Assembly (NCBI RefSeq): GCF_013394695.1
Contig: NZ_CP058258.1
Location: forward strand, 950,001-1,014,000
Origin: Streptococcus sp. oral taxon 061
GTDB lineage: Bacteria > Bacillota > Bacilli > Lactobacillales > Streptococcaceae
Length of the DNA stretch: 64,000 nt
Reading direction: 5' to 3'
This document shows, one piece after another, positions 1 through 64,000 of the stretch (the stretch's first letter is position 1; each line of letters opens with the position of its first letter). A program made the position numbers and the translations under genes. The notes beneath the pieces are model-generated. The model was not told where the DNA came from, did no database searches, and worked only from the letters and a program-made list of their open reading frames with translations.

Positions 1-64
1 AAAGCAACCAAATCTTTTGAATAATGATTTTGATACAATTCCAATATAAGCATCGATCCCCCTC

Positions 65-850
65 CTAGCTTGTTTTTTCAATTACGCTCTCCAAATCACG
101 CTTTTCCACACTCATGTATTCAACTTCTTTTGTTCCGTTATTGTAATGATAGCATCTAAAAATCAATTGATTCCCTGTTTGAAAGAGCGTGTCTATCCCA
201 GAGGATTCTCCTGGGTATTTATCTAGTACCATTTCATCAATGAGCTCTAATGTCTTTAAACGAAACACGAACCATCTTTCTTCCGTTGTAGAGAATACAC
301 CATAAGAATTGTTAATCTTCCAAACGTTTGATAACCCGTCATTTTCAAATACTGAAAATCGTTGGCTAGACTTTATTTGAAAATCATGATTCGTTATTTT
401 ATAAATTTCAGTTGTGTAAAAATTTACCAACAACGAACTTTCCTCGTCAATCGTAAAAACATACGCTAAATCTCGTGGAAATTTATGTCTCATACTCAGC
501 CCACGATTCAATAATTCAAGGCAAAAATCCTGTGAGCCGTCCTGTCCCGCTGTTAATGAAACGATGATTTTACTATCAGAGAAGCTCTTAAAAGTCACCT
601 CAGAATCAAGAAAGCTATCTTCCAAATCTAAATAGGAACTTTGAAGATTCTTTTCGTCTCTCACTTCAATCCGGATCTCATGGCTACTTTTTCGATAAGC
701 AAACCAAGTTAAGTTATTTTTCTGAGATTGATGGCAGCCAATGATTGTACCTTCTTTTGTACTTATATTTTCAAACCTCTTATCAGATGAGTGGTGATAG
801 TCTATTAACCCATTTTCCTTCTCTTTTTTTAAACCGCTAAGTTGAATCAC
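65..850 (-). CDS. Hypothetical protein, unknown function, beta-rich
   Basis: I do not recognise this 261-residue protein. It has no signal peptide and no membrane segment. The composition is polar with many alternating hydrophobic/charged stretches, suggesting a beta-sheet fold such as a partial propeller; that is an impression only. I chose the GTG at 848-850 because a strong GGAGG Shine-Dalgarno lies 8 bases upstream; the ATG five codons earlier would place this GGAGG inside the gene. It is the last gene before the window edge in an accessory block that also holds an ADP-ribosylglycohydrolase and a SUKH immunity-type gene, so an immunity or stress role is possible but unsupported. Confidence 0.6.
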   Translation of the reverse strand: MIQLSGLKKEKENGLIDYHHSSDKRFENISTKEGTIIGCHQSQKNNLTWFAYRKSSHEIRIEVRDEKNLQSSYLDLEDSFLDSEVTFKSFSDSKIIVSLTAGQDGSQDFCLELLNRGLSMRHKFPRDLAYVFTIDEESSLLVNFYTTEIYKITNHDFQIKSSQRFSVFENDGLSNVWKINNSYGVFSTTEERWFVFRLKTLELIDEMVLDKYPGESSGIDTLFQTGNQLIFRCYHYNNGTKEVEYMSVEKRDLESVIEKTS

Positions 851-916
851 TCGTTTCACCTCCATCTGGTCTTAGAAATTTAACTATTATCGAGCGCTAG
901 CCTTATTTCTATAAAT

Positions 917-1765
917 TCAGCCAACTTCCCTTTCCCATCGTCTGAGGACATCCTTTAAAGGCTCATCTAGATAGGTATAGGCTTTTTTCTTAATCCAATC
1001 AGGAATACCATAAGCTGCTTCGGCTATACTTCCTGTGATAGCAGCAAGAGTATCACTGTCCCCACCAAGAGAAATCGCATTTCGAATCGCATCTTCAAAA
1101 TCTGTACTTTCTAGAAAGGCAACGATGGCCTGAGGAACGGTATCCTGACACGTTTCATTGAAACGATAAGTAGGACGAATTTCATCTAGTGTTTGAGAAA
1201 GATTATATCCATACTCTTGTTCTATGTGTTCCTTGATGAGTCTCTTACACTCTGTAGGATTATCGTTGATCGGTTTTCCATAGTCGCCACTGTAACCTCC
1301 AAAGTAATAACGACACATAAAGATAGCATCAGACGTCGCCATAGCTCCCTTGACCCCCTCTGGATGGTTATGAGTCACCTCTGCAGAAAGTCGTGCAAGA
1401 GCTCTTCTGGACGGCCAGGCTCCCGTTCGTGCACAAAAACTACAATCCATGGCCCAGGCACATGGAGAAACACGCATTGCTGAGCCATTGCCGAAGCTAT
1501 TATAAGGTTCTCGATCGTCGCCATCAATCCAATTGCCAAATCTTGCACCGTAACCTGCATCGGGATACATCCTACCATATTTTTTCATGGCATCAATAAA
1601 GTCATCCTTCTGACCGCCATTCATAATGGCTTCAGCAACGGCACAGGTCATAACCGTATCATCTGTGAAAAAGCAGTCCTCACGAAATAAAGGAAAGTTC
1701 TTCGTTTTTATATTGTCCCATTCATAAACAGAACCTACAATATCTCCAACTATTGCTCCTAGCAT
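917..1765 (-). CDS. ADP-ribosylglycohydrolase family protein (DraG/ARH-like)
   Basis: The 282-residue cytosolic protein shows the metal-binding motifs of the ARH/DraG family: GAIVGDIVGS at the N terminus, FTDDTVMT near residue 33, a GNGSAMR motif near residue 93, THNHPEG near residue 131 and GGDSDT near residue 234. Family members remove ADP-ribose from proteins, nucleic acids or small molecules using a pair of Mg ions held by these Asp/Thr residues. The substrate cannot be told from sequence. A clear Shine-Dalgarno (AAGGAGG) precedes the ATG, and the alpha/beta hydrolase gene ends only 14 bases upstream, so the two are probably co-transcribed. In this accessory block it could reverse a toxic ADP-ribosylation; that is inference. 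Confidence 0.85.
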   Translation of the reverse strand: MLGAIVGDIVGSVYEWDNIKTKNFPLFREDCFFTDDTVMTCAVAEAIMNGGQKDDFIDAMKKYGRMYPDAGYGARFGNWIDGDDREPYNSFGNGSAMRVSPCAWAMDCSFCARTGAWPSRRALARLSAEVTHNHPEGVKGAMATSDAIFMCRYYFGGYSGDYGKPINDNPTECKRLIKEHIEQEYGYNLSQTLDEIRPTYRFNETCQDTVPQAIVAFLESTDFEDAIRNAISLGGDSDTLAAITGSIAEAAYGIPDWIKKKAYTYLDEPLKDVLRRWEREVG

Positions 1766-1779
1766 AAGATTCCTCCTTG

Positions 1780-2583
1780 TTATATATCAGATTCAATACA
1801 CATTTCCAATGATTCGCGCTTTAAAAATGGCTCAACCAAATCAATCCACTCTTGAGGCAGATAAGCTGACAAATAGCCATGATTATAACCCTTTGCTTCA
1901 TATAAAATCGTATTTGGATGCAGTTGCTGAAATAATTTAGACGATGCTTTCACACAGTTCAATTCTTTTTCACCATAAATATACAGAACCTGCGCCTTGC
2001 TATCAGAAATCGTATCCTTCAGTTTGTAACGCCCCATATAGGTATTGTAAATAGTCACTAATGTTTTGATAGGCGTCCTTGGCAGATCCTCTAAATAATA
2101 AGCTTTTAGTTCATCTGGATAAGCGAGTTTAGGATAGATTTTGTCCATCATGCCTAATTGGAGTTTACATGAGAATTTACTAAACATCAGTTTACCAAAT
2201 AAACGTACTAGAAAGATGCTGATTTTAGCCAACTTTGGTTGAGGAATACAGAGGCTACCGTCTATGATGACTTTCTCTGCTATATCGCCGTCTAAAGACA
2301 AAAGCTCCATAGCAATTTGGCCACCAAGTGAAACACCACCAATCGCAAACACCTTCCCCCCATAATTCTCTTTGATAAAGTCCAAGATTTCCAAGGCAGA
2401 ATCTTCAGTAGAAACATAATCGAGTTGATATTCTTCGCCGTGACCATTCAAAGTAGGTAAAATAACACGGTATTTCTCCGACAAGATTCGAGCTTGACGA
2501 AGATAGTTCCACCAAGAGCTACCGCCACCGTGTATGAGAAGGATAGGAGGCAAATCCTTATCCCCAAATTCATGGAATTTCAT
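1780..2583 (-). CDS. Alpha/beta hydrolase
   Basis: The 267-residue protein has the alpha/beta hydrolase layout: an oxyanion-hole LLIHGGG near residue 16, a nucleophile elbow GGVSLGG near residue 80 and a C-terminal His in YNHGYLS near residue 235. It probably acts on an ester or related small molecule in the cytosol; the substrate is unknown. I start it at 2583 because AAGGAG lies just upstream of that ATG, whereas the ATG 16 codons upstream has no good ribosome site. It precedes the ADP-ribosylglycohydrolase gene with a short gap. Confidence 0.8.
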   Translation of the reverse strand: MKFHEFGDKDLPPILLIHGGGSSWWNYLRQARILSEKYRVILPTLNGHGEEYQLDYVSTEDSALEILDFIKENYGGKVFAIGGVSLGGQIAMELLSLDGDIAEKVIIDGSLCIPQPKLAKISIFLVRLFGKLMFSKFSCKLQLGMMDKIYPKLAYPDELKAYYLEDLPRTPIKTLVTIYNTYMGRYKLKDTISDSKAQVLYIYGEKELNCVKASSKLFQQLHPNTILYEAKGYNHGYLSAYLPQEWIDLVEPFLKRESLEMCIESDI

Positions 2584-2753
2584 ATTTGAACTCCTTACTG
2601 TAGGATTTTCACTAGGTTCATCATTGTTCAATCAGTTTGAAGAAGCAGTAATATCGGTTCAACATCCTCAGTCATAGAGAACATATCCACATCCCTTTTA
2701 ACAATAGCAAAGGTTATCGTAAAAAGGTATTACCTAGATAAACTGAGATTTTA

Positions 2754-3074
2754 TTATTTCTTCTTCTTTGGTTTTGGTGCAGGTAACTCATCATACATTG
2801 AATTAAATAAGCCAGTTAAATATTCTTTGTTGTCAACATCATCTACCAATAGCATTTCCTTTGCACCTTCATACGGCAATTCGTATTCTACATTCGGCAT
2901 ATACGATATTGCAGATTTGACAGGCTTCACTAAAAATCTATCATCATAAATTCCACCCATGATTTTCCCTCGATAATAAATTATATATTCACCCATCATT
3001 GCTCTATATGATATTTCTTCCAACTCGGACAATTGTTCTAAAATGAAATCTAAATATTCTTTACTTGAAGCCAT
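2754..3074 (-). CDS. TfoX N-terminal domain protein
   Basis: The 106-residue protein resembles the TfoX N-terminal domain family: an initial helix (SKEYLDFILEQL), then the R-A-M-M-G-E-Y motif near residue 24 and a short beta core with GGIYDDRFLVKP. It ends in a lysine-rich tail (PKPKKKK). In proteobacteria TfoX promotes competence, but stand-alone N-terminal domains in Firmicutes have no assigned role, so no competence function should be assumed. GAGG precedes the ATG. It stands alone, separated from the next upstream gene by a gene-poor stretch of about 370 bases. Confidence 0.75.
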   Translation of the reverse strand: MASSKEYLDFILEQLSELEEISYRAMMGEYIIYYRGKIMGGIYDDRFLVKPVKSAISYMPNVEYELPYEGAKEMLLVDDVDNKEYLTGLFNSMYDELPAPKPKKKK

Positions 3075-3443
3075 AATCTACACCTCGTCAAATTCTAAGT
3101 TGTATAGAACAACTAATACTATAGCATTTTAATTCAATTTTAACTTATCAAACAATCTCATTGTGAACCTCTTTATTAAATCCAAATCTATATAATGACC
3201 ATTGTACATATTTTACGCTAAACTAGAATCTATCAAACTAAGTCTGTCCTGCCACCATACTGTTTTTCACTCTATCATTTGCTTCTTCAGTCCAAATATT
3301 GGTTTTATCACACTTATGATAAATGTCACTAATTCCTACATTCATATTTCTCTTTTCGATCAATTACCTTCTTAATACATTCCATATCTTAATCATATTG
3401 TAGATGCAACATTTAATACATACTCCCTATAGAATATATTGTA
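3075..3443. other. AT-rich gene-poor stretch with gene debris
   Basis: This stretch between the TfoX-like and SUKH genes holds no intact gene. Its only coding-like part is the minus-strand remnant listed separately. The rest is AT-rich with many stops in all frames, and I see no clear repeat or RNA gene. Confidence 0.5.
3238..3345 (-). pseudogene. Short coding remnant downstream of the SUKH gene
   Basis: The minus strand reads 35 codons beginning MNVGISDIYHKC and ending NSMVAGQT before a TAG. Codon use looks like protein rather than noise. In the neighbouring frame just upstream there is another coding-like run (CIKKVIDRKEKYE), as if a frameshift separates two parts of one gene. I cannot name the family. 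It lies directly downstream of the SUKH gene, so it may be the tail of a decayed neighbour. Low confidence. Confidence 0.3.
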
Positions 3444-3887
3444 TCAAGAAAAGCTTTCTACCTGTTCTACTAAATCTAAAACAAGTTCCGAAAAGTTCTC
3501 CGCAATTTCCTCAAGGTCAACATAGTCATTGTTATATCCACGAACCTTACCGCTTTTCAGGTCTATAAATACGATGCTTCCATCACCTAAACCTCCGATA
3601 GGAAACACTGGGCCGTTTTCACATTCACTCATATACTCCTCGTATGCCTTTTCAAAGTATGTATAATTTTCCTCCAACTCCTTCAAGTTAAAAATCCATG
3701 GTTCTACCAAATAGCAACCACCTAGGTTAAGTAGCAGCCAGCGGTACTCTGCTGGTATGGAGGCATAATTTGCTTCAAACTTTTTTATATCCTCCTCTGA
3801 CTCAGGTCGAATACCGTCTGTAAAGGCACTCGTTTCATAAGCTATCCCAATTCTATCAAGGTGTTTTTCCAAATCAACATTACACAT
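3444..3887 (-). CDS. SUKH (SMI1/KNR4) family immunity-type protein
   Basis: The 147-residue acidic protein has the SUKH pattern: an N-terminal helix with PESEEDIKKFEANY, the I-P-x-E-Y-R-W-L-L-L core near residue 43, and the F-P-I-G-G-L-G-D-G-S-I-V-F-I-D strand near residue 95. SUKH proteins commonly bind and neutralise nuclease or other polymorphic toxins. GGAGGGC precedes the ATG. No toxin gene is seen beside it, only a short remnant downstream, so it would be an orphan immunity gene. The toxin target is unknown. Confidence 0.8.
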   Translation of the reverse strand: MCNVDLEKHLDRIGIAYETSAFTDGIRPESEEDIKKFEANYASIPAEYRWLLLNLGGCYLVEPWIFNLKELEENYTYFEKAYEEYMSECENGPVFPIGGLGDGSIVFIDLKSGKVRGYNNDYVDLEEIAENFSELVLDLVEQVESFS

Positions 3888-4236
3888 TTTGCCCTCCTAG
3901 TAACTTCAATTTACTTGCTAGAAATCCTTTCATTTCAATACATTAATTAAGCAATAGGTACAAGCCTTGACATCAACACAATTGTCTCACAATGTGGTAA
4001 TATTCTGCTTTTATACTAATAAACAAAAGGCAAATAAAAACATTTTAAAATGATACTGTGGAACGGAAAGTTGATCACTTCTTCCAAAAGAAACATCATC
4101 CATTCTATAATTTAAAATCCTTTTCTTTACTAATTCTATTACTAGCCAATATCGTATAAATTAAATAAGCAATAAAAATGATAATAAAAATAACATGACA
4201 ACCAGTCTTACAACTTACTACTTTTCATATGATAAT
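3888..4236. other. Intergenic stretch with duplicated CPBP gene end
   Basis: The first 200 bases hold nothing I can support. From about 4105 to 4190 there is a second copy of the 3' end of the CPBP protease gene (listed separately). No promoter or RNA gene is evident. Confidence 0.5.
4105..4190 (-). pseudogene. Duplicated 3' fragment of the CPBP protease gene
   Basis: The minus strand reads IIIFIAYLIYTILASN followed by RISKEKDFKL and a TAG, almost the same as the C terminus of the intact CPBP gene at 4817-5569, which ends RISKEKNLYPK. Base identity is nearly complete over about 70 bases (4120-4189 against about 4836-4905). The rest of the gene is missing here. The two copies flank the nucleotidyltransferase gene as direct repeats, implying that the gene arrived by, or triggered, a duplication. 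Confidence 0.75.
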
Positions 4237-4728
4237 TTACAAATGTCTTTCCAGCCACTCGATCTTTTTAAAATCCTTATTGTTATTTTGTTCATTTCGA
4301 TAAGAATCTTGGGAAGAAGCCTTGTAAATACTTAAAAACTGTTCCAAGCTTGGAAGACGAAAAGTGATGTCATCGAGATGAATCAGCTCTATATCCAATT
4401 CCGAAACTCTTGCAAAATCAGGTAAAGAATCAATACTTCCGAATTCAACGCTCAGACCATCCTTTTGGAATTCATGCTCATGAATATCTATTAAGACGTA
4501 GCCTAAGTCTTTCATCACTTTCATTATCTTGTCCCAGTCATAAATTCTGAGATGATCAGGTGCTTCCCAACCTCTAGGGTCACCAGGTACATGAATGTCA
4601 ATGTCAGACGGCCCCCAATTTTCTTTCGTTCTAAACTCAAATCCCAAAGAGCCCATCAGTGTCGGTGTAATTCCGACTCGATTTAAATGGAAACAAATGG
4701 TTTTAAATTCTTCAAATAAGAGACTCAT
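4237..4728 (-). CDS. Small nucleotidyltransferase-fold protein
   Basis: The 163-residue protein carries the nucleotidyltransferase signature: MGSLGFEFRT near residue 26 followed by the metal-binding SDIDIHV near residue 41, then a third acidic segment LSVEFGSIDS. It resembles the minimal NTases used for antibiotic or tRNA modification and as antitoxin partners, but I cannot tell the substrate. It is unrelated to the CD-NTase at 6727-7614 beyond the shared fold. The gene is flanked on both sides by copies of the CPBP 3' end, and a coding remnant abuts its start. No strong Shine-Dalgarno is visible at the ATG. Confidence 0.7.
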   Translation of the reverse strand: MSLLFEEFKTICFHLNRVGITPTLMGSLGFEFRTKENWGPSDIDIHVPGDPRGWEAPDHLRIYDWDKIMKVMKDLGYVLIDIHEHEFQKDGLSVEFGSIDSLPDFARVSELDIELIHLDDITFRLPSLEQFLSIYKASSQDSYRNEQNNNKDFKKIEWLERHL

Positions 4729-4730
4729 AT

Positions 4731-4815
4731 TTACTCTAAACCTTTCATATAGATTTTCGTTATTTCTACTATATAACCTTGAACAAAATCATCTTCATTT
4801 TCTAGAGTATAGCCA
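4731..4815 (-). pseudogene. C-terminal coding remnant between CPBP and NTase genes
   Basis: Directly upstream of the nucleotidyltransferase, the minus strand reads VSKITGYTLENEDDFVQGY and on to a TAA that lies 3 bases before the NTase start codon. It overlaps the CPBP stop in another frame and has no start of its own, so it looks like the tail of a lost gene joined to the CPBP end. Family unknown. Low confidence. Confidence 0.35.
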
Positions 4816-4816
4816 G

Positions 4817-5569
4817 TTATTTTGGATACAAATTCTTTTCCTTACTAATTCTATTACTCGCCAATATTGTATAAATTAAATAAGCAATAAAAATGATAAT
4901 AAAAGAAAGATTAATCTTCAACACAAAATAGAGATTTAACAAATTTGCGAACGCATGAAATAATAGACAGTACCCTACAGATTTCGTTTGACGATAAAGA
5001 AGCCCTAAAACGAAACTTAAAAATAATGTATATATAAAAAATAAAATAAAAGGAAATCCTTTATGGCTTTCTCCAACTATAAGCCATAAAGGCAGATGCC
5101 AAATCCCCCAAATTGATCCTACAATCAAATTAGATTGCCAATAAGTATATTTTTTATCAAGTAACGGTTGTAATATACCTCTCCATCCTAATTCTTCATG
5201 TCCACCACCAAAAAAAATTAATTGTATAAAGAATAGCGGCATTAGATAAATTGATACTCCGTTTAATTCTAAGGAAGATACTGAGAATAGTATCAAAATT
5301 GCTAACAAATGAATAATGAAATAAATACTACTATTTTTTCTTTTATTAAATACAAAATGTTTAAATTTTATATTATTACTTTTCAAATAAAAACCACTTG
5401 CAATAGCTGGACCAAGTGCGCCTACTATATGTAGTGTTCTCCCTATAATCGTTTCTAATCCCAAAATATGAGATTGCGTAATTATGGCGAGAAGCCCCCA
5501 TGTTATATAAGTAATTCCAAATGTACAATAAAGATAATTTTTTAAATTCTTTTTATCAATTTCTGTCAT
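4817..5569 (-). CDS. CPBP family intramembrane metalloprotease
   Basis: This 250-residue protein has about six to eight hydrophobic segments and the CPBP (Abi) motif 1 EELGWRG near residue 124 with a following motif 2 WHLPLW near residue 157, holding the catalytic Glu/His residues. CPBP proteins are membrane proteases or protease-like; in lactic acid bacteria some give self-immunity to bacteriocins and some act in anti-phage defence, but most are unassigned. The last 24 codons are duplicated at 4105-4190. The gene lies just outside the rlmCD-end island. A TATAAT at 5632-5637 could be its promoter. Confidence 0.85.
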   Translation of the reverse strand: MTEIDKKNLKNYLYCTFGITYITWGLLAIITQSHILGLETIIGRTLHIVGALGPAIASGFYLKSNNIKFKHFVFNKRKNSSIYFIIHLLAILILFSVSSLELNGVSIYLMPLFFIQLIFFGGGHEELGWRGILQPLLDKKYTYWQSNLIVGSIWGIWHLPLWLIVGESHKGFPFILFFIYTLFLSFVLGLLYRQTKSVGYCLLFHAFANLLNLYFVLKINLSFIIIFIAYLIYTILASNRISKEKNLYPK

Positions 5570-5664
5570 TTCATTTCCATATCTTGATTATTTTAAATGT
5601 AATATTTGTTACTGCTTATTAGTTGGTCTTGATTATAACCACCTATATTTTATCACAAAAATAC

Positions 5665-5755
5665 AAAAAAAGCCTTACATTCAAGGCTTTACATTATTGA
5701 TTCATATCAAGATTTCTAGGCTTTTACGAGCAACACTACACACTAGGAGCTTCGC
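5665..5755 (-). repeat. Direct repeat of the rlmCD 3' end and terminator (attR-like)
   Basis: The minus strand here matches the end of rlmCD and its terminator at about 12822-12901. Both copies share AGTGTGT, six variable bases, then GCTCGTAAAA-C-C-TAG, followed by a hairpin built on AAAGCCTTG...AAGGCTTT and a T-run. The shared order over about 80 bases fits a pair of direct repeats made by integration at the gene's 3' end. This copy has no upstream rlmCD sequence. Confidence 0.7.
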
Positions 5756-5823
5756 TGTTACCGTATCGTTTCGTCGTAAACTCCTCACTCTACGACAGCT
5801 ATACCATGGGCGGAAATCTGCTT

Positions 5824-5885
5824 CTACTTTGCTGATGTCTCAGCTTGTACAAGCAGTGATACTGCCTCAACATGATGCGTTTGTG
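5824..5885 (-). pseudogene. RlmCD-like C-terminal fragment (scar 1)
   Basis: The minus strand reads PQTHHVEAVSLLVQAETSAK then TAG. The intact RlmCD ends [15 protein letters not shown], so this is the same conserved C-terminal motif with a different tail. Upstream sequence is not methyltransferase-like. It fits an alternative gene end carried by an element that once integrated at rlmCD. Confidence 0.6.
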
Positions 5886-5888
5886 GGA

Positions 5889-5916
5889 CTCAAAAGGTTT
5901 GGGTGAACCTTTTGAG
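5889..5916. repeat. Perfect 11-bp inverted repeat
   Basis: CTCAAAAGGTT (5889-5899), a six-base spacer, and AACCTTTTGAG (5906-5916) form a perfect hairpin between the two RlmCD-like fragments. There is no T-run directly after it, so it is a poor terminator; a recombinase or protein site, or the end of a small element, is possible. Confidence 0.6.
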
Positions 5917-5918
5917 GA

Positions 5919-5962
5919 TTAAGCACGTTTCACTAACAAACTCACGCACTCAACATGTCTTG
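5919..5962 (-). pseudogene. RlmCD-like C-terminal fragment (scar 2)
   Basis: The minus strand reads HVECVSLLVKRA then TAA, again the RlmCD C-terminal motif ([11 protein letters not shown] in the intact gene) with a different end. Homology fades just upstream of the HVEC codons. It is a second rlmCD-type gene end stacked next to scar 1. Confidence 0.55.
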
Positions 5963-6136
5963 ACGGTTACTACCTATACTGTGAAACGAAATCAAAGCTG
6001 CTGAATATCCGTATTAAACTATTAAACGTAACTAATGCGAGTATTTACGGCTTCGTTAATATACAGTATTGTTACATCTATGCCAAGTTTCCGATAGTTA
6101 GTTCTTCTTTCTTTATTTAAATCTTTACAAATCCAA

Positions 6137-6721
6137 CTAGCGAGAAGGGTTGTTTATCTCAAAACTCATTGAACCTTTGGTTCCTCGATTAGTATAATAA
6201 TTTCCTTCTAGTTGATTTGGATTATCAATATCAAGAATTACCGTCCCATAATGTATAGGACTTTGCAATTCAGCCCTTGGGCTATTTAAATATGTATAAA
6301 TTAATTTTTGTGTTCCATTATCATTGATAATTGATGCTGTAATGCTATGGCTCGAACTTTCACCCGTTTTAAACTTAACTTTAATAGTCGTAAATGACTG
6401 TTCAATAGTAAGTTCACAATTTCTTTCATTCTGATCATAGTCCGTCTTGAAACTACCTACATAATTCGCAAATAAAATTGGAACATTATGAATCTTAGAT
6501 AGTAATGGCCACCGCCATGCTGTTTTTTCAAAAATAGCCATAATAATTGCTGTAACTGATATAGCTTCACCAATATACCCAATGGCTGAATATACCAATG
6601 CCAAAATATCAGATTTAAGATTCACTGCAATCTCTTGGCCACTTATTAACAATCTTAATAACAAGCAAATTGCAAAAACCCATATTGTAATATTCAAAAA
6701 TTTTTTCTGCTGTTCATTCAT
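6137..6721 (-). CDS. cap15: CBASS effector, 2-TM beta-strand-rich (Cap15 / S-2TMbeta type)
   Basis: The 194-residue protein has two N-terminal membrane helices (about residues 8-27 and 36-65) and a beta-rich C-terminal domain of about 110 residues, beginning WPLLSKIHNVP and ending with GNYYTNRGTKGSMSFEI. This is the arrangement of the SMODS-associating 2TM beta-strand effector (Cap15), in which the beta-barrel binds the cyclic nucleotide and the membrane helices oligomerise and disrupt the inner membrane during phage infection. It starts 5 bases after the CD-NTase stop codon, so the two form one operon. The Cap15 call rests on architecture, the Y-x-T-x-R-x-x-K-G strand and the partner gene, not on a database match. 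Confidence 0.8.
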   Translation of the reverse strand: MNEQQKKFLNITIWVFAICLLLRLLISGQEIAVNLKSDILALVYSAIGYIGEAISVTAIIMAIFEKTAWRWPLLSKIHNVPILFANYVGSFKTDYDQNERNCELTIEQSFTTIKVKFKTGESSSHSITASIINDNGTQKLIYTYLNSPRAELQSPIHYGTVILDIDNPNQLEGNYYTNRGTKGSMSFEINNPSR

Positions 6722-6726
6722 AAGTT

Positions 6727-7614
6727 TTATTTATAATCCAAAAATTCAATCATTCTAACTAAAAAAGTTTTTGTATCCTGTAAATTCCATTTCTGCTCTG
6801 AACGAAAAAGGTAATACATTCCACTTACTTCAACCCAATTTAAATTCACTTGAGACACTATGTAATATAACGCTTGCTGTAACAACCCTGTGTAGCTATT
6901 ACTATTGAAAAACATCTGTTCAGGTATATTCCAGACCAAACATTCTATCAAATATGAAGAAATGCGTTCGTTTGTCAATCCTAGCTCCTGCATCTCGTTC
7001 TTAATATGCTTCATAATCCTAACTAAATATTTATATTTATAGTGAGTAGATTTATTCTTAGAGATACCATTTTGTATATGAACTTTAGGATAATTAATTA
7101 CTTCATAATTTCCGTTTGAGGTAAAAAATTTGATGCCTTCAACAAATTTTTCAGATGACCTGCTACCAATATATCTATAATTTCGATATTGAAAACATGG
7201 GACTACATCTGCATTTACGTGATATGAGTTAGAATTAATATTGATACACTTATTGCCAATAGAAACTGATTCTGCACCAAATTTTGAAATTAACGCTTTA
7301 ATCACTTCGTTTTTAAATACATTAGCATTGGTGCTGCTACTAGAGTAATTATAGTCTAGGTCCGATAACCCATCTACATACTCACAATAAAATAAAGATT
7401 TCACCATGATACAGATATCAATGTCGCTATTTTTCTTTACATTCGTATTATTTGCATAAGAACCTTGGGCAAAAATTTCATATTCATACTTTGAAGAGAG
7501 CCCACTCCTTTCTATTGCATCTTTAATCATTCCAATAGTATTTTCAACCCGTGTTTCTTCAGTGGCAGATAACGGCTTAATCCATGATTGTAATGCTTCT
7601 TCAGAATATCTCAT
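6727..7614 (-). CDS. CBASS CD-NTase (cyclic oligonucleotide synthase)
   Basis: The 295-residue protein carries the cGAS/DncV-like nucleotidyltransferase core: GSYANNTNVKKNSDIDI at residues 51-67, with G51-S52 and the metal-binding pair D64 and D66, and a third carboxylate D136 in the strand VNADVVP. In CBASS these enzymes make cyclic di- or trinucleotides when phage infection is sensed. I use the ATG at 7612-7614, which starts MRYSEEALQSW and has GGAG 10 bases upstream; the open frame extends 35 codons further but that part looks like untranslated leader. Together with the Cap15-like gene it forms a minimal two-gene (type I) CBASS operon; no E1/E2, HORMA or TRIP13 genes are present. Clade and product nucleotide cannot be assigned. 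Confidence 0.85.
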   Translation of the reverse strand: MRYSEEALQSWIKPLSATEETRVENTIGMIKDAIERSGLSSKYEYEIFAQGSYANNTNVKKNSDIDICIMVKSLFYCEYVDGLSDLDYNYSSSSTNANVFKNEVIKALISKFGAESVSIGNKCININSNSYHVNADVVPCFQYRNYRYIGSRSSEKFVEGIKFFTSNGNYEVINYPKVHIQNGISKNKSTHYKYKYLVRIMKHIKNEMQELGLTNERISSYLIECLVWNIPEQMFFNSNSYTGLLQQALYYIVSQVNLNWVEVSGMYYLFRSEQKWNLQDTKTFLVRMIEFLDYK

Positions 7615-7748
7615 TATAAAACAACTCCATTTTAGTTTTTTGGTTAATTCATAAAAAGTAACCGATATTAAAAAAATCCTACATATAATTATACCACTAA
7701 ACAAGAAAAAAGGCTGCAAACATAGTGAACTATACTATGCCTACAGCC

Positions 7749-8180
7749 TTATAAATCAACTTCTGTTCCTTCCAAAAATCTAACGGTTATCTGTCCATCC
7801 TCCGAAATCAAAATACTATCTAGTACCTGACACATCTCAAAGGAATCATATTCCCAACACTCCTTATTTATCAATTCAGCCAGTAACACACTGTAATGCT
7901 TTTCTAATAACTGGTTTTCTTCCAAGATCTTATTCCACTTTCCATGCAACAAATCCATATTCTCACTCAGTAGTTTAACTGCCATCATTACAGCTTTCTC
8001 TAGTGTTCCCTCATCGATATGGTTATTCTGACAACCAATCTGTCCCTTTACCTTATAACGGTTGTTACACTGCCAAACTTTACGTTTGCCACGACTGGTC
8101 GTCCAGTTCTTACGTCCAAAAGCTGAACCGCATTCTGCACAGAACACCTTGGTAGTAAAAGGGTTGTCCTCATTTTGCAT
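7749..8180 (-). pseudogene. Large serine recombinase, C-terminal fragment
   Basis: The 143 codons encode a recombinase zinc-ribbon: VFCAECGSAFGRKNW, then WQCNNRY and GCQNNHIDE with the four Cys/His zinc ligands, followed by a helical segment and a C-terminal VRFLEGTEVDL strand typical of large serine recombinases. The catalytic Ser domain and DNA-binding N terminus (expected 350 or more residues) are missing; the frame is cut at about 8181, where the Mega umuC stump begins on the other strand. It sits upstream of the CBASS operon and is probably the former integrase of the element that brought CBASS. Confidence 0.8.
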
Positions 8181-8357
8181 GATGTAGAAGAAATTGAAAA
8201 AGAAAATAGACTTCAGACAGCTATTGATGTTGTCAGAGAACAGTTTGGCTTTTTAGCCATACAAAAAGGAACCGTCCTAACTGAAGGTTCCTAAAATATT
8301 GAACGCAGTAAACTTATTGGCGGTCATTCCGCTGGTGGATTGGAGGGATTAAAATGA
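8181..8357 (+). pseudogene. umuC: UmuC-like Y-family polymerase, C-terminal stump with a stop
   Basis: The plus strand reads DVEEIEKENRLQTAIDVV, then QFGFLAIQKGTVLTEGS, an in-frame TAA at 8292-8294, and NIERSKLIGGHSAGGLEGLK to a TGA overlapping the next gene. This is the C terminus of the UmuC-like polymerases carried by streptococcal conjugative elements, with about 400 upstream residues missing and a nonsense codon within the stump. The 5' break coincides with the recombinase fragment on the other strand, so Mega is shortened at this end. Confidence 0.75.
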
Positions 8358-8722
8358 TTGACCGTTCATCCTTACCATTTCAGTCAGCAAGAGAGTACCA
8401 GGATACAAAGATGCAAAAATGGATGGGCTTTTTCCTATCTGAGCATACATCAGCACTCTCTGATGATACAAACAAAGTAACGTACATGTCAGATTTGTCA
8501 ATGGAGAAGAAATTATTACTCCTCAGTCAAGTATACGCTGGGCAGCTACACACACGCATTCAAGTGATTGAAAAAAACAAGCGTGTTTCCCACACTGGAA
8601 CAATACCAAGTCTGAATAAGGATTTCATTTTGATAAAAACTACAACAGGTCACATCAATTTGAAATTGAAAGACATTATTAGTATTGAACTTGTTGAGGA
8701 GGTGCTTTATGAATCAGCTTAA
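8354..8722 (+). CDS. YolD-like protein of Mega
   Basis: The 122-residue protein starts IDRSSLPFQSAREYQDTKMQKW and has the YolD-like pattern with MEKKLLLLSQVYAG mid-protein and a small beta domain in the second half. YolD-like proteins are usually encoded beside UmuC-type polymerases and are thought to modulate the SOS response. Its ATG overlaps the TGA of the umuC stump, showing that they were one operon. With the polymerase gone its role is unclear. Confidence 0.75.
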   Translation: MIDRSSLPFQSAREYQDTKMQKWMGFFLSEHTSALSDDTNKVTYMSDLSMEKKLLLLSQVYAGQLHTRIQVIEKNKRVSHTGTIPSLNKDFILIKTTTGHINLKLKDIISIELVEEVLYESA

Positions 8723-9008
8723 GTTTCAGCGTAACCAACTGCAAATGGACTACTACAGCGAGAGCTACCAAGATTTTGAATGTGACTTCTACCGCTATTC
8801 CAACATGAATATTCCATTGACCTTCCTAACTGATGATATCCTAAAAACAATGGCGACTTCACGTAAGAATTACTTTGTCCTCAATAAGGAAAAGTCCAGA
8901 GATAACCGCGATCACTTCTTCATATTTGAAGTAAGTACCGTAGATGAGAATCCGCTAATCTATCATTATACATATAAGAAAACTACAATATATTTAGCAG
9001 AAAAATAG
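8709..9008 (+). CDS. DUF5960-type small protein of Mega
   Basis: The 99-residue protein, NQLKFQRNQLQMDYYSESYQ onward, is a standard passenger of Mega and related elements and belongs, as far as I recall, to DUF5960; its function is unknown. I use the ATG at 8709 because GAGGAGG lies 7 bases upstream; the upstream ATG at 8685 is inside the preceding gene without a ribosome site. The start overlaps the end of the YolD-like gene by 14 bases, indicating coupled translation. Confidence 0.7.
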   Translation: MNQLKFQRNQLQMDYYSESYQDFECDFYRYSNMNIPLTFLTDDILKTMATSRKNYFVLNKEKSRDNRDHFFIFEVSTVDENPLIYHYTYKKTTIYLAEK

Positions 9009-9038
9009 GAGCAGTTCAATTGACTGTTCCTATTTTTA
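9005..9038 (+). terminator. Terminator after the DUF5960 gene
   Basis: ATAGGAGCAGT and ACTGTTCCTAT form a hairpin with a small loop, followed by TTTTT, directly at the end of the gene. Confidence 0.7.
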
Positions 9039-9125
9039 ATATTCATAAAATCTAAAGTCTTTATACTCTTTAACAATGGAGTCGCCAACCAGAACAGACT
9101 ATACTGACCAGCGACTACCTTAAAT

Positions 9126-10589
9126 TTAATGTTTCAGATTTATTTTCTTATCTCTAATTTCATAAACTACATCTGCTACATTTTCGAGTAATCGTTTATC
9201 GTGGGTGATAAACACGATAGTTCCGGTGTACTCCTTCATTAGTATTTCCAAAGCCTCTAAACTTGGTATGTCAAGGAAGTTACTGGGTTCATCCATTATT
9301 AGGATGTTATATCTACCCATGAGCATTTTAGCAAGCAACAATTTTATAATTTCTCCACCGCTTAAAACAGATAAACTTTTTCCAATATCGTTCTGTTTGA
9401 ACCCCATAGATGCTAGCACTGAACGAATTTCTGATATATTGTAGTCACAATCCTTCTGCATAAACTCCATAACATTCTGATTACTGTTGTACTTGTAACC
9501 ATTCTGTGCAAAGTAACCTATTTTTGCCTTAGGCGAAATAGAAATTCCTTCTTCATGGTTTAAGATCATTTGGATTAAAGTTGTTTTTCCGATTCCATTA
9601 CCACCAGTTAACGCCACTTTTGCTCCTAACGGAATTTGAAAAGATGCATTTTCAAACAGAGCCTTATCCCCAAATACTTTATTAATTTCTGCACCGACTA
9701 TAGGGTATGGATTATGGAGCTCCAATGCTTTACTTTGCCTGAAACGAATTCTGCGAATGCCTTCCGGAGCTTCTACTTTTCCTAAGGCCGCAATCCTGTG
9801 CTCTAGGGTTTTAGCAGCATTATACATCTTTTTTTCCTTACTTCCTATTGATTTTTGATGAGCTAAACGCCCTCCGTCTTCAGTACTTTTTTTCTTTGAA
9901 GAACCTTTTGCCTTCTGTTCTATTTTACGAGCCTGTTTTCGCTTTTCCTCCGCAGCCCTTTCCAATCGGGCACGTTCCGCAATAAATTGTTCGTATTCTG
10001 CAGCTTGGCTCTTACGTTCTTCCTCTTTCTGACGAAGATAATCAGAATAGTTTCCCCAATACTCAGTGATTTTGCCATCTTTCAGTTCCCATATTTTATC
10101 TACTATTTCATCAAGAAAATAGCGGTCATGGCTAATAACTAACAGTGCACCTGTAAAATATTTTAGCTGTCCTATTAGAAAATCAATTCCTTCACGGTCT
10201 AAATGGCTCGTAGGTTCATCCGCTAAAATACCATGAACCTGTGCCGATAAGGCCTGTGCTATTTTAAGCCTTGTTTCTTCACCACCGCTCATAGTCTGTA
10301 TATTTAATTGCTCAACACCTAGCTTGCCTACAAGTGCAAAATCTTTTTCCTCCTGCAGAGTTACTTCGTCCAACTGGGGAATATAGGCAAGTTCACCCAG
10401 ACGATTCATTTTACATCCTGGGGGAGTTAATTCTCCTAAAAGTACCCTGAGTAAAGTGCTTTTTCCAGCACCATTTGCTCCTACTAAACCAATACGGTCA
10501 TAATCATATACTTCTAATTCATTTATATCTAAAACATCGCGTCCTTTGAATTCCACACGAATGTCTTTTGCTTTTAATATTAATTCCAT
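9126..10589 (-). CDS. msr(D): Msr(D) (Mel), ABC-F ribosome-protection protein
   Basis: The 487-residue protein has two ABC ATPase domains in one chain and no membrane segments: Walker [10 protein letters not shown] near residue 38 with signature SGGEE and LADEP, then GGNGIGKTT near residue 330 with LSGGE and IMDEP; the linker is Lys/Glu-rich. ABC-F proteins of this class displace macrolides (and ketolides or streptogramin B) from the ribosome. It lies 119 bases downstream of mef(E), the hallmark of the mef/mel operon, and is transcribed with it under the macrolide-responsive leader. Length matches Msr(D). A minus-strand hairpin at 9080-9116 (AGTCGC...GCGACT) could end the operon. Confidence 0.95.
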
Positions 10590-10708
10590 AACATTTCCTC
10601 CTGTCTATAATCGCATGCTTTCATTTGCTTGTATGCAGGGAAAACCCTGCGATTTTAGCAGGAAGAGTTACATGAAAATAAGATACATAAATATTCCTCC
10701 AATATTGT

Positions 10709-11926
10709 TTATTTTAAATCTAATTTTCTAACCTCAGTTATCATTTGGCAAACTATAGCAATGCCAATAATTAAAATACCTGATAGTAAAAACCAATGAT
10801 TTACACCGATTTTATCAGCAAAGAATCCAGAAAGAATTAACCCAATTGGCATAGCAAGTGACATGATACTTCCGATCAAAGAAAATACACGTCCTAAATA
10901 TTCAGGCTTAATTTTCTCCTGAAAAAGAGCTGTTTGCACACCGCTATAAAATGGCACCGAAAGCCCCATTATTGCACAGCAAACTACGAATATTACAAAT
11001 CCATTTGGAGGAAGTATTCCCGAAACGGCTAAACTGGTCCCCATTATAAAAAATGAACTTGTTATTAGTAATACATGCTTTTCGAAGCCCCCTAATCTTC
11101 CTAATAATAAGCCTCCTGCTAGCATCCCAAATGCAAAGGAAATTTCCGTAATAGAAATATGCACAGGCGTTCCATTAAAGTGTTCCATGCTTATTAAAGG
11201 AAATAGTGCATTGATTGGCATATAAACAAAAGTATATAGTGTTCCTAAGAGTAATAAGGCAAACAATCCTTTGTTTTGTCTCAGAACCACAACTCCTTCT
11301 TTCATCTCCCTTATGAAATTTGGTTCTAAACTTTGCACTTGATTACCCAGCTTAGGTATACGTACAATTGCTACCGTAATAGATGCAATCACAGCACCCA
11401 ATACGTCGATGGCAATAATAGCATTTAAATCCCAAACGGAGTATAAGAGTGCTGCAACTGCCGGACTAACAATATAGCTTATAGACTGCAAAGACTGACT
11501 ATAGCCTGCGCATTTCGTTAGCTGTTCTTCTGGTACTAAAAGTGGTGTAACCGCATTGAGTGCTGGGGTATGAAAAGCTGTTCCAATGCTACGGATAAAC
11601 AATACTATCATAATCATCCAGACAGGTAGCTCCATACAGAATGCAACAATAGCAAGCACTGCACCAGCTGCTGCGATAATTAAATCGGCACCAATCATTA
11701 TCTTCTTCCTATCATGACGATCCACTAGCACACCAATGGCAGGTCCCAAAATCGCATAGGGTAAAAAACCTACTAATGAAGCCATAGACAAGACCATCGC
11801 AGATCCTGTTTTTTCTGTAAGGTAAAAAATAATCGCCATTTGCAGGATGGCACTAGTGATTAATGATACTGCTTGCCCTGCCCATATTGCATAAAATTTT
11901 CGTTTCCAATTGTTGTATTTTTCCAT
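10709..11926 (-). CDS. mef(E): Mef(E)/Mef(A) macrolide efflux transporter
   Basis: The 405-residue protein is a 12-helix major facilitator. The first loop carries GVLVDRHDRKK near residue 67, typical of motif A, and the start MEKYNNWKRKFYAIWAGQAV is characteristic of Mef. It exports 14- and 15-membered macrolides using the proton gradient and works together with Msr(D). I favour the mef(E) subclass because the spacing to msr(D) and the flanking genes are those of Mega; mef(A) and mef(E) differ by only about ten percent of bases, so this should be typed by alignment. Expression is controlled by the leader at 11990-12290. Confidence 0.93.
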   Translation of the reverse strand: MEKYNNWKRKFYAIWAGQAVSLITSAILQMAIIFYLTEKTGSAMVLSMASLVGFLPYAILGPAIGVLVDRHDRKKIMIGADLIIAAAGAVLAIVAFCMELPVWMIMIVLFIRSIGTAFHTPALNAVTPLLVPEEQLTKCAGYSQSLQSISYIVSPAVAALLYSVWDLNAIIAIDVLGAVIASITVAIVRIPKLGNQVQSLEPNFIREMKEGVVVLRQNKGLFALLLLGTLYTFVYMPINALFPLISMEHFNGTPVHISITEISFAFGMLAGGLLLGRLGGFEKHVLLITSSFFIMGTSLAVSGILPPNGFVIFVVCCAIMGLSVPFYSGVQTALFQEKIKPEYLGRVFSLIGSIMSLAMPIGLILSGFFADKIGVNHWFLLSGILIIGIAIVCQMITEVRKLDLK

Positions 11927-11988
11927 TTATATTATCTCCTGCATATTATTTTGCTTGAATTTCTATTTTGAATAGCATTCTAGGCAAT

Positions 11989-12036
11989 AAAAAATGCAGG
12001 CCAAACCCCACAATGTGGCTTTTGGTCTGCATACAT
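11989..12036 (-). terminator. Attenuator terminator upstream of mef(E)
   Basis: On the minus strand ATGCAGACCAAA pairs with TTTGGCCTGCAT around an inner CCACATTGTGG hairpin and is followed by TTTTTTATT. It lies between the leader peptide and mef(E), so it must be bypassed for resistance expression. Confidence 0.85.
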
Positions 12037-12193
12037 ACAATTTGGAAACATTCATATTAAAGACATAGTTAAATAAAGGTATAGTTAAATAACCAATATC
12101 CTCACCGTAACTAATGAATGCTCAATATCGTATAAATAAGCACAACAAAAAAGCCTATCATCGGGTATAGATTCTGCTTTTTTTATTGCCAGC

Positions 12194-12220
12194 TTATCTT
12201 AAACGCATTGAGGCTGTCAT
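12194..12220 (-). CDS. mefL: MefL leader peptide (MTASMRLR)
   Basis: An eight-codon open frame encodes MTASMRLR and a TAA, preceded by a strong GTAGGAGG at 12231-12238. This matches the known leader peptide of the Mega mef(E)/mel operon, where a macrolide-bound ribosome stalls and induces the operon through the downstream attenuator. Confidence 0.92.
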   Translation of the reverse strand: MTASMRLR

Positions 12221-12260
12221 AGTTTCGGTTCCTCCTACATCTTTGTTTATATCAATTTAT

Positions 12261-12289
12261 AGTATAACACAACAAGATGATATGTTCAA
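12261..12289 (-). promoter_or_regulatory. mef(E) operon promoter
   Basis: TTGAAC (12284-12289) and TATACT (12261-12266) on the minus strand are 17 bases apart, about 40 bases upstream of the leader peptide start. It is a near-consensus sigma-A promoter. Confidence 0.85.
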
Positions 12290-12311
12290 TATAAAAGTTA
12301 TGGAATGAGAC

Positions 12312-12482
12312 TCATACTTCCAATTCGATGCCAGATTTAAAGGATATGACGAAGTTTTCTTCATAGACTGTAACGCTCTGGATTATCTTCCTTAGTAGCA
12401 AGCGATTAGCTTTCACAAAATCTTCTGTTTGTAGTTTTAAAAATTCATCAGGATTTTCTAACTCAACCTCAAAATATTTCAT
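12312..12482 (-). pseudogene. Serine recombinase C-terminal remnant
   Basis: The 56 codons read MKYFEVELENPDEFLKLQ, then LLLRKIIQSVTVYEEN and ISFKSGIELEV. The V-x-V-Y-E-x-x-x-x-x-x-F-K-S-G-I-E pattern is the very C terminus of large serine recombinases. GAGGG precedes this ATG, so a small peptide could still be made. It lies on the other side of Mega from the zinc-ribbon fragment at 7749-8180 and looks like the tail of a different recombinase, since both fragments have their own C termini. Confidence 0.6.
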
Positions 12483-12821
12483 TTTACATTCCCTCATTTC
12501 ATTTATTGATAAATTGAGTTTGCAAAAAAGAGTGGACAATTTTTGTCTACTCTTAACCTTTAAAATAGTTTTTTTTAATCGATTTGAAGTTGCCTAAATT
12601 ATTACTTATTCGGTAAAATGAAGTATTGCTTTCAACAGATTTCCTTCAACTACACTTCACTTGATTCAAACAAGGTGGGTACATTTCTATTCCCACAAAC
12701 TCCTTGTCAATGGAAACAAACACGTACCCACAGGGTAAATGGAAATAGAAACTGATAATTTCTAGCTATCACTTCTATTCATTCCAAAAATTTTCTCACT
12801 CTGATACTTCCCCACGCCAAT

Positions 12822-14241
<1,420 letters not shown>

Positions 14242-14303
14242 CTATGAGCCGACAAAAAAAGACGGCAACAATCCTGTTACCATCTATTATACCATGAATT
14301 GAC

Positions 14304-15278
14304 CTAAGCACCAAAACTCTTGAAGAAATCAAGGATGGCTTGCCAAATAGAGCTAAGGATATTCCCACCGTCTTGAATAGCTTTATTGGCATCAAAGTTA
14401 AGGTCGATATTACTGAAGCTGTCACCAGCTTGCGCAACGATACTTTGTTTCAAATCTTTTAGAGTCTTTGTAAAGTCTTCATTGTTGAGAATATCGCTCT
14501 TTGATAGATTGAAGGCAAAGTTGATAATGACATTGACCTGGTTGCCTGTAACAACTTGATCCAGTTTGTAGTTCTTCAAAGTATCTTCGACAATCTTACG
14601 AACATCGTCTTCTGTAAGTTCACCTTTGGACTCTTTTGCCTTAGCGACTGCAGCCTTGATATCAGCAAGTGCAACGTTCAGTTTATTGGCATCGAATCCT
14701 GATTTGTCCTTGTTTTCATCGTTAATATCAGACAAGGCCTTGAGCTCTTCCTGAGCCAAGTCTTTATTTTCTTGTGGTAATTTTACACCATTTGACTCAA
14801 GGGAATAGTAAATACCTGCTAGGGCACTTTCCCCAGTAACTGGAATTGGAGCTGCAACGGTGATACGCGCGTGTTCGACACCCAAGGTAACAGCTGCATT
14901 ACGGTACATGTCTTGGGTTACTTTTGTGATATTTTCAGGTGTTTCAATCTTGACTTCAAGTGGAGATTTATCTCCTAATTTTTGAATTTTTGCTGATGAA
15001 TAAAGCTGAAGACTAGAATCGTTTGCGACATTCATAATCTTTGAATAGACATCGGGTGTCATTGTCTTCAAGTCTTTAGTATCTTTAGAGGCATCATAGC
15101 CTAGTTTTTTTAGTGTTTGATTTTTTTGATCTTCTGTTAGTGAAGAACCCAAGACGTACTCAGGTTGAACATAGGTTTCATCAATTACTTTTTGAACATC
15201 AGTTGCTGCATAAACGTTTTGCAATGTTGCAACCGCCAAAAGAACTGCAGCACTCGTCAGAAAGAATTTCTTTCGCAT
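14304..15278 (-). CDS. Secreted DUF1002 protein, CiaR-regulated type
   Basis: The 324-residue protein begins with a signal peptide (MRKKFFLTSAAVLLAVATL...YA, cleavage near residue 25) and continues as a DUF1002 protein with YVLGSSLTEDQKNQTLKKLGY and a middle domain with ITVAAPIPVTGESALAGIYY. The role is unknown; it should be secreted or surface-associated. GGAGG lies 8 bases before the ATG at 15278. A CiaR-type box upstream and the neighbouring pvaA fit the pneumococcal gene (spr0931) reported as a CiaR target. The C terminus ends in an amphipathic FKSFGA segment. Confidence 0.85.
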   Translation of the reverse strand: MRKKFFLTSAAVLLAVATLQNVYAATDVQKVIDETYVQPEYVLGSSLTEDQKNQTLKKLGYDASKDTKDLKTMTPDVYSKIMNVANDSSLQLYSSAKIQKLGDKSPLEVKIETPENITKVTQDMYRNAAVTLGVEHARITVAAPIPVTGESALAGIYYSLESNGVKLPQENKDLAQEELKALSDINDENKDKSGFDANKLNVALADIKAAVAKAKESKGELTEDDVRKIVEDTLKNYKLDQVVTGNQVNVIINFAFNLSKSDILNNEDFTKTLKDLKQSIVAQAGDSFSNIDLNFDANKAIQDGGNILSSIWQAILDFFKSFGA

Positions 15279-15302
15279 GATACGTTCCTCCTTTTCCACT
15301 CT

Positions 15303-15335
15303 AGCATATTAAAGTATCCTTAAAGAAAACTTATA
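15303..15335 (-). promoter_or_regulatory. CiaR box and promoter of the DUF1002 gene
   Basis: The minus strand reads TATAAG-TTTTC-TTTAAG (15319-15335), one base off the CiaR consensus of two TTTAAG repeats 5 bases apart. Ten bases later comes TATGCT (15303-15308) as -10. This is the spacing of CiaR-activated promoters, in which the box replaces the -35 element. Confidence 0.7.
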
Positions 15336-15359
15336 AAAGCACCTAGAATTTCTAGAAGC

Positions 15360-15962
15360 TTAAAATAGATTAAAAATTTTCATGATATAGAGATTTACTT
15401 GAACCTGTCTAGAGTAATAATAGTTTCCCCCATCGACATAGAGTTCTCCACCCTGAAAAATGGAAATAGGATTGATGTAGCGATAGGTTTTTCCTGTTGT
15501 ATTCCCTAATGTCGGCGCAACTGTATCTCTAGAATATTGTTTAGCTAGAGCAATCGTGTTTTTCTTGCCATTTTGGGCGATAAAATCAATATAAGCAGGT
15601 CCAAAGTTATAAGCTTGAATGGCTGTCCAGACATCCACTCCTTTTTCTTGAGCCAGATAGAGATTTTCTGTCAAAGTTTGAACACCTTGACGAATACTAC
15701 TTGCATTATCGTTAATGGTATCAGTGGAGCCGCTAGCAGATTCACTTGACTGCATCACGTCTCCTTCTTTACCTTTGGTTTCTGTATAGATCATGGCGAG
15801 CACAAGCTCTTCGTTTGCTGGAGTATCTCTTTCATTCAAGATTTCACGAACCATCGGTTGATACGTCATGACTTGTTTGACATCCTGACGAATGAGATAG
15901 GCTTTGTATCCAGCGAAAAGGAAGACTGCTAGCACCAGCACTCTTCGTATGAATTTAAACAT
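15360..15962 (-). CDS. pvaA: PvaA-like lysozyme/lytic transglycosylase family surface protein
   Basis: The 200-residue protein has an N-terminal membrane anchor ([20 protein letters not shown]) and a CwlT/lysozyme-like domain: the catalytic-type glutamate in [21 protein letters not shown], then [21 protein letters not shown] and [13 protein letters not shown]. It resembles pneumococcal vaccine antigen A, an anchored peptidoglycan hydrolase. Its start overlaps the stop of the upstream nucleoid-protein gene at 15962. A 60-base gap with the CiaR box separates it from the DUF1002 gene. Confidence 0.85.
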
Positions 15963-16936
15963 TATTTATTTTGAATATCCTCGATGTTTTTGATTAAGAT
16001 AGAATAGGTTCCATTATCGTTTTGGATGAACTCAACAGATTCCGCATCTTGATAGACATTGTTTGGTACGATTAGTTCAATCCCGTTTGACAAGGAAAGT
16101 TTCTGATTTTCAAATCTCTTCAACTGACGACTAGCATCAATCTCATCAAACTGTACAGGCTCTGGCACTGCTTCTTTGACCTGGTCAATAAAACTGAGAC
16201 GAGCTGTTAGATTATTATCAAAGAGATCATTAGCTAATTTTTCTGGAGAGAGCTCATTGTTTTCCTCAAGATTGTTGAAAATCGCAGATTTTACTTTTGA
16301 TTGAAATTGAAAATCATCCGTGTTAAAGGTTTCGGCAATTTTCTGAGCAGTTTTTTCAAGTTCCTTGATTGATTTCTTAGGTGAAATCTTTGGTTGAGCT
16401 TGAATAAGATTCTCAGAAAAATAGTTTAAAAAGGCTCCATTGTACTTGATCCGTTTTTCAATCAGGTGATACTTGCGGTTTTGAAGATTAACCACAAGGG
16501 CTTCATCAGCTCCAGTACCAAAACCTGGTAGATTATTCTGAGTCAGTTTGATTGGATTATCAACTTCACCACCTAGGTGTGTTAAGGTTTCTCGCAATGC
16601 AATTCGAAGGAAGGCAAAGTGTCCCACTCCTTCTTTTGAAAACTGTACAAAGACTAAATCGTTTGTCTTTTGATTTTCAGATACAGAGAATTCCTCTTTC
16701 CAAAGATTGGCAATCGTCACAGATGTTTTCATTAAATCTTCTGTAATGTTGTTGAAAAATGGGTTATCCTCTTCAAAAATACCAGTTTTAGCATCATCAG
16801 AATACACACGCTCCACTTTTTTACGCAAGTATTCCTCTATTTTTGGAGTGATATTGAGAAACTTATCCGCTAGGAACAACTCTGTGTCATCAGGACTGAA
16901 CTGATGGATAATGGCTTTCTTAATATAAATATCCAT
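15962..16936 (-). CDS. Nucleoid-associated protein (NdpA/YejK family)
   Basis: The 324-residue soluble protein belongs to the 37-kDa nucleoid-associated family: it starts [19 protein letters not shown] and has the conserved [12 protein letters not shown] strand near residue 103 and a helical C-terminal half. E. coli YejK binds the nucleoid and topoisomerases; the role in Gram-positive bacteria is unproved. It lies 6 bases after glyA and overlaps pvaA, so the three genes are likely co-transcribed. Confidence 0.85.
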
Positions 16937-16942
16937 AAAATA

Positions 16943-18199
16943 TTAGTCCTCGTATAATGGGAAGGCATCCGTCAAGGTTCTGACTGCACTTCTCACTTCT
17001 TCTAAGACAGCTTCGTTTTCTGCATTCTTAAGGGCTTTAATAATAAGTTCAGTAACTTGACGACTTTCTTTTTCACCAAAGCCACGAGCAGTAATTGCTG
17101 CCGCTCCAATACGAATACCACTAGTCTTAAATGGTGACAAGGTTTCATAAGGGATAGAGTTCTTATTTAGGGTAATATTAACTTCATCCAGCAAGTTTTG
17201 AGCTACTTTTCCACTTTCTACAACCTTAGTAACATCCACTAGGAAGAGGTGGTTTTCAGTGCCACCAGAGATAATACGGAAATCAGGATCTTTCAGGAAT
17301 ACTTCAGCCATAGCCTTACTGTTCTTGATGACCTTAGCAGCATATTCTTTGAAGGCTGGATCCAAGACTTCTTTGAAGGCAACAGCCTTAGCAGCAACAA
17401 CATGCTCTAAAGGACCACCTTGGATACCCGGGAAAATAGCAGAATTAATCTTCTTAGCTAAGTCTTCATCATTGGTCAAAATCAAACCACCGCGTGGCCC
17501 ACGAAGGGTTTTGTGGGTCGTTGTAGTTGTGATATGTGCGTATGGCACCGGGCTTGGGTGAAGACCAGCAGCAACCAAGCCGGCAATATGAGCCATATCT
17601 ACCATGAGTTTAGCACCAACAGCATCAGCAATTTCACGGAATTTTGAAAAATCAATAATTTGAGAATAGGCTGAAGCCCCTGCTACGATTAGTTTGGGTT
17701 TCACTTCTTGAGCTTGTTTCAAGATGGCGTCAAAGTCTAAAAGTTCGGTCTCAGGATCAACACTATAAGAAACAAAGTTGTAGGTTTGACCAGAGAAGCT
17801 TACAGGAGCTCCGTGAGTCAAGTGCCCGCCTGCTGCCAAATCCATCCCCATGACCGTATCACCTGGCTCAATCAAAGCCATGTAAGCTGCACAGTTGGCT
17901 TGACTTCCTGAGTGAGGTTGGACATTGGCAAATTTAGCATCAAAGATTTCTTTCGCACGTTCAATAGCTAGAGTTTCGATAACATCTACTACATCTGTAC
18001 CACCGTAATAACGACGTCCTGGATAACCTTCGGCGTATTTATTAGTCAAGATAGACCCTTGAGCAGCCATAACAGCCTTAGAAACTACGTTCTCTGAAGC
18101 GATTAATTCAATATTATTTTGTTGGCGTTCCTCTTCTTTGGCAATGGCATTCCAAAGATCCGCGTCATAGGCTTTAAAATCATCTTTGTCAAAAATCAT
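16943..18199 (-). CDS. glyA: Serine hydroxymethyltransferase GlyA
   Basis: The 418-residue enzyme interconverts serine and glycine while loading tetrahydrofolate with a one-carbon unit. It has the PLP-lysine motif [14 protein letters not shown] near residue 225, the N-terminal [10 protein letters not shown] and the substrate-binding [13 protein letters not shown]. Length matches the family. The start overlaps the stop of the upstream GNAT gene by 4 bases, and the gene belongs to a tight run tdk-prfA-prmC-tsaC-like-GNAT-glyA. Confidence 0.97.
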
Positions 18200-18642
18200 A
18201 GGTCTTCTCCTTTTATTAATTTAATGAATCGTTTCTGCATTTTATCGCAGGTATAACCAACTCTTTCATAAAATGCATGCGCACCTGTACGATGGTCTGC
18301 AGAATTTAAGCGAATAAAGTTATAGCCACGTTTTTCTGCTTCCTGTTCTAATCCTTCAAGCAAAGTTTTACCGATTCCTTTACCTTGTGTTTGAGGTAAA
18401 ACAGCTAAAGCTAGGATATTAAAACCTGGTTTTGAATAAAGGGATTCATAAACCTCAGCATGAACATAACCAAGTAAGTCATGGCTAATTGAATCCTCAA
18501 AACCAAGTAGGAAGTGATGGGAGTCTTGTGTCAACTTAGCTAGTTGACCAGCCGTTTCCTCTGGACTAAAAGCATAACCTAGCGCTTCTTTGTTAATGAC
18601 ACAAATTGTTTCGACATCTGTCGCTTTCAAATAACGTAGCAT
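18196..18642 (-). CDS. GNAT family N-acetyltransferase
   Basis: The 148-residue protein has the acetyl-CoA loop of GNAT enzymes, [15 protein letters not shown] near residue 85, followed by [18 protein letters not shown], typical of the C-terminal half. The acceptor is unknown; a RimI-like protein N-terminal acetylase is possible. I start at the ATG at 18642 because GAGG is placed well and the previous gene ends at 18644. It overlaps glyA by 4 bases. Confidence 0.85.
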
Positions 18643-18643
18643 A

Positions 18644-19246
18644 TCATACCTCTTCAAAAGAAATTTCACGTATCTTGGCAAGAATATCTTCTTGTTTAAT
18701 TGATCCTTGGCGTAGAATCTTCACCTTGCTGCCAGATAAGTCTATAATAGTCGAATCTTGACCTGTTAAAAAAGCATCATCTTCTATTCCCAGAACCTCT
18801 TGTCCTAAGTCTTTTAAAATTTCTTTAAAGCTAACTCCACTTGTATGTCCTGAAATATTTGCAGACGGGCCGATTAAGGGACCAAACTCACGAATCAATT
18901 CTAGAGTGACGGGATGACTCGGCATGCGAAATCCAACAGTCGTCAAGTCTGAATTAACCCAGTAAGGGACCTTGTCATTAGCTTCTAGGATAATGGTCAA
19001 TGGACCAGGAAGAAAACTATCAACAAGTTTTTGTAAATAAGGTGGCTGATTCTTAGAAAAGTTCAAAATATCGTCTAGATGAGCGACATTAAGATTAAGT
19101 GCCTTGTCTCTTGGACGACGTTTAAGCTGGTAGACAAGATTAACAGCTTTTTTATCTAGCGCTTTTGCAAAGAGACCATAAACTGTTTCTGTCGGCAAAA
19201 CTACAGCTCCACCTTTTTCCAACTCTTGCTTAATTTTCTCCATCAT
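18644..19246 (-). CDS. L-threonylcarbamoyladenylate synthase (Sua5/TsaC family)
   Basis: The 200-residue protein has the YrdC fold with GGAVVLPTETVYGL near residue 12, KRRPRDKALNL near residue 41 and LIGPSANISG near residue 122. It makes threonylcarbamoyl-AMP for the t6A modification of tRNA. It is the short form without the Sua5 C-terminal domain. The ATG-ATG pair at 19241-19246 lies inside the end of prmC (overlap 17 bases); either ATG may be used. Confidence 0.9.
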   Translation of the reverse strand: MMEKIKQELEKGGAVVLPTETVYGLFAKALDKKAVNLVYQLKRRPRDKALNLNVAHLDDILNFSKNQPPYLQKLVDSFLPGPLTIILEANDKVPYWVNSDLTTVGFRMPSHPVTLELIREFGPLIGPSANISGHTSGVSFKEILKDLGQEVLGIEDDAFLTGQDSTIIDLSGSKVKILRQGSIKQEDILAKIREISFEEV

Positions 19247-20066
19247 CAATGACAACCATCCTATCTTGACCAAATTGGTCTTTCAGAGTACGAACTCGTT
19301 TCTCTGGAAGATTTTCCATAAAGAGAGCGGGTACACTTTGACCTTGTTTGTAGCCAATTTCAAGATAAATCTTACCACCATCAGTTAGATAGTCTTTGGA
19401 ACCTTCCGCGATTTTGCGATAGATTGCGAGACCATCCTCGTCAGCAAAAAGTGCCAAATGTGGTTCTGAATGCAAAACATTCAAACCAACCTCTGTTTCA
19501 TCTGCTCGAGAAATGTATGGTGGATTGGATACAATTATATCATATTTTGAAGAAATTTCGGAGAAACAGTCAGATTTGATAAAAGAGAGATTTAGATTTT
19601 GAGCGTAAGCATTCTCCAATGATAAGTCTAAAGCATCCTGTGAAATATCTGCAGCCGTAACTGACCAATCTGGTCTATTTTTCGCTAAAGCAAGGGCTAT
19701 CGCTCCGCTTCCTGTTCCGATATCAAGTACCTTGAGATTTTTCTCAGGATTTTCAGTCAAAATGAGTTTCACTAACTCTTCTGTCTCTGGTCGAGGAATC
19801 AAGACTCGCTCATCTACTTTTAACTGCATCCCATAGAATTCAGCATGACCGATGATGTACTGGGCAGGTATGTGGCTAGCTAGCTTGATGTAAATATCCT
19901 CTACAAATTTGTAATCTTCATCAGTGACTTCTTGCTGAAGGGCAAAGACAAAGTCTGTAAAAGATAGATTTTTTAGACTACGATAGACAAAAGAGAGGCT
20001 TTCTGCTTCCTCTCCTTGTGCTATCAACTTTTCCTCAAAATCTTTAAATATTTGAGCTAATTTCAT
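19230..20066 (-). CDS. prmC: Peptide chain release factor glutamine methyltransferase PrmC
   Basis: The 278-residue SAM-dependent enzyme methylates the glutamine of the GGQ motif in release factors. It shows the SAM-binding VLDIGTGSGAIALALA near residue 115 and the catalytic NPPY in IIVSNPPYIS near residue 183, plus an N-terminal helical domain. It starts on the base where prfA ends, so it is translationally linked to its substrate's gene. Confidence 0.96.
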   Translation of the reverse strand: MKLAQIFKDFEEKLIAQGEEAESLSFVYRSLKNLSFTDFVFALQQEVTDEDYKFVEDIYIKLASHIPAQYIIGHAEFYGMQLKVDERVLIPRPETEELVKLILTENPEKNLKVLDIGTGSGAIALALAKNRPDWSVTAADISQDALDLSLENAYAQNLNLSFIKSDCFSEISSKYDIIVSNPPYISRADETEVGLNVLHSEPHLALFADEDGLAIYRKIAEGSKDYLTDGGKIYLEIGYKQGQSVPALFMENLPEKRVRTLKDQFGQDRMVVIDDGEN

Positions 20067-21145
20067 TATTTGTTTAATTCTTCCAATTTTTGTGTTTGGT
20101 CAAAAAGAACCAAAGCATCTACAACTTCATCTAGTTTACCAGCTAGAATTGTATCAAGTTTTTGTAAAGTCAAGCCGATACGGTGGTCCGTCACACGGTT
20201 TTGTGGGAAGTTATAAGTACGGATACGTTCAGAACGGTCACCAGTACCGATAGTAGACTTACGCTCAGCGTCCTGCTCGTCTTGGGCAATCTGTGCAAAG
20301 TGGTCAGCAACACGCGCACGGATGATCTTCATAGCCTTCTCACGGTTTTTCTGCTGGGTACGTTCTTCCTGCATTTCAACCTTGATATTGGTTGGTAAGT
20401 GAACAATACGGACAGCTGTCGCAACTTTGTTGACGTTCTGTCCACCAGCACCAGATGCGTGGTAGATATCCACACGAAGGTCTTTTGGATCAATATCGTA
20501 TTCTACTTCTTCGACTTCAGGCATGACAAGGACAGTCGCTGTTGAGGTATGCACACGACCTTGACTTTCTGTCACAGGGACACGCTGTACACGGTGAGCA
20601 CCAGACTCATACTTGAGTTTAGAGTACACTGACTGACCAGAAACCATGGCAACTACTTCTTTAAAACCACCAACACCGTTCATTGAGGCTTCCATAACTT
20701 CAAAGCGCCAGCCTTGCGCTTCAGCATACTTTTGGTACATTGTTAGAAGGTCACCAGCAAAAAGTGCTGCCTCATCTCCACCAGCAGCTCCACGGATTTC
20801 AAGGATGATGTTCTTATCATCGTTTGGATCCTTTGGAAGGAGCAAGATTTTCAATTTTTCTTCATACTCTTCTTTTTCAGCCTTGGCATCTTTGAGCTCT
20901 TGCTTGGCCATTTCTTCCAAGTCCGCATCTCCGCCTGATTCTTTAATCATTTCTTCAGCATCGACGATGTTTTGAAGGACTTGTTTGTACTCACGGTAGG
21001 CTGTTACTGTGTCACGAGTTGAAGCCTCTTCTTTTGAAAGCTCCATGAAACGCTTGGTATCTGAAACGACATCAGGGTCACTCAGCAATTCTCCTAATTC
21101 TTCATAACGGTCTTCTACAGCTTGTAGTTGATCATAGATATTCAT
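20066..21145 (-). CDS. prfA: Peptide chain release factor 1
   Basis: The 359-residue factor recognises UAA and UAG stop codons. The peptidyl-hydrolysis motif GAGGQNVNK lies near residue 232 and the stop-codon reader P-x-T region ([14 protein letters not shown]) near residue 187. Length is as expected. The start overlaps the tdk stop by 4 bases and the stop overlaps prmC. Confidence 0.98.
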
Positions 21146-21732
21146 TCTGTGTTATTCTCCTTATTGATTTCAGGGGCAAAATAATGCTTACGGCAAACTG
21201 AGATATAGGTTTCATTTCCACCAATCTGGATTTGTTCACCATCATAAACAGGCAGTCCGTCCTGCGTACGCAAAACCATAGTCGCTTTTTTCTTGCAATA
21301 CTGACAAATGGTCTTAATCTCATCAATCTTATCTGCTAAAAGCAAGAGGTGTTTGGAACCTTCAAACAGCTCATTGCGAAAGTCATTCTTCAAACCAAAT
21401 GCCATAACAGGTATATCTAACTCATCGACAACACGAGCTAAATCGTAAACATGATGACGTTTTAGAAATTGAGCTTCATCAACAAGCACACAGTAAGGCT
21501 TTTCAGGCAAATCCCGGATAAACCCAAAGATATCTGTTGTTTCGTCAATGGCAATTGCTGGTCTTTTCATTCCAATGCGACTAGAGACATAACCGACACC
21601 GTCACGTGTATCCAGAGCTGAAGTCATAATCACAACTCCTTTTCCTTGCTCCTCATAGTTATAGGCTACCTTGAGAATCTCAATCGTCTTACCTGAATTC
21701 ATGGTCCCATAACGATAATACAACTGTGCCAT
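21142..21732 (-). CDS. tdk: Thymidine kinase
   Basis: The 196-residue type II thymidine kinase has a Walker A GTMNSGKT near residue 9, the D-E-A-Q-F-L motif near residue 88 and a zinc finger with CQYCKK and the later CRKH. It salvages thymidine into dTMP. It heads the operon running to glyA and beyond. A TATACT with extended TGG at 21774-21782 on the minus strand could be the promoter. Confidence 0.96.
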
Positions 21733-21855
21733 GCTTCTATTTCACGTCCATTTCTAATTTTTTGCTACATTCTAGTATACCATAATTTCTCAAAGCTTTA
21801 AATGGCAAAATGTGGTAAAATAGAAGAAATCAAATAACTAGTGGAGGACGCAATT

Positions 21856-22038
21856 ATGCCATTTGTACGCATCGATTTATTTGAAGGACGCACGCTAGAG
21901 CAAAAGAAAGCCCTAGCTAAGGAAGTTACAGAAGCTGTTGTTCGTAACACAGGAGCACCTCAGTCAGCTGTTCACGTTATTATTAACGATATGCCTGAAG
22001 GAACTTATTTCCCACAAGGTGAAATGCGCACTAAATAA
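21856..22038 (+). CDS. 4-oxalocrotonate tautomerase family protein
   Basis: The 60-residue protein starts at the ATG at 21856 behind GGAGG, giving an N-terminal proline after Met (PFVRIDLFEGRTLEQK), the catalytic base of this tautomerase superfamily. Members act as small homo-oligomers on enol/keto compounds; the natural substrate in streptococci is unknown. It is a single-gene unit ended by a hairpin at 22038-22062. Confidence 0.93.
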   Translation: MPFVRIDLFEGRTLEQKKALAKEVTEAVVRNTGAPQSAVHVIINDMPEGTYFPQGEMRTK

Positions 22039-22066
22039 AGCTTAAGCAATCTGCTTAGGCTTTTCT
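22038..22066 (+). terminator. Terminator after the tautomerase gene
   Basis: AAGCTTAAGCA pairs with TGCTTAGGCTT (one mismatch) and is followed by TTCTTT. Confidence 0.65.
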
Positions 22067-22152
22067 TTATAAGTGGCATTCGTTGAATAAAACGCTATAT
22101 TTTGTTACAATTTTAAATGATATTTGTATATAAATTGTAAAAAGGAAATGAA

Positions 22153-23526
22153 ATGATTACACGTGAATTTGATACCATCGCAGCAATCTCGACACCGCTT
22201 GGTGAAGGGGCTATTGGGATTGTTCGTTTAAGCGGAACGGATAGTTTTGCCATTGCGCAGAAAATTTTTAAAGGCAAGGACTTGAGTAAGGTTGACAGCC
22301 ATACACTTAACTACGGCCACATCGTTGACCCACAGACAGGTAAGGTCATGGATGAGGTTATGGTGGGAGCTATGAAGTCTCCAAAGACCTTCACTCGTGA
22401 GGACATTATTGAAATTAATACCCACGGTGGAATCGCCGTAACTAATGAAATTCTCCAGCTAGCTATCCGTGAAGGTGCTCGAATGGCAGAGCCTGGTGAA
22501 TTTACCAAGCGTGCCTTCTTGAACGGTCGTGTCGACTTGACTCAAGCTGAAGCTGTTATGGATATCATCCGTGCCAAGACAGACAAGGCCATGAATATTG
22601 CGGTCAAACAACTAGATGGTTCACTATCTGATCTTATTAACAATACGCGCCAAGAGATTCTCAATACTCTGGCACAAGTCGAAGTCAATATCGACTACCC
22701 TGAGTATGACGATGTGGAAGAAGCTACTACTGCTGTTGTCCGTGAAAAGACTTTAGAATTTGAACGATTATTGACCAATCTTCTAAAAACAGCACGCCGA
22801 GGTAAAATCCTCCGTGAAGGGATTTCAACTGCCATCATTGGTCGCCCCAACGTTGGGAAGTCTAGCCTACTCAATAACCTCTTGCGCGAAGATAAGGCCA
22901 TTGTAACTGATATTGCAGGGACAACTCGAGACGTCATTGAAGAATACGTCAATATCAACGGTGTTCCACTGAAATTGATTGATACTGCAGGTATTCGTGA
23001 AACGGATGATATTGTCGAGCAAATCGGTGTTGAACGCTCCAAGAAAGCCCTCAAGGAAGCTGACTTGGTACTACTAGTACTGAACGCTAGTGAACCTCTT
23101 ACTGCTCAGGACCGACAACTTCTTGAAATCAGCCAAGATACCAACCGTATCATCCTACTGAACAAAACTGACCTACCTGAGGCTATTGAAACTCAGGAAC
23201 TTCCTGAAGATGTCATCCGTATTTCAGTCCTTAAAAATCAAAACATCGATAAGATTGAAGAGCGCATCAATAACCTCTTCTTTGAAAATGCTGGCTTGGT
23301 CGAACAGGATGCAACCTACCTATCCAATGCCCGTCATATTTCATTAATTGAAAAGGCAGTTGAAAGTCTGCAAGCAGTTAACAAAGGTCTTGAACTGGGC
23401 ATGCCAGTTGATTTACTTCAAGTTGATTTGACACGTACTTGGGAAATTCTTGGGGAAATCACCGGTGATGCAGCGCCAGATGAACTCATTACTCAATTGT
23501 TCAGCCAATTCTGTTTAGGAAAATAA
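22153..23526 (+). CDS. mnmE: tRNA modification GTPase MnmE
   Basis: The 457-residue GTPase acts with MnmG to install carboxymethylaminomethyl groups at U34 of certain tRNAs. It has the N-terminal tetrahydrofolate-binding domain, the inserted G domain ([10 protein letters not shown] near residue 228, [19 protein letters not shown]) and the C-terminal CLGK motif with the catalytic cysteine. AAAGGAAATG precedes the start. It stands alone and is followed by a strong terminator. Confidence 0.98.
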
Positions 23527-23563
23527 GAAAAAACTAGTTTAGAAAATGTTAGTCACCTAAAAA

Positions 23564-23598
23564 GAGGTTGGGACAAAAAGTTCCCGACCTCACTTTTT
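23564..23598 (+). terminator. Terminator after mnmE
   Basis: GAGGTTGGGA pairs with TCCCGACCTC around a short loop, followed by TTTTT. Confidence 0.8.
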
Positions 23599-23740
23599 AT
23601 TATCAATCATAATTTGACGCGGTAGCTTATTGAACTTTTTGTTCGTCTTTTAGACTCCAAAAAGTTCCTAATCATCCTCGCGGGGCTGGGACTACGAAAT
23701 CAAGACTTTGTCTATCGATTTCTGTCCCACCGCCTTTTCT
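23564..23740 (+). repeat. Streptococcal intergenic repeat, two-hairpin unit
   Basis: This stretch between mnmE and hemH holds the terminator hairpin, a segment TTTGACGCGGTAG...TGAACTTTTTGTT that recurs after pepT (26333-26362), and a second inverted repeat GGGACTACGAAATC (23688-23701) / GATTTCTGTCCC (23717-23728). The look is that of a dispersed repeat family. No gene is present. Confidence 0.6.
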
Positions 23741-23812
23741 TTCACGTTCTAAGTTATATCATGCCTTAGCAGATATTTGAAACAAAATTTACCAGTTCTT
23801 TTCTATTTTCAC

Positions 23813-24907
23813 TTAGTCTTTAGGTAATTTGCCAGCTTTTTCAAGCATTTTTTTGATTAAATAAGGCATCTTGACATTTTCACGACCTTTTTTCTCAATT
23901 AATTTTTTAACAAATTCTGGCATTTGTAAGTCTTGTGATTCATCTAAAATATCCTTAGTTTCCTCCGAAGGGACTAATTCATCAAAAGTTTCTTCTTCTG
24001 GGAGGAATTCTCTAAATTCTTTATGTTCATTAGCTCGAATAATATTGCCCAAGGCATCAATCAAACGAGAATCTGTATTTGGCATTGGTGGACGATGGTA
24101 GTTCACACCCAATTCCTGACATAAATCATAACATTCCACATCATTATCAAACAAAACTTCAATGTGCTCACTAATAAAACTAATAGGTACAAAAATATAA
24201 TGCTCTGGATGTTCTTCCTGTTCTCTAAGATATTCCAGAACATCTGGTTTAATCCAAGGAATACCAATATCACTTTCACTCTGCCAAGTGTTGGTATATT
24301 GGTCTGGATTTAAGTCTAATTTCTCAGCAATTAACTTGCTATTTTCGAAAATCTGGTCGATATAGGGATCACCAAAATCCAAGGCAAAAATGGGCACACT
24401 GTGGGCAGAGAAGATGACTTTAAAGCTATCCTTTTTCACCTTTTCTTTTAAAATCTTAGCAATTTCATCTGTCCAATAGTTTAATAGGGCTTCTTCTTGA
24501 TACCAGTCCTTAATAACTAAAAACTGAATTTGTTTGCTTTCCAAAAACTTTTCATAACCCATGACAGAGTAAAAGGAATAGTGTGGCTCCAAAATCAAGC
24601 AAATACACTTTTCAATTCCATCTGCTTCCATTTGCCGAATCACGTCTGGAATAAAGGGAGTTGAAAATTTATTGGCAAAATAGACACTATATTCATTTCC
24701 CAATCTAGCTTCTACTAAGGCAACTTCTTCACGGGTAATTTTTTGTAGTGGAGTTCCTCCAATTCGAACATAATTATCATAAAGTGTTTGAATCTCGTGA
24801 TCTTGAGGTCGAACTCCACGACGAATGTTAGTAAAAAAGTCGGCTACTCCTTCAAAGGTAATCTCTTCTGGGGAACCAAATGTCATCATTAAAATCGCTT
24901 TTTTCAT
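23813..24907 (-). CDS. hemH: Ferrochelatase family protein HemH
   Basis: The 364-residue protein has the ferrochelatase core: [10 protein letters not shown] at the N terminus, the conserved His in FSAHSVP near residue 171, and the C-terminal [18 protein letters not shown] with the second active-site His and Glu. It would insert Fe into a porphyrin. Streptococci generally lack the rest of haem synthesis and none of those genes are here, so the substrate may be imported or the function altered. The last 60 or so residues form an unusual charged tail ([16 protein letters not shown]... [13 protein letters not shown]). Confidence 0.9.
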
Positions 24908-24939
24908 CTCTGCATCCTTGTGATATTTTTATCTTTTTT

Positions 24940-24968
24940 ATTGTATCACTAAAACAGCCATAAGTAAA
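24940..24968 (-). promoter_or_regulatory. hemH promoter
   Basis: TTTACT (24963-24968) and TACAAT (24940-24945) on the minus strand are 17 bases apart, with a TGA just before the -10. Confidence 0.7.
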
Positions 24969-25002
24969 CGCTAACATAAGAATGTTACCTCCCTTCTGAC
25001 TT

Positions 25003-25031
25003 TTGTTTTTCTCTTCTTTCTATGATACAAT
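25003..25031 (+). promoter_or_regulatory. pepT promoter
   Basis: TTGTTT (25003-25008) and TACAAT (25026-25031) are 17 bases apart, with an upstream TGA giving an extended -10. Confidence 0.65.
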
Positions 25032-25061
25032 GGTTTTAAAAGAAGGAAAAAAGGAGTTACG

Positions 25062-26285
25062 ATGAAATATCCAACATTGTTGGAGCGTTTTTTGACTTAT
25101 GTCAAAGTCAATACTCGTTCTGACGAACATTCAACCACTACACCAAGTACCCAAAGTCAAGTAGACTTCGCAACTAATGTCCTCATCCCTGAGATGAAAC
25201 GTGTTGGTTTGCAAAATGTTTACTACCTACCAAACGGTTTTGCTATCGGAACCTTACCAGCCAACGACCCAAGTTTGACTCGTAAGATCGGTTTTATCTC
25301 TCACATGGATACAGCTGATTTTAATGCTGAAGGTGTCAATCCACAAGTTATTGAAAACTACGACGGTGGTGTTATCGAGCTTGGCAATTCTGGTTTCAAG
25401 CTTGATCCAGCAGATTTTAAGAGCTTAGAGAAATATCCAGGACAAACCTTGATTACTACTGATGGAACTACTTTGCTCGGGGCTGATGACAAATCTGGTA
25501 TCGCTGAAATCATGACCGCTATCGAATACTTGACTGCTCATCCTGAGATTAAACACTGTGAAATCCGTGTTGGCTTTGGTCCTGATGAAGAAATCGGTGT
25601 TGGTGCTAATAAATTTGATGCAGAAGACTTCAATGTTGACTTTGCTTATACAGTTGACGGTGGACCTCTAGGTGAATTGCAGTATGAAACCTTCTCTGCT
25701 GCAGGAGCTGAACTTCACTTCCAAGGCCGTAATGTTCACCCAGGAACAGCTAAAGGACAAATGGTCAACGCTCTCCAGTTAGCCATCGACTTCCACAATC
25801 AACTCCCAGCTGGTGACCGACCTGAGTTGACTGAGGGTTACCAAGGTTTCTACCATCTCATGGATGTAACCGGAACTGTCGAGGAAGCGCGTGCTAGCTA
25901 CATCATTCGCGATTTTGAAAAAGAAACCTTTGAAGCGCGTAAGGTTGCCATGCAAGCTATTGCTGATAAGATGAACCAAGAACTTGGTAGTGATCGTGTA
26001 ACCTTGACTTTGACAGACCAATACTACAACATGAAAGAAGTTATCGAAAAGGATATGACTCCAATCACTATTGCTAAAGCAGTGATGGAAAATCTTGATA
26101 TTACTCCTATTATCGAGCCTATCCGTGGAGGAACAGACGGTTCTAAAATTTCTTTTATGGGAATTCCAACTCCAAATATCTTCGCTGGTGGTGAAAATAT
26201 GCATGGACGTTTTGAATATGTCAGCCTTCAAACTATGGAGCGTGCAGTTGATACAATCATTGGCATTGTAGCTTATAAAGACTAA
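25062..26285 (+). CDS. pepT: Peptidase T (tripeptidase)
   Basis: The 407-residue di-zinc M20 aminopeptidase releases N-terminal residues from tripeptides in the cytosol. It shows the metal and catalytic motifs SHMDTAD near residue 79, GADDKSG near residue 142 and PDEEIG near residue 175, and a late metal-binding His in the NMHGRFE segment. AAGGAG precedes the ATG. It converges with the histidine-triad gene. Confidence 0.97.
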
Positions 26286-26286
26286 A

Positions 26287-26319
26287 GAGATCGGGAAAAA
26301 ATTCCCGACCTCTTTTTTT
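26287..26319. terminator. Bidirectional terminator between pepT and pht
   Basis: GAGATCGGGAA pairs with TTCCCGACCTC, followed by TTTTTTT on the plus strand. The segment after it repeats the sequence seen after mnmE. Confidence 0.8.
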
Positions 26320-26361
26320 ATCAGCATCTACTTTTGACACGGTAGTTGACTGAACTTTTTG

Positions 26362-29300
26362 TTATTCTGCTACTTTTTCTCTTGTTTCTGAAGATGTAGT
26401 TGCAGGAGTTAAGGTTGACTCAGCTTGTTTATCGTTTGTTTCTTTATTGGCTGTTTCGGTGTTAACTTCAACTGGCTTGACTTTAGATTGAAATTCCTGA
26501 TTTAATGAGACAATTTCTTGCGCAAGAGCTAGAAGAGCTTGCTTGTCTTTACTTGCAGCTGATAATTTATCAAACAAAGCATCCACTTTTTCAAAGTCCG
26601 CATCAGAACCATTATTCATTTCCAAATAAGTATGTAGGGCAAGGACTCCATTATATAATTTTTGATAGAGAAGCAAAACCTCTGGGTCTTGATTAGCATT
26701 CTCACGTTCAGTCTGAATGGTTTGTGAAATACGTTTTATAAGATCTTGGACTTGTGTGTTTAGTTCATCAAGGTCTGCATCGTCTTTATCTAGAGCAGCT
26801 TTCAGGTTTTTCACCTCGTCAGCGAGTGAAGCTTTTACGCCTTCTTCTTTGACTTGAGCAACTAATTCTTCAGCTTTCGTTAAGAGTCCTTCTACTTGAG
26901 CTTTTCGAACATGATTGCTTTGTTCCTCAGGCTTAATATCATCATACAAACCTTTCAAGAACTCATAGACTGCTGTTTTAGCACTATGGCCATCCACTTT
27001 TTCTGTATCTAAAATCGTTTCAGAAGGCTTACTTGTAACAGGTTCATTCTTCAGAGCTTCTTCAACTTCCAGTTTTGTTTGATAGATTTCTGGGAATAGT
27101 TTGTTCAAGTCAGTCGCCTTAAGGAAGGATTGTGATTGATAAAGTGTCCAAGTTAAGTTAGCAATTTTATTTCTAAGAGTGTCATTTAAGTGATTATCAG
27201 ATAAATGTTGATAGAAATACTTAATGTACTCGACTGTTGTAACTCCAGTACGGTCATTAAAATCTTGCAAAGCTTGTAGCTTAGCTTCAACTGAATCTAA
27301 ACCTGCTTCATCTTGGGCTAGTTTATTTTCTTGAAGCTGAGTCAATAAATCCTTCTTAGGAAGTCCGTAAGCATCTGTGTCTAAGGTATTAATCTTATCT
27401 ACTAAAGCTTGATATTTCTTGTCTAAAGGACTGATTTCTGTTGGTTTGACACTTGAGTCAATGTGAATATACTGTTTGTCAAAGAGATCTAAAGCAGCCA
27501 GATAGCCAGCTGTAGAATTGGTTGAAAGCTTCTTCATATTTTCAGAGAATTGACCTAAGGCAAGCTCAATTTGTCTTTGTAAAATAGGTTTATCCTTGTA
27601 AACTTCACGACTTTCTGCTAGAAGTTGTTCAACCTTGTTTTGAACAGTCGTTTCATCAAATGCACCTGGTTGGTAGTTAGATTGCAAGGCAGGTATTTTG
27701 TTTTTTAGAGCCACTTCATAGCCCTTGGTTTGAACTTTAATATAGTGGTTGTGGTCGCCATGAGGGATAACAAAGCTACCATTTTCAACCTGCAAGCTAT
27801 AAGGAGAGACTCCATCACGTAGAGCAGTTGTATAGAGTTCGTTTAGGAAATCAAGCTCTGCATCACCTGTTTGAAGCGGAATACGAACGTGTTCCTTACG
27901 AACGGCGTAAGGGTGAATGTGAGTTGGGTCATAAGCCTGGTCTGGATTTCCGAATACAAAGAATCCATTTGAAATTCGGATCGCTTCAAGCGGAACACCA
28001 TAGGTTTTAGAGATATAAGCCATCTTTTCTTCATCGCTGGCATCTCGAGAGAAACTTTCAACAGTCTTGGCAAGAGGTTTTACAGGCTCTGCCTGATGGT
28101 GTCCATGTAAATGTTCCTGCGCCGCCTTAATCTGCTCTTTCGACAAATCTTTCTTAAAGAAATAGTGGGCATGGTCTCCATGTGAAACCACAAAACCTTG
28201 CTCATCCTCACTAATCACTCGCTCAGCTGCAAAGCCATGATCATGTTCATCTTCATGATGCTCGTGTTTCACTTCATTCTCTTTAGGAGTGTTATGATTA
28301 TCTTTTGGAACTTCTGTTTGGCTATGCCCATGTAAATGTTCTTGAGCTGCCTTTATCTGCTCTGCTGACAAATCTTTTTTAAAGAAATAATGTGCATGAT
28401 CTCCATGTGAAACTACAAATCCTTTATCATCTTCACTGATCACTCGATCAACTGCAAAGCCGTGATCATGGTCTTCACCATGATGGTGGTCATGCTCATC
28501 TTCATCATGGTCCTCATGACTTGGACTTGGTGTCACTGGTGACTTAGCTTTCAAATGATCTTGTGCTGCCTTGATTTGCTCAGGTGTCAAATCTTTCTTA
28601 AAGAAGTAATGATTGTGATCACCATGACTCATGACAAAACCTTCTGAATCTTCACTTATAATTCTATTTGCATCAAAACCATGATCGTGTTCCTCTTCTT
28701 CATGGTGAACATGTGGTAACGGATTATTTGGTGTAGAATTAGAAGGACTTTCTAAGTTTGGAGTGTTAGATTGTGCTTGATGATTGTTAAGAGATGATTT
28801 AGGGATATAGTGATAGTGGTCCCCATGTCGTACGATATAAGCATCGCCAGTATCTCTGACAATATCATTAGGGTTAAAGACATAACCATCATCTGCTGCA
28901 GAAACACCATTATTCGGTGTCAGTGACAAGGGTTGACTGAGAGCTGAACTATTGCCAGATAAATAAGCCTTTGCGGCAGCTAATTCACCCGCTGACAGAT
29001 CACTCTTAGGAATGTAATGATAATGACCTCCGTGAGGAACGATAAATGCATCACCTGTATCCTCTATGATATCCGCAGGATTAAAGACATACCCATCGTC
29101 GGTTGTGTATCGACCTTGTGCTCTAGCAGCAAGAACTTCTGTGCTTACACTACTTTGATCTGAAGTATGTTCTTGTTTTTGGCGCTCAATTTGCTCTTTG
29201 CTACGAATATTATCTGCATGACTAGCATCTTTCAAGTAGACATAGTACTTCCCATCCACCTTGATAATGTAGCCACCCTTAATCTCATTGATAATATCTT

Positions 29301-29646
29301 CATCTTTCAACTGATAGTTTGGATCTTTCATGACTAACTCTTCGCTAAAGATGGCATCATATGGTACCTTACCATTGTAAAAATGAAAATGGTCGCCGTG
29401 TGAAGTCACATATCCTTGGTCTGTAATCTTAGTAACAATCTGCTCAGCTTCTATTCCTTCCTTCTTGCTAACTTGGTCCGGTGTCAGAGATTCATTTTTC
29501 TTAGCTTCAGATTCTTTTCCATCAACATATGATACACGATTGCTTTCTTTTTTCTCAGGTGCTTGATGTTGATTTAAAGCGTAAGCGCAGACACTTAAGG
29601 CAAAGACAACTGCAGAACCTGCTAAATATTTTTTATTAACTTTCAT
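26362..29646 (-). CDS. Pneumococcal histidine triad (PhtD/PhtE-like) surface protein
   Basis: The 1094-residue protein has a signal-like N terminus (MKVNKKYLAGSAVVFALSVC) and seven H-x-x-H-x-H zinc-binding motifs: HGDHFHFY, HGGHYHYIP, HGDHYHYIP, HGDHNHYFF, HGDHAHYFF twice and HGDHNHYIK. Three tandem repeats of about 60 residues (DHGF...RxISED...GFVxSHGDHxHYFFKKDL) are separated by His/Asp/Glu-rich spacers. The C-terminal third is helical and resembles PhtD. Family members hold zinc at the cell surface and hand it to AdcAII and may bind complement factors. It lies 7 bases after adcAII, in one operon. Confidence 0.9.
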   Translation of the reverse strand: MKVNKKYLAGSAVVFALSVCAYALNQHQAPEKKESNRVSYVDGKESEAKKNESLTPDQVSKKEGIEAEQIVTKITDQGYVTSHGDHFHFYNGKVPYDAIFSEELVMKDPNYQLKDEDIINEIKGGYIIKVDGKYYVYLKDASHADNIRSKEQIERQKQEHTSDQSSVSTEVLAARAQGRYTTDDGYVFNPADIIEDTGDAFIVPHGGHYHYIPKSDLSAGELAAAKAYLSGNSSALSQPLSLTPNNGVSAADDGYVFNPNDIVRDTGDAYIVRHGDHYHYIPKSSLNNHQAQSNTPNLESPSNSTPNNPLPHVHHEEEEHDHGFDANRIISEDSEGFVMSHGDHNHYFFKKDLTPEQIKAAQDHLKAKSPVTPSPSHEDHDEDEHDHHHGEDHDHGFAVDRVISEDDKGFVVSHGDHAHYFFKKDLSAEQIKAAQEHLHGHSQTEVPKDNHNTPKENEVKHEHHEDEHDHGFAAERVISEDEQGFVVSHGDHAHYFFKKDLSKEQIKAAQEHLHGHHQAEPVKPLAKTVESFSRDASDEEKMAYISKTYGVPLEAIRISNGFFVFGNPDQAYDPTHIHPYAVRKEHVRIPLQTGDAELDFLNELYTTALRDGVSPYSLQVENGSFVIPHGDHNHYIKVQTKGYEVALKNKIPALQSNYQPGAFDETTVQNKVEQLLAESREVYKDKPILQRQIELALGQFSENMKKLSTNSTAGYLAALDLFDKQYIHIDSSVKPTEISPLDKKYQALVDKINTLDTDAYGLPKKDLLTQLQENKLAQDEAGLDSVEAKLQALQDFNDRTGVTTVEYIKYFYQHLSDNHLNDTLRNKIANLTWTLYQSQSFLKATDLNKLFPEIYQTKLEVEEALKNEPVTSKPSETILDTEKVDGHSAKTAVYEFLKGLYDDIKPEEQSNHVRKAQVEGLLTKAEELVAQVKEEGVKASLADEVKNLKAALDKDDADLDELNTQVQDLIKRISQTIQTERENANQDPEVLLLYQKLYNGVLALHTYLEMNNGSDADFEKVDALFDKLSAASKDKQALLALAQEIVSLNQEFQSKVKPVEVNTETANKETNDKQAESTLTPATTSSETREKVAE

Positions 29647-29653
29647 AAACTCC

Positions 29654-30583
29654 TCATTTCAATTCTTGTGCTAAAACTGACAAATTTTCTTCTAGATTTT
29701 CCAAATAAGACTTGTCATTTTGTGGATCTGCCTCTAAAGGATTTAGAGTTTTAAGAGTCACACCTGTTGATTTGACAAGTGTATTAGCCACCTTTGATGA
29801 AGCGTTACTCTCTGTAAAGATGGTTTTGACCTTATAAGTTTTTACAAATTCTTGGATTTCAGTCAATTGTCTTGGGCTTGGTTCTTGATCAGGAGATATT
29901 CCTGCAATACCAAGTTGATTTAGACCAAATCGTTTTGCTAAATAAGAAAAAGCTGTGTGTTGCGTCACAAAAGTCTTTTGATCAGCATTTTCAAAGATTG
30001 GCTGGTATTTCTTGGTTAAGTCATGAGCTTTTGCACTGAAGTTTTGCGCATTTTTCTGATAAGTTTCCTTGTTAGCACTGTCCTGTTCGGATAACTTGTC
30101 AGCAATAATTTGTGCTTCTTCTGCAACTTTTTCGGGATCAAGCCAAGTGTGAGGGTCGTACAAGGTCTTCTCATCAACACCATTTCCGGCTTCCATATCT
30201 TCCAAGCCAGGCACGCGCTCCAAGGTCATACCATCAGACGCTTCTATGACTTTTACCTTAGATTTTTGCAGACTTGGGTCTAAACTTCCTGCCCATGATT
30301 CTAAGGTGTGTGAATGATAGATGAAAATATCCGCATCATAAATAGCTGCAATATCATTTGCGGATGGTTCATAGGAATGAATACCAGAACTAGATTGAAT
30401 CATCCGAACATCATTTAGGTCACCCGAAACCTCTTTGACCATGGCATAGACAGGATAAAAACTTGTCACAATCTTCATCCCCTTTGTTTCATTACTATTG
30501 TCTTGACCAGCATTTTGTCCACAAGCTCCTAAAACGAGAGCAAAGAAGGCAAGCATAAGCCATAGGACACTTCTTTTTTTCAT
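29654..30583 (-). CDS. adcAII: Zinc-binding lipoprotein AdcAII
   Basis: The 309-residue ABC-transporter receptor has a lipobox (LVLGACGQ, lipidated Cys near residue 21) and zinc ligands in SGIHSYEPS near residue 68, DPHTWLDP near residue 142 and TQHTAFSYL near residue 207. It lacks the His-rich loop and second domain of AdcA. It takes zinc, often from the Pht proteins, for the AdcCB permease. I start at the ATG at 30583 because GGAG is 5 bases upstream. Two AdcR-like boxes lie upstream. Confidence 0.95.
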   Translation of the reverse strand: MKKRSVLWLMLAFFALVLGACGQNAGQDNSNETKGMKIVTSFYPVYAMVKEVSGDLNDVRMIQSSSGIHSYEPSANDIAAIYDADIFIYHSHTLESWAGSLDPSLQKSKVKVIEASDGMTLERVPGLEDMEAGNGVDEKTLYDPHTWLDPEKVAEEAQIIADKLSEQDSANKETYQKNAQNFSAKAHDLTKKYQPIFENADQKTFVTQHTAFSYLAKRFGLNQLGIAGISPDQEPSPRQLTEIQEFVKTYKVKTIFTESNASSKVANTLVKSTGVTLKTLNPLEADPQNDKSYLENLEENLSVLAQELK

Positions 30584-30592
30584 CACAACTCC

Positions 30593-30627
30593 TTAACTAG
30601 TGTTTAACCATTTAATTAACTAGTAAA
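30593..30627 (-). promoter_or_regulatory. AdcR-like zinc-responsive operator
   Basis: TTAACTAGTAAA at 30616-30627 matches the AdcR consensus TTAACYRGTTAA at 10 of 12 positions, and TTAACTAG at 30593-30600 adds a partial copy overlapping the ribosome-binding region. AdcR represses adcAII-pht when zinc is ample. Confidence 0.7.
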
Positions 30628-30694
30628 CATTCTACTCCTTAAAATTTAAGATGTCAAGTTATAAATTCACTTTTTTTCCAAAATTTTACCAAAA

Positions 30695-30720
30695 GAAAAA
30701 GCATCTATAAAAGATGCTTT
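30695..30720 (-). terminator. Terminator after the 319-residue membrane protein gene
   Basis: On the minus strand AAAGCATCTTTTATAGATGC forms a hairpin with a T-run (TTTTTC) directly after the stop codon. Confidence 0.75.
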
Positions 30721-30721
30721 C

Positions 30722-31681
30722 TTATAAATTACCAATATTTATTTCTGGAAACTTTTTCGGAAGGAGTTGCCAGAATTCTTCTAATTGCTCTTCTACTCTA
30801 TTAGTATTTCGAATAGTTAGGCTATACTTCTTAGAACTATCCTTTCGAGTATATACAAACTGATAAACTGTTGTAAAACGGCTATAACTTGTACGTACTA
30901 AATAGATCCTCCAAACATCTCTGAGATCGACGGCTTGTGTCCCCTTATAATAAGTAATAAGATGATTTTGATATAGAATAACTTTCAAGTCCTGTTCATA
31001 AAAATCAGCTTGTGTTTCAAGTAGTTCAAGATTTCCTTCTAATTCAGGATACAAACGATAAATCTCTTTGAACGAATCAATTGTTTTCTTTCGTATGATA
31101 AAGGCTGCGACTAAGGTCATTAATCCCATACCAGAGAAAATCACAATACCAAAAATATAGCTCAGGCTGTCTCGAGAATATTCACTGAGACTGAGATAGA
31201 TTCTTGTATTCATATTTCGTGCAACAACTGATTTAGCAGGAAGTAGCGAACTAATAAACTCGTCAAGATTTATAATCTTGGTATTTTTCGAAGTATTGAT
31301 AAAATTGGTATTAGTGAGGGGTTCTAACTGAATACCTGTGAGTGTTCCAGGATTATCAGCAAGACTATCTGCATTCTCAAGAAGTTTATTGATTGACTCA
31401 TCTTTCACTTTAGATTCAACTACAGCAAATTTTCCTTCACCTTCGTTACTATATTGCACAATATAAACAACTGTTCCACCGTCAACTTCACCAACAGGTT
31501 CAGGATAGATACCGTAGACTGACATAGTAACTTCTTTTCCAGTATCAGTCGTATCTGCAAACCTCTCTGTAGGTTTCTTATGAATCTGACCTAGGAATCC
31601 AGATATAGTAGCGAGTGAGAAAAATACGATTGAAATCAAAAGAACTGCAGTAAAGCCTTTATTTCTTTTTTCTTTAAACAT
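30722..31681 (-). CDS. Membrane protein of unknown function with two TM segments
   Basis: I do not recognise this 319-residue protein. It has a TM segment at about residues 10-30, an extracellular-facing segment of about 140 residues with several beta-like stretches, a second TM at about 176-197 (YIFGIVIFSGMGLMTLVAAF), and a cytosolic C-terminal domain with YLVRTSYSRFTTVYQFVYTRKDSS, reminiscent of PH-like folds. AAAGGAG precedes the ATG and a TATAAT is found near 31713. It is a monocistronic unit between ribF and adcAII. Confidence 0.75.
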   Translation of the reverse strand: MFKEKRNKGFTAVLLISIVFFSLATISGFLGQIHKKPTERFADTTDTGKEVTMSVYGIYPEPVGEVDGGTVVYIVQYSNEGEGKFAVVESKVKDESINKLLENADSLADNPGTLTGIQLEPLTNTNFINTSKNTKIINLDEFISSLLPAKSVVARNMNTRIYLSLSEYSRDSLSYIFGIVIFSGMGLMTLVAAFIIRKKTIDSFKEIYRLYPELEGNLELLETQADFYEQDLKVILYQNHLITYYKGTQAVDLRDVWRIYLVRTSYSRFTTVYQFVYTRKDSSKKYSLTIRNTNRVEEQLEEFWQLLPKKFPEINIGNL

Positions 31682-31776
31682 TATAATCTCCTTTAGTCCC
31701 TTAATAAAATTATATCAGACTTAAATCCATATCTCATCTTTGATCCTAGTTTTTATAAGATTTTTACAAAAATAAA

Positions 31777-31800
31777 AAGCTCGAACTTTCATTCGAGCTT
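31777..31800 (-). terminator. Terminator after ribF
   Basis: AAGCTCGAA and TTCGAGCTT form a perfect 9-bp stem on the minus strand, followed by TTTATTTTT. Confidence 0.8.
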
Positions 31801-31805
31801 CATTT

Positions 31806-32717
31806 TTATTTTCTTGCAGCTTTTTCATCTTCTTCAAGTTGTTTGACCAGTTGTTCAACACTGTCAAATTTTACCATATCTCGGATACGATCTAACCAAT
31901 AGACGGTCACAGTCTCTCCATAAATATCTTCATCAAAATCAAAGATATTCACTTCAAAACGCTCTTCCTCTCCATCGAAGGTTACGTTCTTTCCGACACT
32001 GGCCATTCCTCTATAGAGTTTTCGTTTGATTTCAATATCAACAGTATAGACACCATCTGCTGGCATATAAGTGCGGTCCAAAAGCACGAGATTTGCAGTA
32101 GGATATCCAATTGTACGGCCACGAGCATTGCCATGTACAACAATTCCTCTTGTTGGAAGTGGGCCACCAAGCAATTGACCAGCTTCTTTCACATTCCCTT
32201 CTAGAATAGCTTGTCGAATGCGAGTAGAGCTAATCTTTCCTTTTTCATCTTCTACAGGTGGTACTACGACTACTTCTCCATCAAAGATTTCTTTTAAATC
32301 TTCAGCTGATTTTCTATCAGAACCAAGACTATAATCAAATCCTACTACAATGGTATCTGCTTTGACTTCTTTGACAAAGGTATCTACAAACTCTCGAGCG
32401 GTCATATTGGCAATACGACTTGAAAAATCCATTAAATAAAGATTTTCGACCCCAGCTCGTTTAAACTTTCGTTCACGTTCTTCTGCATTCAGGATATGAA
32501 GTAAATTTTCTGGTGAATAGGGTTTTAATGTTAACTTCGGTGATTCATGAAAGGTAATTAAAGCAACGCTTAATCTTTTCTTTGCAGCAATTTCACCAGC
32601 AATGCTAAATAATTTTTGATGTCCTAGGTGGATACCATCAAAATATCCTAATACTAGGACAGTCGGTCCTGGTGTTGCAATGTCTTTTTCAGTTTTTATA
32701 GGTATTGTTACAATCAT
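31806..32717 (-). CDS. ribF: Bifunctional riboflavin kinase / FAD synthetase RibF
   Basis: The 303-residue protein makes FMN and FAD from riboflavin. The N-terminal nucleotidyltransferase domain has LGYFDGIHLGHQ near residue 18 and a late SSTRIRQAIL, and the C-terminal kinase domain has GRTIGYPTANL near residue 198. I place the start at the ATG at 32717: no Shine-Dalgarno is visible, but a promoter with -10 six bases upstream predicts a leaderless transcript beginning exactly here. The gene follows pyrDb with a gap of 55 bases. Confidence 0.95.
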   Translation of the reverse strand: MIVTIPIKTEKDIATPGPTVLVLGYFDGIHLGHQKLFSIAGEIAAKKRLSVALITFHESPKLTLKPYSPENLLHILNAEERERKFKRAGVENLYLMDFSSRIANMTAREFVDTFVKEVKADTIVVGFDYSLGSDRKSAEDLKEIFDGEVVVVPPVEDEKGKISSTRIRQAILEGNVKEAGQLLGGPLPTRGIVVHGNARGRTIGYPTANLVLLDRTYMPADGVYTVDIEIKRKLYRGMASVGKNVTFDGEEERFEVNIFDFDEDIYGETVTVYWLDRIRDMVKFDSVEQLVKQLEEDEKAARK

Positions 32718-32723
32718 AGTCAT

Positions 32724-32751
32724 ATTATACCAAAAAGAAGAAGGCATTCAA
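32724..32751 (-). promoter_or_regulatory. ribF promoter, leaderless-type
   Basis: TTGAAT (32746-32751), 16 bases, then TATAAT (32724-32729) preceded by TGG. Six bases separate the -10 from the ATG, so transcription should begin at the A of the start codon. Confidence 0.7.
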
Positions 32752-32772
32752 AACATTACGAATTTAAAAAGA

Positions 32773-34519
<1,747 letters not shown>

Positions 34520-34556
34520 AACTTTTCCTTCTTAAATTTTAAGGGGATCAGATAAA

Positions 34557-34690
34557 GAAAAACCTTGCTATTGCAAGGTTTCAGTTAAGATATTTACACA
34601 AAAGTGGCAAATAAACACCTGCTTACTTGTTTCCATTGTAGCTTCTTTTCTCTGACACCTTGTGAGTCTCTCTGGACTTCCCTTAAAGGT
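34557..34690 (-). promoter_or_regulatory. PyrR-type attenuator of pyrK-pyrDb
   Basis: The untranslated leader holds the PyrR-binding loop AGTCCAGAGAGACT (34665-34678, minus strand), matching the conserved ARUCCNGNGAGGYU core, and ends in a terminator hairpin AAACCTTGC...GCAAGGTTT with T residues (34557-34581). When UMP is high, PyrR binding favours the terminator and lowers pyrK-pyrDb expression. Confidence 0.85.
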
Positions 34691-34702
34691 TAAATTTTCA
34701 CT

Positions 34703-34731
34703 AGTATACTGTATCAAACATGAAAAGTCAA
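34703..34731 (-). promoter_or_regulatory. pyrK-pyrDb promoter
   Basis: TTGACT (34726-34731) and TATACT (34703-34708) on the minus strand are 17 bases apart, just upstream of the PyrR leader. Confidence 0.85.
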
Positions 34732-34767
34732 GTAAAAATAGGTAAGGTATCAGTTCATAAAAGTTGC

Positions 34768-35457
34768 TTATTTTTGCGAAGAAAGAATTTTTTCTAGTTT
34801 TTGATAATCTTTGACACTGTCAATTTCGTAGATAGAATTTTCTTCTAACTCCTCTACATAAACATCTAGTTCTTTGATGTTATCTTTAACCATGTTATCC
34901 CAGTAAAGGTCAACAAACTCGCCACTCTCATAGGCTTGGTTAATAAATCCTACAATCTTCTCAGCTGTTGGAGCATCCCAGAACGATACCCCACTCAAGA
35001 TGCGTCCGTTTTTACTATCGACAATGATATCTTGAACTTTGAAGTCATCCCCATAAACTAGGAACCACTCATTATCACAGTCTTCACGATAGACACTAAA
35101 ATAAGTTGAACGTTCGATGTCATTACGGAACATATTCTTGAAAAGATAGTTATCCGCATCGATAACGTAGCTATTAGCCAACTCTTCTTTTACCAAGTAA
35201 AGAGAGTAAAAGTTGTTGTAATCAGCATACTTATCATTGAAGACCAAACGAACACCGTATTTCTCTTTGAGGTAGTCGAACTGTTCTTTCAAATAACCTA
35301 CAACGATGATAATATCATCAATACCACGTTCTTTTAAAAATTCAATTTGATATTCAACCAAAGGTTTTTGATTGACTTGTACCAAGGCTTTGGGAGTATT
35401 TTCTGTCATAGGACGTAAACGAGTTCCCAATCCCGCTGCTAAGATGATCGCTTTCAC
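34768..35457 (-). CDS. licC: CTP:phosphocholine cytidylyltransferase LicC
   Basis: The 229-residue enzyme makes CDP-choline. It has the nucleotidyltransferase signature AAGLGTRLRPMTENTPKAL near residue 6 and the metal-binding VIDADNYLF near residue 98. CDP-choline is the donor for decorating teichoic acids with phosphocholine. It is the last gene of the tarI-tarJ-licA-licB-licC operon. Confidence 0.95.
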   Translation of the reverse strand: MKAIILAAGLGTRLRPMTENTPKALVQVNQKPLVEYQIEFLKERGIDDIIIVVGYLKEQFDYLKEKYGVRLVFNDKYADYNNFYSLYLVKEELANSYVIDADNYLFKNMFRNDIERSTYFSVYREDCDNEWFLVYGDDFKVQDIIVDSKNGRILSGVSFWDAPTAEKIVGFINQAYESGEFVDLYWDNMVKDNIKELDVYVEELEENSIYEIDSVKDYQKLEKILSSQK

Positions 35458-35469
35458 GCGTTTTCTCCT

Positions 35470-36348
35470 TTATTCTTTAATGATAATATAAACACCAGCC
35501 ATTACAACAAATGAAGTTATAATGGTCAAGACAGTCAGAGGTGTCCCCAAGAACATCGCTGCAAACAGGACAGTCCAAACTACATAACTGACATTTAAAC
35601 CAGTTGCTTTTGCTGGTTGCAATCGATTGATAGCCATATAGTAAGCAAGATAAGAAATCATATTAAATGCTGCAAAGACAATTAATAGACCAAACAATTG
35701 GCCGTTTGCCACTTCTGCAAATGAGTGATGCGAGAAAAGCACAATAACAAGATAAGACAAGAAGGATGTAACTTGACGAATCAAGAGAGCTTCAATTTCG
35801 CTGAGGTCACTTTCCATAGCAAAGGAGCTCAGAACACTTTCACTTCCCCAAGCAAAAGCACAAATCAAAGCACATAGAATACCTATGTAGAAAGAATTAA
35901 CCTGCTCTGCTTTATAGGTCTGAGCAATAATCCCAGCAATGATTAGAAAGATACCAAAAATTGTATTTTTGGAAATCTTGTGCTTCAAAAAGAAGAAGGC
36001 AAGCAAGACTGAGACTGCCGGATAAATAGCTGAGACTGACGAAGCTAATGAACTTCCAATATACTTAACCGCATAGAGATTGGCCTGCATACCAATCGGA
36101 CCGGCTAGTAAAGCTCCGATGATAACACTGACATTTCGAATGTTCAAGAAGATTGAAAAACGAACTCTGCCTTCCTTAACTAGAAGATATCCTAACAAGA
36201 TAAAAATACTTAGGAAATCGTGTGCTGCTGCTACTACAAAGGGCGATAAATCCGTGAATATTGAAAAGATATAAGCACTAATAGTTAATCCTAATCCCCA
36301 GAACACACCTGATAGTAGCCCAAAAGAAACTCCATTTTTAGTTTTCAT
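35470..36348 (-). CDS. licB: Choline permease LicB (DMT family)
   Basis: The 292-residue protein has ten hydrophobic segments in the two-fold EamA/DMT layout. By its place between licA and licC it is the choline importer LicB that supplies choline for phosphorylation. Its start overlaps the end of licA by 11 bases. Confidence 0.93.
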   Translation of the reverse strand: MKTKNGVSFGLLSGVFWGLGLTISAYIFSIFTDLSPFVVAAAHDFLSIFILLGYLLVKEGRVRFSIFLNIRNVSVIIGALLAGPIGMQANLYAVKYIGSSLASSVSAIYPAVSVLLAFFFLKHKISKNTIFGIFLIIAGIIAQTYKAEQVNSFYIGILCALICAFAWGSESVLSSFAMESDLSEIEALLIRQVTSFLSYLVIVLFSHHSFAEVANGQLFGLLIVFAAFNMISYLAYYMAINRLQPAKATGLNVSYVVWTVLFAAMFLGTPLTVLTIITSFVVMAGVYIIIKE

Positions 36349-37207
36349 TTAAATCTCCTTCAGACTCTAATTCTTTTACTGCTCTATTGTAACGAGAGAT
36401 TCCGTAATCTCCGAAATCTGCACCATTTTCTTCTTTGTAAATAGTCCAAAGACTCCAAATGATATCTTGCAAGATTTTGTAAATACGAATTTTCTCCCTT
36501 GAAACTGGAGTCTTGTCACTCTCGTAATGACTTAAAAAGTCTTCTTCTTCTGCACTTGTAAATTCAGATTCTAGGAAGAGGGCTGCCAAATCCCACATAG
36601 GATCATTCATAGAAGAATATTCCCAATCAATTAGATAAAGATGTCCGTCTGGACCTTCAATAAAGTTTTCTGGAACCAAATCAATATGACATGATTTCTT
36701 ATCAATTCCAATTTGTTCAAGCTCTTCCTTCAGAGAAAATACAGCCTTTCTGACAGCTTCATAATTAGGATAAGAAATCTCCCCTTGAATCAATGATTCA
36801 TATTTTTTAATTTCCTCAAAAGGAGCAAACTCTCCTTTCAATTCTTTACCAGAAGCATGAATCGTTTGTAAAATTGGAGCTATCTTTTCAAATTTAGTTT
36901 TAATGGTATTAAAATTAAGTGTCTCAGCATTTTCGATGTACTGATTAACCTTGATACCTGCTTCGATATCAAAAAGATAATTTTCTACATCTAATTTTAA
37001 ATCTTTCAACAACTCAAGATTGTACTTTTCATTCTGGCGATCGATTAATTTATCAGTACCTTTACCGAAAAACTTAACGATGTACTGGTTTGAGGTTGTC
37101 TTAACCAAATAGTTTTGATTGGTCATCCCCCCCAATTGTTCAACGCTCTGAATTTCTTCGTCAGCTGACAATAAGGAAGCAATCTTTGCTTTAACGATTT
37201 TCTTCAC
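36338..37207 (-). CDS. licA: Choline kinase LicA
   Basis: The 289-residue enzyme phosphorylates choline with ATP. Kinase-like motifs are HIDLVPENFI near residue 174 (catalytic Asp) and YLIDWEYSSMNDPMWDLA near residue 191 (metal-binding Asp). The N terminus has LGGMTNQNYLV. It lies 12 bases after tarJ and overlaps licB. Confidence 0.95.
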   Translation of the reverse strand: MKKIVKAKIASLLSADEEIQSVEQLGGMTNQNYLVKTTSNQYIVKFFGKGTDKLIDRQNEKYNLELLKDLKLDVENYLFDIEAGIKVNQYIENAETLNFNTIKTKFEKIAPILQTIHASGKELKGEFAPFEEIKKYESLIQGEISYPNYEAVRKAVFSLKEELEQIGIDKKSCHIDLVPENFIEGPDGHLYLIDWEYSSMNDPMWDLAALFLESEFTSAEEEDFLSHYESDKTPVSREKIRIYKILQDIIWSLWTIYKEENGADFGDYGISRYNRAVKELESEGDLNEN

Positions 37208-37219
37208 AATAATCCTCCA

Positions 37220-38242
37220 TTATACTTCCCACTTAAAGACTGTCTTAAATGCTGTATTTAAGTCAGTTGCAAAAACTCGGTGAATATCTTTAATTTCTCT
37301 GACTGGTTCTTCTAGATAAATAATATTCTTCAAACGATTGGCAAATTTTTTAATTTCCATCATTTGGATAGCATTTTCAAAGTCAATTCTTCCTGAACGT
37401 GAAGATCCGACTAGTAACAAGCCTTTTTCCAATGAATCCCGAGTGTTGATGTTGACCTTATACTCACTAACACCCATCATCAAAATGGTCCCTTGTGGTT
37501 TGATGTAACGGATCAAGTCATTAATAGCAGGTCCGCATCCATCACCACCACAGCATTCGAAACCATGGTCAAAACTTAAATCTTCTGGAATACTATCAGT
37601 AATGTAAAGCTCTTTTGCAAATGAGAAGAGTTCTAACTTTTCCCAGTGACGACCGATAACAATAATCTCAGCTTCAGGCAGAGTATAGTTAATAATATTA
37701 GCCATGACAAAAGCTAAACTTCCATCACCAATGACAGCAATTCGTTGGCGTCTGCTGTGAGATATCGTCATGAAACGATTCATAGCATGCATGCCAACAC
37801 TGACAAACTCTGTAATGGCGGCAACTGTGTCTTCGATTTCTTCGTAAGATACAACACGATCCTTAGGCAGAGATACAAATTCTCGCATAAACCCATCATA
37901 ACCACTTGAAAGGAAATATGTTCCAGTCATGTAATTTTCGTAGAATTCCTCATCACTTTGCATAGGTGGTTGATTTGGAATCATAACAACCTTCTGACCA
38001 ACTTTGTAGGTACCGGTTGGGTCAGAAATGACTGTACCACAAGATTCATGAATCATAGCCATAGGTAGTTTTTGGGCTAAAATTTTTGGATCTCGTTTAC
38101 CTTGATAATAGCGCTGATCCGCATGACAAACAGCCATATAGTTTGGTCGGATGAGGATATGATTCTCTTGATCAATTTCTTCTTCCTGGTATTTAATATT
38201 AATAAACTTTGGTTTTGTCAGTTGATAAATTTGATTAATCAT
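37220..38242 (-). CDS. tarJ: Ribitol-5-phosphate 2-dehydrogenase TarJ
   Basis: The 340-residue zinc alcohol dehydrogenase-like protein has the ligand region VCHADQRYYQG near residue 39, HESCG near residue 65 and a Rossmann fold with VIGDGSLAFVMA near residue 173. It reduces ribulose-5-phosphate to ribitol-5-phosphate, which TarI then couples to CTP. I start at MINQIYQ (38242), 4 bases after tarI; an upstream ATG lies inside tarI. Confidence 0.93.
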   Translation of the reverse strand: MINQIYQLTKPKFINIKYQEEEIDQENHILIRPNYMAVCHADQRYYQGKRDPKILAQKLPMAMIHESCGTVISDPTGTYKVGQKVVMIPNQPPMQSDEEFYENYMTGTYFLSSGYDGFMREFVSLPKDRVVSYEEIEDTVAAITEFVSVGMHAMNRFMTISHSRRQRIAVIGDGSLAFVMANIINYTLPEAEIIVIGRHWEKLELFSFAKELYITDSIPEDLSFDHGFECCGGDGCGPAINDLIRYIKPQGTILMMGVSEYKVNINTRDSLEKGLLLVGSSRSGRIDFENAIQMMEIKKFANRLKNIIYLEEPVREIKDIHRVFATDLNTAFKTVFKWEV

Positions 38243-38246
38243 GTCT

Positions 38247-38954
38247 CTAGTCTTTCTCAATCATGCTTTTAGCAATCTTCAAGTCTGTCACTGTTGTGAT
38301 TTTAAGATTTGAGTATTCACCCTTAGCCAAGGCTACATCTTTACCCTTAATGACAAAGATCTTACATGCATCTGTTAAAATTTCTTTTTCTTCTGCTGAT
38401 AAAGAACCATACAAGTCAATAAAGTCTTTACAACGGAAGGTTTGTGGAGTTTGTCCTTGGTATAGATGAGCACGATTTGGAATATCTGTAATGAACTGAC
38501 CATTTGTACTTTCAACAATGGTATCCACCGCTTCAACCACAGTGTCAACAGCATCATGTTTTTGAGCAAGAGCGATATTGTCTTGAATCATGCGAAGTGT
38601 GATAAAGGGACGAACCGAATCATGCGTCACTACGATATCATCTTCTGTTAGTGGACGGTAAGCATCAATTGCTTCAATAATCTTTTCAATACTAGAATTA
38701 CGATCAGCCCCACCTTTTGTAATGATGATGCGGTCCTTGTGAAGTGGAAGGAATTTTTCAACTAGATCTTCAGCATGTGTAACCCAGTCACCATGAACTC
38801 CAACAACAATTTTTTCAATACTTGGTTCTAGGACAAATTTTTCAATTGTATGGATTAGAATTGGGCGGTCTCCCAACTCAAGAAATTGTTTAGGTAAATT
38901 ACTGATACCCATACGCGTGCCGGTTCCACCTGCTAAAATTCCAGCGTAAATCAT
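38247..38954 (-). CDS. tarI: Ribitol-5-phosphate cytidylyltransferase TarI
   Basis: The 235-residue IspD-like enzyme makes CDP-ribitol for teichoic acid. It has LAGGTGTRMG near residue 9, KQFLELGDRPILIHTIE near residue 24 and the metal-binding VTHDSVRPF near residue 104. It leads the lic1 operon; the CiaR box is 200 bases upstream, and a TATAAT at 38997-39002 may mark a second, nearer promoter. AAAGGAG precedes the ATG. Confidence 0.95.
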   Translation of the reverse strand: MIYAGILAGGTGTRMGISNLPKQFLELGDRPILIHTIEKFVLEPSIEKIVVGVHGDWVTHAEDLVEKFLPLHKDRIIITKGGADRNSSIEKIIEAIDAYRPLTEDDIVVTHDSVRPFITLRMIQDNIALAQKHDAVDTVVEAVDTIVESTNGQFITDIPNRAHLYQGQTPQTFRCKDFIDLYGSLSAEEKEILTDACKIFVIKGKDVALAKGEYSNLKITTVTDLKIAKSMIEKD

Positions 38955-38996
38955 ATTGATTCTCCTTTGGTTTGTTTTAAAAACTCATTCTTTAGT

Positions 38997-39167
38997 ATTA
39001 TATCATAATCTAGCACTATCTTGAAATAAATACTAGTTCTCTCTAGTTAGAAACTGATGATGAGAGCATTTCATGCATTGAACATTTAAAACTAATCCTT
39101 GCATTATTAACTCTCGGTTAATATAGAGTTCTTCAGAATAATATAGAAAGCTTAAAGAAACCTTAAA
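38997..39167 (-). promoter_or_regulatory. lic1 operon promoters with a perfect CiaR box
   Basis: TTTAAG-GTTTC-TTTAAG (39151-39167, minus strand) is an exact match to the CiaR consensus, followed 10 bases on by TATTCT as a weak -10. A second TATAAT (38997-39002) with TGA before it could be a CiaR-independent promoter. This 322-base gap between tarI and ebfC holds no gene. Confidence 0.8.
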
Positions 39168-39276
39168 CCATTGGTTGATATATATATATAGCAATCCTGA
39201 AATTTTAATTAGACTTTTCCAATTAAAATTGTTAAAATAAAATGGAAAATAAAAGAAAAGGAAGCTAACTACCGCC

Positions 39277-39576
39277 ATGATGAATATGCAAAACATGATG
39301 CGTCAAGCTCAAAAACTTCAAAAACAAATGGAGCAAAGCCAAGCTGAATTGGCTGCCACAGAATTTGTTGGGACTTCTGCTCAAAACCTCGTAACTGCTA
39401 CCTTAACAGGTGATAAAAAAGTTGTAAAAATTGATTTTGATCCCGCAGTTGTGGATGCTGAAGACATTGAAACTCTTTCAGATATGACTGTTCAAGCTCT
39501 CAATGCTGCGCTCGAACAAATTGATGAAACTACTAAGAAGAAACTTGGAGCATTTGCTGGTAAGTTACCATTTTAA
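39277..39576 (+). CDS. YbaB/EbfC family nucleoid-associated protein
   Basis: The 99-residue protein has the YbaB layout: an N-terminal coiled coil ([19 protein letters not shown]), a central beta sheet with K-V-V-K-I-D-F-D-P and a C-terminal helix [16 protein letters not shown]. Family members form tweezer-like dimers that bind DNA. AAGGAAG precedes the start. It is transcribed divergently from the lic1 operon. Confidence 0.95.
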
Positions 39577-39586
39577 TTAGATTATC

Positions 39587-39617
39587 AAAAATAGGCTGGT
39601 ACACAGCCTATTTTAAT
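39587..39617. terminator. Bidirectional terminator between ebfC and the GDPD gene
   Basis: AAAATAGGCTG pairs with CAGCCTATTTT in a perfect 11-bp stem, with T-runs on both strands. Confidence 0.85.
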
Positions 39618-39622
39618 TTATG

Positions 39623-41386
39623 TTAAAAAGCAAATAATTCAGTTGCTTTATTTAGCAATAAGTCACTATATTCAGGATCTTCCTGAGCAGTTTCTAGTTC
39701 TTCTTTTATTTTTTCCAAGTCATCCGTAATTATTCCGTCAACACCTAGGTGAAAAGACTTATTAAAAGATTCGGAACTATTGATTGTCCATACATAGAGT
39801 TTTTGATCAGTATTCCATAGTTTCGTGACAAAATATTCATCCAAAGTAGAGTACTCCATTGTGTAGCCTGTCGCAACCGTTCTAGGAAAAACAGAATTGT
39901 AGGGAAGGATAAGATAGATTGGAATATTCTTATCATACTGAGTTACTTTCTCAACAACATGGTAATCCAAGGATTGCATTTGATGACCATAAACCTTAAT
40001 TTTTGCAGCATACTTTTCGAGAAAATGTTCCATCATCTGCGGGCTATCTTTGTGGCTGGTCTTAATTTCAATGAGTAGTTTCTGATGCAGTTCATTTGCG
40101 CGAGTTAGATAATCATCGAAACTTGAAATCTTTGTATCATAACCATTCTCATGAATGTCAATCTGCTTTAACTCTTCTAAGGTCAAATCTTGTGGTGTTT
40201 TATTGATACCAGCTAATCCTCTAAGATTAGCATCATGCATCATGACAAATTGTCCATCCTTTGTTTCCTGGATATCCATCTCGATTAAATCTGGTTTTAA
40301 TTGAGATGTTTTTTCTAGGGATTGAATGGTATTTTGTACACCATTGCCATTTGATACACCACGGTGTGAAATCACAAGTGGTGGATTGACTACAGGAGCT
40401 TCTAGATAATTATAGCCTTCAATCGCAAAGAAGATACATGCACACACCATGACACCCCACCTCATGATATGGTCCTTCTCGCGTCTTGGCATAATATCAA
40501 GTTCTTCTCCTGTTAAAAAGGACGTAAATTTTACAAGGAAATAGGTTAATGCCATATAGTGGAAATTCTTGATAAGAACAAAATTCAAAATAGCTAGAAC
40601 CAGAGACTCTCTCTGAGTAAGGCTATCCACTATATACTGAGTAGATAATATCGGGATGAGAGGAAGATAGAAGAATAGATTGGTTTTTACAATAATTAAG
40701 AATAAATGCCAGGCGTAAAACCAAAAGTGATCTTTAGTTTTATCCAAACTATAAATGATTGCTTCCTTAACCGTCATCTTTTCATAAAAGACCTTGGGCA
40801 GAGTGAATATCAAGCGAACTGAAACATAAAAGAATAAGAGTGATAAGATAATAATGGCTACCCACCACATCCAGTACTTATCTTCCATGTAGGTTTGAAT
40901 AAACTCTGGAATTACGATTTTATTGAAATAATAAATCTTAAATATCTTTCTGATAAACGGAAATAGCATTGCTACAAATATAAAGATGAACAAAGCTTTT
41001 GAAATAGTCAATTCCTTCATAAAAGCAAGGCTTTCACGAAATACTTTTCGACTGTATTCTATAAGAGTTCTTTTTTCGTGATATAGGAGGTGGCGAGCTC
41101 CAATAAAGAGAATACTAAGTTGAAAATAGGCTACCAGCAGATTGATGGCTATTAAGATTACGAAGCCAAGACTGACTATAGGTGCGTTTTTTATAATCTC
41201 AAAAATATTGTTGTAGGAAATAAACAAATATCCAGTCTGACTTAGTAAAAATCCAGCTATCACTGAGTTTAATGGCAACCAGATATAGTCAACCAACATA
41301 AAGATTAGAAAGAATAGAAAGAGGATTTTATCTAGATTTAGGTAAATCTTTTTAAAACCCAATTTTTTCGGTTTTTCAGGTTTCAT
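39623..41386 (-). CDS. Membrane-anchored glycerophosphodiester phosphodiesterase
   Basis: The 587-residue protein has about eight N-terminal membrane helices (to near residue 320) and a C-terminal GDPD domain: ISHRGVSNGNGVQNTIQSL near residue 340, with the metal-binding EMDIQETKDGQFVMMHD and the later LLIEIKTSH. It cleaves glycerophosphodiesters; the streptococcal form may act on teichoic or lipoteichoic acid units at the membrane. It follows the exonuclease gene by 8 bases. Confidence 0.9.
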   Translation of the reverse strand: MKPEKPKKLGFKKIYLNLDKILFLFFLIFMLVDYIWLPLNSVIAGFLLSQTGYLFISYNNIFEIIKNAPIVSLGFVILIAINLLVAYFQLSILFIGARHLLYHEKRTLIEYSRKVFRESLAFMKELTISKALFIFIFVAMLFPFIRKIFKIYYFNKIVIPEFIQTYMEDKYWMWWVAIIILSLLFFYVSVRLIFTLPKVFYEKMTVKEAIIYSLDKTKDHFWFYAWHLFLIIVKTNLFFYLPLIPILSTQYIVDSLTQRESLVLAILNFVLIKNFHYMALTYFLVKFTSFLTGEELDIMPRREKDHIMRWGVMVCACIFFAIEGYNYLEAPVVNPPLVISHRGVSNGNGVQNTIQSLEKTSQLKPDLIEMDIQETKDGQFVMMHDANLRGLAGINKTPQDLTLEELKQIDIHENGYDTKISSFDDYLTRANELHQKLLIEIKTSHKDSPQMMEHFLEKYAAKIKVYGHQMQSLDYHVVEKVTQYDKNIPIYLILPYNSVFPRTVATGYTMEYSTLDEYFVTKLWNTDQKLYVWTINSSESFNKSFHLGVDGIITDDLEKIKEELETAQEDPEYSDLLLNKATELFAF

Positions 41387-41394
41387 AAAACCTC

Positions 41395-41985
41395 CTAATC
41401 AAAAAACTGTGATAGATCTAAGGCATCAAATGGATTCGAATTGAGACTACTCTGAGAATTGAGTAACAGCCTACTCTCATCTGACTCAAGAAAAGCTTCA
41501 TACACTCGAGCAGTCATACGAGCATCCTCTAAACTATTATGAGATCGCCCTTTAAAACCTAGAAAATTAGCCACAGTTTGTAATTTTAGATTAGCAATTC
41601 CATGCAAATCAGAACTACGTCGCTCAAGTGCCTCATTATAGAGATCGACTAAATATTGTTCTCGATAGTCCAAACCATGTTCTAGTAAAATCGGTAAATC
41701 ACTCTTTGCTGCATTATAACCAACAAGGGGTAAATCACCAACAAAATCTTGAAATTTTTGGAGGACTTCTTCTACCTTTGGAGCATTCTTGAGAGTCTCT
41801 GAAGTAATACCAGTCAAACCATTAATAAAACTCTTTAAAGGTACATCTGAGTGAACATAAGAGTCAAACGCTTCTACCTCTTCACCATCTTTAAAGTGCA
41901 CTGCCGATACCTGAATCAAATGAGTCTTATCTTGGTGTTTGTTGAATTCTAAGTCAAATGAGATATAATCTCTTACTGTTTCCAT
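41395..41985 (-). CDS. DnaQ-family 3'-5' exonuclease
   Basis: The 196-residue protein has DEDDh exonuclease motifs: ISFDLEFN near residue 7 (Exo I), VGYNAAKSD near residue 92 (Exo II) and HNSLEDARMTARVYE near residue 148 (Exo III with the His). It resembles the proofreading epsilon subunit or RNase T-like nucleases but is a stand-alone protein. I start at 41985 because AAGGAATGATAAG precedes this ATG well; the upstream ATG lacks a ribosome site. Confidence 0.88.
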   Translation of the reverse strand: METVRDYISFDLEFNKHQDKTHLIQVSAVHFKDGEEVEAFDSYVHSDVPLKSFINGLTGITSETLKNAPKVEEVLQKFQDFVGDLPLVGYNAAKSDLPILLEHGLDYREQYLVDLYNEALERRSSDLHGIANLKLQTVANFLGFKGRSHNSLEDARMTARVYEAFLESDESRLLLNSQSSLNSNPFDALDLSQFFD

Positions 41986-42054
41986 CTTATCATTCCTTAT
42001 TGATTTGTAAAAAGAAACCACCTGGTCTAATCATAGAAACCAAGCAGTTTTTTC

Positions 42055-42546
42055 TTATTTGCCAAATAAGCGAGCAAAGAAGCCTTTCTTCGATGCTTGA
42101 ACTTCTTGCTTAGCTTGATCCAACTCCAACTGAAGAGTTTCTTGGTCCTTCATAGCTTGAAGGGTTAACTGTTGTTGTTGGTCCAATTGCTTATCTTTTT
42201 CAGCAATTTGGCGGTCTTTAACACGCATCTGTTCATCTTTTTCAGCCAGTTGCTTGTCTTTTGCTTTCAGTTGTTCATAAAGACGGATGATTTCAGCGTT
42301 CTTTTCATCAACAAGAATCTCCATAAGTTCTCGTTGCTTAACTTCATCACTAACTGGTTCATCTTCAAAGATAGTCTTTTTGTAGATTTCTTCAAGTTTG
42401 ATCAATCCACTACGAGTAACAACAGTAACACCTTTGTCGTTTTTTGTAATATCTTCTTCAGGTAATTCTTTGACACGATTATTGATTGCTTGTCGGGATA
42501 GCCCCAAGACTTCAGCAATCTCACTGACAGTCATTTCAATACTCAT
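42055..42546 (-). CDS. rocS: Chromosome segregation regulator RocS
   Basis: The 163-residue protein has an N-terminal helix-turn-helix (VSEIAEVLGLSRQAINNRVK, residues 7-26), a long coiled coil with repeated AEKDEQMRVKDRQIAEKDKQL (residues 90-135), and a C-terminal amphipathic helix KKGFFARLFGK. This is the layout of RocS, which binds DNA and membrane, works with ParB and the capsule kinase CpsD, and supports chromosome segregation in pneumococcus. The amphipathic helix likely anchors it to the membrane. Single-gene unit. Confidence 0.88.
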   Translation of the reverse strand: MSIEMTVSEIAEVLGLSRQAINNRVKELPEEDITKNDKGVTVVTRSGLIKLEEIYKKTIFEDEPVSDEVKQRELMEILVDEKNAEIIRLYEQLKAKDKQLAEKDEQMRVKDRQIAEKDKQLDQQQQLTLQAMKDQETLQLELDQAKQEVQASKKGFFARLFGK

Positions 42547-42680
42547 AATATCCTCTATTTTTCTCTAGCTTTTCTTAAATTAAATCTTATCATAAGTAAT
42601 TCAAACTGTCAAATAACACTGTATTTTCAATGGTTTTTTAAGATATAAAATTTTAAAACTACTTATTTGCGATATTTTAA

Positions 42681-42703
42681 AAAGATGAGAAAATCCCATC
42701 TTT
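42681..42703 (-). terminator. Terminator after truB
   Basis: On the minus strand AAAGATGGGATTTTCTCATC folds into a hairpin and is followed by TTTTT, between truB and rocS. Confidence 0.7.
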
Positions 42704-42739
42704 CGACTAGTAGATAAAAATCATCGGTTGGCCAAATGC

Positions 42740-43618
42740 TTAATAGAAAACCTTTCTCGGTTTGTAAAGATGTTCTCGTTTCTCTAAAATTGCTAGTAAT
42801 TTATCATCTTCAAAGCCAGCCAATTCCTTCTCAGTTTGTTCCAATTCAATAAAGCGACCAAAACGAACTTCTTCTGCCTGCTCTGGAGTCAAATTTACCT
42901 TTACTAAATCCCCTGTCCCAATCTCTAGAGGATGGAGAAAAACAAAATCTCCAGCTTGAACTTTTTCAGCGACTTCTTCCAAGGTCAAAGCATCTTCCAA
43001 GTTTAAACCTGCTGCACTAGTTCGAGTTAAGTGTGACATATGGGCCGCATAACCAAGTTTTTCTCCAAGATCAACAGACAAGGTACGGATATAAGTTCCC
43101 TTACTGCATTTGACACGAAAAGAAAATCGTGCAAGATGCCCATCATAAGAAATCGGACTCGTTCTTTCAAACCTATAAATCGTAACCTGACGCTCTGGAC
43201 GCTCTACTTCTTGACCAGCACGCGCATACTCATAGAGCTTGCGACCATTGACCTTGACAGCAGAGTACATCGGTGGGATTTGAGTGATAGGACCAGTCAA
43301 ACTCGCAATCGCCTCATCGACAAGTTTTTCATCCAGTGGATTTAAAACAGGAGTCTCTGCAACTACTTCCCCACTAGCATCCTCGGTCGTCGTTGAATAG
43401 CCTAGAGTGATTTCTCCCTCATAGACCTTACCCTCGTCCTGCATGAACTCAACCATGCGAGTCGCCTTTCCCACAGCAATGGGTAAAACGCCCACTACAT
43501 CCGGATCCAAAGTGCCACCATGGCCAATCTTCTTAGTCCCTAAAATCTTACGCAGTTTAAAAACCGCATCATGCGAGGTCATCCCTGCTTCTTTCTTTAA
43601 GTTGATAATACCGTTCAT
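42740..43618 (-). CDS. truB: tRNA pseudouridine(55) synthase TruB
   Basis: The 292-residue enzyme makes pseudouridine 55 in the T loop of tRNA. The catalytic Asp is in [13 protein letters not shown] near residue 36, with GKATRMVEF and the C-terminal PUA-like end. It starts 3 bases after the hydrolase gene ends, so the two are co-transcribed. Note that unrelated genomes usually place ribF next to truB; here ribF lies 10 kb away. Confidence 0.97.
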
Positions 43619-43621
43619 TTA

Positions 43622-44425
43622 TTAACTTTCTAAAAATACTAAAACTCTCTTTTGGAAATCCTTATTCTGTTCATAGAGTGCATGCCCGCACTCTGGCAAA
43701 ATGGTGAGCTGGCTATCTTTGATATGCTGATGCAATACAAGTGAACCATCTACGCCAAGAACATCATCTTTTTCTGCTCCAATGATTAACGTAGGGCAGC
43801 TAATTTTTTCGAAAAAAGCTAGACTATCATGCTTCAAACAAGATACAGCCTGAATATCAATACGTTTTTTATCTTTAATGCGACCAAAGATTCCCATTAT
43901 TCGATAAAGGTATTTAAATCTTCCAAAGGATTTAGTCGTGTAAGAGTGACGAGCAATATCTATCATCAGATCTTTATAAGTTCCTGTTTGACTCAGGTTC
44001 AGCCAGCAACTAATTCTCTCCCTGCCTAGATTACTTAGTTTTGCAGTGGTCACGGCTAAAATGAGCTTTTGAACCTTTTCAGGGAAATCCGCCACCAACC
44101 ATTGGGCAATCATTCCACCTTGTGAAATCCCCATAACATAAGCGGTATCTAGGTTTAGTATCTCCATTGCTTCAGCAACATCTGCTGCCATATCCCGTGT
44201 AGTATAACCCTGCCTCAACTCATTGATTCGAGAAAAAACATAAATTTTGTAACGTTCGGCAAGTATACGGTATGTGATTGAAAAAGGCATAGCCATACCT
44301 TTAACCGTTTGTAGTCCATCGCCCAATCCTGGTATAATTACTAAAGGGTCCTTTCCTTTTCCAAATGTCACATAGTCCATAGTCTTTCCATTTATAGACA
44401 ATGTGGCGTTCTTAGCTGAATACAA
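43622..44425 (-). CDS. Alpha/beta hydrolase
   Basis: The 267-residue protein has the nucleophile elbow VMGISQGGMIAQ near residue 97, an acid in LIIGAEKDDVLG near residue 210 and the catalytic His in PECGHALYEQ near residue 244. The first strands NATLSINGKTMDYVTFG are like those of alpha/beta hydrolase fold peptidase/esterase proteins. Substrate unknown. It sits 3 bases after the DUF2130 gene and before truB. Confidence 0.85.
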   Translation of the reverse strand: MYSAKNATLSINGKTMDYVTFGKGKDPLVIIPGLGDGLQTVKGMAMPFSITYRILAERYKIYVFSRINELRQGYTTRDMAADVAEAMEILNLDTAYVMGISQGGMIAQWLVADFPEKVQKLILAVTTAKLSNLGRERISCWLNLSQTGTYKDLMIDIARHSYTTKSFGRFKYLYRIMGIFGRIKDKKRIDIQAVSCLKHDSLAFFEKISCPTLIIGAEKDDVLGVDGSLVLHQHIKDSQLTILPECGHALYEQNKDFQKRVLVFLES

Positions 44426-44428
44426 AGA

Positions 44429-45703
44429 TTATTCTCCTTTCAACGCATCAAACTTCGCTTTCATAGTTGGATTTTTTCTTGTCAATTTTTTGACGGAAAC
44501 ATCATCTAATTTGTTGTTGGCGAGACGGAGTTGCTTTTCTGATGTGGTCAAGAATTTCTTAACTTCTTCCATCCGTTTAATAGCCTTGTCAATTTCATCG
44601 ATGGCCTTACCGAAGTTGACAGAAGCTGAATTGTAGTTCTTAGCAAAGGCTACCTTGAAAGCTTCCAAATCTTCCTCAAAATGAGTGATATCGATATTTT
44701 GCTCACGTATAAGTGCTAGTTCCTGCTTGTATTTTAGAGAATTAAGGGCAGCATTGCGCAAGAGCCCAATCAGTTGGATAAAGAACTGAGGACGCACGAC
44801 GTACATTTTCTCATACTCATGACTGACATCGACAATTCCAGTATTGAAGTAATCATTGTCAGCCTCAAGCATACTTACCAAAACTGCATACTCACAGTTC
44901 TTCTCACGGCGGTCCTTGTCCAACTCTTTGTAGAAATCTGCATTCTTGTGCTTTTTCTCAGTTCCATCCGCTTCATTTTTCATCTCAAACATGATGGAAA
45001 TGAATTCCAGCCCATTTTCATCAAAATCACGGAAGATGAAGTCTCCTTTAGAACCACGCGCTGAAATCTTGTTGTCCTTTTCAAAATAAGCATTTGGAAA
45101 GGCAAAACTACGAACCTTGTTAAACTCGCTCTCCGCATACTGTTCTAGACTTTCACCAATAGCTTTTGTAGATTGTTGTGCCTTAAAATTCTTGTAAAAC
45201 TCAACCTGCTCATTTGCTGCCTTAAGTTGGGCTTCATAGTTTTGTTTAACAGAAGCAAGAGAAAGCTCGTTTTCTTTTTCTTGTAAAAGGAGCTGATTTT
45301 TGACCTGGTCGCGTTCTTTTTCAAGATCAGAAAGAGTTTTTTGTAGTTGGTTCTCATGCTCCAAGCGCAAGGTAGCCAATTGATTCTCAAGAGCTTGGAC
45401 CTCTTTTTCTTTTTCTAACAGACTTTTGCTAGCACTTTGCTCTACTTCCTTCCTAGCCAATTCTTTTTCAGTTTCGAAATTTTGGATTTGACTTTGTAGC
45501 TGGGCAATTTCTTGGTCTTTTTGAGCGAGTTTTGCCTGTTGTTCATTCAAGGCCTTTTGCTCTACCAATGTCAATTCTTGCTTGATTCGTTCATGCAATT
45601 CCTTATCAAACTCTACAGTGCGAACTTGAGAAATCAGTTCTGCATATTGACTTTCATTAACTGTAAAAACTTCGCCACAATTTGGACATTTAATTTCGTT
45701 CAT
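44429..45703 (-). CDS. DUF2130 protein with coiled coil
   Basis: The 424-residue protein begins with a zinc-ribbon-like CPNCGEVF, followed by a long coiled coil (about residues 40-170) and the DUF2130 domain with FRDFDENGLEFISIMFEMKNE near residue 225, which resembles a restriction-endonuclease-like fold. Function is not known; a DNA-binding or repair role has been guessed for the family. A TATAAT at 45736-45741 on the minus strand is a likely -10. Confidence 0.85.
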   Translation of the reverse strand: MNEIKCPNCGEVFTVNESQYAELISQVRTVEFDKELHERIKQELTLVEQKALNEQQAKLAQKDQEIAQLQSQIQNFETEKELARKEVEQSASKSLLEKEKEVQALENQLATLRLEHENQLQKTLSDLEKERDQVKNQLLLQEKENELSLASVKQNYEAQLKAANEQVEFYKNFKAQQSTKAIGESLEQYAESEFNKVRSFAFPNAYFEKDNKISARGSKGDFIFRDFDENGLEFISIMFEMKNEADGTEKKHKNADFYKELDKDRREKNCEYAVLVSMLEADNDYFNTGIVDVSHEYEKMYVVRPQFFIQLIGLLRNAALNSLKYKQELALIREQNIDITHFEEDLEAFKVAFAKNYNSASVNFGKAIDEIDKAIKRMEEVKKFLTTSEKQLRLANNKLDDVSVKKLTRKNPTMKAKFDALKGE

Positions 45704-45760
45704 GATTTTCCTCTAAATTTAACATTACTACTTTCATTATAGCATGGAAAAACAAAAAGA

Positions 45761-45785
45761 AAAAGTTGGAATCAATCCAACTTTT
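45761..45785 (-). terminator. Terminator after the formate/nitrite channel gene
   Basis: AAAAGTTGGA pairs with TCCAACTTTT; a T-rich run follows on the minus strand. Confidence 0.75.
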
Positions 45786-46581
45786 AATCTACGTATGTAT
45801 CTTCGTTTTTGTTTAAGAAGGCGTAAGGCAATCCCATCAGTAGACCACCGCCGATAAAGTTACCGATGAAGGTTACACCCCAGTGACGAAGAATATTTCC
45901 GATACCAAAGTTTGCGATCGAATCAGCAGCAACACTGAATTTCACAATAGCAAATGAAGCAAAGTTTGCGGCGATGTGTTCGTTTGTTAAGAATACAAAC
46001 ATGTAAATGGCTGAAAGAACCAACCAAAGTTTAGCTCCACCATCTTTAACCAAAACAAATGATAGAATTGCGATATTTACAAAGATATTCGCTAAAATAC
46101 CTTCTAGCAATACTAATTCATTTGAACGTGCTAGTTTCATTTCTACAACACCAGAAATGAAACTGTCGTGAGTGAGATTTGCATAGGCTGCTGAATGAGC
46201 GAATCCCCAACCGGCAATAAGGGCACCGATTAAGTTAAAGAAAGTACAATATAGAAGAATTTCTACTGTTTTTCTCCAGCTAATTTTTTTCAAAAAGCTA
46301 CCAGCTGTAAGGAACATCATGTTTGATGTTACCAACTCAGCATTCAAGAAGACAGTGTAAGCCAATCCCCAAGCGAAAACAAATGGGAAAAGGAATCGTC
46401 CGCTACCTGGTGCAATCTTATTAATCAAATCTGCACCAACTGCTCCTGCTGCTGTACTGAAGGTAAGGAATGCACCTGCAAACATTGAACGGATAGCATA
46501 CTTGAATTTGCTATTTGAATAAAGACTTTCTTTCTTTTTACAAGCAAATTCAATTTTTGAGATAAATTCTGATGAAACCAT
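45784..46581 (-). CDS. Formate/nitrite transporter family channel
   Basis: The 265-residue protein has six membrane helices and FNT motifs: GAFLTFSTAAGAVGADL near residue 36, ELVTSNMMFLTAG near residue 83, and IAANFASFAIVKF with the key pore region, near residue 205. Family members are pentameric channels for formate, nitrite or hydrosulfide; the streptococcal ones likely export or equilibrate formate from pyruvate formate-lyase. I start at 46581 where TAGGAG is well placed. A truncated paralogue lies directly upstream. Confidence 0.92.
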   Translation of the reverse strand: MVSSEFISKIEFACKKKESLYSNSKFKYAIRSMFAGAFLTFSTAAGAVGADLINKIAPGSGRFLFPFVFAWGLAYTVFLNAELVTSNMMFLTAGSFLKKISWRKTVEILLYCTFFNLIGALIAGWGFAHSAAYANLTHDSFISGVVEMKLARSNELVLLEGILANIFVNIAILSFVLVKDGGAKLWLVLSAIYMFVFLTNEHIAANFASFAIVKFSVAADSIANFGIGNILRHWGVTFIGNFIGGGLLMGLPYAFLNKNEDTYVD

Positions 46582-46798
46582 ATAAACTCCTAAAACTTTA
46601 TTTGTGAATATTATAACATAAAACCGATACAATGGGAAGACTTTCCTAAATCAATTCCTAATATTTTTTAAAAACATCGGAATCGTTTACATCCTTGTAG
46701 TATTAAGTTTTTAACCTTTAAATTTTTGTAAAATAATTCCTGAACTTCTAGCTTTATTTCTAATATTTAATATATTTTTTAAAAAAAGAAAAATAAAA

Positions 46799-46823
46799 AG
46801 AGAGAAACCAAGTGAATCTCTCT
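46799..46823 (-). terminator. Terminator after the truncated FNT paralogue
   Basis: AGAGAGA and TCTCTCT form a hairpin with a T-rich run after it on the minus strand. Confidence 0.65.
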
Positions 46824-46838
46824 ACTTCTATTAAAATT

Positions 46839-47327
46839 TTAATCTACATAAGTATCTTCGTTTTTATTTAAAAAAGCATATGGTAAACCGATTAAAAGTC
46901 CACCACCTATTAAGTTAGCAACAAAGGTGACCCCCCAATGACGGAGAATATTTGCGATTTCAAAGTGCTGAACTTCATTAGCAACAATGCTGAATTTAAC
47001 AATACTAAATGAAGCAAAATTTGCAGCAATATGTTCGTTTGATAAAAATACAAACATCGAAATTGCTGACAAAATAATCCAAAGTTTTGCAGACGCATCC
47101 TTGACTAAGATTGAAGACAGAATGGCGATATTAACAAACACATTGGCAAGGATACCTTCAAGTAAAACTAATTCACTTGGACGCGCTAATTTCTTAGCTA
47201 CTAGTTTTGGTAAATAACTATCGTGAGTCAGATGTGAAAATGCTGACGAATTCGCAAAGAACCATCCAGAAATCAAAGCACCTAGAAGGTTAAATAGAGT
47301 GCAGTTAAGTAAAAATAAATTTTTGTT
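46839..47327 (-). pseudogene. Truncated formate/nitrite channel paralogue
   Basis: About 163 codons encode the C-terminal 60 percent of an FNT channel, highly similar to the gene just downstream (ANFASFSIVKF, RHWGVTFVANLIGGGLL, both ending NKNEDTYVD). The first about 100 residues, with the first two or three membrane helices, are missing: the match begins at K-N-K-N-L-F-L-L-N-C directly after the SUKH-like stop codon. There is no ATG or ribosome site. It looks like a tandem duplicate cut by arrival of the upstream genes. Confidence 0.85.
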
Positions 47328-47329
47328 CT

Positions 47330-47977
47330 TTACATTTGATTGTTTTTAGTACTAACAAAATCTTCAATTTCTTCTGCAGTCAACCCTACCAGCTCTGAAA
47401 CCCACAAGCCGACAATATCTGATAAAACAGAATCGCAGACATATTCATTCTCACCATGACCATATTTACAAGTAAATAGTGGAGTTCTTATCGCTGATTG
47501 ATAAAAATTGAACGCTAACTCTTGCAGTTTCTCTGGCTGAAATTCAAGTCCCAACTCTTGTGCGAGTCCGGCTCTCACTTTATCCCACAATTCACCTTTT
47601 GACTGGTAGTTTTCTCGTGCTTTGTAAATAAATCCCTGACAGAATTTTAACAACAAATCCTTGTTTTGATAGAGCAACCGACAGGAAAAGTCTGAGATAG
47701 AACCAGCATGAAGTAAGAAAGTAAGCAATTCATCAAGGCTTTCGGCTACCCGACCAACTTGGCCTTCACTCCCTATAAAACCTATACTCTGATCCTCAAG
47801 AATTACATATTCTCCCCCACTACCGTCTTTAGCAAAGGCTATGGGCGAAAGAGAATAAACTTCATTGTTCTTAGAAAATTCAACCTCTTTCAACTGGTCA
47901 TAAAAGAGAATATCGCATTCTTGCATCAATAAAATTCTTAGTTGTTTATCTTCTCTTATTACTTGTAGTTGATTCAT
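47330..47977 (-). CDS. SUKH-like protein, possible immunity function
   Basis: The 215-residue soluble protein has a segment like the SMI1/KNR4 core: SPIAFAKDGSGGEYVILEDQ near residue 43, SIGFIGSEGQVGRVAESLDELL following. The C-terminal half is helical (LGLEFQPEKLQELAFNFYQ). It may belong to the SUKH superfamily of toxin-immunity proteins; the match is modest. AGGAG precedes the ATG at 47977. Its stop abuts the broken FNT gene, suggesting insertion there. Confidence 0.65.
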   Translation of the reverse strand: MNQLQVIREDKQLRILLMQECDILFYDQLKEVEFSKNNEVYSLSPIAFAKDGSGGEYVILEDQSIGFIGSEGQVGRVAESLDELLTFLLHAGSISDFSCRLLYQNKDLLLKFCQGFIYKARENYQSKGELWDKVRAGLAQELGLEFQPEKLQELAFNFYQSAIRTPLFTCKYGHGENEYVCDSVLSDIVGLWVSELVGLTAEEIEDFVSTKNNQM

Positions 47978-48043
47978 ATTAGCTACTCTCCTGGCTTTGA
48001 CAATTGTCACAAGTGACAACAATTCAATTTTAGCAATCGACTC

Positions 48044-48460
48044 TTAATAATAATAATAGATTTTAATATGGCACTTCTTGGCCACATTGGCAAGATTTTT
48101 CAATAACTCCTCGTTTCTTTTGCTTTTTCCAAAATGAAAAGTAAAAGATTTTCCATCTTTCCTTGTAAAGTACAGATGATACCTGTCCCCATTCATTCTT
48201 CTCCCTCGAACGTAATCAATATCAATCTGTCTAATTTCAGCTAGAGGAACAATCCTTTTTCTAAAAAGAATAATCGTGTGAATGTATAATCTTCCCTTTG
48301 CAATATGAAAAGGATCCAACATACTCCCACCACTTTTTAAAGATGTCTTAACTCTTTGGAAAAAAAGATAGAAATAAAATAGTGCTAAAAAAATTAACAA
48401 AAATCTAATGACCTGATTTTTCCAAAGGACTTCAAAAACTGAAATACGATAACCATACAT
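48044..48460 (-). CDS. Small membrane protein, unknown function
   Basis: I do not recognise this protein of 138 residues. It has one strong TM segment (VIRFLLIFLALFYFYLFF, about residues 17-34) and a cytosolic beta-rich domain with RRMNGDRYHLYFTRKDGKS that looks PH-like. I use the ATG at 48460 because the extended -10 TGGTATAAT (48485-48493) and an AAGGGA lie upstream of it; an upstream ATG would lie before this promoter. It is near the SUKH-like gene and may be part of the same accessory insert. Confidence 0.6.
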   Translation of the reverse strand: MYGYRISVFEVLWKNQVIRFLLIFLALFYFYLFFQRVKTSLKSGGSMLDPFHIAKGRLYIHTIILFRKRIVPLAEIRQIDIDYVRGRRMNGDRYHLYFTRKDGKSFTFHFGKSKRNEELLKNLANVAKKCHIKIYYYY

Positions 48461-48520
48461 ATTAAAATAATCCCTTTTTTCTTTATTATACCACTTTTGT
48501 TGAGCTTCTAGGTTCATGGA

Positions 48521-48545
48521 CAAAGAAAAAAACTGAACAAAGTTC
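48521..48545 (-). terminator. Terminator after queT
   Basis: CTGAAC and GTTCAG form a hairpin followed by TTTTTTT on the minus strand. Confidence 0.75.
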
Positions 48546-48577
48546 AGCCCTTTTCAATAATATTTCATGTGATATCT

Positions 48578-49087
48578 TTATCTAGTCAAATCAATACGTT
48601 GACCAATTTTACCAATGATAATGGCACCGACAATTAGTGAAGCGAATTCTCCGATACCAGTAGTGAACCAGGTAAAGAAGAAAGGTGCTTCTGCTACGAT
48701 GTTTAATTCAGCAGCAATGGTGATCATTGAAATTGAAAATAGAATTGAAAAGAAGAAATGATCTTTACGAATCAATCCATTAAAAAGATAGTCTTTACTA
48801 TATTTACTGAACAACCAAACTCCTAAGCTAAGGAAGACAAGAGTTGAGCCTCCACCTACAGCGACATCAATGAGTCCAAAACTGAAGAAATTAGCAATCA
48901 TACATCCAAGAGTAACCCCGATAATGTACTTAGGATTGTAAAAAGCTAAGAAGTTCATCATTTCAGATATACGGAACTGATAGGCGCCATAACTGATGGC
49001 ATTCAGTGGTGGTGTGATTGTCAACACCACATAAATAGCTGCGACAATGGCAATATCTGCCAAATCACGGACAGTAAGTTTTTTCAT
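48578..49087 (-). CDS. queT: Queuosine precursor transporter QueT
   Basis: The 169-residue membrane protein has about five helices and belongs to the QueT (COG4708) family: it starts KKLTVRDLADIAIVAAIYVV and has GAYQFRISEMMNFLAFYNP near residue 43. It acts as the substrate-binding S component of an ECF transporter for preQ1 or a related queuosine precursor. The ATG at 49087 follows AAAGGAG, which lies inside a preQ1-II riboswitch that controls translation. Confidence 0.93.
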   Translation of the reverse strand: MKKLTVRDLADIAIVAAIYVVLTITPPLNAISYGAYQFRISEMMNFLAFYNPKYIIGVTLGCMIANFFSFGLIDVAVGGGSTLVFLSLGVWLFSKYSKDYLFNGLIRKDHFFFSILFSISMITIAAELNIVAEAPFFFTWFTTGIGEFASLIVGAIIIGKIGQRIDLTR

Positions 49088-49090
49088 ATT

Positions 49091-49150
49091 TTCTCCTTTA
49101 GCGGCTCTCCCGCGTCTAATATGCTTGGTGAAAGAAGCTAAGCACCAAGG
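49091..49150 (-). promoter_or_regulatory. preQ1-II riboswitch
   Basis: The leader of queT matches the preQ1-II class: CCTTGGTGCTTAGCTTCTTT, then CACCAAGCATATTA forming the first stem, and CGCGGGAGAGCCGC before the AAAGGAGAA ribosome site. Ligand binding sequesters the Shine-Dalgarno and turns down QueT when preQ1 is ample. The class is typical of Streptococcaceae. Confidence 0.92.
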
Positions 49151-49169
49151 GTTGAGCAAGTCAACTTTA

Positions 49170-49206
49170 TTAGTATAGCACATTTAAATGCTTTATGCTA
49201 TACTAA
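49170..49206. promoter_or_regulatory. Symmetrical divergent promoters of queT and gtrA
   Basis: TTAGTATAGC (49170-49179) and GCTATACTAA (49197-49206) are perfect inverted repeats. Each arm is an extended -10 (TGCTATACT or AGTATAGCA) for one of the divergent genes, and the centre is the palindrome CATTTAAATG. No good -35 is visible on either side. Confidence 0.65.
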
Positions 49207-49210
49207 TCTT

Positions 49211-49645
49211 ATGAAAAGATACATTAAAAAATTCTTCGATAATGAAATTTTGTCTTATTTGTTTTTCGGCGTTGCTACTACTATTGTTTCTGTAGGAACT
49301 CGCATGATTATTTTTTACTTGACACAGCAAGAATTAACCGCTACTGCTTTAGGAAATATAACAGGTATTCTATTCGCTTTCTTCACGAATGACACCATTG
49401 TTTTTAAACAAAAACGAGCAAATTGGTTTAGACGACTTATCAAATTCTCAGGAGCTAGACTTTTTACCTTCTTACTTGATATGGCATTAACCTTTATTTT
49501 TGTTACCAAGTTTCCTCATATAATTGGTCAATTTGTAGGTGATGATATTAATATAATTAATACGATTGAAATAGGGTTTGCTCAAGTTACAATTGTTGTT
49601 TTAAATTACCTATTTAGCAAGCTTTTTGTTTTTAAAAATAAATGA
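49211..49645 (+). CDS. GtrA-family membrane protein
   Basis: The 144-residue protein has four membrane helices in the GtrA/DPMS layout, with YLFFGVATTIVSVGTRM near residue 16 and ending FSKLFVFKNK. GtrA proteins help move undecaprenyl-linked sugars across the membrane or partner a glycosyltransferase; no partner is adjacent. There is no Shine-Dalgarno; the -10 TATACT ends 6 bases before the ATG, so the mRNA is predicted to be leaderless. Confidence 0.88.
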   Translation: MKRYIKKFFDNEILSYLFFGVATTIVSVGTRMIIFYLTQQELTATALGNITGILFAFFTNDTIVFKQKRANWFRRLIKFSGARLFTFLLDMALTFIFVTKFPHIIGQFVGDDINIINTIEIGFAQVTIVVLNYLFSKLFVFKNK

Positions 49646-49654
49646 GCACTTTTC

Positions 49655-49683
49655 TTGCATTCAATATAGATTTACGATATAAT
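49655..49683 (+). promoter_or_regulatory. mscL promoter
   Basis: TTGCAT (49655-49660) and TATAAT (49678-49683) are 17 bases apart. Confidence 0.8.
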
Positions 49684-49726
49684 TTTGTCTGTAAAAATTT
49701 GATAAAATTTTGAAAGGAAAAAGATT

Positions 49727-50104
49727 ATGTTAAAGGATCTTAAGGATTTCTTGCTCCGCGGTAACGTCGTAGACCTTGCTGTCGGTGTGATCATCGCTAC
49801 TGCTTTTGGTGCTATCGTAACTTCATTCGTTAACGATATCATCACTCCACTACTATTGAACCCAGCTTTGAAAGCTGCGAAAGTTGACCGCATTGCTGAA
49901 CTTTCATGGAACGGTGTTGCTTACGGTAACTTCTTGAGCGCTATCATCAACTTCGTAGTAGTTGGTACTGTTCTTTTCTTTGTAGTTAAAGGAATTGAGA
50001 AAGCTCAAAACCTTCGTAAGAAAGAAGAAGTTGAAGCAGCTCCAGCTGGTCCAACTGAATTGGAAGTTCTTCAAGAAATCAAAGCACTTCTTGAAAAAAA
50101 CTAA
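49727..50104 (+). CDS. mscL: Large-conductance mechanosensitive channel MscL
   Basis: The 125-residue protein has the MscL layout: N-terminal amphipathic helix, TM1 with GNVVDLAVGVIIATAFGAIV, periplasmic loop, TM2 and a C-terminal helix. It opens under membrane tension to release solutes on osmotic downshock. GAAAGGAAAAAG precedes the ATG. A terminator hairpin follows at 50112-50139. Confidence 0.97.
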   Translation: MLKDLKDFLLRGNVVDLAVGVIIATAFGAIVTSFVNDIITPLLLNPALKAAKVDRIAELSWNGVAYGNFLSAIINFVVVGTVLFFVVKGIEKAQNLRKKEEVEAAPAGPTELEVLQEIKALLEKN

Positions 50105-50111
50105 AAATGTA

Positions 50112-50144
50112 AAAGGGTTTAGATATTGCTAAAGCCTTTTTCTT
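50112..50144 (+). terminator. Terminator after mscL
   Basis: AAAGGGTTTAG pairs with CTAAAGCCTTT (one mismatch), followed by TTTCTT. Confidence 0.65.
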
Positions 50145-50168
50145 ATTCTTTTTATATTTATATTAGTC

Positions 50169-50197
50169 TTGAGTAAAAGTCCTATTTTTGATATAAT
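50169..50197 (+). promoter_or_regulatory. tRNA-Arg promoter
   Basis: TTGAGT (50169-50174) and TATAAT (50192-50197) are 17 bases apart; the tRNA begins 12 bases on. Confidence 0.8.
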
Positions 50198-50208
50198 GAT
50201 GAGAGTTT

Positions 50209-50280
50209 CCACCCTTAGTGTAATGGATATCACGTAAGATTCCGGTTCTTGAGATGGGGGTTCGATTCCCTCAGGGTGGA
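50209..50280 (+). tRNA. tRNA-Arg (anticodon CCG)
   Basis: The acceptor arms CCACCCT and AGGGTGG pair over 7 bases. The anticodon stem TAAGA/TCTTG encloses the loop TTCCGGT with anticodon CCG, reading CGG arginine codons. The T loop TTCGATT is canonical. CCA is not encoded. Its own promoter lies upstream and a bidirectional terminator follows. Confidence 0.93.
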
Positions 50281-50296
50281 TATATGTAAACAAAAA

Positions 50297-50320
50297 AAGC
50301 AACAAACTTGTTGCTTTTTT
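50297..50320. terminator. Bidirectional terminator between tRNA-Arg and the ABC-F gene
   Basis: AGCAACAA and TTGTTGCT form a perfect stem with T-runs on both strands. Confidence 0.85.
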
Positions 50321-52228
50321 CTATTTTAAAACTTTCTCCGACAACTCTTCCCACTCCAGCATAGATTCCTCCTGTCGCTGGCTAATCTTATCCAGTTCTG
50401 CTTGTAATTGCATGAGTTCATCCGCATCATTGGTGGTATGCATTTGTTCAGAGATTGATTGAGCTTGAGTTTCCAGTTCTTCGATTTCTGTCTCAAGACT
50501 TTCAATTTGTCTCATTAACTTACGAAGTTCTTTTTGACTTTCTTTTTGTGCTTGGTAATCATTAACTGGAGTTTCTTCATTTTTATTGCTATCAACTAAC
50601 ATTGCCACTACTTTGCTAGCTTCTATCTCTGCTTTCTTTTCGACATAATAGTCATAATCACCAAGATAGAGGGTTGAGCCATTTTCAGATAATTCTAGAA
50701 CATGAGTGGCTACTCGGTTGATAAAATAACGGTCATGGCTGACAAAAAGTAAAGTACCATCAAAGTCAATCAAAGCATTTTCCAAGACTTCCTTACTATC
50801 GATGTCCAAGTGGTTTGTCGGCTCGTCGAGAATCAAGAAGTTATTGTTTTCCATAGAAAGTTTAGCTAAGAGCAAGCGAGCTTTTTCTCCACCTGAAAGC
50901 ATACCAACTGATTTCTTAACATCATCCCCCGAGAAAAGAAATGCACCTAAGCGATTACGGATTTCTACTTCTGGCGTCAATCTAAAGTCATTCCAAAGTT
51001 CGTCTAAAACAGTATTGCTTGGTGTTAACTTACTTTGAGTTTGGTCATAGTAACCAACTTCAACATTGGCACCGAAACGCTTCTCACCCTTAATGAAGGG
51101 AATCTGATCAACAATAGACTTGATAAAGGTAGTCTTACCAATACCATTAGGACCGACAATCGCTACTGCATTCATCTTACGAAGGTCTAGATTGATGGGC
51201 TCTGACAATACTTCACCATCATAGCCAATAGAAGCATTCTCGACTGTCAAAACAACATTCCCGGATGTTTTATCAGAATGAAATGTCATATTGGCTGATT
51301 TAGTACCAACTTCAGGCTTATCCAAACGCTCCATCTTTTCTAGTTGTTTCTGTCGGGATTGGGCACGCTTTGTTGTTGAGGCTCGAACGAGATTCCGATT
51401 GACGAAGTCTTCTAAAGCAGCAATTTCCTTCTGTTGCTTTTCGTAGTTTTTTGCCTCCGTTGCAAGTTTCTGCTCCTTCTGTTCCACAAAGCTTGAGTAG
51501 TTTCCTACGTATCTATCTAAAGAATGTTTGGTTAAGTCGAGCGTTATGGTTGCTATCTTATCGAGGAAATAACGGTCGTGACTAACAATTAACAAGGCAC
51601 CACTGTAATTAACCAGATAGTTTTCTAACCAGGCGATGGTTTCAATATCCAAGTGGTTAGTCGGCTCGTCCAAAACCAAGAGATTTGGTTTTTCAAGGAG
51701 CATTTTTGCAAGTGCTAATCTAGTATTTTGACCTCCAGAGAGCTCTGCAATCTTCATCTGCAACATAGACTCATCGAACTTGAAGCCGTTGAGGATAGCC
51801 CTAATATCCGCTTCGTAAGTAAAGCCTCCTGCCTGACGGAATTCTTCTGATAGACGGTCATAATCCTGCATGAGTTTTTCTAAGTCAGCCCCAGTTTTTT
51901 CCCCCATCGCAAGCTCCATCTGCCGCAAAGTTTTCTCGGTCTTTCTGAGATCGTCAAAGACATGGAGCATCTCATCGTAGATAGTATTGGACGACTCAAA
52001 TCGACTATCCTGTGCTAAGTAAGAAAGGGAAATATCTTTTTTCTTATTAATCTCTCCAGAGGTTGGTTCTTCTTCTCCGACTAATATCTTTAATAGTGTA
52101 GACTTACCCGCTCCATTTTTCCCAACAAGACCGATACGATCTCTTTCATCTACTTGGAGGTTAATATTCTCAAAAAGAACCTCTCCAGCAAAAGAGCGTT
52201 CGATTTTATTTGCTTGTAAAATAATCAT
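50321..52228 (-). CDS. ABC-F family ATPase (YdiF/Uup-like translation factor)
   Basis: The 635-residue protein has two ABC domains without membrane segments: Walker A GKNGAGKST near residue 37 with LSGGQNTR and VLDEPTNHLD, then GPNGIGKTT near residue 359 with LSGGEKAR and ILDEPTNHLD. A coiled-coil C-terminal domain (about residues 570-635) is like that of Uup/YdiF. ABC-F housekeeping members act on the ribosome. This one has no known resistance role, unlike msr(D) in this window. Confidence 0.9.
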   Translation of the reverse strand: MIILQANKIERSFAGEVLFENINLQVDERDRIGLVGKNGAGKSTLLKILVGEEEPTSGEINKKKDISLSYLAQDSRFESSNTIYDEMLHVFDDLRKTEKTLRQMELAMGEKTGADLEKLMQDYDRLSEEFRQAGGFTYEADIRAILNGFKFDESMLQMKIAELSGGQNTRLALAKMLLEKPNLLVLDEPTNHLDIETIAWLENYLVNYSGALLIVSHDRYFLDKIATITLDLTKHSLDRYVGNYSSFVEQKEQKLATEAKNYEKQQKEIAALEDFVNRNLVRASTTKRAQSRQKQLEKMERLDKPEVGTKSANMTFHSDKTSGNVVLTVENASIGYDGEVLSEPINLDLRKMNAVAIVGPNGIGKTTFIKSIVDQIPFIKGEKRFGANVEVGYYDQTQSKLTPSNTVLDELWNDFRLTPEVEIRNRLGAFLFSGDDVKKSVGMLSGGEKARLLLAKLSMENNNFLILDEPTNHLDIDSKEVLENALIDFDGTLLFVSHDRYFINRVATHVLELSENGSTLYLGDYDYYVEKKAEIEASKVVAMLVDSNKNEETPVNDYQAQKESQKELRKLMRQIESLETEIEELETQAQSISEQMHTTNDADELMQLQAELDKISQRQEESMLEWEELSEKVLK

Positions 52229-52314
52229 ACAGTTAGTATAGCATGTTTCTTTAAGCCGTTCAAGGGTTGTTCTTAAGCTACATTTTACAACTTATCAGAA
52301 ACTCATGCTAACGT

Positions 52315-52343
52315 TTTACTAAAACTTCATTTCATGGTATAAT
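52315..52343 (+). promoter_or_regulatory. pgm promoter
   Basis: TTTACT (52315-52320) and TATAAT (52338-52343) are 17 bases apart, with TGG before the -10. Confidence 0.8.
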
Positions 52344-52379
52344 GAAGCCGATTAGAATATATAATAAAGGAGATTTCCT

Positions 52380-54098
52380 ATGACTTATCAAGAAAATTAC
52401 CAAAAATGGGTAAATTTTGCAGAACTTCCTGACTACCTTCGTCAAGATTTAGAAAATATGGATGAAAAAACAAAGGAAGACGCCTTCTATACTAATCTTG
52501 AATTTGGTACAGCTGGTATGCGCGGATTGATTGGTGCAGGTACAAACCGTATTAACATCTATGTTGTCCGTCAAGCAACTGAAGGTTTGGCTCGTTTGAT
52601 TGAGTCAAAAGGGGGAAATGAAAAAGAACGTGGTGTAGCCATTGCTTACGATAGCCGTCACTTCTCTCCAGAATTTGCCTTTGAGTCTGCAGCAGTTCTT
52701 GCTAAACACAGTATTAAATCCTATGTCTTTGAAAGTCTTCGTCCAACTCCAGAACTTTCATTTGCTGTTCGTCACCTCAACTGTTTTGCAGGAATCATGA
52801 TTACAGCTAGTCACAACCCAGCTCCATTTAATGGATACAAGGTTTATGGTGAAGATGGTGGTCAAATGCCTCCGCATGATGCAGATGCTTTGACAACTTA
52901 TATTCGTGCTATCGAAAACCCATTTGCTGTTGAAGTTGCTGATGTAGAAGCTGAAAAAGCTTCTGGTTTGATTGAAGTTATTGGCGAAGCAGTCGATACC
53001 GAATACCTCAAAGAAGTTAAAGATGTAAACATCAACCCAGCCTTGATTGAAGAATTTGGTAAAGACATGAAGATTGTCTACACACCACTTCACGGTACTG
53101 GTGAAATGTTGGCTCGCCGTGCACTTGCACAAGCAGGATTTGACTCTGTACAAGTCGTGGAAGCTCAAGCAACACCAGATCCAGACTTCTCTACTGTGAA
53201 ATCTCCAAACCCAGAAAATCAAGCAGCCTTTGCTCTTGCTGAAGAACTTGGTCGCCAAGTAGGTGCTGATGTTCTTGTCGCAACTGACCCTGACGCTGAC
53301 CGCGTTGGTGTCGAAGTTCTTCAAAAAGATGGTAGCTACCTCAACCTATCAGGGAACCAAATCGGTGCTATCATGGCTAAATACATCTTGGAAGCCCACA
53401 AAAATGCTGGAACCCTTCCAGAAAATGCTGCCCTCTGCAAATCAATCGTATCAACTGACTTGGTTACTAAGATTGCTGAAAGCTACGGCGCAACTATGTT
53501 CAACGTCTTAACTGGTTTCAAATTTATTGCTGAAAAGATTCAAGAATTCGAAGACAAACACAATCACACCTACATGATGGGATTTGAAGAAAGCTTCGGT
53601 TACTTGATTAAACCATTCGTACGTGATAAAGATGCTATCCAAGCTGTCCTTGTTGTTGCAGAACTTGCTGCTTACTACCGTTCACGTGGGTTGACTCTTG
53701 CTGACGGTATCGAAGAAATCTACAAAGAATACGGCTACTATGCTGAAAAGACTATTTCTGTTACCCTTTCAGGTGTTGATGGAGCTGAGCAAATCAAAGC
53801 AATTATGGCGAAATTCCGTGAAAATGGTCCAAAAGAATGGAACGCAACAGAAATCACAGTCGTAGAAGACTTCAAAGCACAAACATCCACTGCCGCTGAT
53901 GGTACTGTAACAGCCTTGACTACTCCTCCAAGTGATGTCTTGAAATACACTCTTGCAGATGGTTCATGGATCGCAGTTCGCCCTTCTGGTACTGAACCAA
54001 AAATCAAGTTCTACATTGCAGTTGTTGGTGAAAGCAACGAAGATTCACAAGCTAAGATTGCTAACATCGAAGCGGAAATCAATGCTTTTGTTAAATAA
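52380..54098 (+). CDS. pgm: Phosphoglucomutase
   Basis: The 572-residue enzyme interconverts glucose-1- and glucose-6-phosphate. The phosphoserine loop GIMITASHNPAPFNGYKVY is near residue 139, the metal-binding loop ATDPDADRVG near residue 301, the sugar loop GFEESFGYL near residue 400 and the phosphate loop RPSGTEPK near residue 533. It supplies precursors for capsule and wall sugars. GGAG precedes the ATG. Confidence 0.97.
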   Translation: MTYQENYQKWVNFAELPDYLRQDLENMDEKTKEDAFYTNLEFGTAGMRGLIGAGTNRINIYVVRQATEGLARLIESKGGNEKERGVAIAYDSRHFSPEFAFESAAVLAKHSIKSYVFESLRPTPELSFAVRHLNCFAGIMITASHNPAPFNGYKVYGEDGGQMPPHDADALTTYIRAIENPFAVEVADVEAEKASGLIEVIGEAVDTEYLKEVKDVNINPALIEEFGKDMKIVYTPLHGTGEMLARRALAQAGFDSVQVVEAQATPDPDFSTVKSPNPENQAAFALAEELGRQVGADVLVATDPDADRVGVEVLQKDGSYLNLSGNQIGAIMAKYILEAHKNAGTLPENAALCKSIVSTDLVTKIAESYGATMFNVLTGFKFIAEKIQEFEDKHNHTYMMGFEESFGYLIKPFVRDKDAIQAVLVVAELAAYYRSRGLTLADGIEEIYKEYGYYAEKTISVTLSGVDGAEQIKAIMAKFRENGPKEWNATEITVVEDFKAQTSTAADGTVTALTTPPSDVLKYTLADGSWIAVRPSGTEPKIKFYIAVVGESNEDSQAKIANIEAEINAFVK

Positions 54099-54110
54099 GA
54101 AATTATAAAA

Positions 54111-54139
54111 GATGAGATCAACCAATCTCATCTTTTTTT
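54111..54139 (+). terminator. Terminator after pgm
   Basis: GATGAGAT and ATCTCATC form a perfect 8-bp stem followed by TTTTTTT. Confidence 0.85.
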
Positions 54140-54209
54140 CGTATCAAATCTAAGCATTTTTAGAAACTTTATGGCATACTAAACTTATCAATGAAAGCGA
54201 GGTAATCTC

Positions 54210-54557
54210 ATGGAACAATTTTTAGAAAATATCAAAGACCTTGAAGTCACTACAGTTGCGCGTGCGCAAGACGCTCTTGATAAAAAAGAAACTGCAACCT
54301 TCTTTATTGGCCGTAAAACTTGCCCTTACTGCCGTAAATTTGCTGGCACATTAGCAAGTGTGGTGGCTGAAACCAAAGCTCACATCTACTTCATTAACAG
54401 CGAAGAACCAAGTCAACTAGATGCATTGCAAAACTTCCGCTCACGTTACGAAATCCCAACTGTACCAGGTTTTGTTCATGTTGAAAATGGAGAGATTAAG
54501 GTTCGTTGCGACTCTTCAATGTCAGCTCAAGAAATCAAAGAATTCGCTGGATTGTAA
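54210..54557 (+). CDS. Thioredoxin-like Bta (bacteriocin transport accessory) protein
   Basis: The 115-residue protein has a thioredoxin fold with the active-site motif CPYCRK near residue 38 and the cis-proline region IPTVPG near residue 88. Family members aid disulfide formation in some bacteriocins; this stand-alone copy may act as a general cytosolic thiol protein. GAGG precedes the ATG. Confidence 0.85.
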   Translation: MEQFLENIKDLEVTTVARAQDALDKKETATFFIGRKTCPYCRKFAGTLASVVAETKAHIYFINSEEPSQLDALQNFRSRYEIPTVPGFVHVENGEIKVRCDSSMSAQEIKEFAGL

Positions 54558-54570
54558 AAATATATAAAAA

Positions 54571-54594
54571 AGAAGGCGTCTGCCTTCTTTTTTT
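54571..54594. terminator. Bidirectional terminator between bta and vicX
   Basis: AGAAGGC, loop GTCT, GCCTTCT, with a T-run on the plus strand and an A-run before it that gives a T-run on the minus strand. Confidence 0.85.
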
Positions 54595-55402
54595 ATATGT
54601 CTGTTAGTGGTGTTGCAGTGTCTGGAGATGTATCGTAAATTTGAAAATCTACTCCTACTCCTAGATCTGCTTGAGCTAACTGATTGACCATGGTCATGTG
54701 GGCTAGCTCCTTGATATTATTCTCTTTAGATAGATGTCCTAGGTAAATCTTCTTGGTACGATTACCTAGTGTACGAATCATGGCATCTGCACCATCTTCA
54801 TTCGAGAGGTGACCAAGGTCAGACAGGATGCGTTGTTTGAGTCGCCAAGCATAAGATCCAGCTCTCAGGATTTCCACATCATGATTAGACTCAATCAAGT
54901 AACCATCTGCATTCTCGACAATGCCAGCCATACGATCACTAACATAGCCTGTATCCGTCAGCATAACAAAGCTCTTGTCATCCTTCATAAAGCGGTAGAA
55001 TTGGGGAGCAACTGCATCATGGCTAACTCCAAAACTCTCAATGTCGATATCTCCAAATGTTTTAGTTTTTCCCATTTCAAAGATATGTTTTTGAGAAGAA
55101 TCAACATTGCCTAGATACTTACTATTTTCCATGGCTTGCCAGGTCTTTTCATTTGCGTAAAGATCCATGCCATACTTACGTGCCAAAACACCAACACCGT
55201 GGATATGGTCAGCATGTTCATGCGTTATCAAGATAGCATCCAAATCCTCTGGTTTACGATTGATTTCACCCAACAAACTTGTGATCTTTTTACCGGATAA
55301 GCCTGCATCTACTAAAATCTTTTTCTTAGGGGTTTCTAGATAGAAGGAATTTCCACTAGAACCCGATGCTAAAATACTATATTTAAAGCCTTTTTCACTC
55401 AT
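54593..55402 (-). CDS. vicX: VicX/WalJ metallo-beta-lactamase-fold hydrolase
   Basis: The 269-residue protein has the MBL zinc motif THEHADHIHG near residue 60 and ASGSSGNSFYLE near residue 12. It is the conserved third gene of the vicRKX (walRKJ) operon and is thought to act in DNA metabolism or to tune signalling. The start overlaps the end of vicK by 8 bases. Confidence 0.93.
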   Translation of the reverse strand: MSEKGFKYSILASGSSGNSFYLETPKKKILVDAGLSGKKITSLLGEINRKPEDLDAILITHEHADHIHGVGVLARKYGMDLYANEKTWQAMENSKYLGNVDSSQKHIFEMGKTKTFGDIDIESFGVSHDAVAPQFYRFMKDDKSFVMLTDTGYVSDRMAGIVENADGYLIESNHDVEILRAGSYAWRLKQRILSDLGHLSNEDGADAMIRTLGNRTKKIYLGHLSKENNIKELAHMTMVNQLAQADLGVGVDFQIYDTSPDTATPLTDI

Positions 55403-56753
55403 TCTTGTCTTCTACTTCATCCTCCCATACTTCTTCTTTCACAGCATCATTATCATAAGGAAGAACAATGGTAAAGGTTGAACCCTTGTCATATTCACTC
55501 TTGGCCCAGATAAATCCATTGTGTTGCTTGATGATTTCTTTTGCTATAGCAAGACCTAAACCAGTCCCACCTTGGGCACGACTTCTAGCCTTATCAACCC
55601 TGTAGAAACGGTCAAAAATCTTCGGTAAATCTTCTTTAGGAATTCCAAGTCCTTGATCAGAAATGGATAAAATCATCTGGTCATCAGTGGTTTTCATGCT
55701 AACCGTAATTTTCCCACCATCAGGGGAATACTTGATGGCATTGTTAAGAATATTATCGATTACCTGAGTCATCTTGTCTGTATCAATTTCAATCCAGACC
55801 GATGTAATGGGATAATCACGAACCAACTCGTATTTCTTTTCTTGATCCTGGGCTCGTATCTTATCGAAACGGTTTAGGATAAACGTAATGAAAGCTGTAA
55901 AGTTAATCAATTCAACATCTAAATGGCTAGTTGCATTATCAATACGCGAAAGATGCAAGAGGTCCGTCACCATTCGCATCATACGGTTGGTCTCATCTAA
56001 AGATACTTTGATAAAATCAGGAGCAACAGGTTCATATAATGCACCCTCATCCAAGGCCTCAAGATAAGATTTTACACTGGTCAAAGGAGTTCGCAATTCA
56101 TGACTAACGTTTGAAACGAAAAGCCTTCTCTCGCGCTCTTCCTTCTCTTGTTCAGTCGTATCATGTAGGACTGCTACCAAACCGGAGATAAAACCAGATT
56201 CTCTACGAATCAAGGCAAAACGCACACGCAAACTGATATACTCTCCATTAACATTTTGGGAATAAATCATCAATTCAGGACTTTGAGTTATTAAGTCTCT
56301 AAGCTCGTACTCATCTTCAATCTTGAGCAACTCTAAAATGTTCTGATTTAATGCTTCATCACTTACGACGCCAAGTTGCCTCTTAGCCATATCGTTAATC
56401 ATCGTGATTTGACCACGACGATTTGTTGCAAGAACCCCATCTGTCATATATGACAAAATACTATGCAATCTTTTACTTTCCTGCTCAAGGTTTTCCTGAG
56501 TTAGACGAATAACTTCAGACAAATCATTTAAGTTATTCGTAATGTTAGTGATTTCAGTATTCCCCTGCATATCCAGTACTTGAGAATAATCACCAGCAAT
56601 TAAATCTTTAATCTTTTGATTTAACTGTTTGAGTCGGATATTATCTCTACGGCCTTCAAGCAAGAGAAAACTAACAAGCATGATAAAACCAATTAAAATG
56701 AGTACAAAGACGAAATCTCTGGTTAAAATTGTTTGTCTAATTACTTCAATCAT
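55395..56753 (-). CDS. vicK: Sensor histidine kinase VicK (WalK)
   Basis: The 452-residue kinase has a single N-terminal TM (about residues 13-33), a HAMP domain, a PAS domain (about 95-200), and a kinase core with the phosphorylated His218 in [11 protein letters not shown] and ATP-binding boxes [18 protein letters not shown] and GGTGLGLAI. It lacks the large extracellular domain found in bacilli, as is typical of streptococci. It controls wall-hydrolase genes with VicR. It overlaps vicR by 8 bases. Confidence 0.96.
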
Positions 56754-57450
56754 TATTTCTCATGTAATAACCAACACCACGACGAGTTAAGATATATTCA
56801 GGTCTACTTGGTGTGTCTTCAATCTTCTCACGTAGACGTCTAATAGTGACATCGACAGTACGAACATCACCAAAATAATCATAACCCCAAACAGTCTCAA
56901 GGAGATGTTCACGAGTAATAACTTGACCTAGATGCGAAGCTAAGTGATGCAACAACTCAAACTCTCTATGAGTTAAGTCCAATTCTTCTCCATATTTTTT
57001 GGCTACATAAGCATCTGGAAGAATCTCTAAATCCCCAATTTGAAGACTTTGCAATTTAGTATCTTCCTCTTGGTTATCCACTGCTACTAACTCCGTACGA
57101 CGAAGAAGTGCCTTAACACGCGCTTGTAGCTCACGGTTTGAAAATGGCTTGGTCACATAATCATCCGCGCCAAGTTCAAGACCAATAACCTTATCAAACT
57201 CACTGTCTTTTGCTGAAAGCATGATAATCGGAACACTGCTTGTCTTGCGAATTGTTTTAGCCACTTCAAGACCATCAATTTCTGGAAGCATCAAGTCCAA
57301 AATAATAATATCAGGTTTTTCAGCTTCAAACAGTTCAATCGCTTCACGTCCATTAAAGGCTGTAATAACTTCATAGCCTTCCTTGGTCATATTAAACTTA
57401 ATAATATCTGAGATTGGTTTTTCATCATCTACAATCAATATTTTTTTCAT
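56746..57450 (-). CDS. vicR: Response regulator VicR (WalR)
   Basis: The 234-residue OmpR-type regulator has a receiver domain with the phosphorylated Asp52 (IILDLMLP) and Lys102 in DDYVTKPF, and a winged-helix DNA-binding domain with [11 protein letters not shown] and RRGVGYYMR. It is essential in most streptococci and regulates pcsB and other wall genes. An extended -10 (TGGTATAAT at 57475-57483) is upstream. Confidence 0.97.
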
Positions 57451-57517
57451 ATAGTCACCTTTTTCCTTATATCAATTATACCAAAAAAATGCAAAGAAGA
57501 CACGAAAGACTGGTGTG

Positions 57518-58675
57518 TCAGCATCTTTTTGAATACTCTTGCCAAATTTTTTGTTGAGGTTTTGCTAGTGGATAGAGGTCAAACTCATCTGGAGTTAACC
57601 AAACAACTTCTTTGTCGCTATACTCTTTACTATCAACTACTTGTCCCGCTAGGATTCGTACATGCCACTTTCGATGGCTAAAGATATGCTTCACTTCTTT
57701 GAAATCACAATCCTGCCAGTCAACTTCTAAATCATAATCCTGCTCAAAACTTTCTTGAGGTGATGGACCAAGTTGCATGGATGGTTCAGCAACCTGATTA
57801 AAGAGATTTAGTTCTTCATCTTTTGAAAATTCATCTACCTCAATCAAGGGGAAATGCCAAAATCCAGCAAGTAACTTTTCACTTTCATTCTTTTCTAGTA
57901 AAAACTGTCCTCTGCCATTTTGCACAACTAAAGCATTTAAAAATATAGGAACTGGTTTTTTCTTTGGCGCTTTAATAGGATAGCGATCCATTGTTCCATT
58001 TTGATAGGCAGCACTAAAATCTTTAACTGGACTATCTTCTGGCCTCGGGTTAACGGGTGCCTCAATATCTGAACCCAAATCCATCAAAGCCTGATTGAAA
58101 TCCCCTGGACGATTTGGGTCAATCAAGATTTCCATCATAGCTTGAAATATCTTGCGATTGCTTGGATTTCCAATATCATAATTGACTTCAAATAGACGAG
58201 CCAAAACACGCATGACATTCCCATCAACTGCTGGTTGTGGTAGGTTAAAGGCAATACTTGCAATAGCCCCAGCTGTATAGGGCCCTATCCCCTTCAAGCT
58301 TGAAATACCTTCGTTAGTTGAAGGAAATTCCCCATTAAACTCATTCATAATCTGCTGGGCTGCAGTTTGCATATTGCGAACACGAGAATAATAACCAAGA
58401 CCTTCCCAAGCTTTTAATAAACGTTCTTCAGGTGCATTTGCTAAACTCTCTACAGTCGGAAACCATTCTAGAAACCGTTCATAATAAGGAATAACTGTAT
58501 CAACTCTGGTTTGCTGCAACATGATTTCAGACACCCAGATATGATAAGGATTTTTAGTCCTTCTCCAAGGTAGGTCCCGCTTATTTTCATCATACCAAGC
58601 TAATAACTTTTTACGAAAAGAGAGAATCCTCTCCTCTTCCCACATGGACACGCCATATTTCTCCAAATCTAACAT
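57518..58675 (-). CDS. mutY: Adenine DNA glycosylase MutY
   Basis: The 385-residue enzyme removes adenine mispaired with 8-oxoguanine. It has the helix-hairpin-helix (LKGIGPYTAGAIASIAF) with the catalytic Asp in QPAVDGNVMRVLA. The expected C-x6-C-x2-C-x5-C cluster region lacks cysteines (IEAPVNPRPEDSPV...), as in streptococcal MutY. The C-terminal Nudix-like domain reads 8-oxoG. The ATG at 58675 lies 6 bases after a TATACT, predicting a leaderless mRNA; a GTG start (58642) with GGAG 9 bases upstream is an alternative. Confidence 0.92.
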   Translation of the reverse strand: MLDLEKYGVSMWEEERILSFRKKLLAWYDENKRDLPWRRTKNPYHIWVSEIMLQQTRVDTVIPYYERFLEWFPTVESLANAPEERLLKAWEGLGYYSRVRNMQTAAQQIMNEFNGEFPSTNEGISSLKGIGPYTAGAIASIAFNLPQPAVDGNVMRVLARLFEVNYDIGNPSNRKIFQAMMEILIDPNRPGDFNQALMDLGSDIEAPVNPRPEDSPVKDFSAAYQNGTMDRYPIKAPKKKPVPIFLNALVVQNGRGQFLLEKNESEKLLAGFWHFPLIEVDEFSKDEELNLFNQVAEPSMQLGPSPQESFEQDYDLEVDWQDCDFKEVKHIFSHRKWHVRILAGQVVDSKEYSDKEVVWLTPDEFDLYPLAKPQQKIWQEYSKRC

Positions 58676-58681
58676 ATTTCT

Positions 58682-58710
58682 AGTATAGCATATCCTTATA
58701 GGATACTCAA
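58682..58710 (-). promoter_or_regulatory. mutY promoter, leaderless-type
   Basis: TTGAGT (58705-58710), 17 bases, then TATACT (58682-58687) preceded by TGC on the minus strand. The ATG follows after 6 bases. Confidence 0.7.
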
Positions 58711-58845
58711 AAAATGAAAATTGTCCTTGTTTTTGTATCGACTCTCTTATCATGCCTGACTATCAGACATATCTCTACTCTTTCTGTTATTTTCTATCTT
58801 TTTTTGATATAATGAATTTTAAATGAATCTTTAAAGGAGATATCA

Positions 58846-61125
58846 ATGCGTTTTAATCAATTTAGTTATTATCCCGTTACAAATCAACAAGCTTTACAAG
58901 AATTATCTGAGCTTGGATTCAAGCTTGATCTTTCAGCTTCACATAAAGAACAGTTTGAAGCCTTTGTTAGAACTTGTTTCTTCAATTACAAAAATACCGA
59001 CTATCCACTTTCCGCTTTAGCAGTTGATAAAGAAACTGATTTACTTACTTTCTTCAATTCAGACCGTGAATTGACACCAGAAATTTTCTATACTGTAGCA
59101 TTCCAGTTACTTGGATTCAGTTACTTACTAGACTTTGAAGATGGTCTTGTTTTTCACAAAGAAACGGCATTCCCAATTGTATACGGAGATCTGATTGACA
59201 ACCTCTACCAACTTCTTAATACGCGCACTAAAAAGGGAAATATCTTGATTGATCAGCTAGTTAGTGATGGTTTTATTCCTGAGGACAATGACTATCATTA
59301 CTTCAATGGTAAAAGTTTGGCAACTTTCTCAACTGCCAATGTCATTCGTGAGGTTGTTTATGTAGAGGCTCGTGTTGATTCTGATAGAGATGGACTTCCT
59401 GATCTCATTAAGGTGAGCATAATCCGACCAACATACAATGGGAAGATTCCAGCTGTTATGACTGCAAGTCCATACCATCAAGGAACTAATGATAAAGCAA
59501 GCGACAAAGCTCTTTACAAAATGGAAGCTGAACTAGAAGTCAAGGAACCACATGAAATTACGTTAGAAAATCCAACCCTGGACTTGGTTGAACCTATTGG
59601 GGGAGCTGAACTTGTTGCAGAAGCTGAAGAAAAACTCACTCATATCAATAGTAGCTACACACTTAACGACTACTTCCTCCCAAGAGGATTTGCCAATATC
59701 TATGTATCAGGTCTTGGTACCAAGGATTCACAAGGTCAAATGACCAACGGAGATTACCGACAAGTTGAAGCCTATAAAAATGTTATCGATTGGCTAAATG
59801 GTCGTTGTCGTGCCTTTACAGACCATAGTCGTAAACGTCAAGTCAAAGCTGACTGGTCAAATGGCAAAGTAGCAACTACAGGTCTTTCTTACTTAGGAAC
59901 AATGTCTAACGGCCTTGCCACTACAGGAGTTGATGGCTTAGAAGTCATTATTGCCGAAGCAGGTATCTCATCATGGTACAACTATTATCGTGAAAATGGT
60001 CTTGTGACAAGCCCAGGCGGCTATCCTGGAGAGGACTTCGATTCATTAGATGAATTAACTTATTCTCGTAATCTCTTAGCTGGTGACTTTATTCGTGGAA
60101 ACGAGGCTCATAAAGCTTCCATAGAAGAACTAAAGAAAAATCTAGACCGTAAAACTGGTGATTATAACCAATTTTGGCATGACAGAAACTACCTACTCAA
60201 TGCTGAAAAAATTAAGGCTGAAGTTGTCTTTACCCACGGTTCACAAGACTGGAATGTAAAACCACTTCATGTCTATCAAATGTTCAATGCTCTTCCAAGC
60301 AATATTAAGAAACATCTCTTTTATCATAACGGTGCCCATGTTTATATGAACAACTGGCAGTCAATTGATTTCCGTGAATCCATGAATGCCCTTTTGACAC
60401 AGAAATTATTGGGTCAAAACACTGACTACCAACTACCAAGAGTCGTTTGGCAAGACAATACTGCTCCTCAAACATGGCATAAACTTGATGACTTTGGAAA
60501 TCAAACCAACCACAAAACTTTCACATTAGGTACTGAAGAAGCTGTCATTCAAAACCACTACCAAGATTCTGACTTCGAACGTTTTGGAAAAACCTACCAA
60601 ACCTTTAATAATGAACTCTATCAAGGAAAAGTCAATCAGGTTACCATAGACCTGCAAGTGACAGAAGACCTTCATCTTAATGGGCGTGTTAAACTGAACC
60701 TTCGTCTCAAGTCAAGTACAAACAAAGGCTTACTTTCTGCTCAACTTCTCGAACTTGGTCAAAAGAAATACTTACAACCATATCCAGGAGTTTTGGCTGC
60801 TCGTACTATTGATAATGGTCGTTACCATATGCTGGAAAACCTTTGTGAACTACCATATTGTCCAAATGCCCAGCGTGTTATTACCAAAGGCTACCTCAAT
60901 CTCCAAAATCGTCATGATTTATTGAAAATTGAAGAAGTTAAGCCAGATGAATGGATGGAATTCCAATTTGAACTCCAACCAACGATTTACAAACTAAAAA
61001 AAGACGATACAATCCGACTAGTTCTTTATACTACTGACTTTGAGATTACTATCCGTGACAATACAGACTATCAATTAACTGTGGACCTTTCACAATCTAG
61101 TCTAGAAATTCCTTATCAAAAATAG
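58846..61125 (+). CDS. pepX: X-prolyl dipeptidyl aminopeptidase PepX
   Basis: The 759-residue serine peptidase releases X-Pro dipeptides. It has the small N-terminal helical domain, the alpha/beta hydrolase core with the nucleophile GLSYLGTM near residue 346, Asp in [11 protein letters not shown] near residue 468 and His in HNGAHVYM near residue 500, and a C-terminal jelly-roll domain. Length is as expected for S15 PepX. AAAGGAG precedes the ATG. Confidence 0.97.
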
Positions 61126-61139
61126 TCAGTAAACTATAA

Positions 61140-61170
61140 AACCCGTGATACGAATATCACGGGTTCTTTT
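61140..61170 (+). terminator. Terminator after pepX
   Basis: AACCCGTGATA, loop CGAA, TATCACGGGTT: a perfect 11-bp stem with a T-run. Confidence 0.9.
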
Positions 61171-61174
61171 ATTC

Positions 61175-61336
61175 TTATTTTTTTTCTTCGGCTTGTTTCT
61201 TCATTCTCGCAAGTCTCAATGAACGATTTGGATTGAGGCGATTAAAAAGTTCTTCTAATTTCTTTTCATTCCAGACGTCTGCTGCAGAAACAAAATTTCC
61301 GTCAGCATCTCGGAAAGATATTGGTTTATCACCCAT
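61175..61336 (-). CDS. Small protein of 53 residues downstream of obg
   Basis: An open frame reads MGDKPISFRDADGNFVSAAD and continues VWNEKKLEELFNRLNPNRSL to a Lys-rich end and TAA. GGAG precedes the ATG, and it begins 9 bases after obg ends, so it is probably the last gene of the obg operon. I do not recognise a family with a known role; the sequence is soluble and basic at the end. Confidence 0.75.
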   Translation of the reverse strand: MGDKPISFRDADGNFVSAADVWNEKKLEELFNRLNPNRSLRLARMKKQAEEKK

Positions 61337-61345
61337 AGCTATCTC

Positions 61346-62656
61346 CTAGTCTACAAATTCAAACTCAAATTTTCCAATACGGACAAGGTCGCCGTCCTTA
61401 GCACCACGAGCACGAAGAGCTTCATCAACACCCATACCACGCAACTGACGAGCAAACTTCATGACAGACTCATCACGGTCAAAGTTAGTCATATTAAAGA
61501 GTTTCATGAGTTTTTCACCTGAAAGAACCCATGTTGCATCATCGTCACGACCAATCTCAAATGGTTTTTCTTCTTCATCGAAGCCATAGTAAGCCTCTTC
61601 TTCCATTTCTGATTCGTCGTAAATTGGAAATTCTGGCGTCTTATCAAGAAGTTCTGCCGTTGCATCTAATAGAGGTGCAAGACCTTGCTTGGTCAAACCT
61701 GAAATTGGGAAGATTGGCGGTAATTCTTCAAATTCATCATAATTAGCAGCCAATTTTTTCTTGAATTCTTCAAGGTTTTCTTGACTCTCAGGCATATCCA
61801 TTTTATTGGCAACAATAATCTGTGGACGCTCCATCAGACGAAGATTGTAAGATTCAAGTTCCTTATTGATTGCTAGATAGTCCTCATAAGGATCACGTCC
61901 TTCGCTAGCTGACATATCAATGATATGCAGGATAACACGAGTACGCTCGATATGGCGCAAGAACTGAGTTCCTAGTCCAACACCTTGGCTAGCACCTTCA
62001 ATCAATCCAGGAAGGTCTGCAACGGCAAAGGATTCACCGGACTGGGTACGAACCATACCAAGATTTGGAACAATTGTCGTAAAGTGGTAGGCACCAATTT
62101 TTGGCTTAGCAGAGGTAATCACGCTAAGGAGTGTTGATTTACCGACAGATGGGAAGCCAACTAGGCCAACATCCGCAAGAATTTTAAGTTCTAACTGTAA
62201 TTCACGTTCCTGACCTGGTTCTCCATTTTCTGAGATTTCTGGTGCAGGATTTTTTGGTGTTGCAAAACGGATATTTCCACGTCCACCACGTCCACCATGA
62301 GCTACAATAAACTCTTGACCATTCTCAATCAAATCGGTGATGACTTTTCCAGTCTCGGCATCACGCACAGTTGTCCCTTGAGGTACACGGACAATTAAGT
62401 CTTCTGCCCCTCTACCGTGCATCCCTTTGGTCATTCCCTTCTCGCCAGATTGGGCTTTGAAATGACGATTGTAACGGAAGTCCATAAGGGTACGTAAACC
62501 TTCGTCTACAACGAAAACAACGTTACCACCACGTCCTCCATCACCGCCCCATGGTCCACCATTAGGGACGTATTTTTCACGACGAAAAGCAACCATGCCA
62601 TCGCCACCATTACCAGCCTTTACTTTAATCTTGGCTGTATCTAAAAACATACTCAT
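61346..62656 (-). CDS. obg: GTPase Obg (CgtA)
   Basis: The 436-residue GTPase is needed for late 50S assembly and stress control. It has the glycine-rich Obg domain ([20 protein letters not shown] near residue 16), the G domain with [11 protein letters not shown] near residue 165, DLPGLIEGA and NKMD, and the C-terminal OCT domain. A terminator lies just upstream, so it may have its own promoter too. Confidence 0.97.
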
Positions 62657-62672
62657 ATTCTCTTCTCACTTC

Positions 62673-62694
62673 AAAAAGGGCTGGGAAATCCCAG
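62673..62694 (-). terminator. Terminator between the DUF4044 gene and obg
   Basis: CTGGGA and TCCCAG form a hairpin followed by CCCTTTTTG on the minus strand. Confidence 0.65.
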
Positions 62695-62733
62695 TCACCC
62701 AACTTATTGCCAAACAATAAAATGATTAACTTT

Positions 62734-62868
62734 TTAGAATCTGCTAAATACACCAATAGCAGTAGCAAAGATACCTGCCAATGTTACAAATAACATTACT
62801 AATACTACAAACATTGTAAGTTTTTCAAAGAATGTTTTTTTACGTTTACCATTATCACCGAATGCCAT
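62734..62868 (-). CDS. DUF4044-type small membrane protein
   Basis: A 44-residue open frame reads AFGDNGKRKKTFFEKLTMF and then a TM segment VVLVMLFVTLAGIFATAIGVF. AAAGGAG is 5 bases before the ATG. The basic N terminus and single helix match the DUF4044 family seen next to obg in streptococci; function is unknown. It lies between the PspC gene and obg. Confidence 0.85.
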   Translation of the reverse strand: MAFGDNGKRKKTFFEKLTMFVVLVMLFVTLAGIFATAIGVFSRF

Positions 62869-62897
62869 GTTTTCTCCTTTACTATAATACTCTGTTC

Positions 62898-63089
62898 TTA
62901 ATATTCATCTGATACAGGAGCGATTGCCCACAAGATTAAGTAAGCAATAAGTCCAGCACCATAACAGAAAGCTAAAACTCCCCAAATAACACGTACGATT
63001 GTAGGGTCGATATCAAAATAATTAGCTAAACCAGCGCATACACCACCGATTTTTTGATCTCTACCACTTCTCATAAATTTCTTTTTCAT
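62898..63089 (-). CDS. PspC-domain membrane protein
   Basis: The 63-residue protein has the PspC domain: RSGRDQKIGGVCAGLANYFD, then IDPTIVRVIWGVLAFCYGAG and one TM. PspC proteins sense or respond to envelope stress; this is the short streptococcal form without a larger partner. It follows the glycosyltransferase gene by 26 bases in the same direction. Confidence 0.9.
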   Translation of the reverse strand: MKKKFMRSGRDQKIGGVCAGLANYFDIDPTIVRVIWGVLAFCYGAGLIAYLILWAIAPVSDEY

Positions 63090-63115
63090 ATTTTTATTTC
63101 CTTTCTTTGATTCGA

Positions 63116-64000
63116 TTAATCATTTATATATTTTCTTAAATTTCTTAATTGTTTTCTAGATGCCTTAAGCATACGCTTCGAACCTTTAACTGGCATAGTA
63201 ACAGCCTGTTGCGGGATATAGAAAACTGTCTTTAAAATACGTTTTGTAACAGGTTCGTCAGCCCCTATTTCTTTAGCAAAATTATTTGAAATAATAACGT
63301 CTAGATAAAATTCATGGACTCTTCTAGCAAAATTCTCAGCAGAAATTTCATATAATTTTTCAGCCAAGTGTTTTTCATCCATTGACGGTGTAACAAGTAA
63401 GGCTTCAAGAATCGCTCCTGCCAAGTCCCTTTCCTCATAATAAAGGGTTCCGAACATTTTATCACTGATGAGATTATCCAAATAAGGATTACCATGGGCA
63501 ATAACAGGTGTCTTACTAGCTAAACTTTCTAGATAAGTTAATCCCTGAGTCTCACTTGTAGAAGCCGATATGAAGAAATCAGCTGCCTTATAAAAGAGTG
63601 CCGTCTCATTTGGCGGAATCATACCTGTAAAGATAACAGAATCTTGAATTTTTAAATCTTCTGCTTGCTCCTTAAGGTTGTCTAAATAAGGTCCATCTCC
63701 AGCTACAACCAGTTTAACATTTGGTTCTTCTTTTAGGACATCTGGTAAAGCTGCTAGAACTGCTTGAATGTTCTTCTCGTACGAAACACGAGAAAGACTT
63801 AGAAGCATCTTTTCATCTTGTTGAATCCCTAGTTTATCCCGTAAGTCACTAATGTGTTCGGGACCAATCTCAGGGCGTTCAAATTTGGCAAGTTCAATTC
63901 CAGTAGGAATGACACGCTTTTCAACTTTTACCTTATAGTCAGATAAAAGGTCGCGCACAATTTCACTTGGACAAATGACCCCATCAACGTCATGAAGAAA
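63116..64000 (-). CDS. Glycolipid glycosyltransferase, family GT4 (partial, runs off the window)
   Basis: The window holds the last 294 or so codons; the 5' part lies beyond 64000 (the frame is open to the edge, starting FLHDVDGVICPSEIVRDLL). GT4 features are SRVSYEKNIQAVLAALPD and the donor-binding E-x7-E in SASTSETQGLTYLE. It resembles the streptococcal 1,2-diacylglycerol 3-alpha-glucosyltransferase (pneumococcal Spr0982) that begins glycolipid and lipoteichoic acid anchor synthesis, usually beside cpoA. The C-terminal basic helix (MLKASRKQLRNLRKY) could bind membranes. Confidence 0.85.
   Translation of the reverse strand, partial: FLHDVDGVICPSEIVRDLLSDYKVKVEKRVIPTGIELAKFERPEIGPEHISDLRDKLGIQQDEKMLLSLSRVSYEKNIQAVLAALPDVLKEEPNVKLVVAGDGPYLDNLKEQAEDLKIQDSVIFTGMIPPNETALFYKAADFFISASTSETQGLTYLESLASKTPVIAHGNPYLDNLISDKMFGTLYYEERDLAGAILEALLVTPSMDEKHLAEKLYEISAENFARRVHEFYLDVIISNNFAKEIGADEPVTKRILKTVFYIPQQAVTMPVKGSKRMLKASRKQLRNLRKYIND

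Follow-up and report, generated by a model that had tools for sequence, protein, structure and literature searches.

The two genes at positions 6137–7614 of the window (i.e., the whole 64,000-nucleotide stretch of Streptococcus DNA analyzed here) very probably constitute a complete two-gene type I CBASS, in which a cyclase of clade E (CdnE) would make cyclic di-UMP and an effector of the Cap15 type would disrupt the membrane, and which appears to have moved together with the macrolide resistance element Mega. The CBASS system itself is ordinary, and its linkage to Mega is the only mildly new point.

The cyclase gene (CD-NTase, cyclic oligonucleotide synthase) is located on the minus strand between 7614 and 6727 and encodes 295 amino acids, at the coordinates first given. 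Its start is likely the ATG at 7614, since the relatives start at the same residue; an alternative, longer TTG frame begins at 7719. The motif residues listed in a preliminary description of this DNA (G51-S52, D64-x-D66, and D136) are all correct: the active site GS...DxD...D lines up with that of ClCdnE at G51-S52, D64, D66, and D136, and with that of EfCdnE at G51-S52, D64, and D66. The protein is recognized by the PADLOC cyclase model PDLC00801 (E 1.1e-108) and by the Pfam SMODS model PF18144 (27.4 bits, cut-off 26.5), while the NCBIfam cyclase models all stay under their cut-offs (191.4 vs. 350, 61.1 vs. 200, and 39.2 vs. 200 bits). In the PDB, the five matches at E ≤ 0.001 are EfCdnE from Enterococcus faecalis (7x4c, the top match, E 8.7e-85), ClCdnE, LpCdnE (7x4f), EmCdnE (6e0m), and RmCdnE (6e0k), after which come 6p8u and 6p82 at E 0.015. 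Among cyclases of solved structure, EfCdnE comes closest (140 identical residues out of 292, 47.9%). A grouping with non-cyclising nucleotidyltransferases, against which the gene had to be checked, was therefore not what was found, as the matches are to cyclising CdnE enzymes, and the clade, which had been thought impossible to name by eye, can be given from the sequence as clade E. Two other nucleotidyltransferase identities were considered and rejected, each on a weak match: a CCA-adding enzyme (cca_archaeal, 28.8 bits vs. a cut-off of 281.3) and an antitoxin-type enzyme (MntA, 14.7 bits vs. a cut-off of 60).

The signal of the window CdnE is predicted to be cyclic di-UMP (cUU), because all three published lids fit makers of cyclic dipyrimidines. 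The synthesis of these molecules has been ascribed to two features, an Asn of the acceptor pocket as lid 1 and, at the C-terminus, the motif (R/Q)xW as lid 3 (PMC10442399). In the alignment to the PDB chains, N174 of the window enzyme corresponds to N169 of ClCdnE (lid 1), H179 to H174 of ClCdnE (lid 2), and Q274-K275-W276 to R279-x-W281 of EfCdnE (lid 3), with Gln where EfCdnE has Arg. The lid 3 motif is retained in relatives from another Streptococcus genome (G086, locus L068; QKW), a Clostridia MAG (L004; RKW), and a viral contig (L075; RKW). The preliminary description had also placed the signal nucleotide beyond naming by eye; the lid residues do allow cyclic di-UMP to be named as the likely one. 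In a 12-row tree confined to CdnE rows, strong support is found only for the window enzyme with that of G086 and for the trio G449, G486, and L004b, and the deep forks are weak; therefore, the cUU assignment leans on residues and identity and not on a supported clade. A second CD-NTase-like gene is found at 8909–9895 of the Clostridia locus L004, just upstream of its CdnE–Cap15 pair, and groups with the G449 and G486 cyclases.

The closest known system is that of E. faecalis (EfCdnE–Cap15; PDB 7X4C), which is likewise a type I operon with Cap15 and whose cyclase shares with the window enzyme the active-site residues, lid 1, lid 2, and a lid 3 of the (R/Q)xW kind (PMC10442399). The two differ in the first residue of lid 3, as well as in host and genomic setting, and the window system is known from its sequence. 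Staphylococcus schleiferi harbors another CdnE plus Cap15 CBASS of a Gram-positive bacterium, Ssc-CBASS (CdnE03–Cap15) which, unlike what is predicted for the window, makes cGAMP (PMC10686824). The CdnE relatives found on plasmids of S. aureus and S. epidermidis have 33–34% identity to the window CdnE. It is unlikely, although the precedent gives the idea some weight, that the window system is a CBASS with such a different signal, either mixed or a purine cyclic dinucleotide: a Cap15-paired CdnE is able to make cGAMP elsewhere (PMC10686824), the CdnE tree has no resolution at depth, and lid 3 begins with Gln instead of the Arg of EfCdnE. However, the published motif covers Gln as well as Arg, three of three lid positions fit cyclic-dipyrimidine makers, and EfCdnE, the nearest solved enzyme, gives cUU and cUC (PMC10442399). 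The isomer of cUU that activates Cap15 was left unsettled in the consulted part of the same study (PMC10442399).

The effector gene follows on the minus strand, from 6721 to 6137, exactly where it had been placed beforehand, and encodes a Cap15-type protein of 194 amino acids with two predicted membrane helices and a beta-barrel cyclic-dinucleotide receptor domain. Residues 81–187 match Pfam Cap15_CD_rec (PF18153; E 1.8e-23, 83.6 bits, cut-off 31.2), the whole protein matches the PADLOC 2TM effector model (E 3.3e-94), and the solved Cap15 7n34 is reached both with the single sequence (E 5.8e-8) and with a profile (E 2.2e-12); no relevant model was found in NCBIfam. Given the PADLOC E-values of the cyclase and of the effector, the family matches are not due to chance. 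Hydropathy reveals two hydrophobic stretches at about residues 7–33 and 42–65, N-terminal to the Cap15 domain, and the predicted structure consists of long helices at residues 3–27 and 38–70, one short helix and then eight strands, which is in line with the two membrane helices and beta-rich domain first described. The confidence of this model is moderate (mean pLDDT 72.2, pTM 0.61; built on a 4-row alignment in which two rows are identical); the five models obtained range from 47.6 to 72.2 in pLDDT, and the best one is weak at residues 27–42 and 148–155. Foldseek gives three matches at E ≤ 0.001, each of them a Cap15 chain (7n34 and 7n35), the best being 7n34 (E 1.9e-6, 2.0 Å over 113 columns, TM 0.82 on the target), so that the Cap15 fold is recovered by sequence and by predicted structure. 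The likeness to the receptor domain of Yersinia aleksiciae Cap15 (7n34/7n35) extends over effector residues 93–186 by sequence and positions 70–190 by profile, with about 30% identity between the two proteins.

A type I CBASS consists of an adjacent cyclase and effector and lacks the accessory genes that accompany them in other CBASS types. This is the layout of the window pair, whose genes lie on the same strand with the described gap of five bases (6726–6722) and whose immediate neighbors are the tail of a recombinase and copies of the tail of rlmD. The reading of the pair as a minimal type I CBASS, made up of a clade-E CdnE and a Cap15-type effector, thus stands, and CdnE–Cap15 operons have indeed been termed type I (PMC10442399). 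Two genes on the far side of the effector, an NTase-like one (4237–4728) and a CPBP-protease one (4817–5569), were tried as further members and rejected: they have no PADLOC match at E ≤ 1 and lie outside the block shared with Streptococcus sp. HPH0090 (see below). They belong to a stretch (917–5569) that also contains ADP-ribosylglycohydrolase, alpha/beta hydrolase, TfoX-like, and SUKH genes, and whose gene content varies among the compared streptococcal genomes.

The two families are found side by side in other genomes as well. An intact CdnE–Cap15 pair occurs in G086, with 59 and 61% amino-acid identity to the window proteins, respectively, and relatives of both are also adjacent in L004, in L075, and in two less closely related genomes of the order (L085 and L086). 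Among plasmid records, 36 have effector matches, 52 have cyclase matches, and 22 have both; by a hand count in which one pair spans the origin of its record and several records are near-duplicates, the two matches lie on the same strand and less than 500 bases apart in 20 of the 36 Cap15-matching records. Two further records have them separated by 756 and 1,520 bases, and the other 14 of the 36 have no match to the window cyclase.

By analogy with the known systems, phage infection would switch CdnE on, possibly by way of a structured phage RNA, as happens with the staphylococcal CdnE03–Cap15; the active enzyme would then make cyclic di-UMP, this molecule would bind the Cap15 barrel, the ligand-bound Cap15 would assemble in the membrane and disrupt it, and the infected cell would die ahead of phage maturation. 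In Ssc-CBASS, a phage-derived RNA activates the cyclase, transcription is unchanged on infection, and membrane disruption by Cap15 follows (PMC10686824). The proposal, made in the preliminary description, that activity must be controlled through the CD-NTase itself agrees with this precedent. In a scan of the region upstream of CdnE (7615–7812), no promoter passed.

Starting from rlmD, the order of the region is as follows: a truncated Mega element, a junction at 8174, a recombinase tail, a hairpin, the CBASS, and two partial copies of the rlmD 3′ end. The gene rlmD, also named rumA (12874–14238, minus strand; TIGR00479, 420.3 bits, cut-off 183.55), encodes a 23S rRNA (uracil-1939) methyltransferase, and its 3′ end is the insertion site; the same 3′ end is known as the class IV site of Mega, and the gene as a recurrent insertion site (PMC4321634). 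The cores of its partial copies are located at 5866–5874, just beyond the CBASS, with the reading PQTHHVEAVSLLV, and at 5949–5957, a short way into the shared block from its left edge, with the reading HVECVSLLVKRA* (both on the minus strand). The presence of Mega beside the CBASS, as first described, was borne out, since both of its resistance genes are found at full length on the minus strand: msrD/mel, encoding ABC-F ribosomal protection (9126–10589; NCBIfam NF000168, 782.6 bits, cut-off 680), and the macrolide efflux gene mef (10709–11926; NF000245, 887.9 bits, cut-off 675). The element itself (8174–12903, minus strand) was delimited by comparison with a 5,511-base unit, defined as the part common to copies from different contexts, and lacks 305 bases of it on the CBASS side, about 345 internally, and 130 on the rlmD side. 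Consequently, though mef and msrD are full length, these three missing stretches set the window copy apart from the canonical 5.5-kb Mega unit; the 5,511 bases of the common unit agree with the figure published for Mega-1, which is printed there as “5,511 kb” (PMC4321634). Just upstream of mef (11987–12217, minus strand), there is a match of 275 bits to Rfam RF02862 (Enterococcus sRNA 1300), which may correspond to the leader or attenuator region of mef and not to a separate sRNA.

The CBASS is outside Mega proper and adjoins its truncated end. Directly upstream of the operon lies what is left of the C-terminal part of a large serine recombinase (7749–8180, minus strand; 143 amino acids with a zinc ribbon, Pfam PF13408, E 2e-14), and between this remnant and the operon, a pattern match identifies a terminator-like hairpin of 17 pairs with a T tail (7710–7750, minus strand). 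A recombinase tail is likewise found upstream of CdnE–Cap15 in G086, with one extra gene of 258 amino acids in between; this arrangement suggests that the CBASS may have arrived on an element carrying a recombinase. The extra gene (8079–8855 of L068) has no Pfam match. The region of L068 upstream of the pair (610–8855) contains pieces of broken recombinases, one Abi_2-like fragment, and several genes that match no Pfam family, and is possibly a degraded, defense-carrying element.

An indication of how the pair travels comes from Streptococcus sp. HPH0090 (L002, taken as G205). The block 5926–12903, comprising the CBASS, the recombinase tail, and the truncated Mega, is 99.56% identical in this strain, with flanks at 92.7% (right) and 84% (left). 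The 500-base bins lying wholly within the block range from 98.0 to 100% and those of the flanks from 82.7 to 96.0%, while the two border bins, which cover 75 and 403 bases, give 92.0 and 96.8%, respectively. Within the 1,478 bases of the operon, HPH0090 shows a single difference and S. infantis D6t1 (L003, taken as G072) is identical. This second genome is nearly identical to the window from its contig end at 5353 to about 22000 (with the exception of bins of 96.4–99.8% near 8000–9000, 15000, and 20000) and mostly 85–99% identical thereafter; therefore, the window and G072 share a larger tract. Because a near-identical block is present in a lineage whose flanks have clearly diverged further, the CBASS and Mega appear to have moved as one unit, this being the most direct inference from the alignments. 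The preliminary suggestion that phage defense and macrolide resistance may travel together has, in this sense, one clear case.

Two further observations concern the same region. The window differs from G072 at 8001–9000 (96–99%), and at 8501–9000 also from G205 (98%), the rest of the block being about 100% identical; this pattern suggests a small local recombination in the genome of the window. In addition, the G072 stretch (L078) matches two places in the window's own genome (G000:C1:585721-604856 and 611618-631712), the scores of the two being equal over 12 kb and similar farther on, which would reflect either a large duplication or an assembly artefact.

The system is present in four of 284 Streptococcus genomes (one genome per species), and in three of these four carriers it lies beside Mega at the rlmD/rumA 3′ end. 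The gene mef is found in 63 of the 284, or 62 once G161, with a match of 25 bases, is dropped; among these 62, the match in G103 is partial, and several copies, at 85–92%, may be other mef types. A general link between Mega and the CBASS was rejected, as 59 of the 62 mef-bearing genomes are without this CdnE and only three have the CBASS. When 20 mef neighborhoods from the other 59 genomes were sampled, Mega was directly beside rlmD in nine, and no blastn match of at least 60 bases fell within window positions 5959–8173 in any of them. It is very unlikely that CBASS and Mega were gained separately at this hotspot, in which case their proximity would say nothing about joint movement: rlmD/rumA is a recurrent insertion site (PMC4321634), and none of the nine Mega loci beside it has this CBASS, but the L002 and L003 blocks both have the Mega–recombinase junction at 8174 and both lack the internal stretch of about 345 bases, and the G205 block is about 99.6% identical whereas its flanks are not. 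The shared junction and the shared absence indicate that the combination most likely arose once.

Class IV Mega insertions share with the window both the element and the target gene 3′ end, and comprise simple insertions, PPI-1 replacements with ISSmi2, or such cases to which a 42-kb transposon-like element is added (PMC4321634). The cases described in the consulted part of that work include none with a CBASS, whereas in the window a truncated Mega is joined to the tail of a recombinase and a CBASS. A literature search returned no description of a CBASS–Mega linkage in the titles or abstract beginnings among the matches listed.

The family is sparse in streptococci. At E ≤ 0.001, the cyclase is matched in seven of the 284 genomes, namely the window's own (G000), G072, G205, and G086, plus three weak matches with 25–26% identity; at E ≤ 1e-20, it is matched in five of 395 sampled genomes of the order. 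The Cap15 family search recovers five of the 284, the same four over the cut-off and a fragment in G280 below it. This C-terminal fragment (L069, 8078–8290) lies beside a gene of 392 amino acids in a genome with no cyclase match, and is probably a CBASS relic. A pattern scan of genome contigs, sensitive to close relatives only, yielded three loci, and the operon DNA has no match in plasmids. Carriage of the pair by phages was considered and rejected: a search of 50,697 phage records gave no match to the cyclase, and the pattern scan of viral contigs yielded no confirmed relative of Cap15. An alignment search with the cyclase retrieved two viral contigs, one of which, L075, has a Cap15 relative beside its CdnE, and the CdnE–Cap15 family may be carried on phage-like contigs of this kind. 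CBASS was already known in streptococci from S. suis, where it was detected via PADLOC (PMC12479173); the available passages of that report give no clade, effector, or Mega linkage for comparison within the genus.

It is highly improbable that the pair no longer works and is decaying as a passenger among broken mobile elements: its neighbors are indeed broken (the recombinase tail, the truncated Mega, and the partial rlmD copies) and G280 keeps a Cap15 fragment without a cyclase match, but the two frames keep their full length and the catalytic and lid residues are intact, the operon is unchanged in L003 and has the single difference in L002, and the differences from the roughly 60%-identical relative of G086 bear the mark of constraint, third codon positions being the most changed (30.6, 23.8, and 49.3% at positions 1, 2, and 3 for CdnE; 30.2, 20.6, and 48.1% for Cap15).

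The reading of 6137–7614 as a complete type I CBASS would add a streptococcal member to the group of cyclic-dipyrimidine CBASS, with a testable prediction of its signal. The region also provides one concrete example of a block that physically links macrolide resistance to phage defense at a known recombination hotspot. Whether this block is a composite unit of resistance plus immunity, i.e., a truncated Mega and a cUU–Cap15 CBASS at rlmD that spread as one block among mitis-group streptococci, is a proposition with roughly even chances; if it is true, macrolide use would co-select phage immunity, and phage pressure would co-select macrolide resistance, in these lineages.
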